In this document: positions 1-64,000 of the stretch, piece after piece | Layout of the letters: every line of letters begins with the position of its first letter | How positions within the stretch are numbered: the first letter of the stretch is position 1 | Assembly (NCBI RefSeq): GCF_000382345.1 | Contig: NZ_KB908078.1 | Coordinates: 139,849 to 203,848, forward strand | Direction: 5' to 3' | Origin: Massilia niastensis DSM 21313 | GTDB taxonomy: Bacteria > Pseudomonadota > Gammaproteobacteria > Burkholderiales > Burkholderiaceae_D | DNA: 64,000 nt | Program-made: the position numbers and the translations under genes | Notes under the pieces: model-generated | The model's input: only the letters and a program-made list of their open reading frames with translations | Told to the model about the DNA's origin: nothing | Databases searched by the model: none

Positions 1-816
1 GTAGACGCAGTTGTGGAAATAATAGAACTCCATGTTCTTGAACTCGGTCCTGGCCGCCGAGAACAGCTCTTCGGTGCGTTCGATGTGGTCGTCCATCGTG
101 CCGCCGACGTCGAGCAGCATCACCACCTTGATCCGGTTCCTGCGTTCGGGCTGCATGCGGATGTCGAGGTAGCCCGCATTGCTGGCGGTGGCGCGGATGG
201 TGTCGTCCAGCGCCAGCTCCTCGGCCGCGCCCTGGCGCGCGAAGCGCCGCAGGCGGCGCAGCGCGACCTTGATGTTGCGCGTGCCGAGTTCGCGCTCGTC
301 GTCGTAGTCGCGGTAGCTGCGCTGGTCCCAGACCTTGACCGCGCTGCGGTTGCGGCTTTGTCCGCCGATGCGGATGCCTTCCGGGTTGGCGCCGCTGTTG
401 CCGAACGGGGAGGTGCCGCCGGTGCCGATCCACTTGTTGCCGCCTTCGTGGCGGCCTTTCTGTTCCTTCAGCAGTTCTTCCAGGCGCTGCTGCAGCTTGT
501 CGTAGCCGAGCTTCTCGAGCTGGGCCTTCTGTTCCGGCGTCAGCTCGCGCTCGAAGCGCTTGAGCAGCCACTCGAGCGGAATCTCGGCCTGCTCGTCGAA
601 CACCGCGTCCACGCCCTTGAAATAGGCGCCGAAGGCGCGGTCGAACCGGTCGAAGTGCGCCTCGTCCTTCACCAGGGTGAGGCGCGCGAGGTAGTAGAAC
701 TCGTCGAGCGAAGGCGCGATCACCTGTTCCTGCAGGGCTTCGAGCAGGGTCAGGAACTCCTTGATCGTGACCGGGACCCTGGCCTCGCGCAGCGCGTAGA
801 AGAAATCGATCAGCAT
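1..816 (-). CDS. VWA-domain (CoxE-like) protein, C-terminus beyond the window
   Basis: The frame is open from an ATG at 814-816 (minus strand) to the left edge, giving 272 residues with no stop, so the C-terminus is missing. The visible part has a charged helical N-terminal half, then a von Willebrand A-type start with VVMLLDVGGTMDDH. That is a MIDAS-like D-x-G-x-T metal site rather than the classical DxSxS. It lies 1 base beyond the acetyltransferase stop and two genes after a MoxR ATPase on the same strand. MoxR ATPases and VWA proteins commonly pair as chaperone or metal-insertion modules (family knowledge). The client is unknown. Confidence 0.85.
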   Translation of the reverse strand, partial: MLIDFFYALREARVPVTIKEFLTLLEALQEQVIAPSLDEFYYLARLTLVKDEAHFDRFDRAFGAYFKGVDAVFDEQAEIPLEWLLKRFERELTPEQKAQLEKLGYDKLQQRLEELLKEQKGRHEGGNKWIGTGGTSPFGNSGANPEGIRIGGQSRNRSAVKVWDQRSYRDYDDERELGTRNIKVALRRLRRFARQGAAEELALDDTIRATASNAGYLDIRMQPERRNRIKVVMLLDVGGTMDDHIERTEELFSAARTEFKNMEFYYFHNCVY

Positions 817-817
817 G

Positions 818-1404
818 TCAGGGCCTGGCGTGGCTGGCGAGGCGTTCGTGCAGGTGCGACTTGATGGCGGGCCATTCGGCGCGCAGGATGCTGTACATGA
901 CCGTGTCGCGGATCGTGCCGTCGCGCCGTGCGCCGTGGTGGCGGATCACGCCGTCCTTGTGCGCGCCGAGCCGCTCGATGGCGGCCTGCGAGGCGAAGTT
1001 CTCGCAGTCGGTGCGCAGGCCCACGACGCCGCAGCCGAGCGTGTCGAAGGCATGCGACAGCAGGATCAGCTTGCAGCTGGTGTTCAGGTGCGAGCGCTGC
1101 ACCCGCTTGGCATACCAGGTGTAGCCGATTTCGACGCGGTCGATCTCGGGCACGATGTCGTGGTAGCTGGTGCTGCCCAGCACCGTGCCGGAGGCCGCGT
1201 CGATCACGGCGAAGGGCTGGCGGTTGCGCATCTCGAGCGCGGCGCCGATGTAGTGCTCCACGTTGTACGGCTCGGGGACGGTGGTCACCCGCAGCTGCCA
1301 CAGCTCGCCGTCGCTGGCGGCGGCGCGCAGGCCGTCGGCATGGTGCGGCGCCAGCGGCTCCAGGCGCACCCCGTTGAATTCCAGCGTGACGGGCGCGACG
1401 CGGA

Positions 1405-1408
<4 letters not shown>
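818..1408 (-). CDS. GNAT-family N-acetyltransferase
   Basis: A 196-residue protein resembling the RimJ/RimL-type branch of GNAT acetyltransferases. The core motifs are the strand AVIDAASGTVLGSTSYHDI, EIGYTWYAKRVQRS, and a helix with FASQAAIERLGAHKDGVIR, where such enzymes bind acetyl-CoA and read the substrate. The ATG overlaps the MoxR stop as ATGA, so the genes are probably translationally coupled. It sits between moxR and the VWA gene, which is not a usual place for a GNAT, so a role in modifying the MoxR/VWA client is possible but speculative. The substrate cannot be read from the sequence. Confidence 0.85.
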
Positions 1409-2259
<851 letters not shown>

Positions 2260-2436
2260 ACGCGAGATGAAAAGAGAGTGAAATGCCAACGAGTATATGC
2301 CAGAACCCGGCCGGTGACGCACCGCACGGTTTATAGACTGACGCCAAGTCTTCGGATAGAATCGACTGGTTGGTAGTCCAATTGCTAACTTTTTGTGCGT
2401 TTGCGGTATTCGAATTACAACTAACGAGCCCCACCC

Positions 2437-2775
2437 ATGAAAAACACTTTAGCACTACTGGTGCTGGCCGCGTGCGCCAGCACCGCCGCAGCCGCGGAAG
2501 TCGTCGGCAATCCCAAGGCTGCACCGGCCAAGATTGAAATGTGCATCGGCTGCCATGGCATCCCGGGCTACAAGGCGGCCTTCCCCGAGGTCTACCAGGT
2601 GCCGATGATCGGCGGCCAGTCCGCCAAGTACATCGAAGCGGCCCTGCACGCGTACAAGAAGGGCGACCGCAAGCATCCGTCGATGCGCGGCATCGCGGCG
2701 AGCCTGAGCGACCAGGACATCGCCGACGTGGCAGCCTACTACGCCATGCAGACCCCAGCCACCGTCAAGCGATGA
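2437..2775 (+). CDS. Small class I c-type cytochrome (first of a pair)
   Basis: A 112-residue exported monohaem cytochrome. The haem site CIGCH is at residues 36-40 and the likely distal ligand is Met83 in HPSMRG. The N-terminus is a signal sequence. It also contains LAAC at residues 10-13, which could act as a lipobox, so the protein may be either periplasmic or a lipoprotein. The DQDIADVAAYYA segment is typical of cytochrome c4/c5-like domains. It overlaps the next cytochrome gene region closely, suggesting a two-gene electron-carrier operon; the redox partner is not identifiable here. Confidence 0.9.
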   Translation: MKNTLALLVLAACASTAAAAEVVGNPKAAPAKIEMCIGCHGIPGYKAAFPEVYQVPMIGGQSAKYIEAALHAYKKGDRKHPSMRGIAASLSDQDIADVAAYYAMQTPATVKR

Positions 2776-2783
2776 GGACCGCC

Positions 2784-3122
2784 ATGAAAAAACTGATTTC
2801 CGCACTGGCCGTCGGCGCGGTCTGCCTGAACGCATCGGCCGCCGACGTCTCGCGCGGCGAGGCGCTGGCCAAGAAGTACAACTGCGCGTCCTGCCATGGC
2901 GCCGACTACAGCAAGCCGATCGACCCGAGCTATCCGAAGCTGGCCGGCCAGCACGCCGACTACCTCACCCACGCGCTGCGCGCCTACAAGCGCGGCGCCG
3001 GCGCCAACGGCCGCACCAACCCGATCATGGCGGGACAGGTGCAGCCGCTGTCGAACCAGGACATGGCCGATATCGGGGCTTACCTGGCCAGCCTGCCGTC
3101 GAACCTGGTGGTCAGCAGGTAG
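2784..3122 (+). CDS. Small class I c-type cytochrome (second of a pair)
   Basis: A 112-residue periplasmic cytochrome. It has a clean signal peptide (MKKLISALAVGAVCLNASAA), haem site CASCH at residues 34-38 and likely ligand Met82 in NPIMAG. I chose the ATG at 2784 because AGGA lies 5 bases upstream and the signal peptide begins there. An alternative ATG at 2772 would overlap the previous stop and add four residues. It is paralogous to the preceding gene (shared AGQHADYLTHALRAYK versus GGQSAKYIEAALHAYK pattern), so the pair probably arose by duplication. A strong terminator follows. Confidence 0.9.
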   Translation: MKKLISALAVGAVCLNASAADVSRGEALAKKYNCASCHGADYSKPIDPSYPKLAGQHADYLTHALRAYKRGAGANGRTNPIMAGQVQPLSNQDMADIGAYLASLPSNLVVSR

Positions 3123-3156
3123 CGACACGCTGCCAGCCCCGGGCTGGTAACATGCG

Positions 3157-3195
3157 ATCCCCTCGGCTGCTGGGCGGCGAGGGGATTTTTCTTTT
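3157..3195 (+). terminator. Intrinsic terminator after the cytochrome pair
   Basis: A perfect 9-bp stem, ATCCCCTCG (3157-3165) with CGAGGGGAT (3178-3186), closes a 12-base loop. It is followed by TTTTCTTTT on the plus strand. It separates the cytochrome pair from the transporter gene. Confidence 0.85.
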
Positions 3196-3267
3196 GTGGT
3201 GCGCGCACGCCGCCATCGTCACCCTCAGGACACCAACCCGCACCGCCACGCATTTACCGGAGTTCCC

Positions 3268-4788
3268 TTGCTTTCCGTCTCACTCACCTACCTCAAGACC
3301 AACCTGCTGAGCGGCCTGACCGTCGCCCTGGCCCTGGTCCCGGAGGCGATCGCCTTCGCCCTGGTCGCCCACGTGTCGCCCCTGACCGGCCTGTACGCCG
3401 CCGTGCTGGTCGCCTTCATCACCTCCGCCTTCGGCGGCCGCCCCGGCATGATCTCGGCGGCGGCCGGTTCGCTGGCGGTCGTGATGGTGGCGCTGGTGGT
3501 GCAGCATGGCGCCCAGTACCTGTTCGCGGCGGTGGTGTTGATGGGCGTGCTGCAGCTCCTGTTCGCGCTGGCCCGGCTGGGCAAGTTCATCCGCATGGTG
3601 CCGCACCCGGTCATGCTCGGCTTCGTCAACGGACTGGCGCTGGTGATCTTCATCGCCCAGTTCGGCCACTTCAAGGTCGCCGGTCCCGGCGGCGCGCCGC
3701 AATGGATGGACGGCGCCCGGCTGGCCGCCATGCTCGGCGTCGTGGCCGCGACCATGGCGGTGATCTACCTGACGCCGCGCATCACCAGGGCGGTGCCGGC
3801 GACCCTGGTCGGCATCCTGGCCACCAGCGCCGGCTGCGCACTGCTGGGCATCGACACCAAGACGGTGGGCGACCTCGGCTCGATCGCGGGCGGCCTGCCG
3901 GCGTTCGCGCCGCCCGCCGTGCCGTTCACCCTGGAAACCTTGCGCATCGTGTTCCCGTACGCGCTGGTGATGGCCGGCGTCGGCCTGATCGAGTCGCTGC
4001 TGACCCTGACCCTGATCGACGAGATCACCGACACCCGCGGCCAGCCGAACCGCGAATCCATGGCGCTGGGCGCGGCCAATGTCGTCACCGGCCTGTTCGG
4101 CGGCATGGGCGGCTGCGCGCTGATCGGCCAGAGCATGATCAACGTGAACAGCGGCGCCACCGGGCGCCTGTCCGGCATCGCCGCGGCGCTGTTCCTGATG
4201 GCCTTCATCCTGTTCGGATCGGCGTGGATCGAGGCGATCCCGCTGGCCGCGCTGATCGGGGTGATGTTCGTGGTCTGCGAAAAGACCTTCGAGTGGGGCA
4301 CCTTCCGCCTGTTCGGCAAGGTGCCGCGCGCCGATGCCTTCGTGGTGGTGCTGGTGGCCGCGATCACGCTGCTGTTCGACCTGGCGGTCGCGGTGCTGGC
4401 GGGCGTGGTGGTGTCGGCGCTGGTGTTCGCCTGGCAGCATGCACGCCAGGTAAGGGCGGGAGCCCTGGTCGACGCGCAGGGCTGGAAGGTCTATGACCTG
4501 GAAGGGACGCTGTTCTTCGCTTCGGTCACCAACTTCCAGCAGCTGTTCCGTCCCAGGGACGACCCGGAGGATGTGGTGATCGATTTTCGCCGCGCCCGCG
4601 TGGCCGACCATTCGGCGATCCAGGCGATCGATGCGCTGGCCGACCGCTATCGCGCGCTGGGCAAGCGCCTGCACCTGCGCCACCTCAGCCCGGACTGCCG
4701 CGAGCTGCTGGAGAAGGCGAAAGACATGATCGAGGTGAACCTCCTCGAGGATCCGCGCTACCGGGTCGCCGACGACAAGCTGGCCTGA
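3268..4788 (+). CDS. SulP-family inorganic anion transporter
   Basis: A 506-residue inner-membrane transporter of the SulP/SLC26 family, members of which carry sulfate, bicarbonate or other anions. The N-terminal signature (NLLSGLTVALALVPEAIAFA) leads into about ten hydrophobic segments. The last about 110 residues form a cytosolic STAS domain with LEGTLFFASVTNF and VIDFRRARVADHSAIQAID. I place the start at TTG 3268, where CCGGAG lies 5 bases upstream; the longer frame from 3196 adds 24 residues of non-family sequence. It converges on the DUF1841 gene with a 13-base gap. The substrate is not determined. Confidence 0.9.
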   Translation: MLSVSLTYLKTNLLSGLTVALALVPEAIAFALVAHVSPLTGLYAAVLVAFITSAFGGRPGMISAAAGSLAVVMVALVVQHGAQYLFAAVVLMGVLQLLFALARLGKFIRMVPHPVMLGFVNGLALVIFIAQFGHFKVAGPGGAPQWMDGARLAAMLGVVAATMAVIYLTPRITRAVPATLVGILATSAGCALLGIDTKTVGDLGSIAGGLPAFAPPAVPFTLETLRIVFPYALVMAGVGLIESLLTLTLIDEITDTRGQPNRESMALGAANVVTGLFGGMGGCALIGQSMINVNSGATGRLSGIAAALFLMAFILFGSAWIEAIPLAALIGVMFVVCEKTFEWGTFRLFGKVPRADAFVVVLVAAITLLFDLAVAVLAGVVVSALVFAWQHARQVRAGALVDAQGWKVYDLEGTLFFASVTNFQQLFRPRDDPEDVVIDFRRARVADHSAIQAIDALADRYRALGKRLHLRHLSPDCRELLEKAKDMIEVNLLEDPRYRVADDKLA

Positions 4789-4801
4789 GCCGGGCGAAGA
4801 C

Positions 4802-5230
4802 TCAGGCGAAAGCGCGCCGGCGCACGCACTCGACGTAGGTTTCCGTGTCGGGCGGGGCGCCGTTGCGCTGCGAGGTCCAGATCATCTCGCCCAGGCATTC
4901 CATGATCTCGTGGTGCGCATCGTGCTGCCCGCGTTTCGCGACCAGCGCATCGTGGGCGGCGCGGATGCCGCGCGGCTGGTCGATCGAGACCTGCTCGGCG
5001 ATCGACAGGTGCATCGACAGGTGCAGGAAGGGATTCGGCTGCCCGCCCTCCACCGAGTAGTCGCGTGCGATCGCCGCCTCGACATCCTCGAGCGCGTCGT
5101 GGTACTCGGGATGCTGGACGATCCAGTCGGCCGCGATGGCGTCCATCGGGGTCAGGATCTCGCCGTTGCGCTGCTTGCGGTAGGCTTCGCAGAAAAAGCG
5201 GCGCACGTCGTGCGAAGACGGTGTGAACAT
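4802..5230 (-). CDS. DUF1841 family protein
   Basis: A 142-residue cytoplasmic protein matching the short DUF1841 family found mainly in betaproteobacteria and relatives. Recognisable features are the opening MFTPSSHDVRRFFCEAY, a PNPFLHLSMHLSIAEQ segment, and a His-rich QHDAHHEIMECLGEMIW stretch near the C-terminus that could bind metal. No function is established for the family to my knowledge. It lies downstream of rppH on the same strand, separated by 247 bases that hold a long hairpin, so it probably has its own promoter. Confidence 0.85.
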   Translation of the reverse strand: MFTPSSHDVRRFFCEAYRKQRNGEILTPMDAIAADWIVQHPEYHDALEDVEAAIARDYSVEGGQPNPFLHLSMHLSIAEQVSIDQPRGIRAAHDALVAKRGQHDAHHEIMECLGEMIWTSQRNGAPPDTETYVECVRRRAFA

Positions 5231-5442
5231 GGGTGGGAGCGTCGGAAAAAGGAGAGAGCCGGCATTGTAGCGCGATGGCGCCCGGCCCGCCCGCCAGGGC
5301 ATTCCACCGGCATCCTTGCCATGTTGCATGCGGGTGGAGAGTACTGCTGAGTATGTTGGAAACAACAATGTCTTGTACGCGAAACAAGACGATTGACGCA
5401 AGGAAGGGCATCCGGCCGCGTGGGCCGGTGCGGGAGGAATGC

Positions 5443-5474
5443 AAAGGGGAAAGTGGCAGGCCACTTTCCCCTTT
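5443..5474. terminator. Long hairpin at the rppH 3' end, probably a bidirectional terminator
   Basis: A perfect 15-bp inverted repeat, AAAGGGGAAAGTGGC (5443-5457) and its complement (5460-5474), with a 2-base loop. It abuts the rppH stop (5478-5480). A-tract and T-tract flank the stem on both strands, although the U-run is short on each side. It is the only structured element in the gap between rppH and the DUF1841 gene. Confidence 0.65.
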
Positions 5475-5477
5475 TGC

Positions 5478-6095
5478 TTACTTGTTTGGCAACAGTACCA
5501 GCGACTCCGGTGCGCCCGGGGGCGCCGCCAGGGTGGGCGGCTGCACCGTCTTGCTGCCCTGCTGGGCGCGCGGCTGGCGCAGGTAGCGCGCCGTGTGCCG
5601 CCGTTCGCCGTGCGCGCCCTTCGGCCAGGTGACGAAACGCGACAGTTCCTGCAAGGCGCGCTGGTAGACGTCACGCTTGAACTCGATCACCACGTCCAGC
5701 GGAACCCAGTAGTCGTGCCAGCGCCAGGCGTCGAACTCCGGATGGTCGGTCAGGCGCAGGTTCACGTCGTTGTCGCGCGCCACCATGCGCAACAGGAACC
5801 AGATCTGCTTCTGGCCGCGGTAATGTCCGCGGATCTCGCGCTTGATGAAGTGATCGGGCACTTCGTAGCGCAGCCAGTCACGGGTACGTCCCATGATCTT
5901 GACGTGCTCCTGGCGCAGGCCGATTTCCTCCTCGAGCTCGCGGTACATCGCCTGTTCCGGCGTCTCACCGTACTTGATACCCCCTTGCGGGAATTGCCAC
6001 GAGTGCTCGCGCACCCGCTTGCCCCACCACACCTCGTTGTTGGCGTTCAGCAGGATGATGCCGACGTTGGGGCGAAACCCTTCACGATCGAGCAT
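5478..6095 (-). CDS. rppH: RNA pyrophosphohydrolase RppH (Nudix)
   Basis: A 205-residue Nudix hydrolase. The Nudix box runs over residues 38-60 ([20 protein letters not shown] then IGL), preceded by the RppH hallmark WQFPQGGI and followed by [12 protein letters not shown]. RppH converts 5'-triphosphorylated or diphosphorylated mRNA ends to monophosphate and so triggers RNase E-dependent decay. The C-terminal about 45 residues (a basic, Pro/Gln-rich tail) extend past the core enzyme. It is divergent from proS, a common arrangement in betaproteobacteria. Confidence 0.95.
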
Positions 6096-6303
6096 AAGTG
6101 CACCTCGAAACTTTCTGCCGGCTCCTGCGTTCCTTATATTTTTACTTACAAACTTGCGCGCCTATGGGGATTCCATGCCGTTTGTGCGGCGGGCGCTGCC
6201 TGTGTTCCGGACCCATTTGTAGAAAGATTGGACGCATCAGCCGGCTAATCCTTTAAAATTAAGGTCGATTATAACTCTCTCTTTTTAAAAAGAATTCAAC
6301 GAT

Positions 6304-8034
6304 ATGCGCGCCTCACGATTTTTTATTTCAACTCTTAAAGAAGCGCCTTCCGATGCCGAGATCGTCAGCCACCAGCTGATGATGCGCGCCGGGATGATCA
6401 AGCGTCTGGGCTCCGGCATCTACACCTACATGCCGACCGGGCTGCGCATCATCCGCAAGGTAGAGGGCATCATCCGCGAAGAAATGAACCGCGCCGGCGC
6501 GATCGAGCTGTTGATGCCGGTCGTGCAGCCGGCCGAACTGTGGCAGGAAACCGGCCGCTGGGACAAGATGGGCCCGGAACTGATGCGCGTCAAGGACCGC
6601 CATGGCCGCGACTACGCGATCCAGCCGACGTCCGAGGAAGTCGTGACCGACGTCGTGCGCACCGAGGTGAAGTCCTACCGCCAGCTGCCGATCAACTTCT
6701 ACCACATCCAGACCAAGTTCCGCGACGAGCGCCGTCCGCGCTTCGGCCTGATGCGCGGCCGCGAATTCACCATGAAGGACGCCTACTCGTTCGACCGCGA
6801 CGTGGCGGGCATGCAGGCGTCCTACCAGACCATGTTCGACGCCTACGTCCGCATCTTCAGCCGCTTCGGCCTGAAGTTCCGCGCGGTGGCGGCCGACAAC
6901 GGCGCCATCGGCGGCACCGGCTCGCATGAATTCCACGTCATCGCCAGCACCGGCGAAGACGCGCTGGTGTACTGCCCGAGCTCGGACTACGCGGCCAACA
7001 TCGAAGCCGCCGAAGCGCTGGCGATCGGCGAACGCGGCGCGGCCACCCAGGCCCTGACCAGGACCCTCACCCCGGGCAAGACCAAGTGCGAGGACGTGGC
7101 GGCCTTCCTCGGCCTGGAGCTGGCGAAGAACGTCAAGAGCCTGGCGCTGACCGTCGAGAAGGAAGAAGACGGCAAGCAGGTCAAGGAACACTGGCTGCTG
7201 CTGCTGCGCGCCGACCATGAGCTGAACGAGATCAAGGTCTCGAAGGTGCCGGGCCTGGCGACCTTCCGCTTCGCCACCGAAGCCGAGATCCTGGAAGCCT
7301 ACGGCACCGTGCCGGGCTACCTGGGGCCGATCAACACCAGGCTGCCGGTCAAGGTCGTGGCCGACCGCACCGTGGCCAACATGGCGGACTTCGTCTGCGG
7401 CGCCAACGAGCTCGACTACCACTACACCGGCGCCAACTGGGGCCGCGATGTTCCCGAGCCGATCGTTGCCGACCTGCGCAACGTGGTCGAGGGCGACGCT
7501 TCGCCGGACGGCAAGGGCGTGCTGGCGATCGAGCGCGGCATCGAGGTGGGCCACGTGTTCCAGCTCGGCACCGCCTATTCGGAAGCGATGGGCGCGACCT
7601 ACCTGGACGAAGGCGGCAAGCCGGTGGCGCTGCAGATGGGCTGCTACGGCATCGGCGTGACCCGTATCCTGGGCGCGGCGATCGAGCAGAACTTCGACGA
7701 CAAGGGCATCGTCTGGCCGGACGCGATCGCGCCGTTCGAGATCGTGCTGTGCCCGATGGGCCTGGACCGCAGCGAGATGGTCAAGGAGCAGACCGAGAAG
7801 CTGTACGCCGACCTGGTGGCGGCCGGCGTCGACGTGATCGTCGACGACCGCGGCCTGCGTCCGGGCGCGATGTTCGCCGACTGGGAGCTGATCGGTGTGC
7901 CGCACCGCGTCGTGATCGGCGAGCGCGGCCTCAAGGAAGGCAACCTGGAATACCAGGGCCGCCGCGACGCCGAGGCCACCAGCGTTCCCGTGGCCGACAT
8001 GGTCGGCTTCGTCAAGGAAAAGCTGGGCAAGTGA
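6304..8034 (+). CDS. proS: Prolyl-tRNA synthetase
   Basis: A 576-residue class II aminoacyl-tRNA synthetase that charges tRNA-Pro. Motif 2 is in [17 protein letters not shown], and motif 3 is in the [17 protein letters not shown] region. Between them, about residues 225-380, lies the inserted YbaK-like editing domain typical of bacterial-type ProRS, which deacylates Ala-tRNA-Pro. The C-terminal anticodon-binding domain ends in [14 protein letters not shown]. Its stop overlaps the GTG of the next gene (GTGA), so the lytic transglycosylase is likely co-translated. Confidence 0.98.
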
Positions 8035-8717
8035 AGCGTTTCAACCTTGCTCCCCTGGTCGGGGGCGTGCTGCTCGCGGCCGGGCTGGGGCTCGGCGGGG
8101 CGGCGCAAGCCGGCAACCAGAAGGAAGAAGCACTGGCCGACTCGGTGCGGCTGGCGCTGGCCAACGCCATCGCCGACGCGCGCCCGCCCAAGCCCTCGTT
8201 CCGCGACGAGGGCGCGCGCGCGCGTTACCAGCAGTGGTTCGACGAAATGTCGCGCCGCCTGGCGAAGCGCATCCCGGACGGCCAGTCGCGCACCGAATTC
8301 CTGGAGACGGTGCACTACGAAGCCACGCGGGCCGGCCTCGATCCGGGGCTGGTGCTGGGGCTGATCCAGGTCGAATCGGCCTACCGCAAGTACGCGATCT
8401 CGATCGCCGGCGCGCGCGGCTACATGCAGGTGATGCCGTTCTGGACCAAGGTGATCGGCGACGGCGACCGCCGCCGGCTGTTCCACATGCAGTCCAACCT
8501 GCGCTACGGCTGTTCGATCCTGCGCATGTACATCGACATGGAGCGCGGCGACCTGTACCTCGCGCTGGGTCGCTACAACGGCAGCCGGGGCAAGCCGCAG
8601 TATCCGAGCGCGGTGCATGCGGCGTGGAAGAAGTGGGAATTCAATCCGGGCATGAGCGCGACCAGCCAGGCCCGCGCGGACAATCCCAAAGCCGCCGTGT
8701 CCAGGTCCGGAGGCTGA
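8031..8717 (+). CDS. SLT-type lytic transglycosylase
   Basis: A 228-residue periplasmic enzyme with an N-terminal signal sequence and one SLT domain. The catalytic glutamate is E115 in [14 protein letters not shown], followed by [12 protein letters not shown] and the [13 protein letters not shown] and [10 protein letters not shown] motifs. Such enzymes cleave the MurNAc-GlcNAc bond, leaving 1,6-anhydroMurNAc. The GTG start overlaps the proS stop. The first residues from this GTG ([12 protein letters not shown]) form a plausible signal peptide, supporting the start. Coupling to proS is seen in many related genomes, as I recall. Confidence 0.9.
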
Positions 8718-8825
8718 ACCGCCCCTGCCGCGCAATGCCGGCATCCTGTACAAACCCGCAACATATCTATTCAGCCAACTTTCCTGCGGCCGGTGTAGAC
8801 TTTCCGCTTTCCTCACGAGGTAAGC

Positions 8826-10274
8826 ATGCGACTGACCACTCTCGCCACCGCCACGCTGCTGGCGGCGCTCGCCGGCTGCGCGGCCACGCCGCCCGCATCC
8901 GCGCCGCTCAATGCCGGAACCGCCGGCGTCCCCGCCGAGCAGCGCGCCAAAAACATCATCTTCTTCCTCGGCGACGGCATGGGCATCAATACCCTGACCG
9001 CCGCGCGCATCTACGCGGTCGGCGAAGAGGGCGAGCTGGCCATCGACCGCCTGCCCGAATCGGCCTTCGTCAAGACCTTCTCGAACGACGCCCAGGTCAC
9101 CGACAGCGCCGCCTCGATGGCCGCCTACATGACCGGCGTGAAGCACAACAACGGCGTGATCTCGATGACATCGGACACGCGCTCGATCTCCCCCGGCCCT
9201 GACGCCAACGGCAACAACCTGGTGAGCCGCTGCGAGAACGGCCAGCCGGTGCCGACCCTGCTCGAACTGGCCAGGCGCCGCGGCATGGCGGCGGGCGTGG
9301 TCACCACCACCAGCGTCACCGACGCCACCCCGGCCACCACCTTCTCGCACTTCTGCCACCGCAAGCTGGAGACCGACATCGCGGCCTCGGTGGTGCCGGG
9401 CGGCGCCGGCTACAACGCGGCCCTGGGCGCGCGCGGCCTGGACGTGCTGTTCGGCGGCGGCGCGCAATTCTTCACGCCGTTCGCGAACGGCGGCAAGCGC
9501 GCCGACAACCGCGACCTGCTGGCCGAACTGGGGCAGCAGGGCGTCAAGGTGGCCCGCGACAGCGCCCAGTTCAAGGCGCTCGCGCCCGGCCAGCCGGCCG
9601 TGGCCCTGTTCGCGCCCAACCACCTCGACTACGACGCGCTGCGCCAGCCCGAACGCCAGCCCGGCCTGGACGAGATGACGCGCAAGGCGATCGACCTGCT
9701 GGCCCCAAGCCCGAACGGCTTCTTCCTGGTGGTCGAGGGCGGCCTGATCGACCACGCGCTGCACGCCACCCTGGGCAAGCGCGCCCTGCAGGAAACCGTC
9801 GCCTACGACGCGGCGCTGCAGGCCGCGATCGAGCGCATGCAGGCGCTCGACCCGGGCCTGAGGAACACCCTGATCGTCGCCACCGCCGACCATGACCACA
9901 CCCTGCTGCTGAACGGCTACGCGGTCCGCACCGGCAAGACCACGCCAACGAATCCGGGCGTGCTGGGACTGGTGCGCAACCTGGACGGCTCACCGAAGCT
10001 CGACAAGGACGGCATGCCGTTCACGATCATCGGCTTCGGCACCGGCGAAAACCGCCATGCCGGCAACCGCGCGCAAAAGGGGCCGCTGACCGACGAGATC
10101 GTAACGCGCGACGACTACCACCAGGAAGCGGTGGTGCGCACCCGCACCGGGGCCGAGACCCACGGCGGCGCCGACGTCTACCTGGGCGCGGCGGGCGCGG
10201 GATCGGAGCTGTTCCGCGGGACCATCGACAACACCCGCGTGTTCAGCCTGATCAAGACCGCCGCCGGATTGTAG
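8826..10274 (+). CDS. Alkaline phosphatase, predicted lipoprotein (tandem copy 1)
   Basis: A 482-residue PhoA-superfamily alkaline phosphatase. LAGC at residues 15-18 is a good lipobox, so it is probably a membrane-anchored lipoprotein. The first metal-site aspartate is D50 (NIIFFLGDGMG) and the nucleophile is S94 in the VTDSAAS motif. Other metal ligands are expected in GGLIDHALHA, TADHDHT and ETHGGADV. It hydrolyses phosphate monoesters outside the cytoplasm. The next gene is a paralogue. No convincing Pho box was seen upstream, so phosphate regulation is unproven. Confidence 0.92.
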   Translation: MRLTTLATATLLAALAGCAATPPASAPLNAGTAGVPAEQRAKNIIFFLGDGMGINTLTAARIYAVGEEGELAIDRLPESAFVKTFSNDAQVTDSAASMAAYMTGVKHNNGVISMTSDTRSISPGPDANGNNLVSRCENGQPVPTLLELARRRGMAAGVVTTTSVTDATPATTFSHFCHRKLETDIAASVVPGGAGYNAALGARGLDVLFGGGAQFFTPFANGGKRADNRDLLAELGQQGVKVARDSAQFKALAPGQPAVALFAPNHLDYDALRQPERQPGLDEMTRKAIDLLAPSPNGFFLVVEGGLIDHALHATLGKRALQETVAYDAALQAAIERMQALDPGLRNTLIVATADHDHTLLLNGYAVRTGKTTPTNPGVLGLVRNLDGSPKLDKDGMPFTIIGFGTGENRHAGNRAQKGPLTDEIVTRDDYHQEAVVRTRTGAETHGGADVYLGAAGAGSELFRGTIDNTRVFSLIKTAAGL

Positions 10275-10293
10275 AACGCCACCAGGAGCCAAC

Positions 10294-11658
10294 ATGACCA
10301 TGAAACGACTCTCGCCGCTGCTGCTGGCCGCCTGCTGCGCAGTCGGCGCCAACGCCGGCGCCGCGCCGCAGGCGAAGAACATCATTTTCTTCCTCGGTGA
10401 CGGCATGGGCCCGACCACCATCACCGCCGCGCGCATCTACAAGGGAGGCGAGGAAGGCCTGCTCAACTTCGAGCGCTTCGAGCGCACCGCGCGCATCAAG
10501 ACCTATTCGAACGATTTCCAGACCACCGACAGCGCGCCGTCGATGGGTGCCTACATGACCGGCATCAAGATCAACAACGACGTGATCTCGATGAAGGACG
10601 CGCGCGCCCTCGAACCCGGCAAGGCGGGCATCGACCTGTGCGGCAGCGGCAACGGCGCGGCCAGCCCCACCATCCTGGAACTGGCGAAGGCGCGCGGCAA
10701 GGCGGTCGGCGCGGTCACTACCACCGAGCTGACCCACGCCACGCCGGCATCGACCTTCTCGCACGTGTGCCACCGCGACGCGGTCTACACGATCGCGCAG
10801 CAGATCGTGCCGGGCGGCGCCGGCTACAACGCGGCGCTGGGCGACGGCGTCGACGTCCTGATGGGAGGAGGGCGCGATCACTTCACGCCGCGCGACGCCA
10901 CCCGCAATCCGCAGGGCCGGCCCGACGGGCGCGACCTGATGGCGGAATTCGCGGCGCAGGGCTACTTCGTGGCCGCGACCAGGGCGGACATGCAGTCGGC
11001 GCGGGTCGGCCGCAAGTTCGTCGGCATCTACAGCGCCACCAGTCACCTCGATTATTCGCGCGCGCGCCGGCCCGAGCAGCCGTCGCTGGCCGAAATGACG
11101 GCCAAGTCGATCGAGCTGCTGGCCAGGGATCCGGACGGCTTCTTCCTGATGGTCGAGGGCGGCAAGATCGACCACGCGCTGCACGACACCAGGGCCAGGG
11201 ACGCGCTGGCCGAGACGGTGGCCTTCGACGAGGCGATCCATACCGCGGTGGAACGCATGCGCGCCATCGATCCGGGGCTGGAGAACACCCTGATCGTGGT
11301 GACGGCGGACCATGACCACACCATGGTCATGAACGGCTATCCGAAGCGCGGCAGCCCGGTGCTGGACGTGGTGCGCGACTATGCGACCGGCCAGCCGAAG
11401 AAGGACGCCGACGGCAAGACCTTCACCACCCTCGTCTTCGGCAACGGCGCCAACCGGCCGGATGTCAGGGCGGACGTGGACAGCGCCACCGCCCTGGGCG
11501 ACGACTACCGGCAGGAAGCCGGCGTGCGCGCGCCGTATGAATCGCACGGGGGCGGGGATGTGAAGCTGTTCGCGATCGGGGCGGGATCGGCGCCGTTCAA
11601 GGGGACGATCGAGAACACGCAGGTGTTCCACCTGATGAAGGCGGCGTTCGGGTTTTGA
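10294..11658 (+). CDS. Alkaline phosphatase (tandem copy 2)
   Basis: A 454-residue PhoA-superfamily phosphatase, paralogous to the preceding gene and separated from it by only 19 bases, with GGAG in the gap. D36 (FFLGDGMGP), S80 (TTDSAPS), GGKIDHALHD, TADHDHT and the ESHGGGDV motif are all intact. The N-terminus could be processed in two ways: LAAC at residues 11-14 resembles a lipobox, but ANA at about 19-21 fits signal peptidase I. The two copies may therefore differ in location. Substrate preference is unknown. Confidence 0.92.
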   Translation: MTMKRLSPLLLAACCAVGANAGAAPQAKNIIFFLGDGMGPTTITAARIYKGGEEGLLNFERFERTARIKTYSNDFQTTDSAPSMGAYMTGIKINNDVISMKDARALEPGKAGIDLCGSGNGAASPTILELAKARGKAVGAVTTTELTHATPASTFSHVCHRDAVYTIAQQIVPGGAGYNAALGDGVDVLMGGGRDHFTPRDATRNPQGRPDGRDLMAEFAAQGYFVAATRADMQSARVGRKFVGIYSATSHLDYSRARRPEQPSLAEMTAKSIELLARDPDGFFLMVEGGKIDHALHDTRARDALAETVAFDEAIHTAVERMRAIDPGLENTLIVVTADHDHTMVMNGYPKRGSPVLDVVRDYATGQPKKDADGKTFTTLVFGNGANRPDVRADVDSATALGDDYRQEAGVRAPYESHGGGDVKLFAIGAGSAPFKGTIENTQVFHLMKAAFGF

Positions 11659-11784
11659 TGCCGCCGCTGTTATCGGGATCGGGAAGAATGCCGCCGGCAT
11701 TGTTTCCCCCCGGGTTCGCCGATCCGCTGCAAACCCGGACGCCAGACATTATTAGTAACTAATAATCGATAACCCATAAAACAA

Positions 11785-11810
11785 AAGGCCCCGGGATTAA
11801 CCGGGGCCTT
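11785..11810 (-). terminator. Intrinsic terminator of the SWIB gene
   Basis: A 10-bp perfect stem, AAGGCCCCGG (11785-11794) with CCGGGGCCTT (11801-11810), and a 6-base loop. Read on the minus strand it is followed by TTGTTTTATGGG. It lies 31 bases beyond the SWIB stop. Confidence 0.85.
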
Positions 11811-11841
11811 CCAGCTCGGGGCTTTAACAGCCGGCCAATGC

Positions 11842-12234
11842 TTATTTCAGGTGATCCGAAATGAGTTTGGTCATTTCGAACATCGATACCTGCGCTTTGC
11901 CGCCAAAGACAGCTTTCAGCTTGTCGTCGGCATTGATCATGCGGCGGTTTTCTGCATCCTGCAGATTCGATTTCTTGATGTAGTCCCAGACCTTCTTGGT
12001 CACTTCGGTACGTGGCAGCGGCTTGTCGCCAACGACTGCGGCCAGGGTAGCGGACGGGGTCATTTCTTTCATGAAAGCGGCGTTCGGCTTGCGAGCGGCG
12101 GCGGGCTTGGCGGCTGCCTTCGGTGCTGCTTTTGCTGGAGCTGCTGCCTTCTTTGCTGCGGGCTTGGCCGCTGCAGCCGGCTTGGCAGCGGCTTTCTTGG
12201 CTGGCGCTGCAGGGGATTTTTTGGCTGTTGCCAT
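11842..12234 (-). CDS. SWIB/MDM2-domain protein with a histone H1-like N-terminal tail
   Basis: A 130-residue basic protein. Residues 1-50 are a Lys/Ala/Pro tail (MATAKKSPAAPAKKAAAK and similar), typical of DNA-binding H1-like tails. Residues about 58-130 form a SWIB domain (PLPRTEVTKKVWDYIKKSN, MINADDKLKAVF, MFEMTKLISDHLK). SWIB domains occur in eukaryotic chromatin remodelers and in chlamydiae and some proteobacteria, where they are thought to act on chromatin or DNA topology. The start at 12234 has GGAGG 7 bases upstream. Its tail resembles the H1-like protein at 32229. Confidence 0.9.
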   Translation of the reverse strand: MATAKKSPAAPAKKAAAKPAAAAKPAAKKAAAPAKAAPKAAAKPAAARKPNAAFMKEMTPSATLAAVVGDKPLPRTEVTKKVWDYIKKSNLQDAENRRMINADDKLKAVFGGKAQVSMFEMTKLISDHLK

Positions 12235-12420
12235 CTTCGAGCCTCCTAAAACGAACACATGGAAAATTGCGCAATTTATCGCACGGCTTATATTGGTGGC
12301 GTTTTACTGTTCGTGCAAGTCCTTTTCGAAACTTTTTCACTCTTATAAGCCCCAAAATGCGCCCTATCGCATCCAGCAACGCGCCGGAGCGAGAAAACGC
12401 CGACAAACGGCGAAAAAAAA

Positions 12421-12445
12421 CCGCGTGAAGCAGGACTTCACGCGG
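12421..12445 (-). terminator. Intrinsic terminator of ffh
   Basis: A perfect 10-bp stem (12421-12430 with 12436-12445) and a 5-base loop. Read on the minus strand it is followed by eight Ts. It lies 35 bases beyond the ffh stop. Confidence 0.92.
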
Positions 12446-12479
12446 TCTGCGCCCGGAGGCGAATCGATTAACGGGAACC

Positions 12480-13847
12480 TTAACGCATACCTGGCATCAT
12501 GCCCTTCATCCCGCGCATCATCTTCATCAGTCCGCCGCCTTTGAGCTTCTTCATCATGGTCTGCATCTGGTCGTACTGCGTCAGCATGCGGTTCACTTCC
12601 TGCACCTGCACGCCGGCGCCGGCCGCGATGCGGCGCTTGCGGTTGGCCTTGATCAGTTCGGGCTTGGCGCGTTCGGCCGGCGTCATCGAGTCGATGATGC
12701 CGACCATGCGCCGCACCTGCTTCTCGGCCTGGTCCATGTTGGCGCCCGATGCGGCCTGCTGGAACTGGGCCGGCAGCTTGTCGAGCAGGCCGGCCATGCC
12801 GCCCATTTTCTTCATCTGGGTCAGCTGCGACTTGAAGTCGTTCATGTCGAAACGGCCGCCGACCTTGATCTTGTTGGCCAGTTCGGCCGCCGCTTCGGCG
12901 TCCACGCCCTTGCGCGCTTCCTCGACCAGGGCCAGGATGTCGCCCATGCCCAGCACGCGGTTGGCCATGCGCGCCGGGTCGAAGGCTTCCAGGCCGTCCA
13001 GTTTTTCGGACACGCCGGCGAACTTGATCGGCTTTCCGGTCACGTGGCGCACCGACAGCGCGGCGCCGCCGCGCGAGTCGCCATCGAGCTTGGTCAGCAC
13101 GATGCCGGTCAGCGGCAGCGCGTCGTTGAAGGCCTTGGCGGTGTTGATCGCGTCCTGGCCCAGCATGGCGTCGACCACGAACAGGGTCTCGACCGGCTTG
13201 ACGGCGCCGTGCACCGCGGCGATCTCCTGCATCATCGCCTCGTCGATGCCCAGGCGGCCGGCGGTGTCGATGATCAGGACGTCATGGTAGTGCTTCTTGG
13301 CCCAGTCCAGCGCGTTGCGGGCGATGTCGACCGGCTTGTCGCTGGAGGTGGTCGGGAAGAAGTCGGCGCCGACCTGCCTGGTCACCGATTCCAGCTGCGC
13401 GATCGCGGCCGGACGGTAGACGTCGGCCGACACGGTCAGCACTTTTTTCTTCTTCTGTTCCTTGAGGTACTTGGCCAGCTTGCCGACCGTGGTGGTTTTA
13501 CCCACGCCCTGCAGGCCGGCCATCAGGATGATCGCCGGCGGCTGCTGGGCGAACGAGAGCTGGGACGCTTCCGGACCGAGGTCGGCGCCCATCAGGGCGG
13601 CCAGCTCGCGCTGGACCACGCCGACCAGGGCCTGGCCGGGGCTGAGCGAGCCGATGACTTCTTCGCCCAGCGCTTTTTCCTTCACTTTGGCGATGAATTC
13701 GCGCACTGCCGGCAGCGCCACGTCCGCCTCGAGCAGGGCCATGCGCACTTCGCGCAGCATCTCGGCGGTGTTGGACTCGGTCAGGCGAGCCTCGCCGCGC
13801 ATCGTCTTGACGACTTTGGCAAGGCGTTGGGTCAGGTTATCTAGCAT
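12480..13847 (-). CDS. ffh: Signal recognition particle protein Ffh
   Basis: A 455-residue SRP54-type GTPase, which with 4.5S RNA targets nascent inner-membrane proteins to FtsY. An N-terminal helical domain is followed by the G domain, with GLQGVGKTT at residues 111-119, DTAGRLG and TKLDGDSRGG. The methionine-rich M domain ends in KGGGLMKMMRGMKGMMPGMR. It is monocistronic with its own terminator. Upstream, on the other strand, lies an ABC transporter rather than the cytochrome-assembly gene I would expect to be its divergent neighbour in relatives. Confidence 0.98.
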   Translation of the reverse strand: MLDNLTQRLAKVVKTMRGEARLTESNTAEMLREVRMALLEADVALPAVREFIAKVKEKALGEEVIGSLSPGQALVGVVQRELAALMGADLGPEASQLSFAQQPPAIILMAGLQGVGKTTTVGKLAKYLKEQKKKKVLTVSADVYRPAAIAQLESVTRQVGADFFPTTSSDKPVDIARNALDWAKKHYHDVLIIDTAGRLGIDEAMMQEIAAVHGAVKPVETLFVVDAMLGQDAINTAKAFNDALPLTGIVLTKLDGDSRGGAALSVRHVTGKPIKFAGVSEKLDGLEAFDPARMANRVLGMGDILALVEEARKGVDAEAAAELANKIKVGGRFDMNDFKSQLTQMKKMGGMAGLLDKLPAQFQQAASGANMDQAEKQVRRMVGIIDSMTPAERAKPELIKANRKRRIAAGAGVQVQEVNRMLTQYDQMQTMMKKLKGGGLMKMMRGMKGMMPGMR

Positions 13848-14123
13848 GTTCTACCTATCTACCTAATATATAAGGCTATACGGCGGGATTCGATCAAACC
13901 GCCATTTTACCTTGTGCAAGGGCTCGCCGTTCGTGCCGCAGGCAGCGTTAGCGTTTTTTTTGAGCAGTTGTTTTGTTTTCAATCAGAAGCTGTGATGGTC
14001 GTGTTTGACACAGCTCGCCTTGCAATCTTGTGTTGCAGTATAGCCTTTTCTCCATAGCATTTTTCGCATGCGCGCACCGGGCCCGGCGGCAGCTCCGGTT
14101 CACCCCGCATCATGGAGATCGAG

Positions 14124-15095
14124 ATGACCAAGGCATTCGGCAAGACCCTCGTCGCACTATTCCTGCTGGCCGCGGCGGGCGTCCGGGCCCAGGAAGTGGT
14201 GCGGCTCGGGAACCTCAAGCTCGCGCACTTCGGCGCGGTGTCGTATATCAAGGAGATCGCCCCGGGCTGCGGCATCAGGGTCGAGGAACGGGTGTTCGCC
14301 AAGGGGCTCGACGTGATGCAGGCCATCATCGCGGGCGAGCTGGATGTCGGCGCCACCGCGTCCGAGGCGGCCATCTCCGGCCGTGCCGGCGGCGCGCCGA
14401 TCTACATCGTGGCCGGATTCGCAAAGGGCGGGGCGCGCCTGGTCGGCCGTCCGGACCTGCCCTTGAAGTCGGTGGCCGACCTGAAAGGGCGGCGCGTGGG
14501 CGTCACGCGCGGCGCGATCCAGGAAGTGCTGCTGCAGGCGGAGCTGCAGCGGGCGGGGCTCACGGCCTCCGAGTACCCGGGCAAGGACGTGCGCCTGCTC
14601 TTCCTTTCCTATCCGGACCTGAACGGGGCGCTGCTCGGCAAGGAGATCGACGCCATGATGCAGTCCGAGCCGCAGTCCTCGCAGGCGATCAACAAGGGCT
14701 TCGGACGCGAGATCATGAAGCCCTACGGCACGCCGATCGGCGCGCCGGTGCGCACGATGGTGATGACGGAGGCCTTCTACGGCAAGCGGCGTCCGGCCGC
14801 CGACAAGTTCATGCGCTGCTTCGTGCAGGCGACCAGGAGCTTCATCGAGAATCCCGCGCAGGCCGAGAAGTACGTGCGCGAGAATCTGTTCAAGAACCAG
14901 ATCTCGGGCCAGGACTTCCGCGACGCGATCGGCAATTCGCCCTATTCCTACGACATCACGCCCGAGCACATCCAGGTCACGACCGACATCATGGTCAGGA
15001 CCGGCGTCGGGCGCATGGCCAGGCCGCCGCTGGCGAAGGACTGGGTCCGGCTCGACCTGCTGGACGCGGCCAAGAGGAGCCTGCATGTCCAGTGA
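14124..15095 (+). CDS. ABC transporter substrate-binding protein (SsuA/TauA/NMT1-like)
   Basis: A 323-residue periplasmic binding protein with signal peptide MTKAFGKTLVALFLLAAAG, cleaved near VRAQ. The fold is that of the nitrate/sulfonate/taurine/thiamine-precursor binding proteins (GLDVMQAIIAGELDVGATA, LKGRRVGVTRG, AEKYVRENL). The start at 14124 has GGAG 6 bases upstream; ATG 14112 is an alternative. It is the first gene of a complete importer. There is no metabolic gene next door, so the ligand (sulfonate, nitrate, pyrimidine precursor or other) cannot be assigned. Confidence 0.9.
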   Translation: MTKAFGKTLVALFLLAAAGVRAQEVVRLGNLKLAHFGAVSYIKEIAPGCGIRVEERVFAKGLDVMQAIIAGELDVGATASEAAISGRAGGAPIYIVAGFAKGGARLVGRPDLPLKSVADLKGRRVGVTRGAIQEVLLQAELQRAGLTASEYPGKDVRLLFLSYPDLNGALLGKEIDAMMQSEPQSSQAINKGFGREIMKPYGTPIGAPVRTMVMTEAFYGKRRPAADKFMRCFVQATRSFIENPAQAEKYVRENLFKNQISGQDFRDAIGNSPYSYDITPEHIQVTTDIMVRTGVGRMARPPLAKDWVRLDLLDAAKRSLHVQ

Positions 15096-15939
15096 ACGCC
15101 GCGTGGGGCGCCGCGGACGGCGGCGCTTCCGGGGCCGGGCCGCGGTCGGCCTGGTGGCGCCGGTGCTGGCCATCGCGCTCTGGCAGTGGGTGGCGGCGAT
15201 GGGCTGGGTCAATCCGCAGGTGCTGCCGGCGCCGCTCGACGTGTGGCGCAAATGGGTCGCCTACCTGCTGCCCCTGGCGCCCTACGAGAGCCATGCCGAA
15301 GGCGGCTGGCTGTCGTGGGCGCTGTCGGGCGAGCTGCCGGTCGATACCATCGCCAGCCTGTACCGGGTGGCGCTGGGCTTCGGGATCGGCGCCGGCCTGG
15401 CGCTGCCGCTCGGACTGGCGATGGGCGCCAGCCCCGCCGTGCATGCCTGGGTCAACCCGCTGGTCCAGGTCCTGCGGCCGATCCCGCCGATCGCCTACAT
15501 CCCGCTGGCGATCCTGTGGTTCGGCCTGGGCAATCCGCCGGCCGTGTTCCTGATCGCGCTCGGCGCCTTCTTCCCGGTCCTGATGAACACCATCGCCGGG
15601 GTGCGCCAGGTCGACGGCATCTACCTGCGCGCCGCGCGCAACCTCGGCGCCGGCGGCGCGACCCTGTTCCTGCGCGTGATCCTGCCGGCCGCCGTGCCCT
15701 CCATCCTGTCGGGCGCGCGGATCGGCATCGGCACCGCCTTCATCGTCGTGATCGTGTCCGAGATGATCGCGGTGAACAACGGCCTGGGCTACCGCATCCT
15801 GGAAGCGCGCGAGTACTTCTGGTCCGACAAGATCATCGCCGGCATGGCCAGCATCGGCCTGCTCGGCCTGGCGATCGACATCGGCATGAACCGCCTGAAC
15901 AACCATCTGCTGCGCTGGCACCGCGGCCTGGAGCACTGA
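15085..15939 (+). CDS. ABC transporter permease (SsuC/TauC-like)
   Basis: A 284-residue inner-membrane permease of the BPD_transp_1 family, with about six hydrophobic helices. The EAA-type loop, which contacts the ATPase, is around YLRAARNLGAGGATLFLRVI. The opening is unusually Arg/Gly-rich (MSSERRVGRRGRRRFRGR), a basic cytosolic leader. The start overlaps the binding-protein stop by 11 bases, and the ATPase gene starts 2 bases after this stop, so the three genes form one tight operon. Confidence 0.92.
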   Translation: MSSERRVGRRGRRRFRGRAAVGLVAPVLAIALWQWVAAMGWVNPQVLPAPLDVWRKWVAYLLPLAPYESHAEGGWLSWALSGELPVDTIASLYRVALGFGIGAGLALPLGLAMGASPAVHAWVNPLVQVLRPIPPIAYIPLAILWFGLGNPPAVFLIALGAFFPVLMNTIAGVRQVDGIYLRAARNLGAGGATLFLRVILPAAVPSILSGARIGIGTAFIVVIVSEMIAVNNGLGYRILEAREYFWSDKIIAGMASIGLLGLAIDIGMNRLNNHLLRWHRGLEH

Positions 15940-15941
15940 GC

Positions 15942-16739
15942 ATGCAAGCACCGCATATCTCCATCGAGCGCGTGAACAAGGTATTCGAGAGCGATTGCCG
16001 CACGGTGGCGGCGCTGCAGGACATCAGCCTGGACATCCCGCACGGCCAGTTCACCTGCCTGCTCGGGCCGTCCGGCTGCGGCAAGTCGACCCTGCTCAAT
16101 GCGGTGGCCGGCTTCGCGCCGCCCAGCAGCGGCGCGATCATGGTGGATGGCCGGCCGGTGGCGGCCCCCGGTCCCGAGCGCGGCATGGTGTTCCAGGAAT
16201 ATGCGCTGTTCCCCTGGATGACGGTCGAGAAGAACGTCGCCTTCGGCCTCGAGATCAAGGGCCTGCCGGCGGCGCAGGTCGGCGCCACCGTCGACCGGCT
16301 GCTGAAGATGCTTTCCCTGGGCGACTTCCGCCAGCGCTATCCGAAGGACCTGTCGGGCGGGATGCGCCAGCGGGTCGCGATCGCGCGCGTGCTGGCGCTG
16401 GATTCGCCGATCATGCTGATGGACGAGCCATTCGGCGCGCTCGACGCGCTCACCCGGCGCAACCTGCAGGACGAACTGCTGCGCATCTGGGCCGGGCTGG
16501 AGAAGACCATCCTGTTCGTCACCCACAGCATCGAGGAAGCGATCTACCTGGCCGACCGCATCGTCGTGATGACCTACCGGCCGGGCACCATCAAGCGCGA
16601 CCTGCTGGTCGAGATCCCGCGCATGCGCGATCCGGCGGCGCCGGCATTCAATGCGCTCAAGCGCGAACTGGGCATGCTGGTGATGGAAGAGCAGCAGCGC
16701 CATCACAACGACGAGTTGCGCATGGCGGCGCTCGACTGA
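15942..16739 (+). CDS. ABC transporter ATP-binding protein (SsuB/TauB-like)
   Basis: A 265-residue ATPase subunit. Walker A is GPSGCGKST, the Q-loop is VFQEYALFPW, the signature is LSGGMRQRVAIAR, Walker B is IMLMDEPFGALD and the switch histidine is in THSIEEAIYLADR. All motifs are intact, so the importer should be functional. The family is that of nitrate/sulfonate/taurine importers. A GC-rich hairpin (16755-16769) without a T-run follows before the next promoter-proximal region. Confidence 0.94.
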   Translation: MQAPHISIERVNKVFESDCRTVAALQDISLDIPHGQFTCLLGPSGCGKSTLLNAVAGFAPPSSGAIMVDGRPVAAPGPERGMVFQEYALFPWMTVEKNVAFGLEIKGLPAAQVGATVDRLLKMLSLGDFRQRYPKDLSGGMRQRVAIARVLALDSPIMLMDEPFGALDALTRRNLQDELLRIWAGLEKTILFVTHSIEEAIYLADRIVVMTYRPGTIKRDLLVEIPRMRDPAAPAFNALKRELGMLVMEEQQRHHNDELRMAALD

Positions 16740-16798
16740 ACGCCGGGAAAGGGCGGGGGCCTTGCCCCCGGCCTCTCCCGATGGTGTAGACTTCCATT

Positions 16799-17602
16799 AT
16801 GCAGAACACCCTTTTTGTCGCCGCGGCTCTCCTTTACGCGGTCTGCGCCCTGCTGCCATCGCGCCGGGGCGCTGTCATTTCCGCCGTCACCGCCGTGGCC
16901 TGGGTGACGCACGGGGCCGCGCTCGGCCTGGACGTGGTCATGCCGGGCCGGCTGCGTGTCGGTTTTGCCATCATGCTATCGTCCGCGCTGTGGGTCTCGG
17001 TGGCCGCCTACTGGATCGAGAACCGCAATTTCGCGCTGGACGGCCTGCGCCGCCTGGTGATGCCGTTCGCCTTCGGCGCCGCGCTGCTGCCGATGCTGTT
17101 CCCGGGCAGCCTGATGCCGCTGGCCGGCAAGTCGCCCGCCTTCGCCTGGCACATCGCGGTCGCGGTGCTGGCCTACAGCACCCTGACGATCGCCGCCTTC
17201 CACGCCGTCCTGATGGCGCTGCAGGAAGCGCGGCTGCATACCCGCACCGCCTCGCGCGGCTGGTTCGGCTCGGCGCTGGACCAGCTGCCGGCCCTGCTGA
17301 CCATGGAAAAGCTGCTGTTCCGCGTGATCTGGATCGGCTTCGTGCTGCTCAGCCTCACCGTGCTGTCGGGGATCGTGTTCTCCGAACAGGTGTTCGACCG
17401 TCCGCTGCTGCTGGACCACAAGAGCGTGTTCGCGCTGCTCTCCTGGGCGCTGTTCGCGGCGCTGCTGGCCGGGCGCAAATGGCAGGGCTGGCGCGGCAAG
17501 ACCGCGCTGCGCTTCACGCTGGCGGGATTCGCCACCCTGGCGCTGGCCTACGTCGGCAGCCGCTTCGTGATGGAAGTCGTCCTGCACCGGGGGGTGGCAT
17601 GA
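16799..17602 (+). CDS. CcsA/YpjD-like cytochrome c assembly-family membrane protein
   Basis: A 267-residue protein with about eight membrane helices. It belongs to the CcmC/CcsA/HemX superfamily, in the YpjD branch usually annotated as an inner-membrane protein of cytochrome c assembly. Histidines in membrane context, such as KSPAFAWHIAVAVLAYS and LLLDHKSVFALLSW, match the family pattern. A role in haem handling is inferred from the family only; YpjD itself is poorly characterised. Its stop overlaps the next start as ATGA, and the pil genes follow closely. Confidence 0.85.
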   Translation: MQNTLFVAAALLYAVCALLPSRRGAVISAVTAVAWVTHGAALGLDVVMPGRLRVGFAIMLSSALWVSVAAYWIENRNFALDGLRRLVMPFAFGAALLPMLFPGSLMPLAGKSPAFAWHIAVAVLAYSTLTIAAFHAVLMALQEARLHTRTASRGWFGSALDQLPALLTMEKLLFRVIWIGFVLLSLTVLSGIVFSEQVFDRPLLLDHKSVFALLSWALFAALLAGRKWQGWRGKTALRFTLAGFATLALAYVGSRFVMEVVLHRGVA

Positions 17603-17847
17603 CCCGTATCCTGTTCTGGATCGCCCTGATCGTGCTGGTCGTGATGGCCGTGCGCAGCAAGCTGAAGGCCGCCGCCCGGCGCAGCCAGATGGCGCCGCCG
17701 CCGCAACAGCCTTCGGCGCCCGCCGGCGAGATCGAGGCCATGACCCAATGCGCCCATTGCGGCATGTATTTCCCCGCCTCGGAGGCGGTGCGCGCCGACG
17801 GCCTCGACTACTGTTCGCCAGGCCACGTGCGCCTGCCGCCACAGTAA
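17599..17847 (+). CDS. PP0621-like small membrane protein with a Cys-x2-Cys motif
   Basis: An 82-residue protein. One N-terminal membrane helix (residues about 4-18) is followed by a basic stretch and a C-terminal metal-binding-like domain. That domain contains CAHCGMYFPASEA and a later DYCSPGH, together suggesting a small zinc ribbon. It matches a short family often called PP0621 in beta- and gammaproteobacteria. It is translationally coupled to the CcsA-like gene and ends 4 bases before pilS, so it is likely co-transcribed with both. Confidence 0.8.
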   Translation: MTRILFWIALIVLVVMAVRSKLKAAARRSQMAPPPQQPSAPAGEIEAMTQCAHCGMYFPASEAVRADGLDYCSPGHVRLPPQ

Positions 17848-17851
17848 GCCG

Positions 17852-19519
17852 ATGGCGGCCTGGAAGGCGCTGTCGGCCGGGGCGCGCGACACGCTCTGGC
17901 GTTCGCTGCAGACGTTCACCATCACCCGCATCGTCATCGCGCTGGTGCTGCTGCTGTATCTCGGCGTCGATATCGAGAGCGGCCGCATCAGGGCCGATCC
18001 CGTGAATGCCGAGACCTGCTTCGCGTATGCCGTGCTGGCGCTGCTGTTCGCGGTCGTCGCGGCGCGCTGGCGGCGCCGCTTCCTGGTGCAGCTGGGCGCG
18101 CAGATCGCCGCCGACCTGGCCGCCATCTCGCTGCTGTACCTGGCCGCGGGCGGCATGCGCAGCGGCCTGGGCATCCTGTACCTGTTCCCGCTGGCCGGCG
18201 CGGCGATCCTCGCGCCGCTGCTGCTGGCGCTGTTCTCGGCCTCGATCGCGACCCTGTTCCTGCTCGGCCAGAGCGTCTGGCAGATGCTGTTCCAGCAGCG
18301 CGACCCGCTGCTGATGCAGGCCGGGATGTACGGCGCCGCCTTCTTCGCCGCGGTGCTGATGGTGAACCGGCTGGCCGCGCGCCTGCTCGGCCAGGAGGAA
18401 CTGGCGGCGCAGCGCGGCACCGACCTGCGCATCCAGCAGACCATCAACCAGATCGTGATCGCGGACGTCGGCGACGGCATCCTGGTGGTCGACGACGAGG
18501 GGCGGGTCTTCACCGGCAACCCGGCGGCGCGCCGCATGCTCGGGCTGGAATGCGAGGCCGCGGACTTCCGCCTGGGCGACGCGCCGGCCTTCGAGCCGGT
18601 GGCCCAGGCCTTCGCCGCCTGGCTGGACGCGCCGGGGCAGGGGGCGGCCTTCGTCACCGTCAAGCCCTACCGCGAAGGGGACGGCGCCGGCACCGTGCGC
18701 GGACGGCGCGACCAGCCGGTGCACCTGAAGCTGCGCTTCGCGCGGGTCGACACCCCGAACGGCTCGAAAGGACGCAGCGTGGCGTTCATGCAGGACGTGA
18801 GCGCGATCGAGAACCAGGCCCAGCAGCTGAAACTGGCGTCGATGGGGCGCCTGACCGCCAGCATCGCGCACGAGGTGCGCAACCCGCTGTCGGCGATCGG
18901 CCATGCGACCGCCCTGCTGGCCGAGGACCTGCACGGCCCGGCCGAAGTGCGCCTGTTGAAGATCGTGGGCGACAACGTGACGCGCGTGAACCGCATGGTG
19001 GAAGACATCCTGCAGCTGTCGCGCAAGGCCCAGCCGAACGGCAAGCCGGTGCCCCTGGGCGCCTTCCTGGCCGAGCTGAAGGCCGAATTCTGCGAGATCC
19101 ACGGCCTGGCCGGTGATATAGTCTGGCTGGGCGATGCGGGCCAGGCCTCGGTGCGGTTCGACCCGCTGCACCTGCACGAAGTGCTGCTCAACCTGCTCAA
19201 CAACGCGGTGCGCTACGCCAGCCGCAAGCCGGCCAGCATCCGGATCTTCCCGGCCAGCGACGCCGCCGGGCGCATCGAGCTGCACGTGCAGGACGACGGT
19301 CCCGGCATCACGCCCGAAGTGCGCGCCCACCTGTTCGAGCCGTTCTACACGACCTCGAGCAAGGGGACCGGCCTGGGCCTGTACCTGGCGCGCGAGCTGT
19401 GCCTGAACAACGATGCGAAACTCGATTATGAATACCGGTTCGACCCGGCCGCGATGGGACCGCGCAAGGCCAGCGGCCGCTTCGTGATCGCGCTCGCCCA
19501 GCCTTCCCAGCCGGCCTGA
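17852..19519 (+). CDS. pilS: Sensor histidine kinase PilS
   Basis: A 555-residue membrane kinase. The N-terminal about 190 residues contain six hydrophobic helices, followed by a PAS-like domain (VIADVGDGILVVDDEGRV). The phosphoacceptor is H340 in SIAHEVRNPLSAIGHA. The ATPase domain has the N box (LLNLLNNAVRYAS), DDGPGI and KGTGLGLYLARELC. PilS senses pilin levels in the membrane and phosphorylates PilR, controlling pilA transcription (family knowledge). It is followed 36 bases later by its regulator. No pilA lies in the window. Confidence 0.93.
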   Translation: MAAWKALSAGARDTLWRSLQTFTITRIVIALVLLLYLGVDIESGRIRADPVNAETCFAYAVLALLFAVVAARWRRRFLVQLGAQIAADLAAISLLYLAAGGMRSGLGILYLFPLAGAAILAPLLLALFSASIATLFLLGQSVWQMLFQQRDPLLMQAGMYGAAFFAAVLMVNRLAARLLGQEELAAQRGTDLRIQQTINQIVIADVGDGILVVDDEGRVFTGNPAARRMLGLECEAADFRLGDAPAFEPVAQAFAAWLDAPGQGAAFVTVKPYREGDGAGTVRGRRDQPVHLKLRFARVDTPNGSKGRSVAFMQDVSAIENQAQQLKLASMGRLTASIAHEVRNPLSAIGHATALLAEDLHGPAEVRLLKIVGDNVTRVNRMVEDILQLSRKAQPNGKPVPLGAFLAELKAEFCEIHGLAGDIVWLGDAGQASVRFDPLHLHEVLLNLLNNAVRYASRKPASIRIFPASDAAGRIELHVQDDGPGITPEVRAHLFEPFYTTSSKGTGLGLYLARELCLNNDAKLDYEYRFDPAAMGPRKASGRFVIALAQPSQPA

Positions 19520-19555
19520 GTCGAGCGGAAACCACAGCGAGAACAAGAGAACATC

Positions 19556-21019
19556 ATGACCTCACCCCGCATCCTGGTGCTCGACGACGAAGCCGACCTG
19601 CGCGAACTGCTCGAGATCACGCTGCTCAAGATGGGCCTGGACGTCGACAGCGCCGCCACCCTGCGCGAGGCACGCGCCCTGTTCGCGGAGCGCGACTACG
19701 CCCTGGTCCTGACCGACATGCGCCTGCCCGACGGACTCGGGCTGGAACTGGTGCGCGAGATCGGCGCCTCCGGCAAGGGCACGCCGGTGGCCGTCATCAC
19801 CGCCTTCGGCAGCGCCGAGAACGCCGTGGTGGCGCTGAAGGCCGGCGCCTTCGACTACATCGCCAAGCCGGTGGCGCTCGATGCGCTGCGGCTGATGGTG
19901 CGCTCGGCGCTGAAACTGTCCGAAGCCGGCGCCGCCCGGTCCGACGGGCCGGGGACCGCCTCGCGCCTGATCGGCAGCTCGCCGGCGATGCAGGCGCTGC
20001 GCGCCCAGATCGCGCGCCTGGCGCGCTCGATGGCGCCGATCTCGATCACCGGCGAATCCGGCAGCGGCAAGGAACTGGCCGCGCGCGAGATCCACGCCCA
20101 GAGTTCGCGCGCCGCCAGGCCCTTCGTGGCGGTGAACTGCGGCGCGATTCCGGAAACCCTGATGGAGGCCGAGTTCTTCGGCTACCGCAAGGGCGCCTTC
20201 ACCGGCGCCGCCGACGAGCGCGACGGCTTCTTCCAGGCGGCCGACGGCGGCACCCTGATGCTCGACGAAGTGGCCGACCTGCCGCTGGCGATGCAGGTCA
20301 AGCTGCTGCGCGCGATCCAGGAACGGCGGGTGCGCAAGATCGGCGCCACCGTCGAGGAGCCGGTCGACGTGCGCATCATCAGCGCGACCCACCAGGACCT
20401 GGCGCGCTGCGTCGAGACCGGCAAGTTCCGGCAAGACCTGTTCTACCGCCTGAACGTGATCGAGCTGGCGCTGCCGCCGCTGCGCGAGCGGCTGGACGAT
20501 GTGCAGATGCTGGCCGACGGGATCCTGGCGCGCCTGGCCGGCCCGGGCAAGGCCTCGCTCGGCCCCGGGGTCCTGGCGGCGCTGCGCGCCTATTCCTTCC
20601 CCGGCAACGTGCGCGAGCTGGAAAACGTGCTGGAGCGCGCGCTGGCCTTCGCCAACGATGGCGTGATCGAAGTGGGCGACCTGTCGCTGAAGGCCGCGCG
20701 GCCGCAGGAAGCGGGCGTGCGCGAACCGGTCGCGCCGCCGGCGGCGCCCGCGCTGCCGCCCGCGCCCGAAGCGCCGCCGCCGCTGCCGGCCGCGGCTCCG
20801 GCGAGCGCGCCGCTGCAGTCGGGGCAGGCGGGGCTGGGCCCCGCCGAACTGCCGGGCAACCTGCCCGAATACCTGGCCCAGGTCGAGCGCGACATCATCC
20901 AGCGCGCGCTGCAGCAGACCCAGTTCAACCGGACCCAGGCCGCCAGCCTGCTCGGGATCAGCGTGCGCCAGCTGCGCTACCAGATGCAGAAACTCGAGAT
21001 CAGCGCGCCGGACGATTGA
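19556..21019 (+). CDS. pilR: Sigma-54-dependent response regulator PilR
   Basis: A 487-residue NtrC-type activator. The receiver domain has acceptor D54 and the conserved lysine in YIAKPV. The AAA+ domain has Walker A GESGSGKE at residues 166-173, the sigma-54 contact loop GAFTGA at 213-218 and Walker B TLMLDEVA. A Pro/Ala-rich linker (about residues 385-430) leads to a Fis-type helix-turn-helix (NRTQAASLLGISVRQLRYQM). It activates RpoN-dependent promoters such as pilA. Pairing with PilS is clear from adjacency. Confidence 0.94.
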   Translation: MTSPRILVLDDEADLRELLEITLLKMGLDVDSAATLREARALFAERDYALVLTDMRLPDGLGLELVREIGASGKGTPVAVITAFGSAENAVVALKAGAFDYIAKPVALDALRLMVRSALKLSEAGAARSDGPGTASRLIGSSPAMQALRAQIARLARSMAPISITGESGSGKELAAREIHAQSSRAARPFVAVNCGAIPETLMEAEFFGYRKGAFTGAADERDGFFQAADGGTLMLDEVADLPLAMQVKLLRAIQERRVRKIGATVEEPVDVRIISATHQDLARCVETGKFRQDLFYRLNVIELALPPLRERLDDVQMLADGILARLAGPGKASLGPGVLAALRAYSFPGNVRELENVLERALAFANDGVIEVGDLSLKAARPQEAGVREPVAPPAAPALPPAPEAPPPLPAAAPASAPLQSGQAGLGPAELPGNLPEYLAQVERDIIQRALQQTQFNRTQAASLLGISVRQLRYQMQKLEISAPDD

Positions 21020-21089
21020 GGCGCCGCCAGCCCTGCTGCTCGCCGCTCCGGTTGCCGTACGGATATTGTTATCTTGAGGTAATTTATAT

Positions 21090-21125
21090 AGTGCAAAATG
21101 CACTTCCGTAGTGCAACCATGCACT
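21090..21125. promoter_or_regulatory. Two tandem AGTGCA...TGCACT palindromes, putative operator
   Basis: AGTGCAAAATGCACT (21090-21104) and AGTGCAACCATGCACT (21110-21125) are both near-perfect inverted repeats. Their centres are about 20.5 bp apart, which is two helical turns, as expected for paired dimers on one DNA face. They lie just after pilR and about 140 bp upstream of the nrdA promoter -35. The binding factor is unknown. Confidence 0.5.
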
Positions 21126-21260
21126 CAGGTGATTACCCGTTAGGCAGAGGATTTTTCCGATGTTAGTGCTTGCTCACCGTGCACTCCCCATCATTTGGAG
21201 AACGCTGAAAAGTCAAGACTGCACGCATTGAAATTCATCAAAAAATGGAAATTTATTCAC

Positions 21261-21290
21261 TTGCCCCGAGCGCAAAGCAGGTACTACAAT
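21261..21290 (+). promoter_or_regulatory. Sigma-70-type promoter of nrdAB
   Basis: TTGCCC (21261-21266) and TACAAT (21285-21290) are separated by 18 bp, a good -35/-10 pair, with start expected near 21297. One NrdR-like box overlaps the -10 and another lies just after the start site, as expected for a repressed promoter. Confidence 0.65.
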
Positions 21291-21326
21291 TAGTCTCATC
21301 TCAAGACCGGACACTAGATATAGTGG
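21281..21326. promoter_or_regulatory. Pair of NrdR boxes controlling nrdAB
   Basis: Box A at 21311-21326 is ACACTAGATATAGTGG, matching 14 of 16 positions of the consensus ACACTATATATAGTGT. Box B at 21281-21296 is GTACTACAATTAGTCT, a weaker 10 of 16 but with the ACTA/TAGT dyad kept. Starts are 30 bp apart, about three helical turns, as known for NrdR operators. NrdR is the ATP/dATP-sensing repressor of ribonucleotide reductase genes. The nrdR gene itself is not in the window. Confidence 0.75.
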
Positions 21327-21534
21327 TAGTAGACTAAAGGCAACTAGGTCTCCCGGTTGTCGGCAGCACAAGCTTCCGACGTGAACATGGACGTATCCTT
21401 ACCCTGCATATCTGGTTTGCCAGCTTTGGTCACCGGCTGGCAGGGTATCGTTTTGCTTTTTAATTTGTTAACGGACCGCACAACGGTCCTGGTGAACATA
21501 AAGCGGCGGCGCGACCGCCCATCCTGGAGGCTCA

Positions 21535-24462
<2,928 letters not shown>

Positions 24463-24469
24463 TAAATAA

Positions 24470-24501
24470 GGTGCAAGCTGGCTGACACGCCCGCTTGCAC
24501 C
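24470..24501 (+). promoter_or_regulatory. Stem-loop in the nrdA-nrdB gap
   Basis: GGTGCAAGC (24470-24478) pairs perfectly with GCTTGCACC (24493-24501), enclosing 14 bases. There is no T-run, so it is not a standard terminator. It could stabilise or process the mRNA between the two subunit genes. Confidence 0.5.
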
Positions 24502-24626
24502 GTCAACTGCAAGACCGTCGTTCGCCAGCCAACCGCTGGCGCTTGCGTTCCCACCGGAACCGACGATTGCCAATGAATACTTACGGCCCCATCCAACGAA
24601 GGAGGCCACGAAAGAAGGAATACACC

Positions 24627-25739
24627 ATGCTCTCCTGGGACGACGAACCCACCAGCGCGCCCGCCGCGCCCGCACCGCAACCGCATGCCAACCCGGAAGG
24701 CGCTCCCGCCGCCGAGGTGGCCAAGCGCGTCAACGCCGACGACAAGCGCATCATCAACGGCCAGACCGACGTCAACCAGCTGGTGCCGTTCAAGTACAAG
24801 TGGGCCTGGGACAAATACCTGGCCGGCTGCGCCAACCACTGGATGCCGCAGGAAGTGAACATGCAGCGCGACATCGAGCTGTGGAAGAACCCGAACGGCC
24901 TGACCGAGGACGAGCGCCGCCTGGTCAAGCGCAACCTGGGCTTCTTCGTGACCGCCGACTCGCTGGCCGCGAACAACATCGTGCTGGGCACCTACCGCCA
25001 CATCACCGCCCCTGAATGCCGCCAGTACCTGCTGCGCCAGGCCTTCGAGGAAGCGATCCACACCCACGCCTACCAGTACATCGTCGAATCGCTGGGCCTG
25101 GACGAGCGCGAGATCTTCAACGCCTACAACGAGATCGAATCGATCCACGACAAGGACCAGTTCCTGATCCCGTTCATCGACGTCCTGACCGACCCCGATT
25201 TCAAGACTGGTACGACCGAAAACGACCAGAAGCTGCTGAAGTCGATCATCGTCTTCGCCTGCCTGATGGAAGGCCTGTTCTTCTACGTCGGCTTCACCCA
25301 GATCCTGGCGCTCGGCCGCCAAAATAAAATGACCGGCGCCGCCGAGCAGTACCAGTACATCCTGCGCGACGAGTCGATGCACGTGAACTTCGGCATCGAC
25401 CTGATCAACACGATCAAGATGGAAAACCCGATGCTGTGGACGCCGGAATTCCGCGACGAGATCAAGCAGCTGTTCCTGAAAGCCGTCGAACTGGAATACC
25501 GCTACGCCGAAGACACCATGCCGCGCGGCGTGCTGGGCCTGAACGCCCCGATGTTCAAGGGCTACCTGCGCTTCATCGCCAACCGCCGCGCCGTGCAGAT
25601 CGGCCTCGATCCGCTGTTCCCGAACGAGGAAAACCCGTTCCCGTGGATGAGCGAGATGATCGACCTGAAGAAAGAGCGCAACTTCTTCGAGACCCGCGTG
25701 ACCGAGTACCAGACCGGCGGTACGCTGAGCTGGGACTAA
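24627..25739 (+). CDS. nrdB: Class Ia ribonucleoside-diphosphate reductase, beta subunit
   Basis: A 370-residue radical-generating subunit. The di-iron ligands D111 (TADSLAANN), E142 and H145 (EEAIHTHAY) and the radical tyrosine Y149 are present, followed by later ligands in EGLFFYVGF and [12 protein letters not shown]. An intact Tyr places it in class Ia rather than Ic. I chose ATG 24627 (MLSWDDEPT) because AAGGA lies about 7 bases upstream and family members begin this way; an upstream ATG at 24573 adds 18 basic residues. It forms an operon with nrdA. Confidence 0.97.
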
Positions 25740-25789
25740 GTCCGCCATCGGCGCCGGCGCCACCCCGCACCAGGGGACGCCGGCCATCG

Positions 25790-25836
25790 GGGCCGCACAC
25801 CGGACGCCATCCCTGGTCCGGCTTGCGGCCCTTTTT
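25790..25836 (+). terminator. Intrinsic terminator of nrdAB
   Basis: GGGCCGCA (25790-25797) pairs with TGCGGCCC (25824-25831). An inner CCGGAC/GTCCGG stem (25800-25805 with 25816-25821) extends the helix, and TTTTTGTTT follows. Confidence 0.88.
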
Positions 25837-25917
25837 GTTTCCTGTCACCACGTCCACCGGTGCGCACCGACGAGTTGTCCTATGATGACGGCTTATCAAG
25901 CCCATCAGGAGAACCCC

Positions 25918-27612
25918 TTGCACGCCAAGACCCTGTCGCTGCATGCCCTCATGCTCGCCAGCCTGGCAGCGCTATCCGCTGCCCACGCCGCGCCCGTCAC
26001 CGGCCGCACCACCTTCCAGAACAACTGCGCCAGCTGCCACAGCGTCGATCCGACCCTCTCTCCGCTGGCCGGTCCGGGCCTGTTCCGCGTCCTCGGCCGC
26101 AAGGCGGCATCAAGCCCCGGCTTCAATTATTCGGCGGCGCTGACCCAGGCCAGCGCCGCCGGCAAGGCCTGGACCCGCGCCGAGCTGGATGCCTTCCTGG
26201 CCAATCCGGCCAGGGCGGTGCCCGGCACCACGATGCCGGTCGGCGTGCCGGACAAGAAGACGCGGGCGGCGCTGATCGACTACCTCGCTAGCCTGCAAGG
26301 GCCGCTCGCCGCCGCGCCGGCGCAGGCGGCCGGCGCGGCGCCGCTCGAGCGCGGCGGCGCCTGGGACGAGAGCCAGCCCGGCAGGATCCACCACATCAAG
26401 GCGAGCGACATGGCGGCGCCGTTCGCGACCGCCAGCGCCGGCAACGGCCCGCGCGTCGAGGCGCGCCCGAACGGCAGCCTGCCGGTGGTCCCGGGCGGCT
26501 TCACAGTCGGCGTGTTCGCGCATGACGCCGACAAGCCGCGCCTGCCGCTGCGCGCGCCGAACGGCGACCTCTTCCTGGCCGCCACGAGCAAGGGCGAGAT
26601 CAAGGTGCTGCGTTCGAAGAACGGCCAGGCAGCCGAGACGGCCGAGGTGTTCGCCAGCGGCCTGGCCCGTCCCTACGGCATGGCGTTCTGGCCCTCCGGC
26701 GCCGATCCGCAATACCTGTACGTCGCCAACATCAACACGATCGTGCGCATCCCCTACCGCAACGGCGACCTGAAGGCGCGCGCCGCACCCGAGGTCGTGG
26801 TGCCGCACCTGTCCGACACCAGCGGCGGCCACACCACCCGCACCCTGGTCTTCTCGCAGGACGACAAGGCGATGCTGCTGTCGATCGGCTCGGCCACCAA
26901 CGTCGCCACCGAGATCGGCCCCAAGCCGCCCGAGCCGCTGGCGCAATGGGAAGCGCGCCACGGCCTGGGCGCGAGCTGGGGCGTGGAAACCGACCGCGCC
27001 ACCGTCATGGCCTTCGATCCGGACGGGCGCAACCGCCGCACCTGGGCCACCGGCCTGCGCAACTGCGTCGGCCTGCTGGTCTACCCCGGCACCGGCGACG
27101 TGATGTGCACCGTCAACGAGCGCGACGCGCTGGGCGACAACCTGCCGCCCGACTACCTGACCCGCGTGAAGCAGGGCGGCTTCTACGGCTGGCCGTGGTA
27201 CTACATCGGCGACCACGAGGATCCGCGCCTGCAGGGCCAGCGCCCCGACCTGAAGGGCAAGGCCATCGTCCCGGACGTGCTGCTGCAGGCCCACTCGGCG
27301 CCGCTCGGCATGGCGGTCTACCACGCGCCGAAGGGCGCAGCGAACGCCTTCCCGCAGGAGTACGAGGGCGACGTCTTCGTGGCCCTGCACGGTTCCTGGA
27401 ACCGCGGGGTGCGCACCGGCTACAAGGTGGTGCGCGTCTTCATGAAGGATGGCGCGCCGACCGGGCGCTACCAGGACTTCATGACCGGCATGGTGCTGAG
27501 CGACCGTGAGGTCTGGGGCCGTCCGGCCGGCGTGGCGGTCGCCGCCGACGGCGCGCTGCTGGTGGTGGACGACGCCGGCGGCGTGGTCTGGCGCGTCGCG
27601 CCTCGGCGCTGA
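25918..27612 (+). CDS. Exported fusion: cytochrome c domain plus PQQ-type sugar/sorbosone dehydrogenase domain
   Basis: A 564-residue periplasmic protein. A signal peptide is followed by a monohaem cytochrome domain (CASCH at residues 37-41, likely Met106 ligand in GTTMPVG, about residues 27-125). After an Ala-rich linker comes a six-bladed propeller resembling PQQ-dependent glucose/sorbosone dehydrogenases (FASGLARPYGMAFWPSG, ALHGSWNRGVRTGYKVVR, GRPAGVAVAADGALLVVDD). It could oxidise a sugar or aldehyde and pass electrons directly to its own haem. The TTG start at 25918 has AGGAG 6 bases upstream; ATG 25882 is an alternative. No pqq genes are in the window. Confidence 0.85.
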   Translation: MHAKTLSLHALMLASLAALSAAHAAPVTGRTTFQNNCASCHSVDPTLSPLAGPGLFRVLGRKAASSPGFNYSAALTQASAAGKAWTRAELDAFLANPARAVPGTTMPVGVPDKKTRAALIDYLASLQGPLAAAPAQAAGAAPLERGGAWDESQPGRIHHIKASDMAAPFATASAGNGPRVEARPNGSLPVVPGGFTVGVFAHDADKPRLPLRAPNGDLFLAATSKGEIKVLRSKNGQAAETAEVFASGLARPYGMAFWPSGADPQYLYVANINTIVRIPYRNGDLKARAAPEVVVPHLSDTSGGHTTRTLVFSQDDKAMLLSIGSATNVATEIGPKPPEPLAQWEARHGLGASWGVETDRATVMAFDPDGRNRRTWATGLRNCVGLLVYPGTGDVMCTVNERDALGDNLPPDYLTRVKQGGFYGWPWYYIGDHEDPRLQGQRPDLKGKAIVPDVLLQAHSAPLGMAVYHAPKGAANAFPQEYEGDVFVALHGSWNRGVRTGYKVVRVFMKDGAPTGRYQDFMTGMVLSDREVWGRPAGVAVAADGALLVVDDAGGVVWRVAPRR

Positions 27613-27705
27613 CGGGGCGCGGCGGGGCGCCGGCGCCACGCTCGCGCCATCGCGCCGGAAGCGGCGATATGATTTGCATCATCCATCCGGTGGACAGGAG
27701 CATGC

Positions 27706-29361
27706 ATGACCGACCGCTTTGCGCTGCATTACGTTCCCGAGGCGTTTTCCGTCGCCGGGCAGAAGCTGATGGGCCGCCAGTCCGCCGGCGTCGGGCTGCT
27801 GCGCGCCATCGCGCAGGCCGATGGCCTGGCCGACATCGGCTGCGTCGCCGCCGACCGCAGCCACGCGGACGCGTTCGAGGCGCTGCTGCGCGCCGACGGC
27901 TACGCGGGACGGAGCACCTGGGTACCACCCTCCGCGCCGCAGGAGCTGGCCTATTACGGCTGCCTCTACCATCCGGGGCCGGGCATCGAGCGCCTGGCCT
28001 GGCGCCGGCTGCAGGCGGGCGAGGGGCTCTACAGCCTGTGCGGCATCGCCCACACCACCGCCAACCACGAGATGATGAGCATGGTCGCGGACCTGCTGGT
28101 CGCGCCGGTGCGCGGCTGGGATGCGGTGGTGTGCACCTCGCGCGTGGTGCGCGACAGCGTGCGGGTGCTGCTCGAGGAGCAGGCCGAGTACCTGCGCGCC
28201 CGCCTCGGCGCCTGCCGCTTCGAGCTGCCGCAGCTGCCCCTGATACCGCTCGGCGTGCATTGCGCCGGGCTGCGCATCGACGAGGCGAGCCGGGCGCAGG
28301 CCCGCGAACGGCTGGGCATCGGCGGCGAGGATGTCGCCGTGCTGTTCCTCGGCCGCCTGTCGGTGCACGCCAAGGCCCATCCGCAGCAGATGTTCACGGC
28401 GCTCGAACGCGCCGACAAGGACGGACGCCGCGTCCACCTGGTGCAGTGCGGCTGGTTCGCCAGCGAGGCGATGGAGTCGGCCTTCCGCGAGGCGGCGGCG
28501 CTGCTCTGCCCCTCGGTGCGGCTGGTCGAGCTGGATGGACGCGTGCCCGGACACAAGCACGACGCCTGGGCCGCCGCCGACATCTTCACCTCGCTCTCCG
28601 ACAACGTGCAGGAAACCTTCGGCCTGACCCCGGCCGAGGCCATGGCGGCCGGGCTGCCGTGCGTGGTCTCGGACTGGAACGGCTACCGCGACACGGTGCG
28701 CGACGGCGTCGACGGCTACCGCATCGCCACCGTGATGCCGCCGCCAGGGGCCGGGCTCGACCTGGCGCTGCGCTACGACGACGGCGTCGACAGCTTCGAC
28801 ATGTACTGCGGCCACGCCAGCCAGGCGGTGGCGGTCGACGGCGCCGGCCTGGCCCAGGCCTATGGGCGCCTGATCCGCGACGCCGAGCTGCGCCGCCGGA
28901 TGGGCGCCAGCGCGCGCGCCAGGGCCGAGCGCGAATTCGACTGGAGCGCGGTGTTCGTGCGCTACCGCGAACTGTTCGCCGAGCTGGGCGAGCGCCGCCG
29001 CGCCGACCCGGTGCTGGCGCCGCCGCTGCCGCGGCAGGCCCCGGACCGGCCCGACCCGTTCCGGCTGTTCGCGACCCACGCGACGCGCGCCCTGAACCCG
29101 ACCTCGCTGGTCGAGCTGAAGGCGGACGCCTCGCTGGCGCTGGTGCGCCAGTACCGCGAGCTGGGCATCAACCGTTTTGCCGCCTCCTCGCTGCCCACCC
29201 TGGAAGAGTTCGGCGTGATCTTCGGCGCCATCGGGCCGCGCCCGATGCAGGTCGACGAGCTGATCGATACGCTCGGCCCGTGGGACCGCGCCACCCTGCT
29301 GCGCGGGCTGACCTGGCTGTGCAAGATGGACATGCTGAGGATTACGGACGGGGGACGCTGA
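27706..29361 (+). CDS. GT4-type glycosyltransferase with an unassigned C-terminal domain
   Basis: A 551-residue protein. The C-terminal half of a GT-B fold is clear: VAVLFLGRLSVHAKAHPQQM, then the sugar-nucleotide E-x7-E motif E303-E311 in ETFGLTPAEAMAAG, and CVVSDWNGYRDTVRDG. Residues after about 430 extend past the normal GT4 end with helical sequence (TSLVELKADASLALVRQYRE, and LIDTLGPWDRATLLRGLTWL) that I do not recognise. It stands alone, with no polysaccharide cluster around it, so donor and acceptor are unknown. It is cytoplasmic with no membrane helix. Confidence 0.8.
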   Translation: MTDRFALHYVPEAFSVAGQKLMGRQSAGVGLLRAIAQADGLADIGCVAADRSHADAFEALLRADGYAGRSTWVPPSAPQELAYYGCLYHPGPGIERLAWRRLQAGEGLYSLCGIAHTTANHEMMSMVADLLVAPVRGWDAVVCTSRVVRDSVRVLLEEQAEYLRARLGACRFELPQLPLIPLGVHCAGLRIDEASRAQARERLGIGGEDVAVLFLGRLSVHAKAHPQQMFTALERADKDGRRVHLVQCGWFASEAMESAFREAAALLCPSVRLVELDGRVPGHKHDAWAAADIFTSLSDNVQETFGLTPAEAMAAGLPCVVSDWNGYRDTVRDGVDGYRIATVMPPPGAGLDLALRYDDGVDSFDMYCGHASQAVAVDGAGLAQAYGRLIRDAELRRRMGASARARAEREFDWSAVFVRYRELFAELGERRRADPVLAPPLPRQAPDRPDPFRLFATHATRALNPTSLVELKADASLALVRQYRELGINRFAASSLPTLEEFGVIFGAIGPRPMQVDELIDTLGPWDRATLLRGLTWLCKMDMLRITDGGR

Positions 29362-29381
29362 CCTGCACGGGCATCCGCGTC

Positions 29382-29801
29382 TCAGGCCGCATGCGGCGCC
29401 GCCGTGCGTCCGCGCGCGGCATCCACGCTGCAGGCGCCGGCCCCGAACGCCACCACCTGCAGCAGGCCGCCGGTCAGCGCGATGTTCTTCAACAGGTGGA
29501 TCAGCTGGTTCTGGTCGCCGATCGCGCTGTGGAAGGCGAATGCGGTGACCAGGGAGAACGCGGCCAGCAGCGCCGCCACCAGGCGCGTCCTGATGCCCAG
29601 GACCAGCAGCAGGCCGCCGCCCGCCTCGACCGCGATGGCGCCGGCCAGGGCCAGCGACGCGAACGGCAGGCCGGCTGACTGGATATAGCCCATCGTGGCG
29701 GCCGGTGCGAGGGCTTTGCCGATGCCGCTGAACACGAAGATGGTGGCCATCAGGATGCGCCCGATAGCGGAAATGATGGATTGCCTGGTGGTGGAGTTCA
29801 T
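29382..29801 (-). CDS. DoxX-family membrane protein
   Basis: A 139-residue protein with four hydrophobic helices and the DoxX signature regions (GRILMATIFVFSGIGKAL, EAGGGLLLVLGIRTRLVA). DoxX proteins are small inner-membrane proteins, some linked to thiosulfate:quinone oxidoreductase or redox stress, and most are uncharacterised. The start at 29801 is preceded by GGAAGGACC. It lies downstream of the pirin gene on the same strand with a 56-base gap, and the divergent LysR gene may regulate both. Confidence 0.85.
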   Translation of the reverse strand: MNSTTRQSIISAIGRILMATIFVFSGIGKALAPAATMGYIQSAGLPFASLALAGAIAVEAGGGLLLVLGIRTRLVAALLAAFSLVTAFAFHSAIGDQNQLIHLLKNIALTGGLLQVVAFGAGACSVDAARGRTAAPHAA

Positions 29802-29857
29802 GGTCCTTCCTTTCATGTCGTAGGTGATGGCGGCGCTTGCAACGGCGCCGCGCATGC

Positions 29858-30724
29858 TTAAATCTGTCCGATAGCGCGCAGATGGGCGCCGATGCGTGCG
29901 ATCTCGCGCTCGCCGCGGTCGAGGGCGGCCTGGCTGGTGTGCACCGAGTAGGTGCCGGTGACGAGCTCATGCGGATGCCTGGCCGCCGAGCCGAGCACGA
30001 ATTCGGTAACGCCGCGCGCCATGAACGCCAGGGCGCCGTCGCCCTCTTCAAACACGGCGATCTCGGGGCCGATGGCTTCCGCTCCGGCCAGCAGCACGCC
30101 GCGGACCGGCGCCACCCAGGCCAGGTCGTGGCCCGGCGGCGGCGTGTAGGTCCAGCGCTCGCCATCCTCGAGCTGCACGTGGAGGTAGTTGATCGGCGCG
30201 CGGGTCGCGATCGGGCTGCGCACGCCGCCGTATGCGCCGATCACCACGCGTGCGGGACCGCTGCGCGGCGCCTCGTGCGGGGCCAGGTAGCGGCTGTGCG
30301 CCGGGCCGTTCTCGTCCTCCGGCGGCAGCGCCAGCCAGAGCTGGAAGCCGCGCACCGGCGCATCGCCGGCGATGCCGCCGCCGTGCCACACGCCGCCGCC
30401 GGCGTTCATCCATTCGACGCCGCCGGCCGGCAGCACGCCGGCATTGCCGGTCGTTTCGCGGTAGCTGACGGCGCCTTCCATGACGACGGTGACGGTGGCG
30501 ATGCCGGAGTGCGGATGCATGCCCATGTCGCCGCCGTGGCCGCTGAACGCGAAGCGGTCGAGGAAGACGAAGGGCTTGATCAGCTGGCCGAGGTCGCCGG
30601 GGCTGGCGAGGCGCGTGATGCCGCCGCGCGTGCCGCCCGCCGTGCGGTAGATGATCCTGCGCGCGACGCGACTCGCTGGCGTGCTCGCGCCGATGCCGGC
30701 GTGGGTGGTGGTGGCCATGTCCAT
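29858..30724 (-). CDS. Pirin family protein
   Basis: A 288-residue bicupin. The first cupin has H70 and H72 (MGMHPHSGIATVTVVMEG) and H114 (GVWHGGGIAG). In typical pirins the fourth metal ligand is a glutamate two residues after the last histidine; here that position is glycine. Iron binding may therefore be altered. Bacterial pirins include quercetinases and redox-responsive proteins. The start at 30724 has GGAG 6 bases upstream. It is likely co-transcribed with doxX and is divergent from the LysR gene. Confidence 0.88.
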   Translation of the reverse strand: MDMATTTHAGIGASTPASRVARRIIYRTAGGTRGGITRLASPGDLGQLIKPFVFLDRFAFSGHGGDMGMHPHSGIATVTVVMEGAVSYRETTGNAGVLPAGGVEWMNAGGGVWHGGGIAGDAPVRGFQLWLALPPEDENGPAHSRYLAPHEAPRSGPARVVIGAYGGVRSPIATRAPINYLHVQLEDGERWTYTPPPGHDLAWVAPVRGVLLAGAEAIGPEIAVFEEGDGALAFMARGVTEFVLGSAARHPHELVTGTYSVHTSQAALDRGEREIARIGAHLRAIGQI

Positions 30725-30807
30725 GTTGTTCTCCTTGCGTGGGCGGCGCCCGTTGTCGTGGTTGTGGGAGGGCATCTTAGGCAGGCTGGAATGATCGTGG
30801 AAGCCTA

Positions 30808-30830
30808 TATAATTCGATGACTCGTATCGA
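30808..30830 (+). promoter_or_regulatory. Probable LysR-gene -10 region and overlapping palindrome
   Basis: TATAAT (30808-30813) is directly followed by the dyad TCGAT-N7-ATCGA (30814-30830), which contains a T-N11-A pattern typical of LysR-type operators. This placement fits autoregulation together with control of the divergent pirin-doxX genes. I found no good -35. Confidence 0.45.
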
Positions 30831-30842
30831 TGGAGGCGATAG

Positions 30843-31739
30843 ATGCTCGACGGGATGTCCATGGACCAGCTGCGCACCTTTATCGCGGCGGCCGACGAGG
30901 GCAGCTTTTCCGCCGCCGGCCGCAAGCTGCGGCGCGCGCAATCGGTGGTCAGCCACACGCTGGCCAATCTCGAACTGCAGGTCGGGTTCGCGCTGTTCGA
31001 CCGGTCGGGCCGCTATCCGCAGCTGACCGACGCCGGCCGCGCGCTGCTCGAGGATGCGCGCCAGGCCGCCGGCAGCATGGATGCGTTCAAGGCCAAGGCG
31101 CGCACGCTCGCGGAAGGACTCGAACCCGAGCTCGCGGTGGCGGTCGACGTGATGTTCCCGATCGCGACCCTCACCGCCGCGGTGCAGGCCTTCCACCACA
31201 CTTTCCCCTCCACGCCGCTGCGCCTGTATGTCGAGGCGCTCGGCGCCGTGGTGCAGCCGCTGCTCGACGGCCGCTGCCGCATCGCGGTGATCGGCTCGCT
31301 GCCCGATGTGCCGGCCGCGTGCGCATCCGAATACCTGGTCGGCGTGCCCGCGGTGTCGGTCGCCGCGCCCGGTCATCCGCTCGCGCGCATCGAGGGCGAC
31401 ATCATGCGCGACGAAGCGGCGAAGCATGTGCAGCTGGTGCTGACCGACCGCTCGAGCCTGACCAGCGGACACGACTTCGGCGTGCTGTCGCCGCACGTGT
31501 GGCGGCTCGCCGATCTCGGCGCCAAGCACGCATTCCTGCGCGCGGGACTCGGGTGGGGGCACATGCCGCTGCACATGGTCGAGCACGACCTCGCGAGCGG
31601 CGCGCTGGTGCGCCTTCGGCATGAGCGCTATCCGATGCAGGGCGCGGCGTTCTCGATGCACGCGATCTTCCTGAAAGACCAGCCGCCAGGTCCCGCGGGA
31701 CGCTGGTTCGTCAATCAGTTGAAATGCGATTCGGTGTGA
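30843..31739 (+). CDS. LysR-family transcriptional regulator
   Basis: A 298-residue LysR-type regulator. An N-terminal winged helix-turn-helix spans about residues 6-65 (MDQLRTFIAAADEGSFSAAG, RAQSVVSHTLANLELQVG). The effector-binding domain covers about 90-295. It is divergent from pirin and doxX with 118 bases between starts, the classical arrangement for a LysR protein controlling the neighbouring genes. The inducer is unknown. The frame has strong high-GC coding character throughout. Confidence 0.9.
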   Translation: MLDGMSMDQLRTFIAAADEGSFSAAGRKLRRAQSVVSHTLANLELQVGFALFDRSGRYPQLTDAGRALLEDARQAAGSMDAFKAKARTLAEGLEPELAVAVDVMFPIATLTAAVQAFHHTFPSTPLRLYVEALGAVVQPLLDGRCRIAVIGSLPDVPAACASEYLVGVPAVSVAAPGHPLARIEGDIMRDEAAKHVQLVLTDRSSLTSGHDFGVLSPHVWRLADLGAKHAFLRAGLGWGHMPLHMVEHDLASGALVRLRHERYPMQGAAFSMHAIFLKDQPPGPAGRWFVNQLKCDSV

Positions 31740-31883
31740 TGGACTTTTATCGGCGCGATGTGGTCTTACCGAGGATGGAAGCAGGTGGTGTTTTTAGGTT
31801 CTTCCGGTTGCGCACCCACAAAGTTTTCGTGTACTTTACGTGATTGAATTTGTCAAAACGTGAACATGTGATATTGTCGCGGC

Positions 31884-32005
31884 AATCGGGCAAACAATCG
31901 ATCGAATAATAGGACGCTGAACCACTCAGTATGCACGTAAGCGAAGCGAAAAGAACAAGCCGCACTGCCTGACCCGATCTTCAGGCAAGGCGGCTTTTTC
32001 TTTTC
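31884..32005 (+). ncRNA. Candidate small RNA (promoter and terminator present)
   Basis: A promoter-like TTGTCA (31850-31855) and TATTGT (31872-31877) with 16-bp spacing would start transcription near 31884. A strong intrinsic terminator ends it: AAGCCGC (31957-31963) with GCGGCTT (31990-31996), an inner TGCCTGA/TCAGGCA stem, then TTTTTCTTTT. The transcript would be about 120 bases with no good ORF. The terminator is 220 bases past lysR, so it might instead end lysR read-through. The RNA family is not recognised. Confidence 0.4.
31957..32005 (+). terminator. Intrinsic terminator in the lysR to H1-like gap
   Basis: A two-part stem, AAGCCGC/GCGGCTT outside and TGCCTGA/TCAGGCA inside, followed by TTTTTCTTTT. 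It ends either lysR mRNA or the proposed small RNA. Confidence 0.85.
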
Positions 32006-32228
32006 GCGCCCGCAAGGGTAGCGGTGTGAACGCATTGGGTTCGGTGGCCTGTCGACGTTGGCTGAAGCGCTGCAATTGTGAGGAGTTGCAGCAGTTCAGC
32101 CGGTGCCGGATTCATTGGCGTAAATCGATCTTCGGTTTGGGCCGATGAATAATTCGCCGGGACATGAAAATGGCCGGGCGGATTTCAACCTTGAGCGTAT
32201 AACTCATCGCAGATGAAGGAGAAAAAAA

Positions 32229-33572
32229 ATGGCAACCGCTAAGAAACCAGCAGCAAAGGCAGCAGCAAAGAGCGCGCCTTCGTCCTCGACGAAGGCCAGC
32301 GCTAAAACCGCCGCCGAGAAACCAGTAGCAAAGAAGGCAGCCGCCACCAAGGCGACCGCCACCAAGACGACCGCCACCAAGGCCACCGCCACCAAGGCCA
32401 CCGCCACCAAGGCGGCAGCCAAGCCGGTCGCTAAAAAAGCCGCAGCAAGCAAAACCGCTGCAACCAAAACCACCGCCACCAAGGCAGCAGCAAAACCTGC
32501 AGCAAAGAAAACTGCAACCAAGGCAGCTGCAAAACCGGTAGCGAAGAAAGCGGCCGCCACCAAGGCAGCAGCAAAACCTGCAGCAAAGAAAACCGCCACC
32601 AAGGCAGCTGCAAAACCGGTAGCGAAGAAAGCGGCCGCCACCAAGGCAGCAGCAAAACCGGCAGCCAAGAAAGCGACCGCCACCAAAGCCGCCGCCAAAC
32701 CGGCAGCCAAAAAGGCGACCGCCACCAAAGCCGCCGCCAAACCGGCAGCGAAAAAGGCGAGCGCCACCAAAGCCGCCGCCAAGCCAGCAGCCAAAAAGGC
32801 GAGCGCCACCAAAGCCGCCGCCAAGCCAGCAGCCAAAAAGGCGAGCGCCACCAAAGCCGCTGCCAAGCCGGCAGCTAAAAAGGCGACCGCTACCAAAGCC
32901 GCCGCCAAGCCGGCAGCCAAAAAGGCGAGCGCCACCAAGGCCGCCGCCAAGCCAGCAGCTAAAAAGGCGACTGCCACCAAAGCCGCCGCCAAGCCAGCAG
33001 CCAAAAAAGCGACCGCTACCAAGGCCGCCGCCAAACCGGCAGCTAAAAAGGCGACCGCCACCAAGGCCGCCGCCAAACCGGCAGCTAAAAAGGCGACCGC
33101 CACCAAGGCCGCCGCCAAACCGGCCGCCAAGAAAGCCGCTGCACCGGCTGCCAAGAAGGCGACTGCAACCAAGACCGCTGCGACCAAGGCCGCTGCCAAG
33201 CCTGCCGCGACCAAGACCGCTGCGACCAAGACCGCCGCCAAGCCTGCTGCGACCAAGACCGCCGCAACCAAGGCCGCTGCCAAGCCGGAAGTGAAGGCCG
33301 AGACCAAGGCCGAAGCCAAGCCGGAAGTGAAGGTCGAGACCAAGGCCGAAGCCAAGCCGGAAGCCAAGGCCGAAGCCAAGCCGGAAGCGAAGAAGCCTGC
33401 TGCGAAGAAGCCGGCTGCGAAGAAGGCCGAAGCCAGGAAAGCCGAAGCCAAGCCGGAAGCGAAGGCCGACACCAAGGCGCAACCAGCTACTCCTGCTGCG
33501 ACTCCTGCTTCGTCCGCGAAGACCGTGCTGGCCCCGGCCGCCTGGCCGTTCCCGACCAGCAGCCGTCCGTAA
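32229..33572 (+). CDS. Histone H1-like Lys/Ala-rich repetitive DNA-binding protein
   Basis: A 447-residue, extremely basic protein made almost wholly of Lys, Ala, Thr and Pro. It begins [14 protein letters not shown], like the SWIB protein at 11842. The centre is eleven tandem 14-residue units (consensus [14 protein letters not shown]), and the later part has Glu-containing units (KAEAKPEVK type). The tail ends with a non-repetitive WPFPTSSRP. Such proteins resemble eukaryotic H1 tails and AlgP/HctB-type proteins, binding DNA or nucleic acids non-specifically and affecting nucleoid compaction or transcription. The long antisense frames are by-products of the repeats. RBS GAAGGAG precedes the ATG. 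Confidence 0.88.
32655..33116 (+). repeat. Eleven-copy 42-bp minisatellite inside the H1-like gene
   Basis: Eleven in-frame copies of a 42-bp unit encode KPAAKK-A(T/S)AT-KAAA. Copies differ mainly at synonymous third positions and at Thr/Ser, so the array expanded by duplication and then drifted slightly. The unit length is a multiple of three, so copy-number change would lengthen or shorten the protein without a frameshift. Confidence 0.95.
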
Positions 33573-33638
33573 GGCTTGCCCGGCAAGACGCGCACTTTCC
33601 GCGCGTCATAGCCAGTAATGCCTGGATAAGGCAAAATA

Positions 33639-33674
33639 CCGCTGTGTGATCGGTTCGCACAGCGGTTTTTTTTT
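33639..33674 (+). terminator. Intrinsic terminator of the H1-like gene
   Basis: CCGCTGTG (33639-33646) pairs with CACAGCGG (33658-33665) and is followed by nine Ts. The next gene's ribosome-binding site (GAGGAG) comes immediately after the T-run. Confidence 0.9.
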
Positions 33675-33685
33675 GAGGAGCGTTT

Positions 33686-34213
33686 GTGCTGTCTATTCTT
33701 CAGTTTCTCGTCGATACCGCCGCCGCACTATTGGGCGGATTGCTGCTGTTGCGCTTCTGGATGCAGGCGATTCGCGTGCGTCCTCCAGTACAGATCGGTC
33801 AGTTCACCTTCACGCTGACCGACTGGCTGGTGCTGCCGCTGCGGCGCCTGGTACCGGGAATGGGCGGCTATGACTGGGCCAGCCTGATCGGGGCTTTCCT
33901 GGTGGTGCTGGCCGCGAGCGCGGTGCTGCTGCTGGGCGGGGCGTCCGGCGAGATGGTGCTGCTTGGCGCGCTGTATCGCTTCCTGAACTGGATACTGTAC
34001 GGTTTCATGGCGCTCCTGATCATCGACGCGATCTTCAGCTGGGTGAACCCGCATGCGCCGCTGGCGCCCTTCGTCCACGCATTGAATACCCCCATCCTGC
34101 GGCCGATCCGCCGCGTGGTGCCGCCGATCGGCGGCATCGACCTGTCGGTGCTGGTGGCGCTGGTGCTGATCCAGATTATCCAGTTCATCCTGCGCCAGGT
34201 CTTCTTCATGTGA
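33686..34213 (+). CDS. YggT family membrane protein
   Basis: A 175-residue inner-membrane protein with two YGGT repeats, each with a pair of hydrophobic helices. The motifs are DWLVLPLRRLVPGMGGYDW and the second copy NTPILRPIRRVVPPIGGIDL. YggT proteins are implicated in osmotic-stress tolerance or envelope organisation, with no defined biochemical role. It starts with GTG, and GAGGAG lies 5 bases upstream. The promoter must lie within or upstream of the preceding terminator, so partial read-through from the H1-like gene is possible. Confidence 0.88.
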   Translation: MLSILQFLVDTAAALLGGLLLLRFWMQAIRVRPPVQIGQFTFTLTDWLVLPLRRLVPGMGGYDWASLIGAFLVVLAASAVLLLGGASGEMVLLGALYRFLNWILYGFMALLIIDAIFSWVNPHAPLAPFVHALNTPILRPIRRVVPPIGGIDLSVLVALVLIQIIQFILRQVFFM

Positions 34214-34235
34214 GTCCGGGCGGTACGGGTGTGCA

Positions 34236-34276
34236 GGCAAACCTGGGTCCCGCGCAGGCGGGGAACCCAAGTTGCC
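34236..34276. repeat. Imperfect stem-loop (REP-like) between convergent genes
   Basis: Nested arms pair: GGCAA (34236-34240) with TTGCC (34272-34276), TGGGT (34244-34248) with ACCCA (34265-34269), and CCCGC (34249-34253) with GCGGG (34258-34262). The core CCCGC-GCAG-GCGGG with TGGGT flanks resembles dispersed palindromic repeats seen in many high-GC proteobacteria. It could act as a bidirectional terminator for yggT and the kinase gene. Confidence 0.6.
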
Positions 34277-34319
34277 AGGCGTCGTGGAGGATCAAGCCGT
34301 CCCCACGAACGCTGGCATG

Positions 34320-35264
34320 TCAGCGAAACCGGAACCCGAACGCCGCCTCGAACTGCTGGTCGAACTCGTCCGGCGTGAACGCATGGTTCTGCCCGCCCTG
34401 GCTCGCGATCTTGATCGAGCCCAGCAGGCTGGCGATGCGGCCGCTGGTCGGCCAGTCGAAGCCGTTGGTGATCCCGTACAGCAGGCCGGCGCGGTAGGCG
34501 TCGCCACAGCCGGTCGGGTCGACCACGCTCGATGCCGGCACCGCCGGGATGCGGTGGTGCTCGCCGCCCGCGTAGATGTCCGAACCTTCCGCGCCGCGCG
34601 TGATGACCAGCGCGTCCAGGCGCGCCGCGATATCGGCCTGCGACAGGCCGGTGCGGTCCATCACCATCTCGAATTCGTAGTCGTTCGCCGCCAGGTAGCT
34701 GGCCTGGTCGATGAAGCGGATCAGCTCTTCGCCCGAGAACATCGGCAGCTGCTGGCCCGGGTCGAACATGAACGGCAGCTTCAGGTCGGCGCAGTCGCGC
34801 GCATGCTTGATCATGCCGTCGCGGCCGTCCGGCGAGATGATCGCCACGCGCAGTGTGCCCTGGTCGGCCACGTTGTTCTCGTGCGAGTACTGCATCGCGC
34901 CCGGGTGGAAGGCGTTGATCTGGTTGTTGTCCTGGTCGGCGGTGACGAAGCACTGCGCCGTGTAGGCGTCGCCGATGGTACGGATGCCGCGCGTGTCGAG
35001 GCCCAGCTTGCCGAAGCGCTCCAGGTACTCGCCGCCGTCCTGGCCGATGGTGGCCATGATGAGCGGATCGCCGCCCAGCAGCTTGAGGTTGTAGGCGATG
35101 TTGGCCGAGCAGCCGCCGTATTCGGTGCGCAGGGTCGGGACGAGGAAGGAAACGTTCACGCGGTGCAGCTGGTCGGCCAGCAGCGTCTCGGCGAAGCGGC
35201 CGTGGTACTGCATGATCTTGTCGAACGCAAGCGATCCGCAGATCAGGGCGGTTTTGTTGGTCAT
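34320..35264 (-). CDS. PfkB-family carbohydrate/nucleoside kinase
   Basis: A 314-residue cytoplasmic kinase of the PfkB (ribokinase) family. The C-terminal signature DPTGCGDAYRAG is at residues 249-260, with catalytic base D255. The N-terminal GG switch is in EYGGCSANIAYNLKLLGG. The family phosphorylates sugars or nucleosides such as adenosine. Members next to the prmA/acc genes in Burkholderiales are often annotated as adenosine kinase-like, but the substrate is not determined here. It starts 9 bases after the DUF3426 stop on the same strand. Confidence 0.88.
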   Translation of the reverse strand: MTNKTALICGSLAFDKIMQYHGRFAETLLADQLHRVNVSFLVPTLRTEYGGCSANIAYNLKLLGGDPLIMATIGQDGGEYLERFGKLGLDTRGIRTIGDAYTAQCFVTADQDNNQINAFHPGAMQYSHENNVADQGTLRVAIISPDGRDGMIKHARDCADLKLPFMFDPGQQLPMFSGEELIRFIDQASYLAANDYEFEMVMDRTGLSQADIAARLDALVITRGAEGSDIYAGGEHHRIPAVPASSVVDPTGCGDAYRAGLLYGITNGFDWPTSGRIASLLGSIKIASQGGQNHAFTPDEFDQQFEAAFGFRFR

Positions 35265-35273
35265 GGGCGAGCC

Positions 35274-36557
<1,284 letters not shown>

Positions 36558-36560
36558 GCC

Positions 36561-37511
36561 TCAGGCAGCGGAGCGCGGCGGCGGTGCGGTGTCCTGGCCG
36601 AGCTGACCGTGGAGGGCGACCCAGCCGTCCTGCTCGGCCCAGACGCCCAGCTTGATGAAGGGTGCGTAGGCGGCGGCCACTTCCTCGGCCTGGCGCGCCA
36701 GCACGCCCGACAGGATCAGCGAACCGCCCGGCGCCACGCGGCCGGACAGCATCGGCGCCATCAGCTTGAGTGGGCTCGACAGGATGTTGGCCACCACGAT
36801 GTCGAACTTGCCGCTGGCATGGTGCGCATTGCCGGAGGCCGCGAAGGCGTCCGGCAGGTAGTAGGCGATCTCGACGCCGTTGCGCTCGGCGTTGGCGCGC
36901 GCCGATTCGATCGCCTGCGGGTCGATGTCGACGCCCACGACGTCGGCCGCGTCCAGCTTCTTGGCCACCATCGCCAGGATGCCCGAGCCGCAGCCATAGT
37001 CCAGCACCGACTTGCCCGGCGCCGGATGGGCTTCCAGCCATTCCATGCACAGGCGGGTGGTCGGGTGGCTGCCGGTGCCGAAGGCCAGGCCCGGATCGAG
37101 CTCGAGGATCAGGCCGTTCGGGTCCGGCGCCTCGTGCCAGCTCGGCACGACCCAGATGTTCTTGCCGATGTGGATGGGCTCGAACTGCGACTGGGTCAGG
37201 CGCACCCAGTCGGCATCCGCCACCGCGCGGGTGGTGAAGGCCGGGATCTGGGTCAGCTTGATGGCGTTCGCGGCTTCGGTGACGATCGCGAACTGGTCGG
37301 CGTCGGTATCCGTCAGCGCGACCACGCGGCTGTGGTCCCAGGCCGCTTCGGTGGGTTCCATGCCCGGTTCGCCGAACAGCGGCTTCTCGGCTTCCGTGCC
37401 TTCGTCGGCGTCTTCGACCGAGACCGACAGCGCGCCGGCCTCCATCAGGGCGTCCGACAGGGCCTCGGCGTGCTCGCGTGCGATCTCGATGACGACTTCA
37501 GTCCAGCTCAT
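36561..37511 (-). CDS. prmA: Ribosomal protein L11 methyltransferase
   Basis: A 316-residue SAM-dependent methyltransferase that trimethylates ribosomal protein L11. An N-terminal substrate-recognition domain is followed by the catalytic domain with [22 protein letters not shown] motif [13 protein letters not shown] and VANILSSPL. The ATG overlaps the accC stop (ATGA), so translation is coupled. Family length and motifs fit well. The three-base gap to the DUF3426 gene suggests one transcript from accB onward. Confidence 0.95.
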
Positions 37512-38908
37512 GCCTCTACCTTGGCTTCCGATTTGGCGCCGAGCGCCGTTTCCTTCGGCAGGTCGGGCTTGGAAGCCAGCTTCTGCTCGAGGTAATGGAT
37601 GTTGGTGCCGCCTTCGATGAAGCGGGCGTCCACCATCAGTTCGCGGTGCAGCGGGATATTCGTGAGGATACCCTCGACCACCATTTCGGAGAGCGCGATT
37701 TGCATGCGGCGGATCGCCTGGTCCCGGGTGGCGCCATACGAGATTACCTTGCCGATCATCGAATCGTAATGAGGCGGCACATAGTAACCCGCATACGAGT
37801 GCGAATCGACGCGGATGCCGGGACCGCCCGGCGGGTGCCAGCCGGTGATGCGGCCCGGCGACGGGGTGAACTTGAACGGATCCTCGGCGTTGATGCGGCA
37901 CTCGATCGCGTGGCCCGACAGCATGATGTCGCGCTGGCGGAAGCGCAGCTTTTCGCCGCAGGCGATGCGGATCTGTTCCTGCACGATGTCGATGCCGGTG
38001 ATCATCTCGGTGACCGGGTGCTCGACCTGGACACGGGTGTTCATCTCGATGAAGTAGAACTCGCCGTTTTCGTACAGGAATTCGAAGGTGCCGGCGCCAC
38101 GGTAGCCGATCTTGCGGCAGGCTTCGGCGCAGCGGTCGCCGATCTTCTCGATCAGCTTGCGCGGGATGCCCGGCGCCGGCGCTTCCTCGATCACTTTCTG
38201 GTGGCGGCGCTGCATCGAGCAGTCGCGCTCGCCCAGCCAGACGGCATTCTTGTGCTCGTCGGCCAGCACCTGGATCTCCACGTGGCGCGGATTTTCCAGG
38301 AATTTCTCCATGTAGACTTCCGGATTGCCGAACGCGGTGCCGGCCTCGGTCTTGGTCATCGCCACGGCGTTCAGCAGGGCGGCCTCGGTGTGCACCACGC
38401 GCATGCCGCGGCCGCCGCCGCCGCCGGCGGCCTTGATGATGACCGGATAGCCGACGCGGCGCGCGGTCTGGATGATCTCCTTCGGATCGTCCGGCAGGGC
38501 GCCGTCCGAACCCGGCACGCAGGGCACGCCCGCCTTGATCATCGCCTGTTTTGCCGAAACCTTATCGCCCATCAGGCGGATCGAGTCGCTGCGCGGGCCG
38601 ATGAAGACGAAGCCCGATTTTTCGACGCGCTCGGCGAAGTCGGCGTTTTCCGACAGGAAGCCGTAACCCGGGTGGATCGCTTCCGCATCGGTGACTTCGG
38701 CCGCGCTGATGATCGCCGGCATGTTCAGGTAGCTGAGCGACGATTGTGCCGGGCCGATGCAGACGGATTCGTCTGCCAGCTTCACATACTTGGCGTCCTT
38801 GTCCGCCTCGGAGTGAACGACAACCGTCTTGATGCCCAGTTCGCGGCAGGCGCGCTGGATACGCAGCGCGATTTCACCACGGTTGGCGATGAGGATTTTT
38901 TCAAACAT
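37508..38908 (-). CDS. accC: Acetyl-CoA carboxylase, biotin carboxylase subunit
   Basis: A 466-residue ATP-grasp enzyme that carboxylates the biotin on AccB, the first step of fatty-acid synthesis. Visible motifs are [20 protein letters not shown], the glycine-rich ATP loop [22 protein letters not shown], and the catalytic [14 protein letters not shown]. The length is slightly over that of E. coli AccC (449), with a short non-conserved C-terminal extension. It lies downstream of accB with a terminator-like hairpin in the 89-base gap. Confidence 0.98.
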
Positions 38909-38933
38909 GGTAGGTTTGGTGTTTCTGTGAAAA

Positions 38934-38951
38934 CCGGCGCGATAGCGCCGG
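38934..38951 (-). terminator. Terminator-like hairpin between accB and accC
   Basis: CCGGCGC (38934-38940) pairs with GCGCCGG (38945-38951) across a 4-base loop. Read on the minus strand it is followed by TTTTC. It is a short but GC-rich intrinsic-terminator shape inside the operon, so it might attenuate accC relative to accB. Confidence 0.5.
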
Positions 38952-38997
38952 ACACGACATGGATGAGTTGGCGGCAGGAGTGGCCGCCGGGGGCTGC

Positions 38998-39465
38998 TTA
39001 GCCGATCACGAACAGCGGCTGGCCGAATTCGACCGGTTGGCCGTTTTCCACGAGGATCTTGGTGACAACGCCGCTCACGTCGGCGTCGATTTCATTCAGG
39101 AGCTTCATCGCTTCGATGATGCACAGGGTGTCGCCTTCCTTGATGTTGTGGCCGACTTCGACGAAGGCCGGAGCGCCCGGAGCCGACGAACGGTAGAAGG
39201 TGCCGACCATCGGCGACTTGACGACATGGCCGGTCGGCTCGGCGGCCGGGGCCGGCGCGGCGGCGGCCGGAGCCGGTGCCGCGGCCTGGACGGCCGGCGC
39301 GGCATAATGCTGCACGCCCTGCGGCGGCATGACCATCATTTGATTTTGCGGGATTGCAGAGGACTTGACGATGCGAACCTTGCTTTCGCCTTCGGTCACT
39401 TCGAGTTCAGCGATGTCCGATTCAGCGACCAGGTCGATCAAAGTCTTGAGTTTTCGTAGATCCAT
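38998..39465 (-). CDS. accB: Acetyl-CoA carboxylase, biotin carboxyl carrier protein
   Basis: A 155-residue BCCP. The N-terminal region ([20 protein letters not shown]) is followed by an Ala/Pro linker and the biotinyl domain. The biotin-accepting lysine is K121 in [11 protein letters not shown]; Leu follows the lysine instead of the more common Met, which is a frequent variant. The protein carries carboxybiotin between AccC and the AccAD carboxyltransferase. It is the first acc gene of the operon and lies 97 bases after the aroQ stop. Confidence 0.96.
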
Positions 39466-39562
39466 GTGAAACCCCTTGGAATTATTCGTTTTGAGAGAGC
39501 AAGTCGGCGCGATGGTGGTAGGCGCGCCGCTGCTTGATACATGAAGTTGACGTAGATTAACG

Positions 39563-39994
39563 CTATTTAAGCGCGAAGTCGATGGCAAACCTGTATCCGT
39601 CCGGTCCCAGTCCGCAGATCACGCCGCGCGCGATGGCAGAGAGATAGGAATGGTGACGGAAGGCTTCGCGCTGGTGGATATTCGAGATATGCACCTCCAC
39701 GAAGGGGATCGCCACGCCGGCAAGCGCATCGCGCAGAGCCACGCTGGTATGGGTCAGGCCGCCTGGGTTGATGACGATCGCTTCCACGCCTTCGTCGCGC
39801 GCGGCATGGATGCGGTCGATCAGTGCGCCTTCATGATTACTTTGGAAGCAGTCGAGCGTTGCGCCGGCCGCCTGGGCTTGGGCCACCGCCGCCGCTTCGA
39901 TGTCGGCCAGGGTGGTCGCGCCGTACACACCCGGCTCCCGGGTCCCTAGTAGATTCAGATTTGGACCGTTGAGCAGCAGTAGCTTTTTCGCCAT
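39563..39994 (-). CDS. aroQ: Type II 3-dehydroquinate dehydratase
   Basis: A 143-residue enzyme of the shikimate pathway, converting 3-dehydroquinate to 3-dehydroshikimate. It shows [20 protein letters not shown] with the catalytic tyrosine, [30 protein letters not shown] and [19 protein letters not shown]. Position directly upstream of accB-accC is widespread in beta- and gammaproteobacteria. aroE of the same pathway lies 7 kb away at 47028. Confidence 0.97.
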
Positions 39995-40116
39995 GATAAG
40001 GAGTCTGTATGCCCGAAAGTCAGGCATTGTGCCGCCAAGCACGCCTGTTGGCAAGCGGTAAAATTGTCAGTTGATGAAGGCAGTTTAACAGCAGTTTCGA
40101 AAAGGACGACCGTTCG

Positions 40117-40677
40117 TTATCCGTTCAGCTTGGCAAGATCCGCGCGCAGTTCATCGAACTTGAGCTTGCCCAGGTAAGTCTTGCGCACTTGCCCGTCCGC
40201 GCCGATCAGGACCGTATAGGGCAGGCCGCCGGCGGTATTGCCGAACTCGCGCGACAGCTCGGTGCCGCCCATGCCGGCCACGTACAGCGGATAGGCGATC
40301 TTGAGTTTGGCAGCGAATTCGGCCATGTTGGACGGCGAATCGATGCCGATGCCGATCACATTGAAGTGCTTGCCGCCGTCTTCGCCGGCCAGGTGCGACA
40401 GTTCGGGCATTTCCTGCACGCAGGGTGCGCACCAGGTGGCCCAGAAATTCACCAGCAGCGGCTTGCCTTGCCATTTCGACAGCGATTGCGGCTTGCCTTC
40501 CAGATCGTTGAGCGACTGGCCGAACAGGTTGGCGACAGCCGTGTGCTGCGGGCCGCCGGTCGGGGCGATCGCGGTGGTGACCGGGGGCGGGTCTTTCTTG
40601 TTGATGGCCACCAGGGCGCCCATCACGCCGAACATGGCGGCAACGGCCGTGTAGGCGGCCACGTGTTTCTTGTTCAT
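40117..40677 (-). CDS. TlpA-family thiol:disulfide oxidoreductase
   Basis: A 186-residue membrane-anchored, periplasm-facing thioredoxin. One N-terminal hydrophobic helix (about residues 7-25) is followed by the thioredoxin domain with active site WCAPC (C83, C86) and the cis-proline region in GGLPYTVLIG. TlpA/ResA-like proteins reduce disulfides in cytochrome c maturation or other exported proteins. Its ATG overlaps the stop of the upstream gene (ATGA). The specific partner is not evident. Confidence 0.9.
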   Translation of the reverse strand: MNKKHVAAYTAVAAMFGVMGALVAINKKDPPPVTTAIAPTGGPQHTAVANLFGQSLNDLEGKPQSLSKWQGKPLLVNFWATWCAPCVQEMPELSHLAGEDGGKHFNVIGIGIDSPSNMAEFAAKLKIAYPLYVAGMGGTELSREFGNTAGGLPYTVLIGADGQVRKTYLGKLKFDELRADLAKLNG

Positions 40678-41306
40678 TCGTCTTGTTCCAGAGTCTCGTC
40701 GGTAGTCATCAGTGCGCGCAGGCCGGCGGCGTCGACGCGCTGCAGGCGGCCGTCGGAACGCGGCTTGAGGGCGCCGCGCAGGTCGTGGAACTCGTAGAGC
40801 TCGGCATGAACGGTTTCCTTCTGCCAGGTAAAGCTCACGGTCTCGACCGGCGGATGGCGGCCCCCCTTGAAATGCGGGATTTCCGAGATCTCAATATTAA
40901 CATTACGGTTGAGTAAATATATCTCGACCTCCTTGGCGCTGTCGGCAAACAGCTGGAGGTGGATGCCGTCGTGCTCGCCGGCGGTGCCGTTGAGCACGGC
41001 GCCGGTGAGGTAGGGGCGGAACTCGGCCAGCGCTTCCATCACCTGCAGGGCGGTGACGCGCAGGTGGGCCAGGCGCCGGCCGTGTTCGGGGCCGCCGAAC
41101 ATGGCCAGGTACTTGCGCACCTCGTCCTCGATCTGGTTGTCGTCGGGCATCATGTTGGGCTTCGGCTGGTCGACGCCCAGCACCTGGCGCGCCGCCTTGC
41201 GCCGGGCGGTCGCGTAGTCCGCCCCATCCTGGGCGATCATGCGCGCTGCCGTGGCGGCGATCTCGGCGCGCAACTGGAGGAGATCGTTGTTCTGGTTCGG
41301 CATCAT
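40674..41306 (-). CDS. Conserved hypothetical protein, possible nucleotidyltransferase-like fold
   Basis: A 210-residue cytoplasmic protein of a family I recall next to mpl in Burkholderiales but cannot name. The first half is helical (LLQLRAEIAATAARMIAQDG, ATARRKAARQVLG). The second half has YLTGAVLNGTAGEHDGIHLQ followed by LFADSAKEVEIYLL. The G-T-x9-L-x-L-F-x-D pattern resembles minimal nucleotidyltransferases, but a catalytic DxD is not obvious, so this is only a suggestion. Start codon choice is uncertain: ATG 41306, 41303 or 41318 are all possible and none has a strong ribosome-binding site. Confidence 0.8.
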   Translation of the reverse strand: MMPNQNNDLLQLRAEIAATAARMIAQDGADYATARRKAARQVLGVDQPKPNMMPDDNQIEDEVRKYLAMFGGPEHGRRLAHLRVTALQVMEALAEFRPYLTGAVLNGTAGEHDGIHLQLFADSAKEVEIYLLNRNVNIEISEIPHFKGGRHPPVETVSFTWQKETVHAELYEFHDLRGALKPRSDGRLQRVDAAGLRALMTTDETLEQDE

Positions 41307-41384
41307 GGGGAGAATCATACTCTTGAACGGAAAATGACAGCGGCTCGGGTAGAATCGCGTATTCGCAATTCCACACGTCATGTC

Positions 41385-42755
41385 ATGCACATTCATATTC
41401 TCGGTATTTGCGGCACCTTCATGGGCGGCCTGGCCGTGCTGGCCAAGGAAGCCGGCCACCGCGTCACCGGCTGCGACGCCAACGTCTATCCCCCGATGAG
41501 CACCCAGCTGGAAGCCCAGGGAATCGAATTGATCCAGGGCTATGGCCCGGAACAGGTGTCGCTGAACCCGGACCTGTATGTGATCGGTAATGTAATGACG
41601 CGTGGTAACCCGCTGATCGAGGAAATCCTGAACCGCGGCCTGAAGTATATGTCGGGCCCGCAATGGATCGGCGAGCATATCCTGCGTGAAAAATGGGTGC
41701 TGGCCGTGGCCGGCACGCACGGCAAGACCACGACCACCTCGATGCTGGCCTGGATCCTGGAAGACGCCGGCTATGCGCCGGGCTTCCTGATCGGCGGCGT
41801 GCCGATGAATTTCGGCGTCTCGGCGCGCCTGCACGGCGACAAGCCGTCCGAGTTCTTCGTGATCGAGGCCGACGAATACGACACCGCCTTCTTCGACAAG
41901 CGCAGCAAGTTCGTGCACTACCACGCCCGCACCGCGGTGCTGAACAACCTCGAATACGACCACGCCGACATCTTCCCCGACATCGGCGCCATCGAAACCC
42001 AGTTCCACCACCTGGTGCGCACCGTGCCGGGCGTGGGCCGCCTGGTCGTGAACGGCGACGAAGCCTCGCTGGGCCGCGTGCTCAAGCGCGGCTGCTGGAG
42101 CGAGAAGGAGACCTTCGGCGCGGCCGACGGCGTGGACTGGAGCCTGGTCGAGCATCCGGGCGGCGCCAGCTTCGACGTGGTGTTCAACCATGAAGTGCTG
42201 GGCACCGTGCACTGGGACCTGACGGGCAGGCACAACCGCTCGAACGCGCTGGCCGCGATCGCCGCCGCGCGCCATGTCGGCGTGCCCCCGGGCCAGGCCA
42301 TCGACTCGCTGTCGCGCTTCCAGAGCGTCAAGCGGCGCATGGAAGTGCGCGGCGCCGTGAACGGCATCACCGTGTACGACGACTTCGCCCACCATCCGAC
42401 CGCGATCGCCACCACCGTGGGCGGCCTGCGCCAGAAGCTTGGCACGGCCGGGCGCATCCTGGCCGTGCTCGAGCCGCGCTCGAACACCATGAAGCTGGGC
42501 GCCATGAAGGACGCGCTGCCGGGCAGCCTGAAGGACGCCGACCTGGTGTTCGGCTTCGGCAGCCAGCAGGCGCTGGGCTGGTCGCTGGCCGACGCGCTGA
42601 AACCGCTGGGCGCGATCGCGCACAGCTTCGACCAGCTCGACTACCTGGTGCAGGCGGTGGTGCAGGCGGCCCAGCCGGGCGACCATATCCTCGTGATGAG
42701 CAACGGCGGCTTCGGCGGCGTGCACCAGAAGCTGCTGGACGCGCTGGCCCCATGA
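41385..42755 (+). CDS. mpl: UDP-MurNAc:L-alanyl-gamma-D-glutamyl-meso-DAP ligase
   Basis: A 456-residue Mur-type ligase that reattaches recycled murein tripeptide to UDP-MurNAc. The N-terminal Rossmann region reads HIHILGICGTFMGGLA, the ATP loop GTHGKTTTT is at residues 110-118, and YDDFAHHPTAI matches the ligase C-terminal domain. The start ATG at 41385 begins directly at the conserved strand. It is divergent from the hypothetical gene, with 78 bases between. The stop overlaps the next start as ATGA, opening a coupled gene chain. Confidence 0.97.
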   Translation: MHIHILGICGTFMGGLAVLAKEAGHRVTGCDANVYPPMSTQLEAQGIELIQGYGPEQVSLNPDLYVIGNVMTRGNPLIEEILNRGLKYMSGPQWIGEHILREKWVLAVAGTHGKTTTTSMLAWILEDAGYAPGFLIGGVPMNFGVSARLHGDKPSEFFVIEADEYDTAFFDKRSKFVHYHARTAVLNNLEYDHADIFPDIGAIETQFHHLVRTVPGVGRLVVNGDEASLGRVLKRGCWSEKETFGAADGVDWSLVEHPGGASFDVVFNHEVLGTVHWDLTGRHNRSNALAAIAAARHVGVPPGQAIDSLSRFQSVKRRMEVRGAVNGITVYDDFAHHPTAIATTVGGLRQKLGTAGRILAVLEPRSNTMKLGAMKDALPGSLKDADLVFGFGSQQALGWSLADALKPLGAIAHSFDQLDYLVQAVVQAAQPGDHILVMSNGGFGGVHQKLLDALAP

Positions 42756-43345
42756 TCCTGTACTTGCACGGTTTCCGTTCGTCGCCGCGTTCGTTCAAGG
42801 CGCGGGTGGTGCAAAAGACGCTGGAAGGGGCTGGCCGCGCGCATGAGCTGATCTGCCCGCAGCTGCCCGCGTCGCCGAAGGCGGCGATGGAACTGGCCCT
42901 GCTGCTGGCCGAACGCCATGCGCCGCACGACCTGTCCATCATCGGTTCCTCGCTGGGCGGTTTCTACGCCACCTGGCTGGCCGAGCGCCTCGGCGTGCGC
43001 GCGGTCGTGATCAACCCGGCGGTCGACCCGACCCGCAACCTGGAACAGCATGTCGGGGTCACCAGGGCCTGGCATTCGGATGATTTATTCGAGTTCAAGC
43101 AGGAGTACATTGGTGAACTGGAGGCGCTGCGGGTGCGGACGATCACGCGTCCCGAGCGTTATTTCCTGCTGGCCGCCACCGGCGACGAGGTGCTCGACTA
43201 CCGCGAGATGGTGGCCCACTATGCCGGCGCGCGCCAGCATGTGATCGAGGGCAGCGATCATGCGATCTCCGAATTTCCGCAGTATGTGGACGAGGTGCTT
43301 GCGTTCTGCACGCCGCAGCCTGGCAAAGCGGGCGCGCTGCAGTGA
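42752..43345 (+). CDS. YqiA/YcfP-family alpha/beta hydrolase (esterase)
   Basis: A 197-residue small serine hydrolase. It opens with MILYLHGFRSSPRSFKA, the oxyanion region. The nucleophile is S67 in GSSLGG, a likely acid is in AATGDEVLDY and the histidine is in EGSDHAISEF. YqiA of E. coli is an esterase acting on short acyl and CoA esters; the natural substrate is unknown. It overlaps both mpl (ATGA) and ubiC (GTGA), so the three are co-translated. Confidence 0.9.
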   Translation: MILYLHGFRSSPRSFKARVVQKTLEGAGRAHELICPQLPASPKAAMELALLLAERHAPHDLSIIGSSLGGFYATWLAERLGVRAVVINPAVDPTRNLEQHVGVTRAWHSDDLFEFKQEYIGELEALRVRTITRPERYFLLAATGDEVLDYREMVAHYAGARQHVIEGSDHAISEFPQYVDEVLAFCTPQPGKAGALQ

Positions 43346-43938
43346 GGGGCGGTTCGTTGCGCCAGGCGGCCTGGCAGCCGCATGCCCGCGCCGTGCGCGC
43401 GCCCCTCGCCATGCATGACTGGCTGACCACCCCGGGCTCGCTGACCGCGCGCCTGACCGCGCAGAGCGGCAGCTTCCGGGTGCGCCGCCTGCACCAGGGC
43501 GGCGCCCTGTGCCTGGCGGACGAGGCGCGCGCGATCGCCCTGCCGCGCCGGGAGCAGGTGTGCGAGCGCGAAGTGCTGCTGGTCTGCGACGGCAGGCCGG
43601 TGGTGTTCGGCCATACCGTGGTGCCGATGCGCTGCACCGCGCACGACTGGCCGCTGTTTTCCGCGCTGGGCGAGCGTTCGCTCGGCACCACCCTGTTCTA
43701 CGACCCGCTGGTGCGCCGCGGCCGGCTCGAGTTCGCGCGCCTGCGCGCGGGCCATCCGCTGGTGGAGCGCGTGCGCGCCGCCGCCGCCGGGGCCGGGGAC
43801 GACAGCGGGGACGAAACGATTTATTTTGCGCGGCGCTGTGTCTACCGCCGCCGTCAAGGACTGCTGCTGGTCACCGAGGTATTCTTGCCCGCGGTGCTGG
43901 ACCTGGCGGCAGCCGCACACCTGAAGAACACGAAATAA
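43342..43938 (+). CDS. ubiC: Chorismate pyruvate-lyase
   Basis: A 198-residue enzyme that converts chorismate to 4-hydroxybenzoate and pyruvate, the first step of ubiquinone ring synthesis. Family features are MHDWLTTPGSLTARL, CEREVLLVCDGRPVVFGHTV, ERSLGTTLFYDP and the C-terminal LLVTEVFLPAV with the catalytic glutamate. The GTG start overlaps the esterase stop. No other ubi gene is in the window. Confidence 0.88.
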   Translation: MRGGSLRQAAWQPHARAVRAPLAMHDWLTTPGSLTARLTAQSGSFRVRRLHQGGALCLADEARAIALPRREQVCEREVLLVCDGRPVVFGHTVVPMRCTAHDWPLFSALGERSLGTTLFYDPLVRRGRLEFARLRAGHPLVERVRAAAAGAGDDSGDETIYFARRCVYRRRQGLLLVTEVFLPAVLDLAAAAHLKNTK

Positions 43939-43939
43939 C

Positions 43940-45973
43940 ATGAATCTATTTTTTGAAGAGTCGGGCGACTTCAAGGTCGGCGCCGTACTGTCGCAGGCCG
44001 GCGAGGCTTACCAGGTCGAGATGCCGAGCGGGAAACGCACCAAGGTCAAGGCGAAGGACGTGCTGCTGCAGTTCGACAAGCCGGAACCGCAAGCCCTGCT
44101 GGACGCCGCCAAGGGCATCGCCGCCGAGGTCGACCTCGACTTCCTGTGGGAAGTGGCGGGCGCCGAGGAATTCGGCTTCGCCGAGCTGGGCGCCGAATAC
44201 TTCGGCCATGCGCCGCTGCCGTTCGAGGCCGCCGGCCTGGTGCTGGCGCTGCACGGCGCGCCGATCTATTTCTATAAAAAGGGCCGCGGACGCTACAAGG
44301 CCGCGCCCGAGCAGTCGCTGAAGGCGGCGCTGGCCGGCATCGAGAAGAAGAAGCAGCAGGCGATCATCCAGGCCGGCTATGTGGACGAGCTGAAGGCGGG
44401 CAAGCTGCCGCAGGCCATGCAGGCGCTGGTGCAGCAGCTGCTGTTCAAGCCGGACAAGAACACCATCGAATACAAGGCGCTGGAAACGGCCGCCGACGAG
44501 ATGCAGACCACGGCCCAGCGCCTGATGCTGGCCAACGGCGGCCTGGCCTCGCCCAAGGAACTGCACATGGCGCGCTTCCTGTTCGAGCACTTCCCGCGCG
44601 GCGCCGGCTTCCCGCCGGTGGATGTGCCGAAGGCGCCCGCCGACCTGCCGCTGGCCGACGTGGCCGCGTTCTCGATCGACGACGTGACCACCACCGAGAT
44701 CGACGATGCGTTCTCGGTGGTGAAGCTGGAGGATGGCACCGTGCGCGTGGGTATCCACATCGCGGCCCCGGGCCTGGGCATCCGCCCGGACGACGCCATC
44801 GACAAGATCGCGCGCACCCGCATGTCGACCGTGTATATGCCGGGCGACAAGATCACCATGCTGCCGGACGAGGTGGTCGACGCCTTCACCCTGGCCGAGG
44901 GCAACGATTGCCCGGCGCTGTCGCTGTACGCGGTGCTCAACCCGGGCGACTGGTCGGTGGTCTCGACCACCACCCGCGCCGAGCGCGTGCCGGTCAAGAG
45001 CAACCTGCGCCACAACGACCTCGACGAGGTGGTCAACGAAGAGACCCTGAATAGCGGCGCGGGCGAGTATCCGCACAAGGAAGAGCTGGGCCTGCTGTGG
45101 CAGTGGGCGCTGGCGCTGGAAGCGGGCCGCATGAAGAAGCGCGAAGCCTTTGGCCTGAAGCCGGAGCAGGCGAACCGCGTCGACTTCAACTTCTACGTCG
45201 AGGACGACGTGGTGACCATCCTGCGCCGCAAGCGCGGCGCGCCGCTGGACAAGATCGTGGCCGAGCTGATGATCTTCGCGAACAGCACCTGGGGCAAGCT
45301 GCTGCACGACTCGGGCGTGCCGGGCATCTACCGTTCGCAGGCACCGGGCGCCGGCGGCTGGAACGCCAAGCTGCAGGTGCGCATGGTGACGCACGCGGCC
45401 CCGCACCAGGGCCTGGGCGTGGACCAGTACGCGTGGAGCACCTCGCCGCTGCGCCGCTACACGGACCTGGTGAACCAGTGGCAGATCCTGGCCTGCGCCT
45501 CGAACGGCGTGACCGCGCCGCTGGTGGCGCCGTTCAAGCACCGCGACGCGACCCTGTTCTCGATCGTGTCGGCGTTCGACGCGGCGTATTCCGCGTACAA
45601 CGACTTCCAGCAGAACATGGAACGCTACTGGTGCCTGCGCTGGCTGGGCCAGGAGCAGGCGAAGCAGGTCGAGGCCGTGGTGCTGAAGGACGAGATCGTG
45701 CGCCTGGCCGAGGTCCCGCTGGTGGTGCGCCTGGCCGGCATGACCCAGGTGGCGCGCGGGGCGCAGGTGCGCCTGGATATCGTGCGCTGGGACGAGGTCG
45801 ACCTGACGCTGGAGGCGCGCCTGCTCGAAGTGGCGGCCGTGGCGCCGGATGCCGCGCTGGCGCTCGAGGATGAGGAAGAGGGCGATACCGGGGAAGCGGC
45901 TGCGACCGAAGCGGTCGAGGCCGAGGGAGCGGTGACGGTGGTGGATACGGGGACGGAGCAGGCGGCGTCGTAA
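43940..45973 (+). CDS. RNB-domain (RNase II/R-like) exoribonuclease
   Basis: A 677-residue 3'-to-5' exoribonuclease. The RNB catalytic domain begins near residue 235. The acidic cluster is D247, E253, D255 and D256 (SIDDVTTTEIDDAFSV); the position equivalent to E. coli RNase II D207 is Glu here. STSPLRRYTDLVNQ is the other hallmark. The N-terminus has a small beta domain but no clear paired cold-shock domains, and the C-terminus ends in an acidic, low-complexity tail (residues about 640-677). It starts 1 base after the ubiC stop. Confidence 0.92.
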   Translation: MNLFFEESGDFKVGAVLSQAGEAYQVEMPSGKRTKVKAKDVLLQFDKPEPQALLDAAKGIAAEVDLDFLWEVAGAEEFGFAELGAEYFGHAPLPFEAAGLVLALHGAPIYFYKKGRGRYKAAPEQSLKAALAGIEKKKQQAIIQAGYVDELKAGKLPQAMQALVQQLLFKPDKNTIEYKALETAADEMQTTAQRLMLANGGLASPKELHMARFLFEHFPRGAGFPPVDVPKAPADLPLADVAAFSIDDVTTTEIDDAFSVVKLEDGTVRVGIHIAAPGLGIRPDDAIDKIARTRMSTVYMPGDKITMLPDEVVDAFTLAEGNDCPALSLYAVLNPGDWSVVSTTTRAERVPVKSNLRHNDLDEVVNEETLNSGAGEYPHKEELGLLWQWALALEAGRMKKREAFGLKPEQANRVDFNFYVEDDVVTILRRKRGAPLDKIVAELMIFANSTWGKLLHDSGVPGIYRSQAPGAGGWNAKLQVRMVTHAAPHQGLGVDQYAWSTSPLRRYTDLVNQWQILACASNGVTAPLVAPFKHRDATLFSIVSAFDAAYSAYNDFQQNMERYWCLRWLGQEQAKQVEAVVLKDEIVRLAEVPLVVRLAGMTQVARGAQVRLDIVRWDEVDLTLEARLLEVAAVAPDAALALEDEEEGDTGEAAATEAVEAEGAVTVVDTGTEQAAS

Positions 45974-45982
45974 AGCCGTGGC

Positions 45983-46007
45983 AGGGTGGACGGGTTCTCC
46001 CGTCCAC
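45983..46007. repeat. Single REP-like palindrome after the RNase gene
   Basis: GTGGACGGG (45986-45994) pairs with CCCGTCCAC (45999-46007) over a TTCT loop, preceded by CAGG. The same GGGTGGACGG head opens the larger element at 49650-49761, so these look like members of one dispersed repeat family. It may also act as a terminator or mRNA stabiliser. Confidence 0.7.
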
Positions 46008-46146
46008 GCTACGCCCACCATTGGCAAAACGCCAATGTATCAACACCTGACTGTTGCACCCACGCCTTATCCCTCCCTACCCGCCCACTGGCGCGGTAGA
46101 ATGATTAAATTCCCTGATTCAACAGCCCCTCCGGCCCCTGCTGCGC

Positions 46147-47031
46147 GTGACGTATTCCCGACAAAACCGCCCCCTGATCATTGCCCTGGCCGTTTCCGTG
46201 GTGGCGCACGCGGCGCTGCTGGCGGTCCGTTTCGCCGCGCCCGACGCCTTCCGCCAGCAGCCGGCCGACCCCGGCCTGGAAGTGGTGCTGGTCAATGCCA
46301 GGCACGCCAAGGCCCCCGCCAAGGCCGACGCCCTGGCCCAGGCCAACCTCGACGGCGGCGGCAGCGCCGACGCGGGGCGCGCCAAGTCGCCGCTGCCGGA
46401 CCTGCGCAAGGTCGAGGATGGCGACAGCATCAAGGCCCTGCAGCGCCGCATCGCCGAACTGGAACAGCAGCAGCAGGACGTGCTCACCCGCGCCCGCCGC
46501 TCGCAGTTCACCGCGCCCGCGCTGACCGAAAAGGACAAGCCCGACCCCACCCGTACCGGCGCCGACAACCTCGATACCAGCCGCGCGATCTCGCGCAGCG
46601 CGGCCGAGATCTTCGAGCGCATCGAAGAGGAAAACCGGCGCCCCAAGCGCACCCAGATCACCCCCAGCACGCGCCAGGTCGGCTACGCGCTGTACTATAA
46701 AGAGATGCAGAAGCGGGTCGAGGAAGTCGGCACGCTCAACTTCCCGCAGCAGAGCGGGCGCAAGCTGTACGGCGAACTGGTGGTCTACATCCCGGTCTTC
46801 CAGGACGGCAGCCTGTACCTGAAGGACGGCGGCCCGCGCATCGAACGCAGTTCGGGCAGCGCGGCGCTGGACAAGGCGGCGCTGGAGATCGTGCGCCGCG
46901 CCGCGCCGTTCGGCAGCTTCCCGGCCAACATGCGCACGCAGGGCAAGGACGACCTATGGGAAGTGTTCACCCGCTTCCGTTTCACCCGAGAGGAAAAAAT
47001 GCAGGCAGAACTCCGAGGAGGCGGCGCATGA
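46147..47031 (+). CDS. TonB-like energy-transducing protein
   Basis: A 294-residue protein anchored by one N-terminal helix (about residues 9-27). A charged coiled region follows (IKALQRRIAELEQQQQDVLT), and a C-terminal TonB-like domain (about 190-285) has YALYYKEMQKRVEEVGTLNF, YGELVVYIPVFQDGSLYL and ALEIVRRAAPFGSFP. TonB proteins pass proton-motive-force energy to outer-membrane receptors. It begins with GTG and has no exbB/exbD nearby, so it may be an accessory or specialised TonB. Its stop overlaps the aroE ATG. Confidence 0.85.
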   Translation: MTYSRQNRPLIIALAVSVVAHAALLAVRFAAPDAFRQQPADPGLEVVLVNARHAKAPAKADALAQANLDGGGSADAGRAKSPLPDLRKVEDGDSIKALQRRIAELEQQQQDVLTRARRSQFTAPALTEKDKPDPTRTGADNLDTSRAISRSAAEIFERIEEENRRPKRTQITPSTRQVGYALYYKEMQKRVEEVGTLNFPQQSGRKLYGELVVYIPVFQDGSLYLKDGGPRIERSSGSAALDKAALEIVRRAAPFGSFPANMRTQGKDDLWEVFTRFRFTREEKMQAELRGGGA

Positions 47032-47837
47032 GCGACCGTTATTGCGTCATCGGCAATCCGATCGCACACAGCAAATCCCCCCAGATCCACGCCGCCTTCG
47101 CGGCCCGGACCGGCCAGGAACTGGACTACGAGCGCTGCCTGGCGCCGCTCGACGGCTTCGAGGCCACGGTGCGCCGCCTCGTCGACGAAGGCTACCGCGG
47201 CGCCAACGTCACCGTGCCCTTCAAGCTGGAGGCGGCGAAGCTGGCCACCCGCTTGTCCGAGCGGGCGCGCGCCGCCGGCGCCGTCAACACCCTGGTGTTC
47301 GCGGATGGCGAGATCGCCGGCGACAACACCGACGGTCCGGGCCTGGTGGCCGACATCGTGCGCAACGCCGGCGTGGCCCTGGGTGGCAAGCGCATCCTGC
47401 TGCTGGGCGCGGGCGGCGCCGCGCGCGGCGTGATGCTGCCGCTGCTGCTCGAAGACCCGCGCGAGATCGTGGTGGCCAACCGCACCCTCGCCACCGCCGA
47501 GGCGATGGCGCGTGATTTCGCGGCCTACGCCGAGCGCATCGCCGTGCGCGGCTTCGCGGACGTGGAGGGCGGCTTCGACGTCGTCATCAACGCCACCTCG
47601 GCCAGCCTGGCGGCCGACGTGCCGCCGGTGCCCGACAGCGTTTTTTGCCAGGGCACCCTCGCATTGGATATGATGTACGGAAATAAACCGACCGTGTACA
47701 TGGACTTCGCGGCGGCCCGCGGCGCGGTTGTACGCGACGGCCTGGGCATGCTGGTGGAGCAGGCGGCCGAAGCCTTCGCCCTGTGGCGCGGGGTGAGGCC
47801 GGACACGGCGGACGTCCTGAACTCGATGCGCCAATAA
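47028..47837 (+). CDS. aroE: Shikimate dehydrogenase
   Basis: A 269-residue NADPH-dependent enzyme reducing 3-dehydroshikimate to shikimate. Substrate residues K66 (NVTVPFK) and D102 (GDNTDGPG) are present, as are the Rossmann loop LLLGAGGAARGV and NADP-binding NRT. The ATG overlaps the tonB-like stop (ATGA), with GAGGAGG 4 bases upstream. mtgA follows after 10 bases; the aroE-mtgA pair is common in betaproteobacteria. Confidence 0.97.
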   Translation: MSDRYCVIGNPIAHSKSPQIHAAFAARTGQELDYERCLAPLDGFEATVRRLVDEGYRGANVTVPFKLEAAKLATRLSERARAAGAVNTLVFADGEIAGDNTDGPGLVADIVRNAGVALGGKRILLLGAGGAARGVMLPLLLEDPREIVVANRTLATAEAMARDFAAYAERIAVRGFADVEGGFDVVINATSASLAADVPPVPDSVFCQGTLALDMMYGNKPTVYMDFAAARGAVVRDGLGMLVEQAAEAFALWRGVRPDTADVLNSMRQ

Positions 47838-47847
47838 TCGATAAGAA

Positions 47848-48561
47848 ATGAGCAAAACGCACAAGGGCCCGGCGCCGCGCCGCTGGCTCAAGTGGATCTT
47901 CCTCGGCCCGCTGCTGCTGGTGCTGGCGATCCAGTTGTACTTCTTCGTCATGGTGTGCTGGTATGCGGTGTTCAACCCGTCCTCGACCAGTTTCATGCGC
48001 CAGCAGCTGTCCGCGCTGCAGGAGAAGAACCCGAATGCGAAGCTCAAGCACCAGTGGGTGTCCTACGAGCGCATCTCGACCAGCCTCAAGCGCGCCGTGG
48101 TGGCTTCCGAGGACGCCAATTTCGCCGACCACGACGGCGTCGACTGGGAAGCGCTGGAGCGCGCCTACGAGCGCAACAACCGCCGCGCCAAGGTGGTTGG
48201 CGGCGGCTCGACCATCACCCAGCAGCTGGCCAAGAACCTGTTCCTGTCCGGCTCGCGCAGCTACCTGCGCAAGGCCCAGGAAATGGTGATCGCCTTCATG
48301 CTGGAGACCGTGATGAGCAAGAAGCGCATCCTCGAGGTCTACCTGAACGTGGTCGAATTCGGCCGCGGCGTGTTCGGCGCCGAAGCGGCGGCGCGCTACT
48401 ACTACAAGACCTCGGCGGCCGGCCTGTCGTCCGCGCAGGCGGCGCGCCTGGCGGTCATGCTGCCCAACCCGCGCTACTACGACAGGCACCGCAGCACGGG
48501 CTACCTGGTGCGCCGTACCAATGCGATCCAGCGCCAGATGCGCTTTGCGGAGCTGCCCTAG
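47848..48561 (+). CDS. mtgA: Monofunctional peptidoglycan glycosyltransferase MtgA
   Basis: A 237-residue GT51 enzyme polymerising lipid II into glycan strands. One N-terminal membrane helix (about residues 13-35) precedes the catalytic domain. Motif 1 is SEDANFADHDGVDW with the catalytic E88, followed by VVGGGSTITQQLAKNLFLS, the RKAQEMVIAFMLE helix and ILEVYLNVVEFGRGVFGAEAAA. No transpeptidase domain is present. It is probably co-transcribed with aroE. Confidence 0.97.
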   Translation: MSKTHKGPAPRRWLKWIFLGPLLLVLAIQLYFFVMVCWYAVFNPSSTSFMRQQLSALQEKNPNAKLKHQWVSYERISTSLKRAVVASEDANFADHDGVDWEALERAYERNNRRAKVVGGGSTITQQLAKNLFLSGSRSYLRKAQEMVIAFMLETVMSKKRILEVYLNVVEFGRGVFGAEAAARYYYKTSAAGLSSAQAARLAVMLPNPRYYDRHRSTGYLVRRTNAIQRQMRFAELP

Positions 48562-48687
48562 TCCCGCCAGGCCCTTGAGCGCCCTGAAACGCCGGATTTC
48601 CGCCCCAATTTGTCGTGACGGGGTGGCCGCGTCCGGGGGTTACGGGTACACTTGCGCTAGTTTCGAATCCGGCCGAGAAAACAGCGC

Positions 48688-49653
48688 ATGATCAACGTAT
48701 TTGTCCTACAAAATGGCCGACTGAACCAGGTAAGCATCGCTTCGCGCGAAGATCTCGAGAACGTTTCTCCGGTCTGGGTCGACCTCACCGACCCGACCGA
48801 GGACGAGCGCATCTGGGTGAAAACCATGTATGGCGTCACCCTGCCGGGCGAGGACGAGGTCCAGGATATCGAAGCGTCGGCGCGCTACTACGAAGCCGAG
48901 AACGGCGACCTGCACCTGCGCACCGACTTCCTGCTCGAGGAAGACGACGGTCCGGCGCGGGTCGTGACGGTCGCCTTCATCCTGTCCGGCAAAAAACTGT
49001 TTTCGGTACATAACGACGACCTGCCGGTGTTCCGGCTGGTGCGCATGCGCGCGCGTTCGCGCCCGGGTTCGATCGAAGACTACATGGACGTGCTGCTCGA
49101 CCTGTACGCGACCGACGCCGAGTATTCGGCGGATGCGCTGGAGGGTATCTACGAGAGCCTGGAAGAGGTCTCCACGCGCGTGCTGCAGAAGGAATTCACC
49201 GACCAGGACGCCGCCGCGGCGCTGAACGCGATCGCGCACGAGGAAGACTTGAACGGCCGCATCCGCCGCAACATGATGGACACGCGGCGCGCGGTCAGCT
49301 TCCTGATGCGCGGCCGATTGCTGAACGCCGACCAGTTCGAGGAAGCGCGCCAGATCCTGCGCGACATCGAATCGCTGGACGGCCACACGTCCTTCCTGTT
49401 CGACAAGGTGAACTTCCTGATGGACGCCACCGTCGGCTTCATCAACATTAACCAGAACAAGATCATCAAGATCTTCTCGGTGGCCTCGGTGTCCTTCCTG
49501 CCGCCGACCCTGATCGCGAGCGTCTACGGCATGAACTTCGACATCCTGCCGGAACTGAACTGGCGCTTCGGCTATCCGTTCGCGCTGACCCTGATGGCGG
49601 CCTGCGGGATCGCGCCGCTGTGGTATTTCCACAAGCGCGGCTGGCTGAAGTAG
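48688..49653 (+). CDS. corA: CorA-type magnesium/divalent metal transporter
   Basis: A 321-residue member of the CorA family. A large cytosolic N-terminal domain is followed by two C-terminal membrane helices with the selectivity motif GMN at residues 281-283 (VYGMNFDILPELNW). It ends with the basic tail FHKRGWLK. It imports Mg2+ (or Co2+/Ni2+) as a pentamer. Its TAG stop (49651-49653) is the first triplet of the palindromic repeat that follows, so the repeat may have supplied the stop. Confidence 0.95.
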   Translation: MINVFVLQNGRLNQVSIASREDLENVSPVWVDLTDPTEDERIWVKTMYGVTLPGEDEVQDIEASARYYEAENGDLHLRTDFLLEEDDGPARVVTVAFILSGKKLFSVHNDDLPVFRLVRMRARSRPGSIEDYMDVLLDLYATDAEYSADALEGIYESLEEVSTRVLQKEFTDQDAAAALNAIAHEEDLNGRIRRNMMDTRRAVSFLMRGRLLNADQFEEARQILRDIESLDGHTSFLFDKVNFLMDATVGFININQNKIIKIFSVASVSFLPPTLIASVYGMNFDILPELNWRFGYPFALTLMAACGIAPLWYFHKRGWLK

Positions 49654-49761
49654 GGTGGACGGCTATGCCGTCCACGCGGTGATCGTTATCGGCACCGATG
49701 CCGGACGCGATGATCTCGCCTCTAGCTACCACCGCGTGGGCGGGAAACCCGCCCACCCTAC
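49650..49761. repeat. 112-bp palindromic REP/MITE-like element at the corA stop
   Basis: The ends are a 9-bp inverted repeat, GTAGGGTGG (49650-49658) and CCACCCTAC (49753-49761). Each end is itself a hairpin: GTGGACGGC-TAT-GCCGTCCAC (49655-49675) and GTGGGCGGG-AAA-CCCGCCCAC (49736-49756). A further 9-bp pair, CCACGCGGT (49672-49680) with ACCGCGTGG (49731-49739), joins the two halves. This is the architecture of a paired REP (BIME) or small non-autonomous element; it has no coding capacity. Confidence 0.85.
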
Positions 49762-49768
49762 GCAGAAG

Positions 49769-49800
49769 CGGGCGGTGAAGACTCACCGCCCGTTTTTTTT
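49769..49800 (+). terminator. Intrinsic terminator of corA
   Basis: CGGGCGGTGA (49769-49778) pairs with TCACCGCCCG (49783-49792) over an AGAC loop, followed by eight Ts. It sits downstream of the palindromic element. Confidence 0.92.
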
Positions 49801-49803
49801 ACC

Positions 49804-51102
49804 TCAGGCCAGGCGCGCGAACACCCGGCGCGCGGCGGCGACGGTTTCCTCGATCACGGCGTCGTCGTGCTGGATCGAGACGAAGCCCGCTTCGAACATC
49901 GCCGGCGCGAAGTACACGCCTTCCTCCAGCATGCCGTGGAAGAAGCGGTTGAAGCGATCCTTGTCGCCGGCCATCATCTGGGCGTAGGTCGACGGGACCG
50001 TGGCCGAGAAGTACATGCCGAACATGCCGCCCACCGAGTCGGCGCAGAAGGCGATGCCCGCTTCGCGCGCCGCCGTCGCCAGGCCGTCGACCAGCTTGGC
50101 GGCCTGGGCGCCCAGCCGCTCGTAGAAGCCCGGCTCCTGCACCAGCTTCAGGGTGGTCATGCCGGCCGCCACCGCGACCGGGTTGCCCGACAGGGTGCCG
50201 GCCTGGTAGACCGGGCCGATCGGCGCCATCTTCTGCATCAGGTCCGCGCGGCCGCCGAAGGCCGCGACCGGCATGCCGCCGCCGATCACCTTTCCCAGCG
50301 CGGTCAGGTCCGGGGCGATGCCGTACATTTCCTGGGCGCCGCCGAGGCCGACGCGGAAGCCGCACATCACTTCGTCGAAGATCAGCACGGCGCCGTGCTC
50401 GGTGCACAGCTCGCGCATGCGCTGCAGGAATTCCGGGGTGGCGCGGATCAGGTTCATGTTGCCCGCGACCGGCTCCACGATCACGCAGGCGATGGTGTCG
50501 CCCATCGACGCGAACGCGTCTTCCAGCTGCGGGACGTTGTTGTAGTCGAGGACCAGGGTGTGCTTGACGAAGTCTTCCGGCACGCCGGCCGAGGTCGGGT
50601 TGCCGAAGGTGAGCAGGCCGCTGCCCGCCTTGACCAGCAGCGAATCGGCGTGGCCGTGGTAGCAGCCCTCGAACTTGACGATCTTGTCGCGGCCGGTGGC
50701 GCCGCGCGCCAGGCGCAGGGCGCTCATGGTCGCCTCGGTGCCCGACGAGACCAGGCGCACCTGTTCGATCGACGGCAGCAGGCGGCAGATCTCCTCGGCG
50801 ATCTCGATCTCGCCTTCGGTCGGCGCGCCGAACGACAGGCCGTTCGCCGCCGCATCCTGGACCGCCTTCACCACCTGCGGGTGGGCGTGGCCGAGGATGG
50901 CCGGGCCCCAGGAACCGATGTAGTCGATGTAGCGCTTGCCGTCGGCGTCCCAGAAGTACGGGCCTTCGGCGCGCGTGATGAAGCGCGGCGTGCCGCCGAC
51001 CGAGCGGAAGGCGCGCACCGGCGAGTTGACGCCGCCGGGCGTCGACTGCTGGGCGCGGGCGAACAGGATGTCGTTCTTGGAGCTGGCTTGTTCTGTGGTC
51101 AT
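49804..51102 (-). CDS. hemL: Glutamate-1-semialdehyde 2,1-aminomutase
   Basis: A 432-residue PLP enzyme making 5-aminolevulinate in the C5 haem pathway. The PLP lysine is K271 in [47 protein letters not shown] and [11 protein letters not shown] are the family motifs. Length matches the family. It is downstream of the ThiD-like gene on the same strand, with 125 bases containing tandem repeats between them. Confidence 0.97.
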
Positions 51103-51140
51103 GGTCGAAAAAGAGAAGGAATCGCCCGCAGGCCGGAAGC

Positions 51141-51237
51141 CCTACGGGCGGACAACGAAGAAATCGTCCGTCGGCATACGGCGCCTACGGACGGACAACG
51201 AAGAAATCGTCCGTAGGCATACGGCGCCTACGGACGG
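51141..51237. repeat. 43-bp direct repeats between thiD-like gene and hemL
   Basis: Two nearly identical 43-bp units begin at 51141 and 51184, and a partial third begins at 51227. The differences between the full copies are single bases. Each unit holds a CCTACGG/CCGTAGG inverted pair and the block GACAACGAAGAAATCGTCCG. The third partial copy overlaps the last codons and TAG stop of the ThiD-like gene, so the repeats probably grew from that gene end. Confidence 0.9.
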
Positions 51238-52034
51238 AAGAACTTGTTGGGTATGAACTTGCCCATGCCGAAGCGCTGCGCATGTTCGAGCGCGCCGGTG
51301 GTGTATTCCTGGGCCGCGGCAAGCGCCGCCGGCGCGTCCAGCCCGCGCGCCATCAGGGCCGTGAAGGCCGCCGAATAGGTGTTGCCGGCGCCGACGAAGG
51401 GCCCCGGCAGGTTGTTCCAGTCGACGCGCGCGACCACGCCGTCGCGATCGAACAGGGTGTTCGAGCACAGGCCCTTGTCGTCGCGGGTGCCGGTCACCAG
51501 CACGTACTGCAGGCCCGAGGAGGTCAGTTCGGCCACGTCTTCATCGAGGTTGCCGTCGCCGTCGCCGCCGTCGCGCCACATCTCGGCCATCCGGCCCAGC
51601 TCGTGCTGCGACAGGATCAGGACCGTCGCCTGCGGCGCCAGGATCGAGCGCAGCGCCGACAGCATCTCTTCGTCGCCCAGGCCCGAATCGGGCAGGGCGG
51701 ACAGGAAGGGGTCGAGGATCAGGGGCGCGTCCGGATAGTCCGAGACGATTTCGGCGATCGCCGCCAGGTGCAGGGCGCTGGACACGGCGCCGACCTTGAA
51801 GGCGGCGATCGGCATGTCCTCGAGCAGGACCCGGGCCTGCTCGGCCATCCAGTCGCTGTCGACTTCATACATGTTCTCGACCCGGGCGCTGTCCGATACG
51901 AGGATCCCGGCCACTGCCGACAGGCCATGGCATCCGAGGGCGGCGAATGCGGCAAGGTCGGCCTGCACGCCGAGTGCGCCGACAGGGTCGGAAACGCCAA
52001 AAGTCAGGATAAGGGGTAACGGTTGGTTTTGCAC
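51228..52034 (-). CDS. thiD: ThiD-like hydroxymethylpyrimidine/phosphomethylpyrimidine kinase, diverged motifs
   Basis: A 268-residue ribokinase-fold protein at the position where thiD is found beside rubredoxin and hemL in betaproteobacteria. ThiD phosphorylates HMP and HMP-P in thiamine synthesis. Several family motifs are altered: the N-terminal loop is FGVSDPVGALGVQAD instead of the usual SDxSGGAGIQAD, the middle motif is ILSQHELGRM rather than TPNxxEA, and the C-terminal loop is VGAGNTYSAAF. The fold is clear but the exact substrate is less certain. It is divergent from the rubredoxin gene with 56 bases between. Confidence 0.8.
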   Translation of the reverse strand: MQNQPLPLILTFGVSDPVGALGVQADLAAFAALGCHGLSAVAGILVSDSARVENMYEVDSDWMAEQARVLLEDMPIAAFKVGAVSSALHLAAIAEIVSDYPDAPLILDPFLSALPDSGLGDEEMLSALRSILAPQATVLILSQHELGRMAEMWRDGGDGDGNLDEDVAELTSSGLQYVLVTGTRDDKGLCSNTLFDRDGVVARVDWNNLPGPFVGAGNTYSAAFTALMARGLDAPAALAAAQEYTTGALEHAQRFGMGKFIPNKFFRP

Positions 52035-52090
52035 GACGGGTAGATTAAGATACCTGATTCCACATTTTACTACTTAGAAGGAACAATACT

Positions 52091-52279
52091 GTGAGTACTG
52101 AATCGACGGCGCCTTTCCAGACCTGGATGTGCCTGATCTGCGGCTGGGTGTATGACGAAGCCGCAGGCGCTCCCGAGGAAGGCATCGCGCCGGGAACGCG
52201 CTGGGCCGACGTGCCGATGAACTGGACCTGCCCGGAGTGCGGCGCCCGCAAGGACGACTTCGAAATGACCGAAATCTGA
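52091..52279 (+). CDS. rubA: Rubredoxin
   Basis: A 62-residue iron protein. Four cysteines C14, C17 (CLICG) and C47, C50 (CPECG) ligate one Fe, and YDEAAGAPEEGIAPGTRW is the standard spacer. It transfers single electrons in the cytoplasm. It starts with GTG, preceded by GGAACA. The gene order thiD, rubredoxin, pilG is common in betaproteobacteria; a functional link to pili is not established. Confidence 0.96.
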   Translation: MSTESTAPFQTWMCLICGWVYDEAAGAPEEGIAPGTRWADVPMNWTCPECGARKDDFEMTEI

Positions 52280-52396
52280 ATCCGGAGATGAGCGCAGGCA
52301 GGAAGCAGCGTATCGATAGTTGACGCGCTGCAACACTTCCCGCACAAGCGGGGGGCGCTGTGCTATCGTGACGTTTCATGCCGAAGTGAAACGAAA

Positions 52397-52807
52397 ATGA
52401 CGACATCGCCGCAACCGACGGGCCTGACCATCATGGTGATCGACGACAGCAGCACGATTCGCCGCTCCGCAGAGATTTTCCTGAGCCAGGCCGGTTACCA
52501 GGTGGTGCTGGCCGAGGATGGCTTCGACGCGCTGGCCAAGATCAACGATCACCATCCTGCGCTGGTGTTCTGCGACATCCTGATGCCGCGCCTGGACGGC
52601 TACCAGACCTGCGCGCTGATCAAGAAGAGCGCGCGCTTCCATGCCACCCCGGTGCTGATGCTGTCGTCCAAGGATGGCCTGTTCGACCGCGCGCGCGGCG
52701 CGATGGTCGGCGCCAGCGCCTACCTGACCAAGCCGTTTTCCAAAGACAGCCTGCTGGCCGCCGTGCGCGAACACGCGACGCACGAGCATGACGCCGGCAA
52801 GTCCTGA
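52397..52807 (+). CDS. pilG: Twitching-motility response regulator PilG
   Basis: A 136-residue single receiver domain. The acidic pair is D16/D17, the phosphoacceptor is D60 (VFCDILMP) and the conserved lysine is K112 (YLTKPF). PilG is phosphorylated by ChpA/PilL and promotes pilus extension (known in Pseudomonas). It opens the pilG-pilH-pilI-pilJ-chpA operon and is preceded by 117 bases with no clear promoter that I can see. Confidence 0.94.
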   Translation: MTTSPQPTGLTIMVIDDSSTIRRSAEIFLSQAGYQVVLAEDGFDALAKINDHHPALVFCDILMPRLDGYQTCALIKKSARFHATPVLMLSSKDGLFDRARGAMVGASAYLTKPFSKDSLLAAVREHATHEHDAGKS

Positions 52808-52832
52808 CCCCGAACCGATTCCGGAGCCGTAC

Positions 52833-53240
52833 GTGGCCATACACAAGATCCTCATCGTCGACGATTCCCCGACCGAGCGTTTCTACCTGACCGACATCCT
52901 GGTCAAGAACGGATATTCCGTCAGCACCGCCGTGAACGGCGAGGAAGCGCTGGAGCGGATCCGCGCCGAGCGCCCCGACCTGATCCTGATGGACGTCGTC
53001 ATGCCGGGTGCGAACGGCTTCCAGGTCACGCGCTCGATCTCGCGCGACCCGGAACTGGCCTCGGTCCCGGTCATCATCTGCAGCAGCAAGAGCCAGGAGA
53101 CCGACCGCATCTGGGGCATGCGCCAGGGCGCGCGCGACTACCTGGTCAAGCCGGTCGATCCCGGCCAGCTGCTGGCGGCCATCGCGGCGCTGAACGCGGC
53201 GGATTCCGGCACCGGCCTGCCGTCCCGCGAGAGCGTATGA
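52833..53240 (+). CDS. pilH: Twitching-motility response regulator PilH
   Basis: A 135-residue single receiver domain with D10/D11, phosphoacceptor D54 (LMDVVMP) and K106 (YLVKPV). PilH opposes PilG, favouring retraction or acting as a phosphate sink. I chose GTG 52833 because GGAG lies 6 bases upstream and the family starts at this strand; an ATG at 52788, overlapping pilG, would add a Pro-rich 15-residue leader. The pilI ATG overlaps its stop. Confidence 0.94.
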   Translation: MAIHKILIVDDSPTERFYLTDILVKNGYSVSTAVNGEEALERIRAERPDLILMDVVMPGANGFQVTRSISRDPELASVPVIICSSKSQETDRIWGMRQGARDYLVKPVDPGQLLAAIAALNAADSGTGLPSRESV

Positions 53241-53764
53241 CAAGCGCGGGCGAGGCCACGCGGCACGATCCCGCGACGCGCCGCACCCGCCTGCGCGTTT
53301 ACCAGGAACAGCTGCTGGAGCGGATGCAGGCCGCCAGGAGCGGCCGCGGCGCGCGCGTGCACCAGCTCGGCCTGGGCATCGGCGCCACGCGCTACCTGCT
53401 CGACCTGACCGAAGCCGGCGAGATCGTCGCGCCGGCGCCGCTGACCCCCGTGCCCCTGACCCAGCCCTGGTACCTCGGGCTGGCCAACGTGCGCGGCAGC
53501 CTGCTGGGCGTGATCGACCTCGCGCGCTACCTGGGCGGGGAGGGCACGCCGGCCGGCGGCCCGGCGCGGCTGGTCACGTTCGCGCCCGCGCTCGGATTCA
53601 ACTGCGCGCTGCTGGTGCCGCAGGTGTACGGGCTGCGCCAGGCGAACGCGATGGAGCGCGCGGGCGATGCGCTGCGCGACGCCGACGGCAATACATGGAC
53701 GCCGCTGTCGCTGGCGGCGCTGGTGCGGGAAGAGCGCTTCCTGCAGGTCGGCATCCACCAATAA
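53237..53764 (+). CDS. pilI: CheW-like adaptor PilI
   Basis: A 175-residue CheW-fold adaptor linking the PilJ receptor to the ChpA kinase. The CheW core is visible in GIGATRYLLDLTEAGEIV, YLGLANVRGSLLGVIDLARY and the terminal LAALVREERFLQVGI. An N-terminal basic helix of about 35 residues precedes it. ATG overlaps the pilH stop. The gap to pilJ is 35 bases. Confidence 0.92.
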   Translation: MTSAGEATRHDPATRRTRLRVYQEQLLERMQAARSGRGARVHQLGLGIGATRYLLDLTEAGEIVAPAPLTPVPLTQPWYLGLANVRGSLLGVIDLARYLGGEGTPAGGPARLVTFAPALGFNCALLVPQVYGLRQANAMERAGDALRDADGNTWTPLSLAALVREERFLQVGIHQ

Positions 53765-53799
53765 CACACCATAAACACATCGCAGGACCAGGAGCCGGA

Positions 53800-56160
53800 A
53801 TGGGATTCGCCTCGAAACTCAGCATGAATTTCTTATCGAAGGAAAGCGCCGCCGACGACACCGTGCTGTCGTCGCCCGACACCCAGTTCGGTCCGGGCGT
53901 CGCCACGCCGGGCGCCGCCGCCGTGGCTGCCGTGGCGGCGCCGGGCGCCGCTCCTGTCGCCGCTCCGGCCAGTTCGGCCGACGCGGCGGTGCGCCGGCTC
54001 GGCGGCGTACGCCACCGCAGGAACGCGGCCGCCGACCTTGCCGACAAGGACCAGAAGGACCAGGATGACCTGAGCCTGCCGCTGATCGGCCACTGGTCGC
54101 TGCCGCGCCAGCTGCGCCTGCTGCTCGGCGCCTTCGTGGTCGGCATCCTGCTGACGATCCTGGCGATGTGGCAGAACGCCGCGCGCAACGCCGAAGCCGC
54201 GGGCCAGAACCAGACCGCCAGCGACGCCCTGATGCACTCGCAGCGGGTCGGCAAGGCCGCCCCGAACGCGCTGCGCGGCGACGGCGCCGCCTTTGCCCAG
54301 CTGGACGAAAGCCGCACCGAACTGGGCCGCGACCTGGCCCTGCTGGCGCGCGGCGGCAGCACCGCCTCCGGCGCGATTCCCGCCGCCACGGGCGAGATGG
54401 CGGCGCAGCTGTCGAAGGCGCGCGCCAAATGGAACGCCTCCGACGCGGCCGCGAGCACGATCGTCAAGAACAAGCGCCACCTGCTGGGCTTCGGCGCCAG
54501 CCTGGCGCAGCTCGATGCGCTGACGCCGGAACTGCTGGCGCTGGCCGACAGCCTGCTCGACCAGCGCACCCAGCGCGGCGGCAGCGCGCGCGAAGTGGCC
54601 GCGCTGGGCCGCATGATGACCCTGACCCAGAGCCTGTCCGGCGGCGCCCACGCCTTCGTGACGCCGGGCATGCCGCGCGCCGGCGCCGTCGACACCATCG
54701 CGCGCGACACCGCCGCCCTGGGCGCCATCGTCGACGGCCTGCTGGACGGCAGCGCCGCCCTGGGCCTGGCCCCGCTGGCCGACGCCGACCTGCGCGCGCG
54801 CCTGGCCAGGGCGCGCGAAGGCTTCCAGCGCTACCAGGAATCGATCGCGCCGCTGCTCAGCAACTTCGAACACTTCCAGGCCGCGCGCGCGGCCGAACAG
54901 GTCATCGCGCGCGACAACGAACAGCTGCGCGCGATGCTGGCGCACCTGCAGGGCGATTACCGCCGCTCCGTAGGCGGCAGCGGCGGCTGGTTCTGGCTGC
55001 TGGTGGGCGCCTCGATCTTCACCCTGGCGATGGGCGGCAGCATTTCGCGCGTGATGCTGCAGGACTCGCGCAACCGCACCCGCGGCGCCGATGCGCGCCG
55101 CCGCGAAGCCGAGGCGATGCGCCAGCTGGCCCAGGCCAAGGAAGAAGAAGCCAAGGCCACCAACGACCAGAACCAGGCCGCGATCCTGCGCCTGATGAAC
55201 GAACTGCAGGAAGTGGCGGATGGCGACCTGACCGTGCACGCGACCGTGTCCGAGGACATCACCGGCGCGATCGCCGACTCGGTCAACTACACGGTGGAAG
55301 AGCTGCGCGGGCTGGTGCTGCGCGTGATCAGGACCGCCGGGCAGGTGGCGCAGGCATCCGATGGCGCGCAACAGGTCTCGGCCGGGCTGCTGGACGCGGC
55401 CGACCAGCAGTCGCGCGAGATCGAGGAGGCCTCGAGCACGGTGCTCAGCATGGCGGGCCGGATCACCGACGTGTCGCGCTCGGCGCTGGAATCGGCCGAC
55501 GTGGCGCGCCAGTCGGTCGCGGCGGCCGAGCAGGGCGCGACCGCGGTGCAGAATGCGATCCGCGGCATGAACGAGATCCGCGAACAGATCCAGGAAACCT
55601 CGAAGCGCATCAAGCGCCTCGGCGAATCCTCGCAGGAGATCGGCGAGATCACCGAGCTGATCTCGGACATCACCGAGCAGACCAACGTGCTGGCGCTGAA
55701 CGCGGCGATCCAGGCGGCGTCCGCGGGCGAAGCGGGACGCGGCTTCTCGGTGGTGGCGGAAGAGGTGCAGCGGCTGGCGGAACGCTCGGCCGAAGCGGCC
55801 AAGGGGATCGGCGCGCTGGTGCGCACCATCCAGACCGACACCCACGATGCGGTGGCGGCGATGGAGAAGTCGACCCAGGGCGTGGTCGAGGGCGCGCGCC
55901 TGTCGGACGCCGCCGGCGCCGCGCTGGCCGATATCTCGCGCGTGTCGAACCGCCTCGCCGAGCTGATCCAGGGCATGTCCTACGCCACCGAACTGCAGGC
56001 CACCTCGGCCAACGGCGTGGCGCACAACATGCAGCACATCCTGTCGGTCACCGAACAGACCCGGCAGGGCACGCGCCAGACCGCGCAGTCGATCCGCGAA
56101 CTGGCCGCGCTGGCGCAGGAGCTGAAGGATTCGGTGTCGCGCTTCCGCGTGGCGCCGTAA
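53800..56160 (+). CDS. pilJ: Methyl-accepting chemotaxis protein PilJ, long N-terminal extension
   Basis: A 786-residue receptor of the Pil-Chp system. The first about 100 residues are an Ala/Pro-rich, probably cytosolic extension before the first membrane helix (about 105-124, LRLLLGAFVVGILLTILAMW). A periplasmic PilJ-type domain, a second helix (about 395-412), HAMP and a signalling domain follow, with the conserved tip ITEQTNVLALNAAIQAASAG. It reports surface contact or other signals to ChpA through PilI. The start has GGAG 5 bases upstream; family members usually begin close to TM1. Confidence 0.92.
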   Translation: MGFASKLSMNFLSKESAADDTVLSSPDTQFGPGVATPGAAAVAAVAAPGAAPVAAPASSADAAVRRLGGVRHRRNAAADLADKDQKDQDDLSLPLIGHWSLPRQLRLLLGAFVVGILLTILAMWQNAARNAEAAGQNQTASDALMHSQRVGKAAPNALRGDGAAFAQLDESRTELGRDLALLARGGSTASGAIPAATGEMAAQLSKARAKWNASDAAASTIVKNKRHLLGFGASLAQLDALTPELLALADSLLDQRTQRGGSAREVAALGRMMTLTQSLSGGAHAFVTPGMPRAGAVDTIARDTAALGAIVDGLLDGSAALGLAPLADADLRARLARAREGFQRYQESIAPLLSNFEHFQAARAAEQVIARDNEQLRAMLAHLQGDYRRSVGGSGGWFWLLVGASIFTLAMGGSISRVMLQDSRNRTRGADARRREAEAMRQLAQAKEEEAKATNDQNQAAILRLMNELQEVADGDLTVHATVSEDITGAIADSVNYTVEELRGLVLRVIRTAGQVAQASDGAQQVSAGLLDAADQQSREIEEASSTVLSMAGRITDVSRSALESADVARQSVAAAEQGATAVQNAIRGMNEIREQIQETSKRIKRLGESSQEIGEITELISDITEQTNVLALNAAIQAASAGEAGRGFSVVAEEVQRLAERSAEAAKGIGALVRTIQTDTHDAVAAMEKSTQGVVEGARLSDAAGAALADISRVSNRLAELIQGMSYATELQATSANGVAHNMQHILSVTEQTRQGTRQTAQSIRELAALAQELKDSVSRFRVAP

Positions 56161-56167
56161 GGATGCG

Positions 56168-59100
56168 ATGATGACGACCACGATGCGCGCGGGCGGCTTC
56201 GACACCGGCCCGCTGTCCTGGGTGATCGGCGAGATCCGCGATGCGCTGGAGCGCTCCGGCGCCGCGGTGCGCGACGCCTCGGGGCGCAGCCTTGAAGCCC
56301 AGCCGACCCTGCTGCTGCACGCCAAGACCCACCTGCACCAGGCCCATGGCGCCCTGCAGATGGTCGACGTCGAAGGCGTGGGCGCCTTCACCGGCGCCGC
56401 CGAACAGCTGATCGACCGCTTCAAGGACGGCGCCCTGCCATGCACGGCGGACAACGCCAGGCTGCTGCAGGACGCCTACCAGGCGCTGGTCGAATACCTC
56501 GACGAGCTGATGAAGGGCGCGCCGCAGCAGCCGGCCCGCCTGTTCCCGTATTTCCGCGACCTGCAGGAAAAGCTGGGCGCGCAGCGCATCCATCCGTCCG
56601 AGCTGCTGGCGCTCGACCTGTCGTCGCTGCCCGAACTGCCGGCCGCTCCCGCGGACGGCGCGCCCGACTACGCGGCCTGCCGCGCGCGCTTCGAGAAATC
56701 CCTGCTGCCCTACCTGAAAAGCGCGGACGCCGCCCAGGGCGGCGCACACGCCGCCGGCATGCGCGACGCGATCGCGCCGATTGCCGGCGCCCAGCAGGAC
56801 CGGCGCGCGCGCCTGTTCTGGCAGGCCATGCATGCCTTCGCCGCCGTGGTGGCGGAAGGGCAGGTGGCGGGCGACCTGTACGTCAAGCAGTTGTTCGGCC
56901 AGATCAACCTGCAGGTGCGCCGCCTGTCGCAGGGGCAGGGCGGCACGCCCGACGCGATGCTGCGCGATGCGCTGTTCTTCGTCGCCGCCGCGCCTGATCC
57001 CGGTCTTGAAGCGCAGGCCTTGCGCCAGGCGCTGGGACTGGCGGGCGCGGTCCCCGTCGACTACCAGGAGCGGCGCTACGGCAGGATCGACCAGGCGGCG
57101 CTGAAGGAAGCGCGCGAAGCGCTGGCCCGCACCAAGTCCGACTGGGACCGCATCGCGACCGAATCGGACGAGCTCGTCGAGGACGATTTCAACGACGCGC
57201 TGGCGCGCCTGGCCGGCGCCAGCGAAAAGCTGGGCGCGCCCGCGCTGGCCCAGCTGCTGCGCGAACTGGGACGCGCTGCGACCGATTCGATCTCGTCCGG
57301 CCGCAGCGACCGCTTCGGCCTCGAGATGGCGGCCGCCATGCTGTTCGTCGAGAACGGCCTGGACCAGCTGCGCCAGCTGCCCGAGGATTTCGCCGAGAAC
57401 GCCGAAGCCGTGGGCGCGCGCCTGCTGGCGCTGGCGGCCGGCGAAACGCCGCCGGACGCCGGACACTGGCAGGGCGAGCTGGCGCGCCAGATCCAGCAGG
57501 GCCAGACCGTGGCGGTGCTGGCCGGCGAGATCAAGGCCGGCCTGCGCCAGATCGAGAAGCTGCTCGACGCGTATTACGACGATCCGTCGAAGCGCCAGGT
57601 GCTCGAACAGGCCACCCCGGTGCTGCACCAGCTGCAGGGCGCGCTCGCGATCCTGGACCAGGACGAGGCGGTGCTGGCGACCCGCCACGTCGCCGACGAA
57701 GTGCGCAGGCTGGCGGAGTTCGACGGCGACGTCACCAACCAGCACGCGGCGCTGCACAACATCGCGCAGAACATCGGCGCGCTCGGCTTCTTCGCCGACC
57801 TGATGGCGCAGGACAGCGAGACCGCGAAGGACCGCTTCACGTTCGACGCCGACAAGCGCCTGCTGCGCGAGATGCCCTACGAATTCGTCGAGACGCAGCC
57901 GGAACCCGTGGCGCAGCCGCAGGAGGAGCCGGACGCGATCGATGCCGAACTGCTCGAGATCTTCATCGCCGAGGCGCAGGAAGTGCTGGGCTTCGTCGGC
58001 GCCACCCTGCCGCTCGCGGCGCAAGACCCGGCCAGCCAGGAAGCCCTGACCCTGCTGCGCCGTTCCTTCCACACGCTCAAGGGCAGCAGCCGCATGGTGG
58101 CGCTGGAACGCTTCGCCGACACCGCGGCCGCCATCGAGCGCGTGATGAATGTGTGGCTGGCCGACACCCGGCCGGCCACTGCCGACCTGCTGGCGCTGCT
58201 CGCGCACGCGCATGCCGAACTGGATGCCTGGGTGGCCGAGCTGGCCGCCGGCCGCGCGCCGGCGCGCGACGGCGCCGCGCTCATCGAAGCGGCGGCGCGG
58301 GTGCAGGAAGGCGGGGCGTTCGAACCGGCGGCCGCGCAGGACGCCGCGCACGACGCCATGCTTGCGGACGACGGGATCAAGCGCGTCGGCGAGCTGCGCA
58401 TTCCGCTGGCGCTGTACGACATCTACCTGGGCGAGACCGCGCAGCTGTGCGACACCCTGGCGCAGGAATTCGAGGCCTGGCGCCGCGAGCCGCACCGCAC
58501 CGTGTCGCCGGATGGCCTGAAGGCCGCGCATACCCTGGCCGGCGCCTCGGCCACGGTCGGCTATGGCGCGCTGCGCGACGTCGCCCGTGCGCTCGAAGCG
58601 ACGCTCGAAAGACTGGTGACGCCCGGCGCGGCGATCGAGGATGGGCAGCGCGACCTGTTCGACGCGACCCTGTCGCGCATGCGCACGATGCTGCAGGTGT
58701 TCGCCCTGGGCGAACTGGCGCCGCCCCAGCCCGACCTGGTCGCCCAGCTCGACCTGCTGTGCGAGCGGGTGGCGAGCCAGCAGGCGGCGGCCGTGTATGG
58801 CGAAGCCGATCCCGAGCTGGCGCAACGGCTCGACGCCCTGTTCGCCACGGCCTACGAGGGCCTGATGGCGGCGCCGCCGCTGTTCGAGCCGCAGCCGGCT
58901 GCCGCGCCCGACGCGCCGGCGGCGCCGGTGGCGGACGGCATCGACGACCTGTTCGACGCCTTCCTCGACGATCCCTTCGCGGCGCCCGCACTGGTGCAGG
59001 CGGCGCCGCAGGAAAGCGGGGAAGAACCCGAACCGCCGCTCGAGGCGGACTTCGTGGCGGTGACGCCGGACGAAGCGGTGCTGCAGGAACACGGCGAAAG

Positions 59101-61582
59101 GACCGCGCTGCCTGTGGAGGCCGACTTCGTGGCGGTGACGCCGGACGAAGCGGTACTGCAGGAAAGCGGTGAACAGGCCGAACCGCCGCTCGAGGACGAC
59201 TTCGTGGCGGTGACCCCGGACGAAGCAGTGCTGCAGGAAGACTGGGACGATGCGCACGCCGGAGGTTTCGTGGCGGTGACGCCGGACGAAGCGATCCTCA
59301 CCCGGCCGCTTGCGCAGGAGCCGGCCGACATCGTGCTGGGCGGCGCGCCGGTGTTCGCCGACGAGCTGGACCCGGACCTGCTGCCGGTGTTCCTGGAAGA
59401 GGCGGCCGACCTGTTCCCGCAGATCGGCAACGGCCTGCGCGCATGGCAGCAGAATCCGGCGGACACCGCGATCGCGCAGGGCCTGCAGCGCGCCCTGCAC
59501 ACGGTCAAGGGCAGTGCGCGCATGGCGGGCGCGATGCGCCTGGGCCAGCACACGCACGAGCTGGAGACCCAGGTCGAGAACATGGTGCACGCCGGCACCT
59601 CGAACCCGGCCGCCTTCGACGAACTGCTGGCCAACTACGACCAGGCGCAGCTGCTGTTCGAGCAGCTGCAGCAGCCGCGTCCGGCCGCGGCGCCCGAGGC
59701 GCAGGCCGCGGCGCCCGCAGCCGAACTTGCGGCCGCCGCTGCGCCGGCTGCGCCGGCCGCGCCGGCCGCACGCGCCCCGCTGGTGCGGGTGCGCGCCGAC
59801 ATCCTCGACCGCGTCGTGAACCAGGCCGGCGAGGTGTCGATCACGCGCTCGAAGCTGGAAACCCAGGTCGGTTCGCTCAAGGGCGCGCTGAACGATTTCT
59901 CCGACAACGTGGCGCGCCTGCGGCGCCAGCTGCGCGAGATCGAGATGCAGGCCGAGTCGCAGATCGCCTCGCGCCTGTCGATCGCGGGCGAGCGCGAATT
60001 CGACCCGCTCGAATTCGACCGCTTCACGCGCCTTCAGGAACTCACGCGCATGATCGCCGAGAGCGTGAACGACGTCGCCTCGTTCCAGGAAGCCCTGGGG
60101 CGCACGGTGGACAGCGCCACCGAGGAGCTGGCCGCGCAGTCGCGCCTGACGCGCGAACTGCAGCGCGACCTGATGCGGGTGCGGATGGTGCCGTTCGCGA
60201 GCCTGTCGGAACGCCTGTTCCGCGTCGCGCGCCAGACCGCCAAGGAAACCGACAAGCGCGTCAACCTCGACATCCGCGGCAGCGCGGTCGAGATCGACCG
60301 CAGCGTGCTGGAACAGATGGCGGCGCCGTTCGAGCACCTGCTGCGCAATGCGATCGTGCACGGCATCGAGCCGCGCGCGCAGCGCCAGGCGGCGGGCAAG
60401 CCGGACACCGGCGAACTGCTGGTGCAGGTGAGCCAGCACGGCAATGAAGTGGTGCTCCAGTTCGGCGACGACGGCGCCGGCCTCGACCTCGACCGGATCC
60501 GCGCCAAGGCGCGCGCGACCGGCCTGCTGGGCGAGGACGAGCAGGTGTCGGACCAGGAAGCGGCGGAACTGATCTTCGAGCCCGGTTTCTCGACGGCGGA
60601 CACGCTGACCGAGCTGGCCGGGCGCGGCGTCGGCATGGACGTGGTGCGCTCCGAGGCGCAGGCGCTGGGCGGCCGCGTGGCCATCGTGTCCGAGCCGGGC
60701 AAGGGAGCGCGCTTCACCATCCACCTGCCGCTGACCCTGGCGGTGGCGCAGGTGGTGCTGGTGGCGGCGGGCGGACGCACCCATGCGGTGCCGGCCACCC
60801 TGGTGGAGCAGGTGCAGCAGGTGCGCGAGGCCGACCTGCTCGCGGCGCGCGACGCGGGCCGGATCGTGCTCGGGGGCGACACGCTGGCCCTGCACGAGCT
60901 GCAGGACCTGGTGGGCGGCGAGGGCGCGCGCACTCCGGTGCAGCGCTCGACCCCGGTGCTGGTGCTGGGCAGCGGCAGCAGCCGCATCGCGCTGCGCGTC
61001 GACGAGGTGCTGGGCAACCGCGAGGTGGTGGTCAAGAACATCGGGCCGCAGCTGTCGCGCGTGAAGGGAATCGCGGGCGCGACGGTGCTGGGTTCGGGCG
61101 AGATCGTGCTGATCCTCGATCCGCTGGCCCTGGCCCAGCGCGCCCCCGGCCGCGGCCGCGTGCAGGCCGAGGTGGCGCGCCAGGTGCAGCGCCCGACCGT
61201 GATGGTGGTGGACGATTCGGTCACCGTGCGCCGCGTGACCCAGCGCCTGCTGGAACGCGAAGGCTACCTGGTGGTGCTGGCCAAGGACGGCGTCGAGGCG
61301 CTCGAGCTGATCGGGCAGCAGGCGCCCGACCTGATGCTGGTCGACATCGAGATGCCGCGCATGGATGGCTTCGACCTGACCCGCCATGTGCGCGGGAACG
61401 AGGCGACCCAGCAGATTCCGATCATCATGATCACCTCGCGGACGGCGGACAAGCACCGCAATGTCGCGCTGGGGCTGGGCGTGAACGCGTATTTCGGCAA
61501 GCCCTACCAGGAAGAGGTGCTGCTGGAGGCGATTGCGAGCCTGCTGGGGCGGGATGCGGGGCTGAATACCGGTACGGCTTAG
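56168..61582 (+). CDS. chpA: Hybrid histidine kinase ChpA/PilL
   Basis: An 1804-residue CheA-type kinase of the pilus chemosensory system. Three Hpt-like domains show H635 (FHTLKGSSRM), H788 (HTLAGASATVGY) and H1111 (HTVKGSARMAGAM). A linker holds four copies of a 25-residue repeat (about residues 960-1045). Then come dimerisation, ATPase (N1394 in LLRNAIVHG; DDGAGLD; GRGVGMDVV), CheW-like and receiver domains (D1726 in LVDIEMP). It phosphorylates PilG and PilH. The start, 7 bases after pilJ, is one of two ATGs. The N-terminal 600 residues are helical without an obvious phosphoacceptor. Confidence 0.94.
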   Translation: MMTTTMRAGGFDTGPLSWVIGEIRDALERSGAAVRDASGRSLEAQPTLLLHAKTHLHQAHGALQMVDVEGVGAFTGAAEQLIDRFKDGALPCTADNARLLQDAYQALVEYLDELMKGAPQQPARLFPYFRDLQEKLGAQRIHPSELLALDLSSLPELPAAPADGAPDYAACRARFEKSLLPYLKSADAAQGGAHAAGMRDAIAPIAGAQQDRRARLFWQAMHAFAAVVAEGQVAGDLYVKQLFGQINLQVRRLSQGQGGTPDAMLRDALFFVAAAPDPGLEAQALRQALGLAGAVPVDYQERRYGRIDQAALKEAREALARTKSDWDRIATESDELVEDDFNDALARLAGASEKLGAPALAQLLRELGRAATDSISSGRSDRFGLEMAAAMLFVENGLDQLRQLPEDFAENAEAVGARLLALAAGETPPDAGHWQGELARQIQQGQTVAVLAGEIKAGLRQIEKLLDAYYDDPSKRQVLEQATPVLHQLQGALAILDQDEAVLATRHVADEVRRLAEFDGDVTNQHAALHNIAQNIGALGFFADLMAQDSETAKDRFTFDADKRLLREMPYEFVETQPEPVAQPQEEPDAIDAELLEIFIAEAQEVLGFVGATLPLAAQDPASQEALTLLRRSFHTLKGSSRMVALERFADTAAAIERVMNVWLADTRPATADLLALLAHAHAELDAWVAELAAGRAPARDGAALIEAAARVQEGGAFEPAAAQDAAHDAMLADDGIKRVGELRIPLALYDIYLGETAQLCDTLAQEFEAWRREPHRTVSPDGLKAAHTLAGASATVGYGALRDVARALEATLERLVTPGAAIEDGQRDLFDATLSRMRTMLQVFALGELAPPQPDLVAQLDLLCERVASQQAAAVYGEADPELAQRLDALFATAYEGLMAAPPLFEPQPAAAPDAPAAPVADGIDDLFDAFLDDPFAAPALVQAAPQESGEEPEPPLEADFVAVTPDEAVLQEHGERTALPVEADFVAVTPDEAVLQESGEQAEPPLEDDFVAVTPDEAVLQEDWDDAHAGGFVAVTPDEAILTRPLAQEPADIVLGGAPVFADELDPDLLPVFLEEAADLFPQIGNGLRAWQQNPADTAIAQGLQRALHTVKGSARMAGAMRLGQHTHELETQVENMVHAGTSNPAAFDELLANYDQAQLLFEQLQQPRPAAAPEAQAAAPAAELAAAAAPAAPAAPAARAPLVRVRADILDRVVNQAGEVSITRSKLETQVGSLKGALNDFSDNVARLRRQLREIEMQAESQIASRLSIAGEREFDPLEFDRFTRLQELTRMIAESVNDVASFQEALGRTVDSATEELAAQSRLTRELQRDLMRVRMVPFASLSERLFRVARQTAKETDKRVNLDIRGSAVEIDRSVLEQMAAPFEHLLRNAIVHGIEPRAQRQAAGKPDTGELLVQVSQHGNEVVLQFGDDGAGLDLDRIRAKARATGLLGEDEQVSDQEAAELIFEPGFSTADTLTELAGRGVGMDVVRSEAQALGGRVAIVSEPGKGARFTIHLPLTLAVAQVVLVAAGGRTHAVPATLVEQVQQVREADLLAARDAGRIVLGGDTLALHELQDLVGGEGARTPVQRSTPVLVLGSGSSRIALRVDEVLGNREVVVKNIGPQLSRVKGIAGATVLGSGEIVLILDPLALAQRAPGRGRVQAEVARQVQRPTVMVVDDSVTVRRVTQRLLEREGYLVVLAKDGVEALELIGQQAPDLMLVDIEMPRMDGFDLTRHVRGNEATQQIPIIMITSRTADKHRNVALGLGVNAYFGKPYQEEVLLEAIASLLGRDAGLNTGTA
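59048..59302 (+). repeat. Four-copy 75-bp tandem repeat in chpA
   Basis: Copies start at 59048, 59123, 59198 and about 59264 and encode DFVAVTPDEAVLQE plus a variable 11-residue spacer. The last spacer is shorter. It is in frame and lies in a linker between the second and third Hpt domains. The sequence conservation between copies suggests recent expansion. Confidence 0.92.
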
Positions 61583-61643
61583 GGGAGAACCCGGGTTCCC
61601 GCAGAGGAGGGGGGGGCGTTTTTTCCCGCGCACCACCGGCGCA

Positions 61644-63098
61644 TCATTGCACTTTCTTCACGACCGCAAACCTCTCCAGCGTCCGCTTGCGCGCCGCATC
61701 GTGGTCCACCAGGGGCGCCGGATAATCCACGCCCAGCACCACGCCTTTCTCCGCCAGCAGTTCCGGCGGCACCAGCCACGGCGCATGGATCTCCTTCGCC
61801 CCCAGCCGCTCCAGCTGCGGCAGCTGGCTGCGGATGAACTCCCCGTGCGCATCGAAGCGCTGCGACTGCGTCACCGGATTGAAGATCCTGAACCACGGCT
61901 GCGCATCGCACCCGGTCGACGCCGCCCACTGCCAGCCGCCGTTGTTCGAGGCCAGCTCATAGTCGTTGAGTCTCAGGGCGAAATAGCGCTCGCCGCGCCG
62001 CCAGTCGATGCCCAGGTCCTTGACCAGGAAACTGGCCGTCACCATGCGCAGCCGGTTGTGCATGAAGCCGGTGCGGTTCAGCTGCGTCATGGCCGCGTCC
62101 ACCAGCGGATAGCCGGTGCGCCCCTCGCACCAGGCGGCGAACAGCGCGTCCGCCTCCGGCCCGCTTTCCCATTCGATGGCGTCGAAGGCCGGCCTGAAGC
62201 AACGCGCCACCATGTGCGGATGGCGGTACAGGATCATCGCGTAGAAGTCGCGCCAGATCAGTTGCGACAGCCAGGTCGAGGCGCCCGTGCCGCCGGCGCC
62301 GGACAGCGCCAGCTGCTGCGCGGTACGCACCAGGTGGCGCACCGAGGTCGTGCCGAAGCGCAGGTGCGCCGACAGCCGCGAAGTGCCGTCCTCGGCCGGG
62401 AAGTCGCGCGCCCGGCCATAGTCGCGCATGGCGTCCACGAAGCGCTCGAACAGCGCTTCCGCGCCTTCCATCCCGGCCGGCAGCGGCGGCTCGCCATCCT
62501 CGAAGCCGATGTCCGCCAGCGCGGGCAGGGCGGGCGCGGAAGCGGGCGGCGGCGCGAACGCATGGGCGTAGGCATCGACCGGATAGGCCGCCAGGGTTTC
62601 CGGCCGCGCCGCCAGGCGCTTGAGCCAGGCGTTCTTGTAGGGTGTGAATACCGAGAACGGCTGGCCGGCCAGGGTCAGCACCTCGTCCTTCTCGAAGATC
62701 ACCTGGTCCTTGTGAGATAGCAATAGCCGTCCCTGGGCGGACAGGCGCTCTTCCACCAGTGCGTCGCGTTCGATTGCGGCAGGTTCATAATCGGTACCGA
62801 CGTGGACCGCCGCGACACCGAGCTCACTGGCCAGCGCCGGGATCACGTCGACCGCGCGTCCATGGCGCACGATCAGGTAGCCGCCCAGCCGGCGCAATTC
62901 CGCGTCCAGGCTGGCCAGGCTGGCATGGATGAAGCGCACTCTCCGGTCGTCGCGGGGGAGCGGGTCGAGGATGTCGGTGTCGTACACGAAGGCGCAGTCG
63001 ACCCGGCTGGACGAGGCGAGCGCGTGCTGCAGGGCGGCGTGGTCGAAGGCGCGCAAATCACGCCGGAACCACACCAGGGAATTGCTTGTCGTCATCAT
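61644..63098 (-). CDS. phrB: Deoxyribodipyrimidine photolyase
   Basis: A 484-residue class I CPD photolyase that repairs UV-induced cyclobutane dimers using FAD and blue light. The N-terminal antenna domain reads SLVWFRRDLRAFDHAAL. The FAD domain has LSAHLRFGTTSVRHLV, WRDFYAMILYRHPHM, GRTGYPLVDAAMTQL, NRLRMVTASFLVKDLGIDWR and NNGGWQWAASTGCDAQPWFR. A TTG at 63113 would extend it by five residues, but ATG 63098 is more likely; neither has a good ribosome-binding site. It converges on chpA. Confidence 0.96.
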   Translation of the reverse strand: MMTTSNSLVWFRRDLRAFDHAALQHALASSSRVDCAFVYDTDILDPLPRDDRRVRFIHASLASLDAELRRLGGYLIVRHGRAVDVIPALASELGVAAVHVGTDYEPAAIERDALVEERLSAQGRLLLSHKDQVIFEKDEVLTLAGQPFSVFTPYKNAWLKRLAARPETLAAYPVDAYAHAFAPPPASAPALPALADIGFEDGEPPLPAGMEGAEALFERFVDAMRDYGRARDFPAEDGTSRLSAHLRFGTTSVRHLVRTAQQLALSGAGGTGASTWLSQLIWRDFYAMILYRHPHMVARCFRPAFDAIEWESGPEADALFAAWCEGRTGYPLVDAAMTQLNRTGFMHNRLRMVTASFLVKDLGIDWRRGERYFALRLNDYELASNNGGWQWAASTGCDAQPWFRIFNPVTQSQRFDAHGEFIRSQLPQLERLGAKEIHAPWLVPPELLAEKGVVLGVDYPAPLVDHDAARKRTLERFAVVKKVQ

Positions 63099-63276
63099 TG
63101 TGTGCGAGGTCAAGGCGGGGCTTGATATTACTGTCTAGGATCGCCGTGGTGCGCGCGTGTCGGGACGCTTCCAGAAGCGTCCGGCCAAATCAGTGTAAAC
63201 TAACGAAAAGCTTAATGTTGTTGTGTGGATACTTAAGCGGTCGTTCAACCAGAGTGAGCCCTGTGAGAGTACGCGT

Positions 63277-63933
63277 ATGAAAAAAAGCAAAGTTGGCAAA
63301 ACTCTACCAATGCCCGGCATGCCACCGGAGCACGACGATACGCTTTTGAAGACCGGCCCGGCGCCTTCCGGGCTGAATCTGGCGAATCATTTTCTAATCG
63401 CAATGCCGTCCATCCAGGATCCGATCTTCGGCGGCACCGTGGTGTATGTGTGCGAACACAATGAAAAAGGCGTGCTCGGCGTGGTCATCAACAAGCCGAC
63501 CGACATGACGATGGAAGTGCTGTTCGACCGCATCGACCTGAAACTGGCCGAGGGCCTGCGCTCGACCGTCGTGGACGAGCCGATCATGTTCGGCGGCCCG
63601 GTCCAGGACGACCGCGGCTTCGTGCTGCATACGCCGAGCGGACGCTACTCGTCCTCGCTCAACGTCACCGACGAGGTGTCGTTCACCACCTCGATCGACG
63701 TGCTGGAAGCGGTCGCCAGCGGCGCCGGTCCGGCGCGCATGCTGGTGTCGATCGGCTACGCCGGCTGGAGTCCGGGCCAGCTCGAGGAAGAAATCCTGCG
63801 CAACGGCTGGCTGACGGTGGGCGCGGACGCCCACGTGCTGTTCGACCTGCCGATCGAGGAACGCTATACCGCCGCCATCAGACTGCTGGGTATCGACCCC
63901 TTCATGCTTGCGACCGAAGCCGGCCATGCGTGA
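63277..63933 (+). CDS. YqgE/AlgH family protein
   Basis: A 218-residue cytoplasmic protein of the UPF0301 (YqgE/AlgH) family. LANHFLIAMPSIQDPIFGGT, VVYVCEHNEKGVLGVVINKP, VLHTPSGRYSSSLNV, SIGYAGWSPGQLEEEI and WLTVGADAHVLFDLP are family signatures. The fold is known but not the function. It has a 25-residue N-terminal extension before the conserved start, so a downstream start (Met at residues 11 or 14) is possible. Its neighbour yqgF/ruvX is the conserved partner gene, 2 bases downstream. Confidence 0.92.
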   Translation: MKKSKVGKTLPMPGMPPEHDDTLLKTGPAPSGLNLANHFLIAMPSIQDPIFGGTVVYVCEHNEKGVLGVVINKPTDMTMEVLFDRIDLKLAEGLRSTVVDEPIMFGGPVQDDRGFVLHTPSGRYSSSLNVTDEVSFTTSIDVLEAVASGAGPARMLVSIGYAGWSPGQLEEEILRNGWLTVGADAHVLFDLPIEERYTAAIRLLGIDPFMLATEAGHA

Positions 63934-63935
63934 TA

Positions 63936-64000
63936 ATGGTTGACATCGTTTTCGGGTTCGACTTCGGGGTCAAGCGGATCGGAATCGCCATGGGCAACAC
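63936..64000 (+). CDS. ruvX: YqgF/RuvX-family pre-16S rRNA nuclease, N-terminus only
   Basis: Only the first 21 residues are in the window (MVDIVFGFDFGVKRIGIAMG and on). The pattern FGFDFGxKRIGIAxGN is the RNase H-fold start of YqgF/RuvX, which matures the 16S rRNA 5' end. The ATG at 63936 lies just after the yqgE stop. The rest runs past the right edge. Confidence 0.85.
   Translation, partial: MVDIVFGFDFGVKRIGIAMGN

Follow-up and report, generated by a model that had tools for sequence, protein, structure and literature searches.

A GTAG-family REPIN whose head contains the stop codon of corA in Massilia niastensis DSM 21313

GTAG REPs form a superfamily of bacterial repeats (Di Nocera, De Gregorio, Rocco 2013, PMC3733652), and in the passages of that paper drawn on here they have the same GTAG head, palindrome and opposite-orientation dimers as the element described below, are likewise located after genes and associated with a RAYT (REP-associated transposase), and often supply the TAG stop codon of a gene through their termini. 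Its main text names neither Massilia, Janthinobacterium or Herminiimonas nor the head GTAGGGTGG, and a literature search with REP, REPIN and RAYT gave no REP paper mentioning Massilia among the matches listed. REPINs (Bertels and Rainey 2011, PMC3116915) share the REP doublet as the replicating unit, for which, in the sections consulted, a RAYT acting in trans was proposed; the element at corA differs in that it belongs to a beta-proteobacterial family. In vitro, other REP/TnpAREP pairs are described as recognising GTAG and cleaving at C|T sites (PMC8266576, in part); this cleavage and activity are features of other TnpAREP proteins, whereas the RAYT of M. niastensis is known from its sequence. 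According to the same sections, the IS200/IS605 elements have in common with REP/RAYT systems a related Y1 transposase and the logic of single-stranded DNA hairpins, whereas the REPIN at corA carries no gene.

The window (i.e. the whole stretch of DNA that was analysed, 64,000 nucleotides of contig NZ_KB908078.1) contains a corA gene whose frame ends on a TAG within the GTAG head of the left of two palindromes in opposite orientation (Table 1). The 44-nt arms of this 112-bp element (49650-49693 and 49718-49761) have 77% complementarity, and nested in the element are two perfect 9-bp hairpins (49655-49663/49667-49675 and 49736-49744/49748-49756), which confirms the sequence-only reading of an element with nested inverted repeats that begins at the corA stop. 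The stretch from 49645 to 49800, which includes a downstream terminator-like hairpin that contributes to the stability of the fold, is predicted to fold 8.7 SD (as single-stranded DNA) and 9.3 SD (as RNA) below 200 dinucleotide shuffles, none of the 200 being as stable in either case. The GTAG tetranucleotide stands 5' of an imperfect palindrome, as in GTAG REPs and REPINs, and the element is a REPIN (i.e. an inverted pair of REP units), an ordinary case of a known bacterial repeat type. Its right flank is GCAG, followed by the terminator-like hairpin, and a similar hairpin is found 3' of corA in several relatives without the REPIN. Elsewhere in the window, the half-element with the same head that had been reported at 45983-46007 does exist, but its limits were set too narrowly: it is a single REP unit with an intact GTAG head on the minus strand, and the RNB-domain gene next to it ends at 45973.

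Table 1. Features at and around the 3' end of corA (window coordinates) and the RAYT genes of the same genome
Feature	Position	Strand	Remarks
Solitary REP unit, corA-REPIN family	45981..46012 (GCAGGGTGG...CCACGCTAC)	-	GTAGCGTGG head; 3' of RNB-domain gene
corA, CorA-like Mg2+ transporter, 321 aa	48688..49653	+	PF01544, 180.9 bits; stop in REPIN head
REPIN, two inverted REP units, GTAG heads outward	49650..49761	.	112 bp
Left REP unit GTAGGGTGGACGGCTATGCCGTCCACGC	49650..49677	+	TAG at 49651-49653 = corA stop
Inter-REP spacer, 56 bases, partly self-complementary	49678..49733	.	
Right REP unit GTAGGGTGGGCGGGTTTCCCGCCCACGC	49734..49761	-	Minus-strand unit
Terminator-like hairpin and T run	49766..49800	.	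3' of REPIN
Class-III aminotransferase gene, converging on corA	49804-51102	-	Beyond terminator-like hairpin
First RAYT	G000:C30:41536-41964 (L129, L207)		183 bits to NF047646, cut-off 80
Second RAYT	C37 (L135)		Gene ends on TAG of REP head

The proposal that the element belongs to a dispersed REP/MITE-like family depended on there being further copies in the genome, and these were found: the exact unit pattern GTAGGGTGGN{6,16}CCACGC has 88 matches (41 + 47) in the 6.59-Mb genome, compared to none for the reversed pattern, which served as the control. When the leading G is dropped from the pattern, 90 TAGGGTGG units are obtained, of which 88 are preceded by G, so that the leading G belongs to the element. 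More than half of the exact units (54 of the 88) fall into 27 close pairs, which are head-outward in 23 cases; with units counted as 28 bp each, these head-outward pairs are 78-116 bp long and nine of the 23 measure exactly 112 bp, like the one at corA. The other 34 units are more than 150 bp away from any exact partner. For 72 of the 88 heads, the nearest upstream gene, as called with a self-made gene caller, points its 3' end at the head. Among 61 genomes (the own genome and 60 relatives) the exact pattern is present in 39, including 34 of the 36 congeners, and the number of exact units ranges from 0 to 598 across the 37 genomes of the genus; the REP/RAYT family that is added here is one with strongly variable copy number, suited to studies of REPIN spread. 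That the palindrome is spurious, having been produced by the high GC content, is hardly conceivable. The short head alone (GGGTGGRCGG with at most one mismatch) does occur at chance level in the window (23 matches versus 21 expected) and is by itself uninformative, but this does not hold for the full unit, given the 88 units versus 0 in the control, the up to 598 units in one congener, and the drop outside the genus, where 4 of 24 genomes from other genera of the order have 1-9 copies.

As for a REP-associated transposase, a search with the NF047646 profile gave two RAYTs above the cut-off in the own genome. The first has a REPIN before the gene and REP units after it, all of the corA-REPIN family, and it keeps the HxH and YIxxNPVKHG stretches, which we take to hold the catalytic residues. 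It also matches the solved E. coli TnpAREP (PDB 4er8) at 140 bits. A RAYT with corA-family repeats on both sides is thus encoded in the same genome. The Pfam profile PF01797 was also used to look for the transposase, and yielded three other Y1 proteins, none of which has a corA-family REP beside it; both RAYTs score below the cut-off of that profile and were missed by it. Across the genus, where one RAYT locus per genome was examined and the own genome counted, 27 of the 30 loci have a GTAG[GC]G[TC]GG head within about 800 bp, and none was seen within that distance of the remaining three (L199, L206 and L209). The median number of exact REP units is 143 in the 25 genomes with a RAYT scoring above 165 bits versus 25.5 in the 12 others (Mann-Whitney p 3e-4), in a comparison that ignores phylogeny and with a 165-bit limit that was set by eye after the scores had been seen. 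G029 (L192) has a high-scoring RAYT and 0 exact units; its flanking REP head is GTAGGGCGGGTC instead of GTAGGGTGG, and it is a diverged REP/RAYT pair. RAYTs are paired here by linkage with the REPs that they would move.

Two further genes of the own genome, L031 (C5:47721-48047) and L032 (C41:584-919), are Y1/RAYT-like and have no GTAG REPs alongside. Instead, short AGGGTCAGA- or AGGGACAGAGTC-type repeats flank both sides of each, which recalls the RAYTs with unrelated terminal repeats that are mentioned in passages of Di Nocera et al. (PMC3733652). At L033 (C18:18049-18279) there is an IS200-like TnpA fragment with an internal TGA, and beside it a long frame that resembles TnpB (named from its sequence).

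Following these results, the best explanation, to which a probability of roughly 0.93 is assigned, is that the corA-end element is a non-autonomous REPIN of the GTAG family, which would have been spread in trans by the RAYT of this genome and, in the lineage of the window, would have landed between corA and its terminator, whereby its head became the stop codon and the protein remained unchanged. This reading builds on the established anatomy of the element, its dispersed family, the linked RAYT, the fact that the relatives examined lack this copy, and the unchanged length of CorA. The RAYT, encoded elsewhere in the genome, probably moves the REPIN through single-stranded DNA, presumably by single-strand cleavage and transfer as for other REP/RAYT pairs in vitro, with the evidence for mobility consisting of presence/absence differences between species. 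The odd ending of corA would then be explained by a mobile repeat.

None of the 29 other congeneric corA loci has the REPIN at the position seen in the window, so that the conservation at the same place which would have refuted the proposal did not appear among them; in five of these loci, different copies lie at different offsets. Of the 30 congeneric loci, the own one included, 6 have a family head no more than 200 nt from the corA stop (with 61 nt readable at the G020 locus), and no two share an offset: counted from the first base of the stop, the other five heads start 7 nt (here the reverse head comes first), 14 nt, 17 nt, 27 nt and 61 nt downstream. Judging from these loci, the REPIN is not ancestral at corA but present there in the window's lineage. 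It had been suggested that such an insertion may have truncated or redefined the C-terminus of CorA, which is not borne out: in the nearest relatives without the REPIN, CorA has 321 residues and ends in GWLK, as in the window, and the window's CorA matches the Pfam profile through its last position. The congeneric CorA proteins terminate with GWLK or GWLR, or have a few residues after GWL, and most of 80 named corA loci have similar ends at 320-323 residues (L110 being one of the exceptions); the best named match shows 95% protein identity, in a comparison from which records of the own genome were possibly absent. Because the CorA proteins of relatives are similar in length and end, the element did not shorten CorA, truncation is ruled out, and at most the stop codon has been exchanged.

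The same loci bear on whether the REPIN could instead be an old, immobile element of the 3'-UTR, kept as a stabiliser or terminator of the corA mRNA. The strong RNA fold right at the stop and the 72 of 88 heads that face the 3' end of the nearest upstream called gene would suit such a role, as would a report that REPs near stops (within 15 nt) stall ribosomes in E. coli (PMC12306157, as far as its relevant passages go). However, the position is empty in all 29 other congeneric corA loci, the different copies of five of them lying elsewhere, and a terminator-like hairpin already follows the REPIN, similar ones being present in element-free relatives, which makes this explanation very improbable. 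A regulatory effect of the REPIN on corA is nevertheless possible: the corA mRNA would carry a strong predicted hairpin from the stop codon onwards, which could tune translation termination or the stability of the 3' end.

The overlap with a stop codon is not particular to corA. In 22 of the 88 heads the TAG is the stop of a gene (21 according to codon-model gene calls from a self-made, uncurated caller, plus the RAYT gene of L135, which the caller missed and which was seen directly), the next commonest head-to-stop distances being -3 (four heads) and -9 (three heads). As background, 495 GTAGs in 464 kb are either located at a stop or noncoding according to that caller, and 17 of them are stops (two REP cases removed), from which the 22 of 88 differ with a binomial p of 2e-13. 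In the congener G015, within a 400-kb sample that was picked because it contains REPs, 9 of 84 heads overlap stops versus a background of 15 of 378 (p 0.006). Stop overlap is a habit of the REP family, and one that has already been published. REPIN insertions presumably survive mainly behind genes, and those that hit a stop may do so because the GTAG head itself is an in-frame stop codon.

Whether the TAG arrived with the REPIN or preceded it was approached through orthologues of the genes with a REP-overlapped stop in seven relatives, which gave 108 rows at 18 sites (the query of 21 gene tails omitted the RAYT gene tail of L135, and L007, L116 and L136 gave no rows). The commonest difference in protein length is zero at 12 of the 18 sites. 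At L026 the orthologue is 3 residues longer in five of the seven relatives, and a gene with a MotB/OmpA domain beside the RAYT (L129:3126-3851), whose end falls on the head of the REPIN upstream of the RAYT, is 9 or 13 residues shorter than in all seven. The orthologues end in TGA (57), TAA (37) and TAG (14 of 108; 13%), the share of TAG being the same as in non-REP genes of the genome (32 of 249). Since length is usually unchanged and TAG in the orthologues is no more frequent than background, the repeat apparently takes the place of the native stop. For control genes that have a TAG stop but lack a REP, 17 of 51 orthologue rows show TAG, compared to 8 of 50 for REP genes when these three relatives are used for both (Fisher p 0.064), or 11 of 30 versus 4 of 33 when rows of equal length are taken (p 0.037); the rows are not independent, and among the 51 control rows that of c5 in G004 matches a paralogue. 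These control rows came from 21 of 26 queried genes, out of 32 candidates (one was dropped as a doubtful ORF and five by rank).

Against this, it could be argued that insertion takes place 3' of a GTAG which was there beforehand, as with IS200/IS605 elements at a fixed short target, and that corA already ended in G-TAG. The tetranucleotide is nearly invariant (88 of 90 units), sections of PMC8266576 liken the position of GTAG in REPs to IS200/IS605 guide sequences, the four heads at distance -3 need a TAG stop immediately before them, and corA stops in the 29 other congeneric loci, although mostly TAA (15) or TGA (11), include three TAGs without a full REP unit at the stop (G020, G070 and G016). 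The orthologue-stop comparisons, however, gave no support for such a target: TAG is at background level in the orthologues and, if anything, rarer for REP genes than for controls. Moreover, at L130 the TAGCAC that forms the native stop and its flank in two relatives (G005 and G034) persists downstream of the REPIN, which reads as a direct sign of REPIN insertion before the native stop. Taken together, the stops of relatives leave a pre-existing GTAG target disfavoured and rather unlikely.

Replacement of the native stop by one supplied by the element is accordingly weakly favoured for the overlapped genes, in which case the TAG would have come with the REPIN. A scar of the native stop to the right of the REPIN is clear at L130 and suggestive at L124; at corA it was looked for and not seen. 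All seven relatives in the orthologue comparison end corA in TAA, so that a stop swap at corA is likely. Length-neutral stop replacement seems to be a nuance beyond those passages of PMC3733652 that deal with TAG stops, and, if confirmed, it bears on where and how REPINs insert. A more far-reaching version, in which REPINs integrate or are retained at stop codons, with their own TAG replacing a native TGA or TAA at unchanged protein length, would make stops a preferred landing place and imply that stop usage is remodelled. This is tentative and doubtful as yet, considering the dependent rows, the weak contrast with the controls (p 0.04-0.06) and the smaller spike in G015 (9 of 84).

Finally, some arrangements at gene ends stand on their own. 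At L123, L142 and L116 of the own genome, a REPIN fills the entire gap between two converging genes, its heads forming both stops; at L116 one of the two stop-forming heads is a GTAGCGTGG variant. In the congener G067 (L181, 2462 and 2574), where a REPIN follows corA, a 26-base stretch that includes the corA stop is present on either side of it, which looks like a target duplication.
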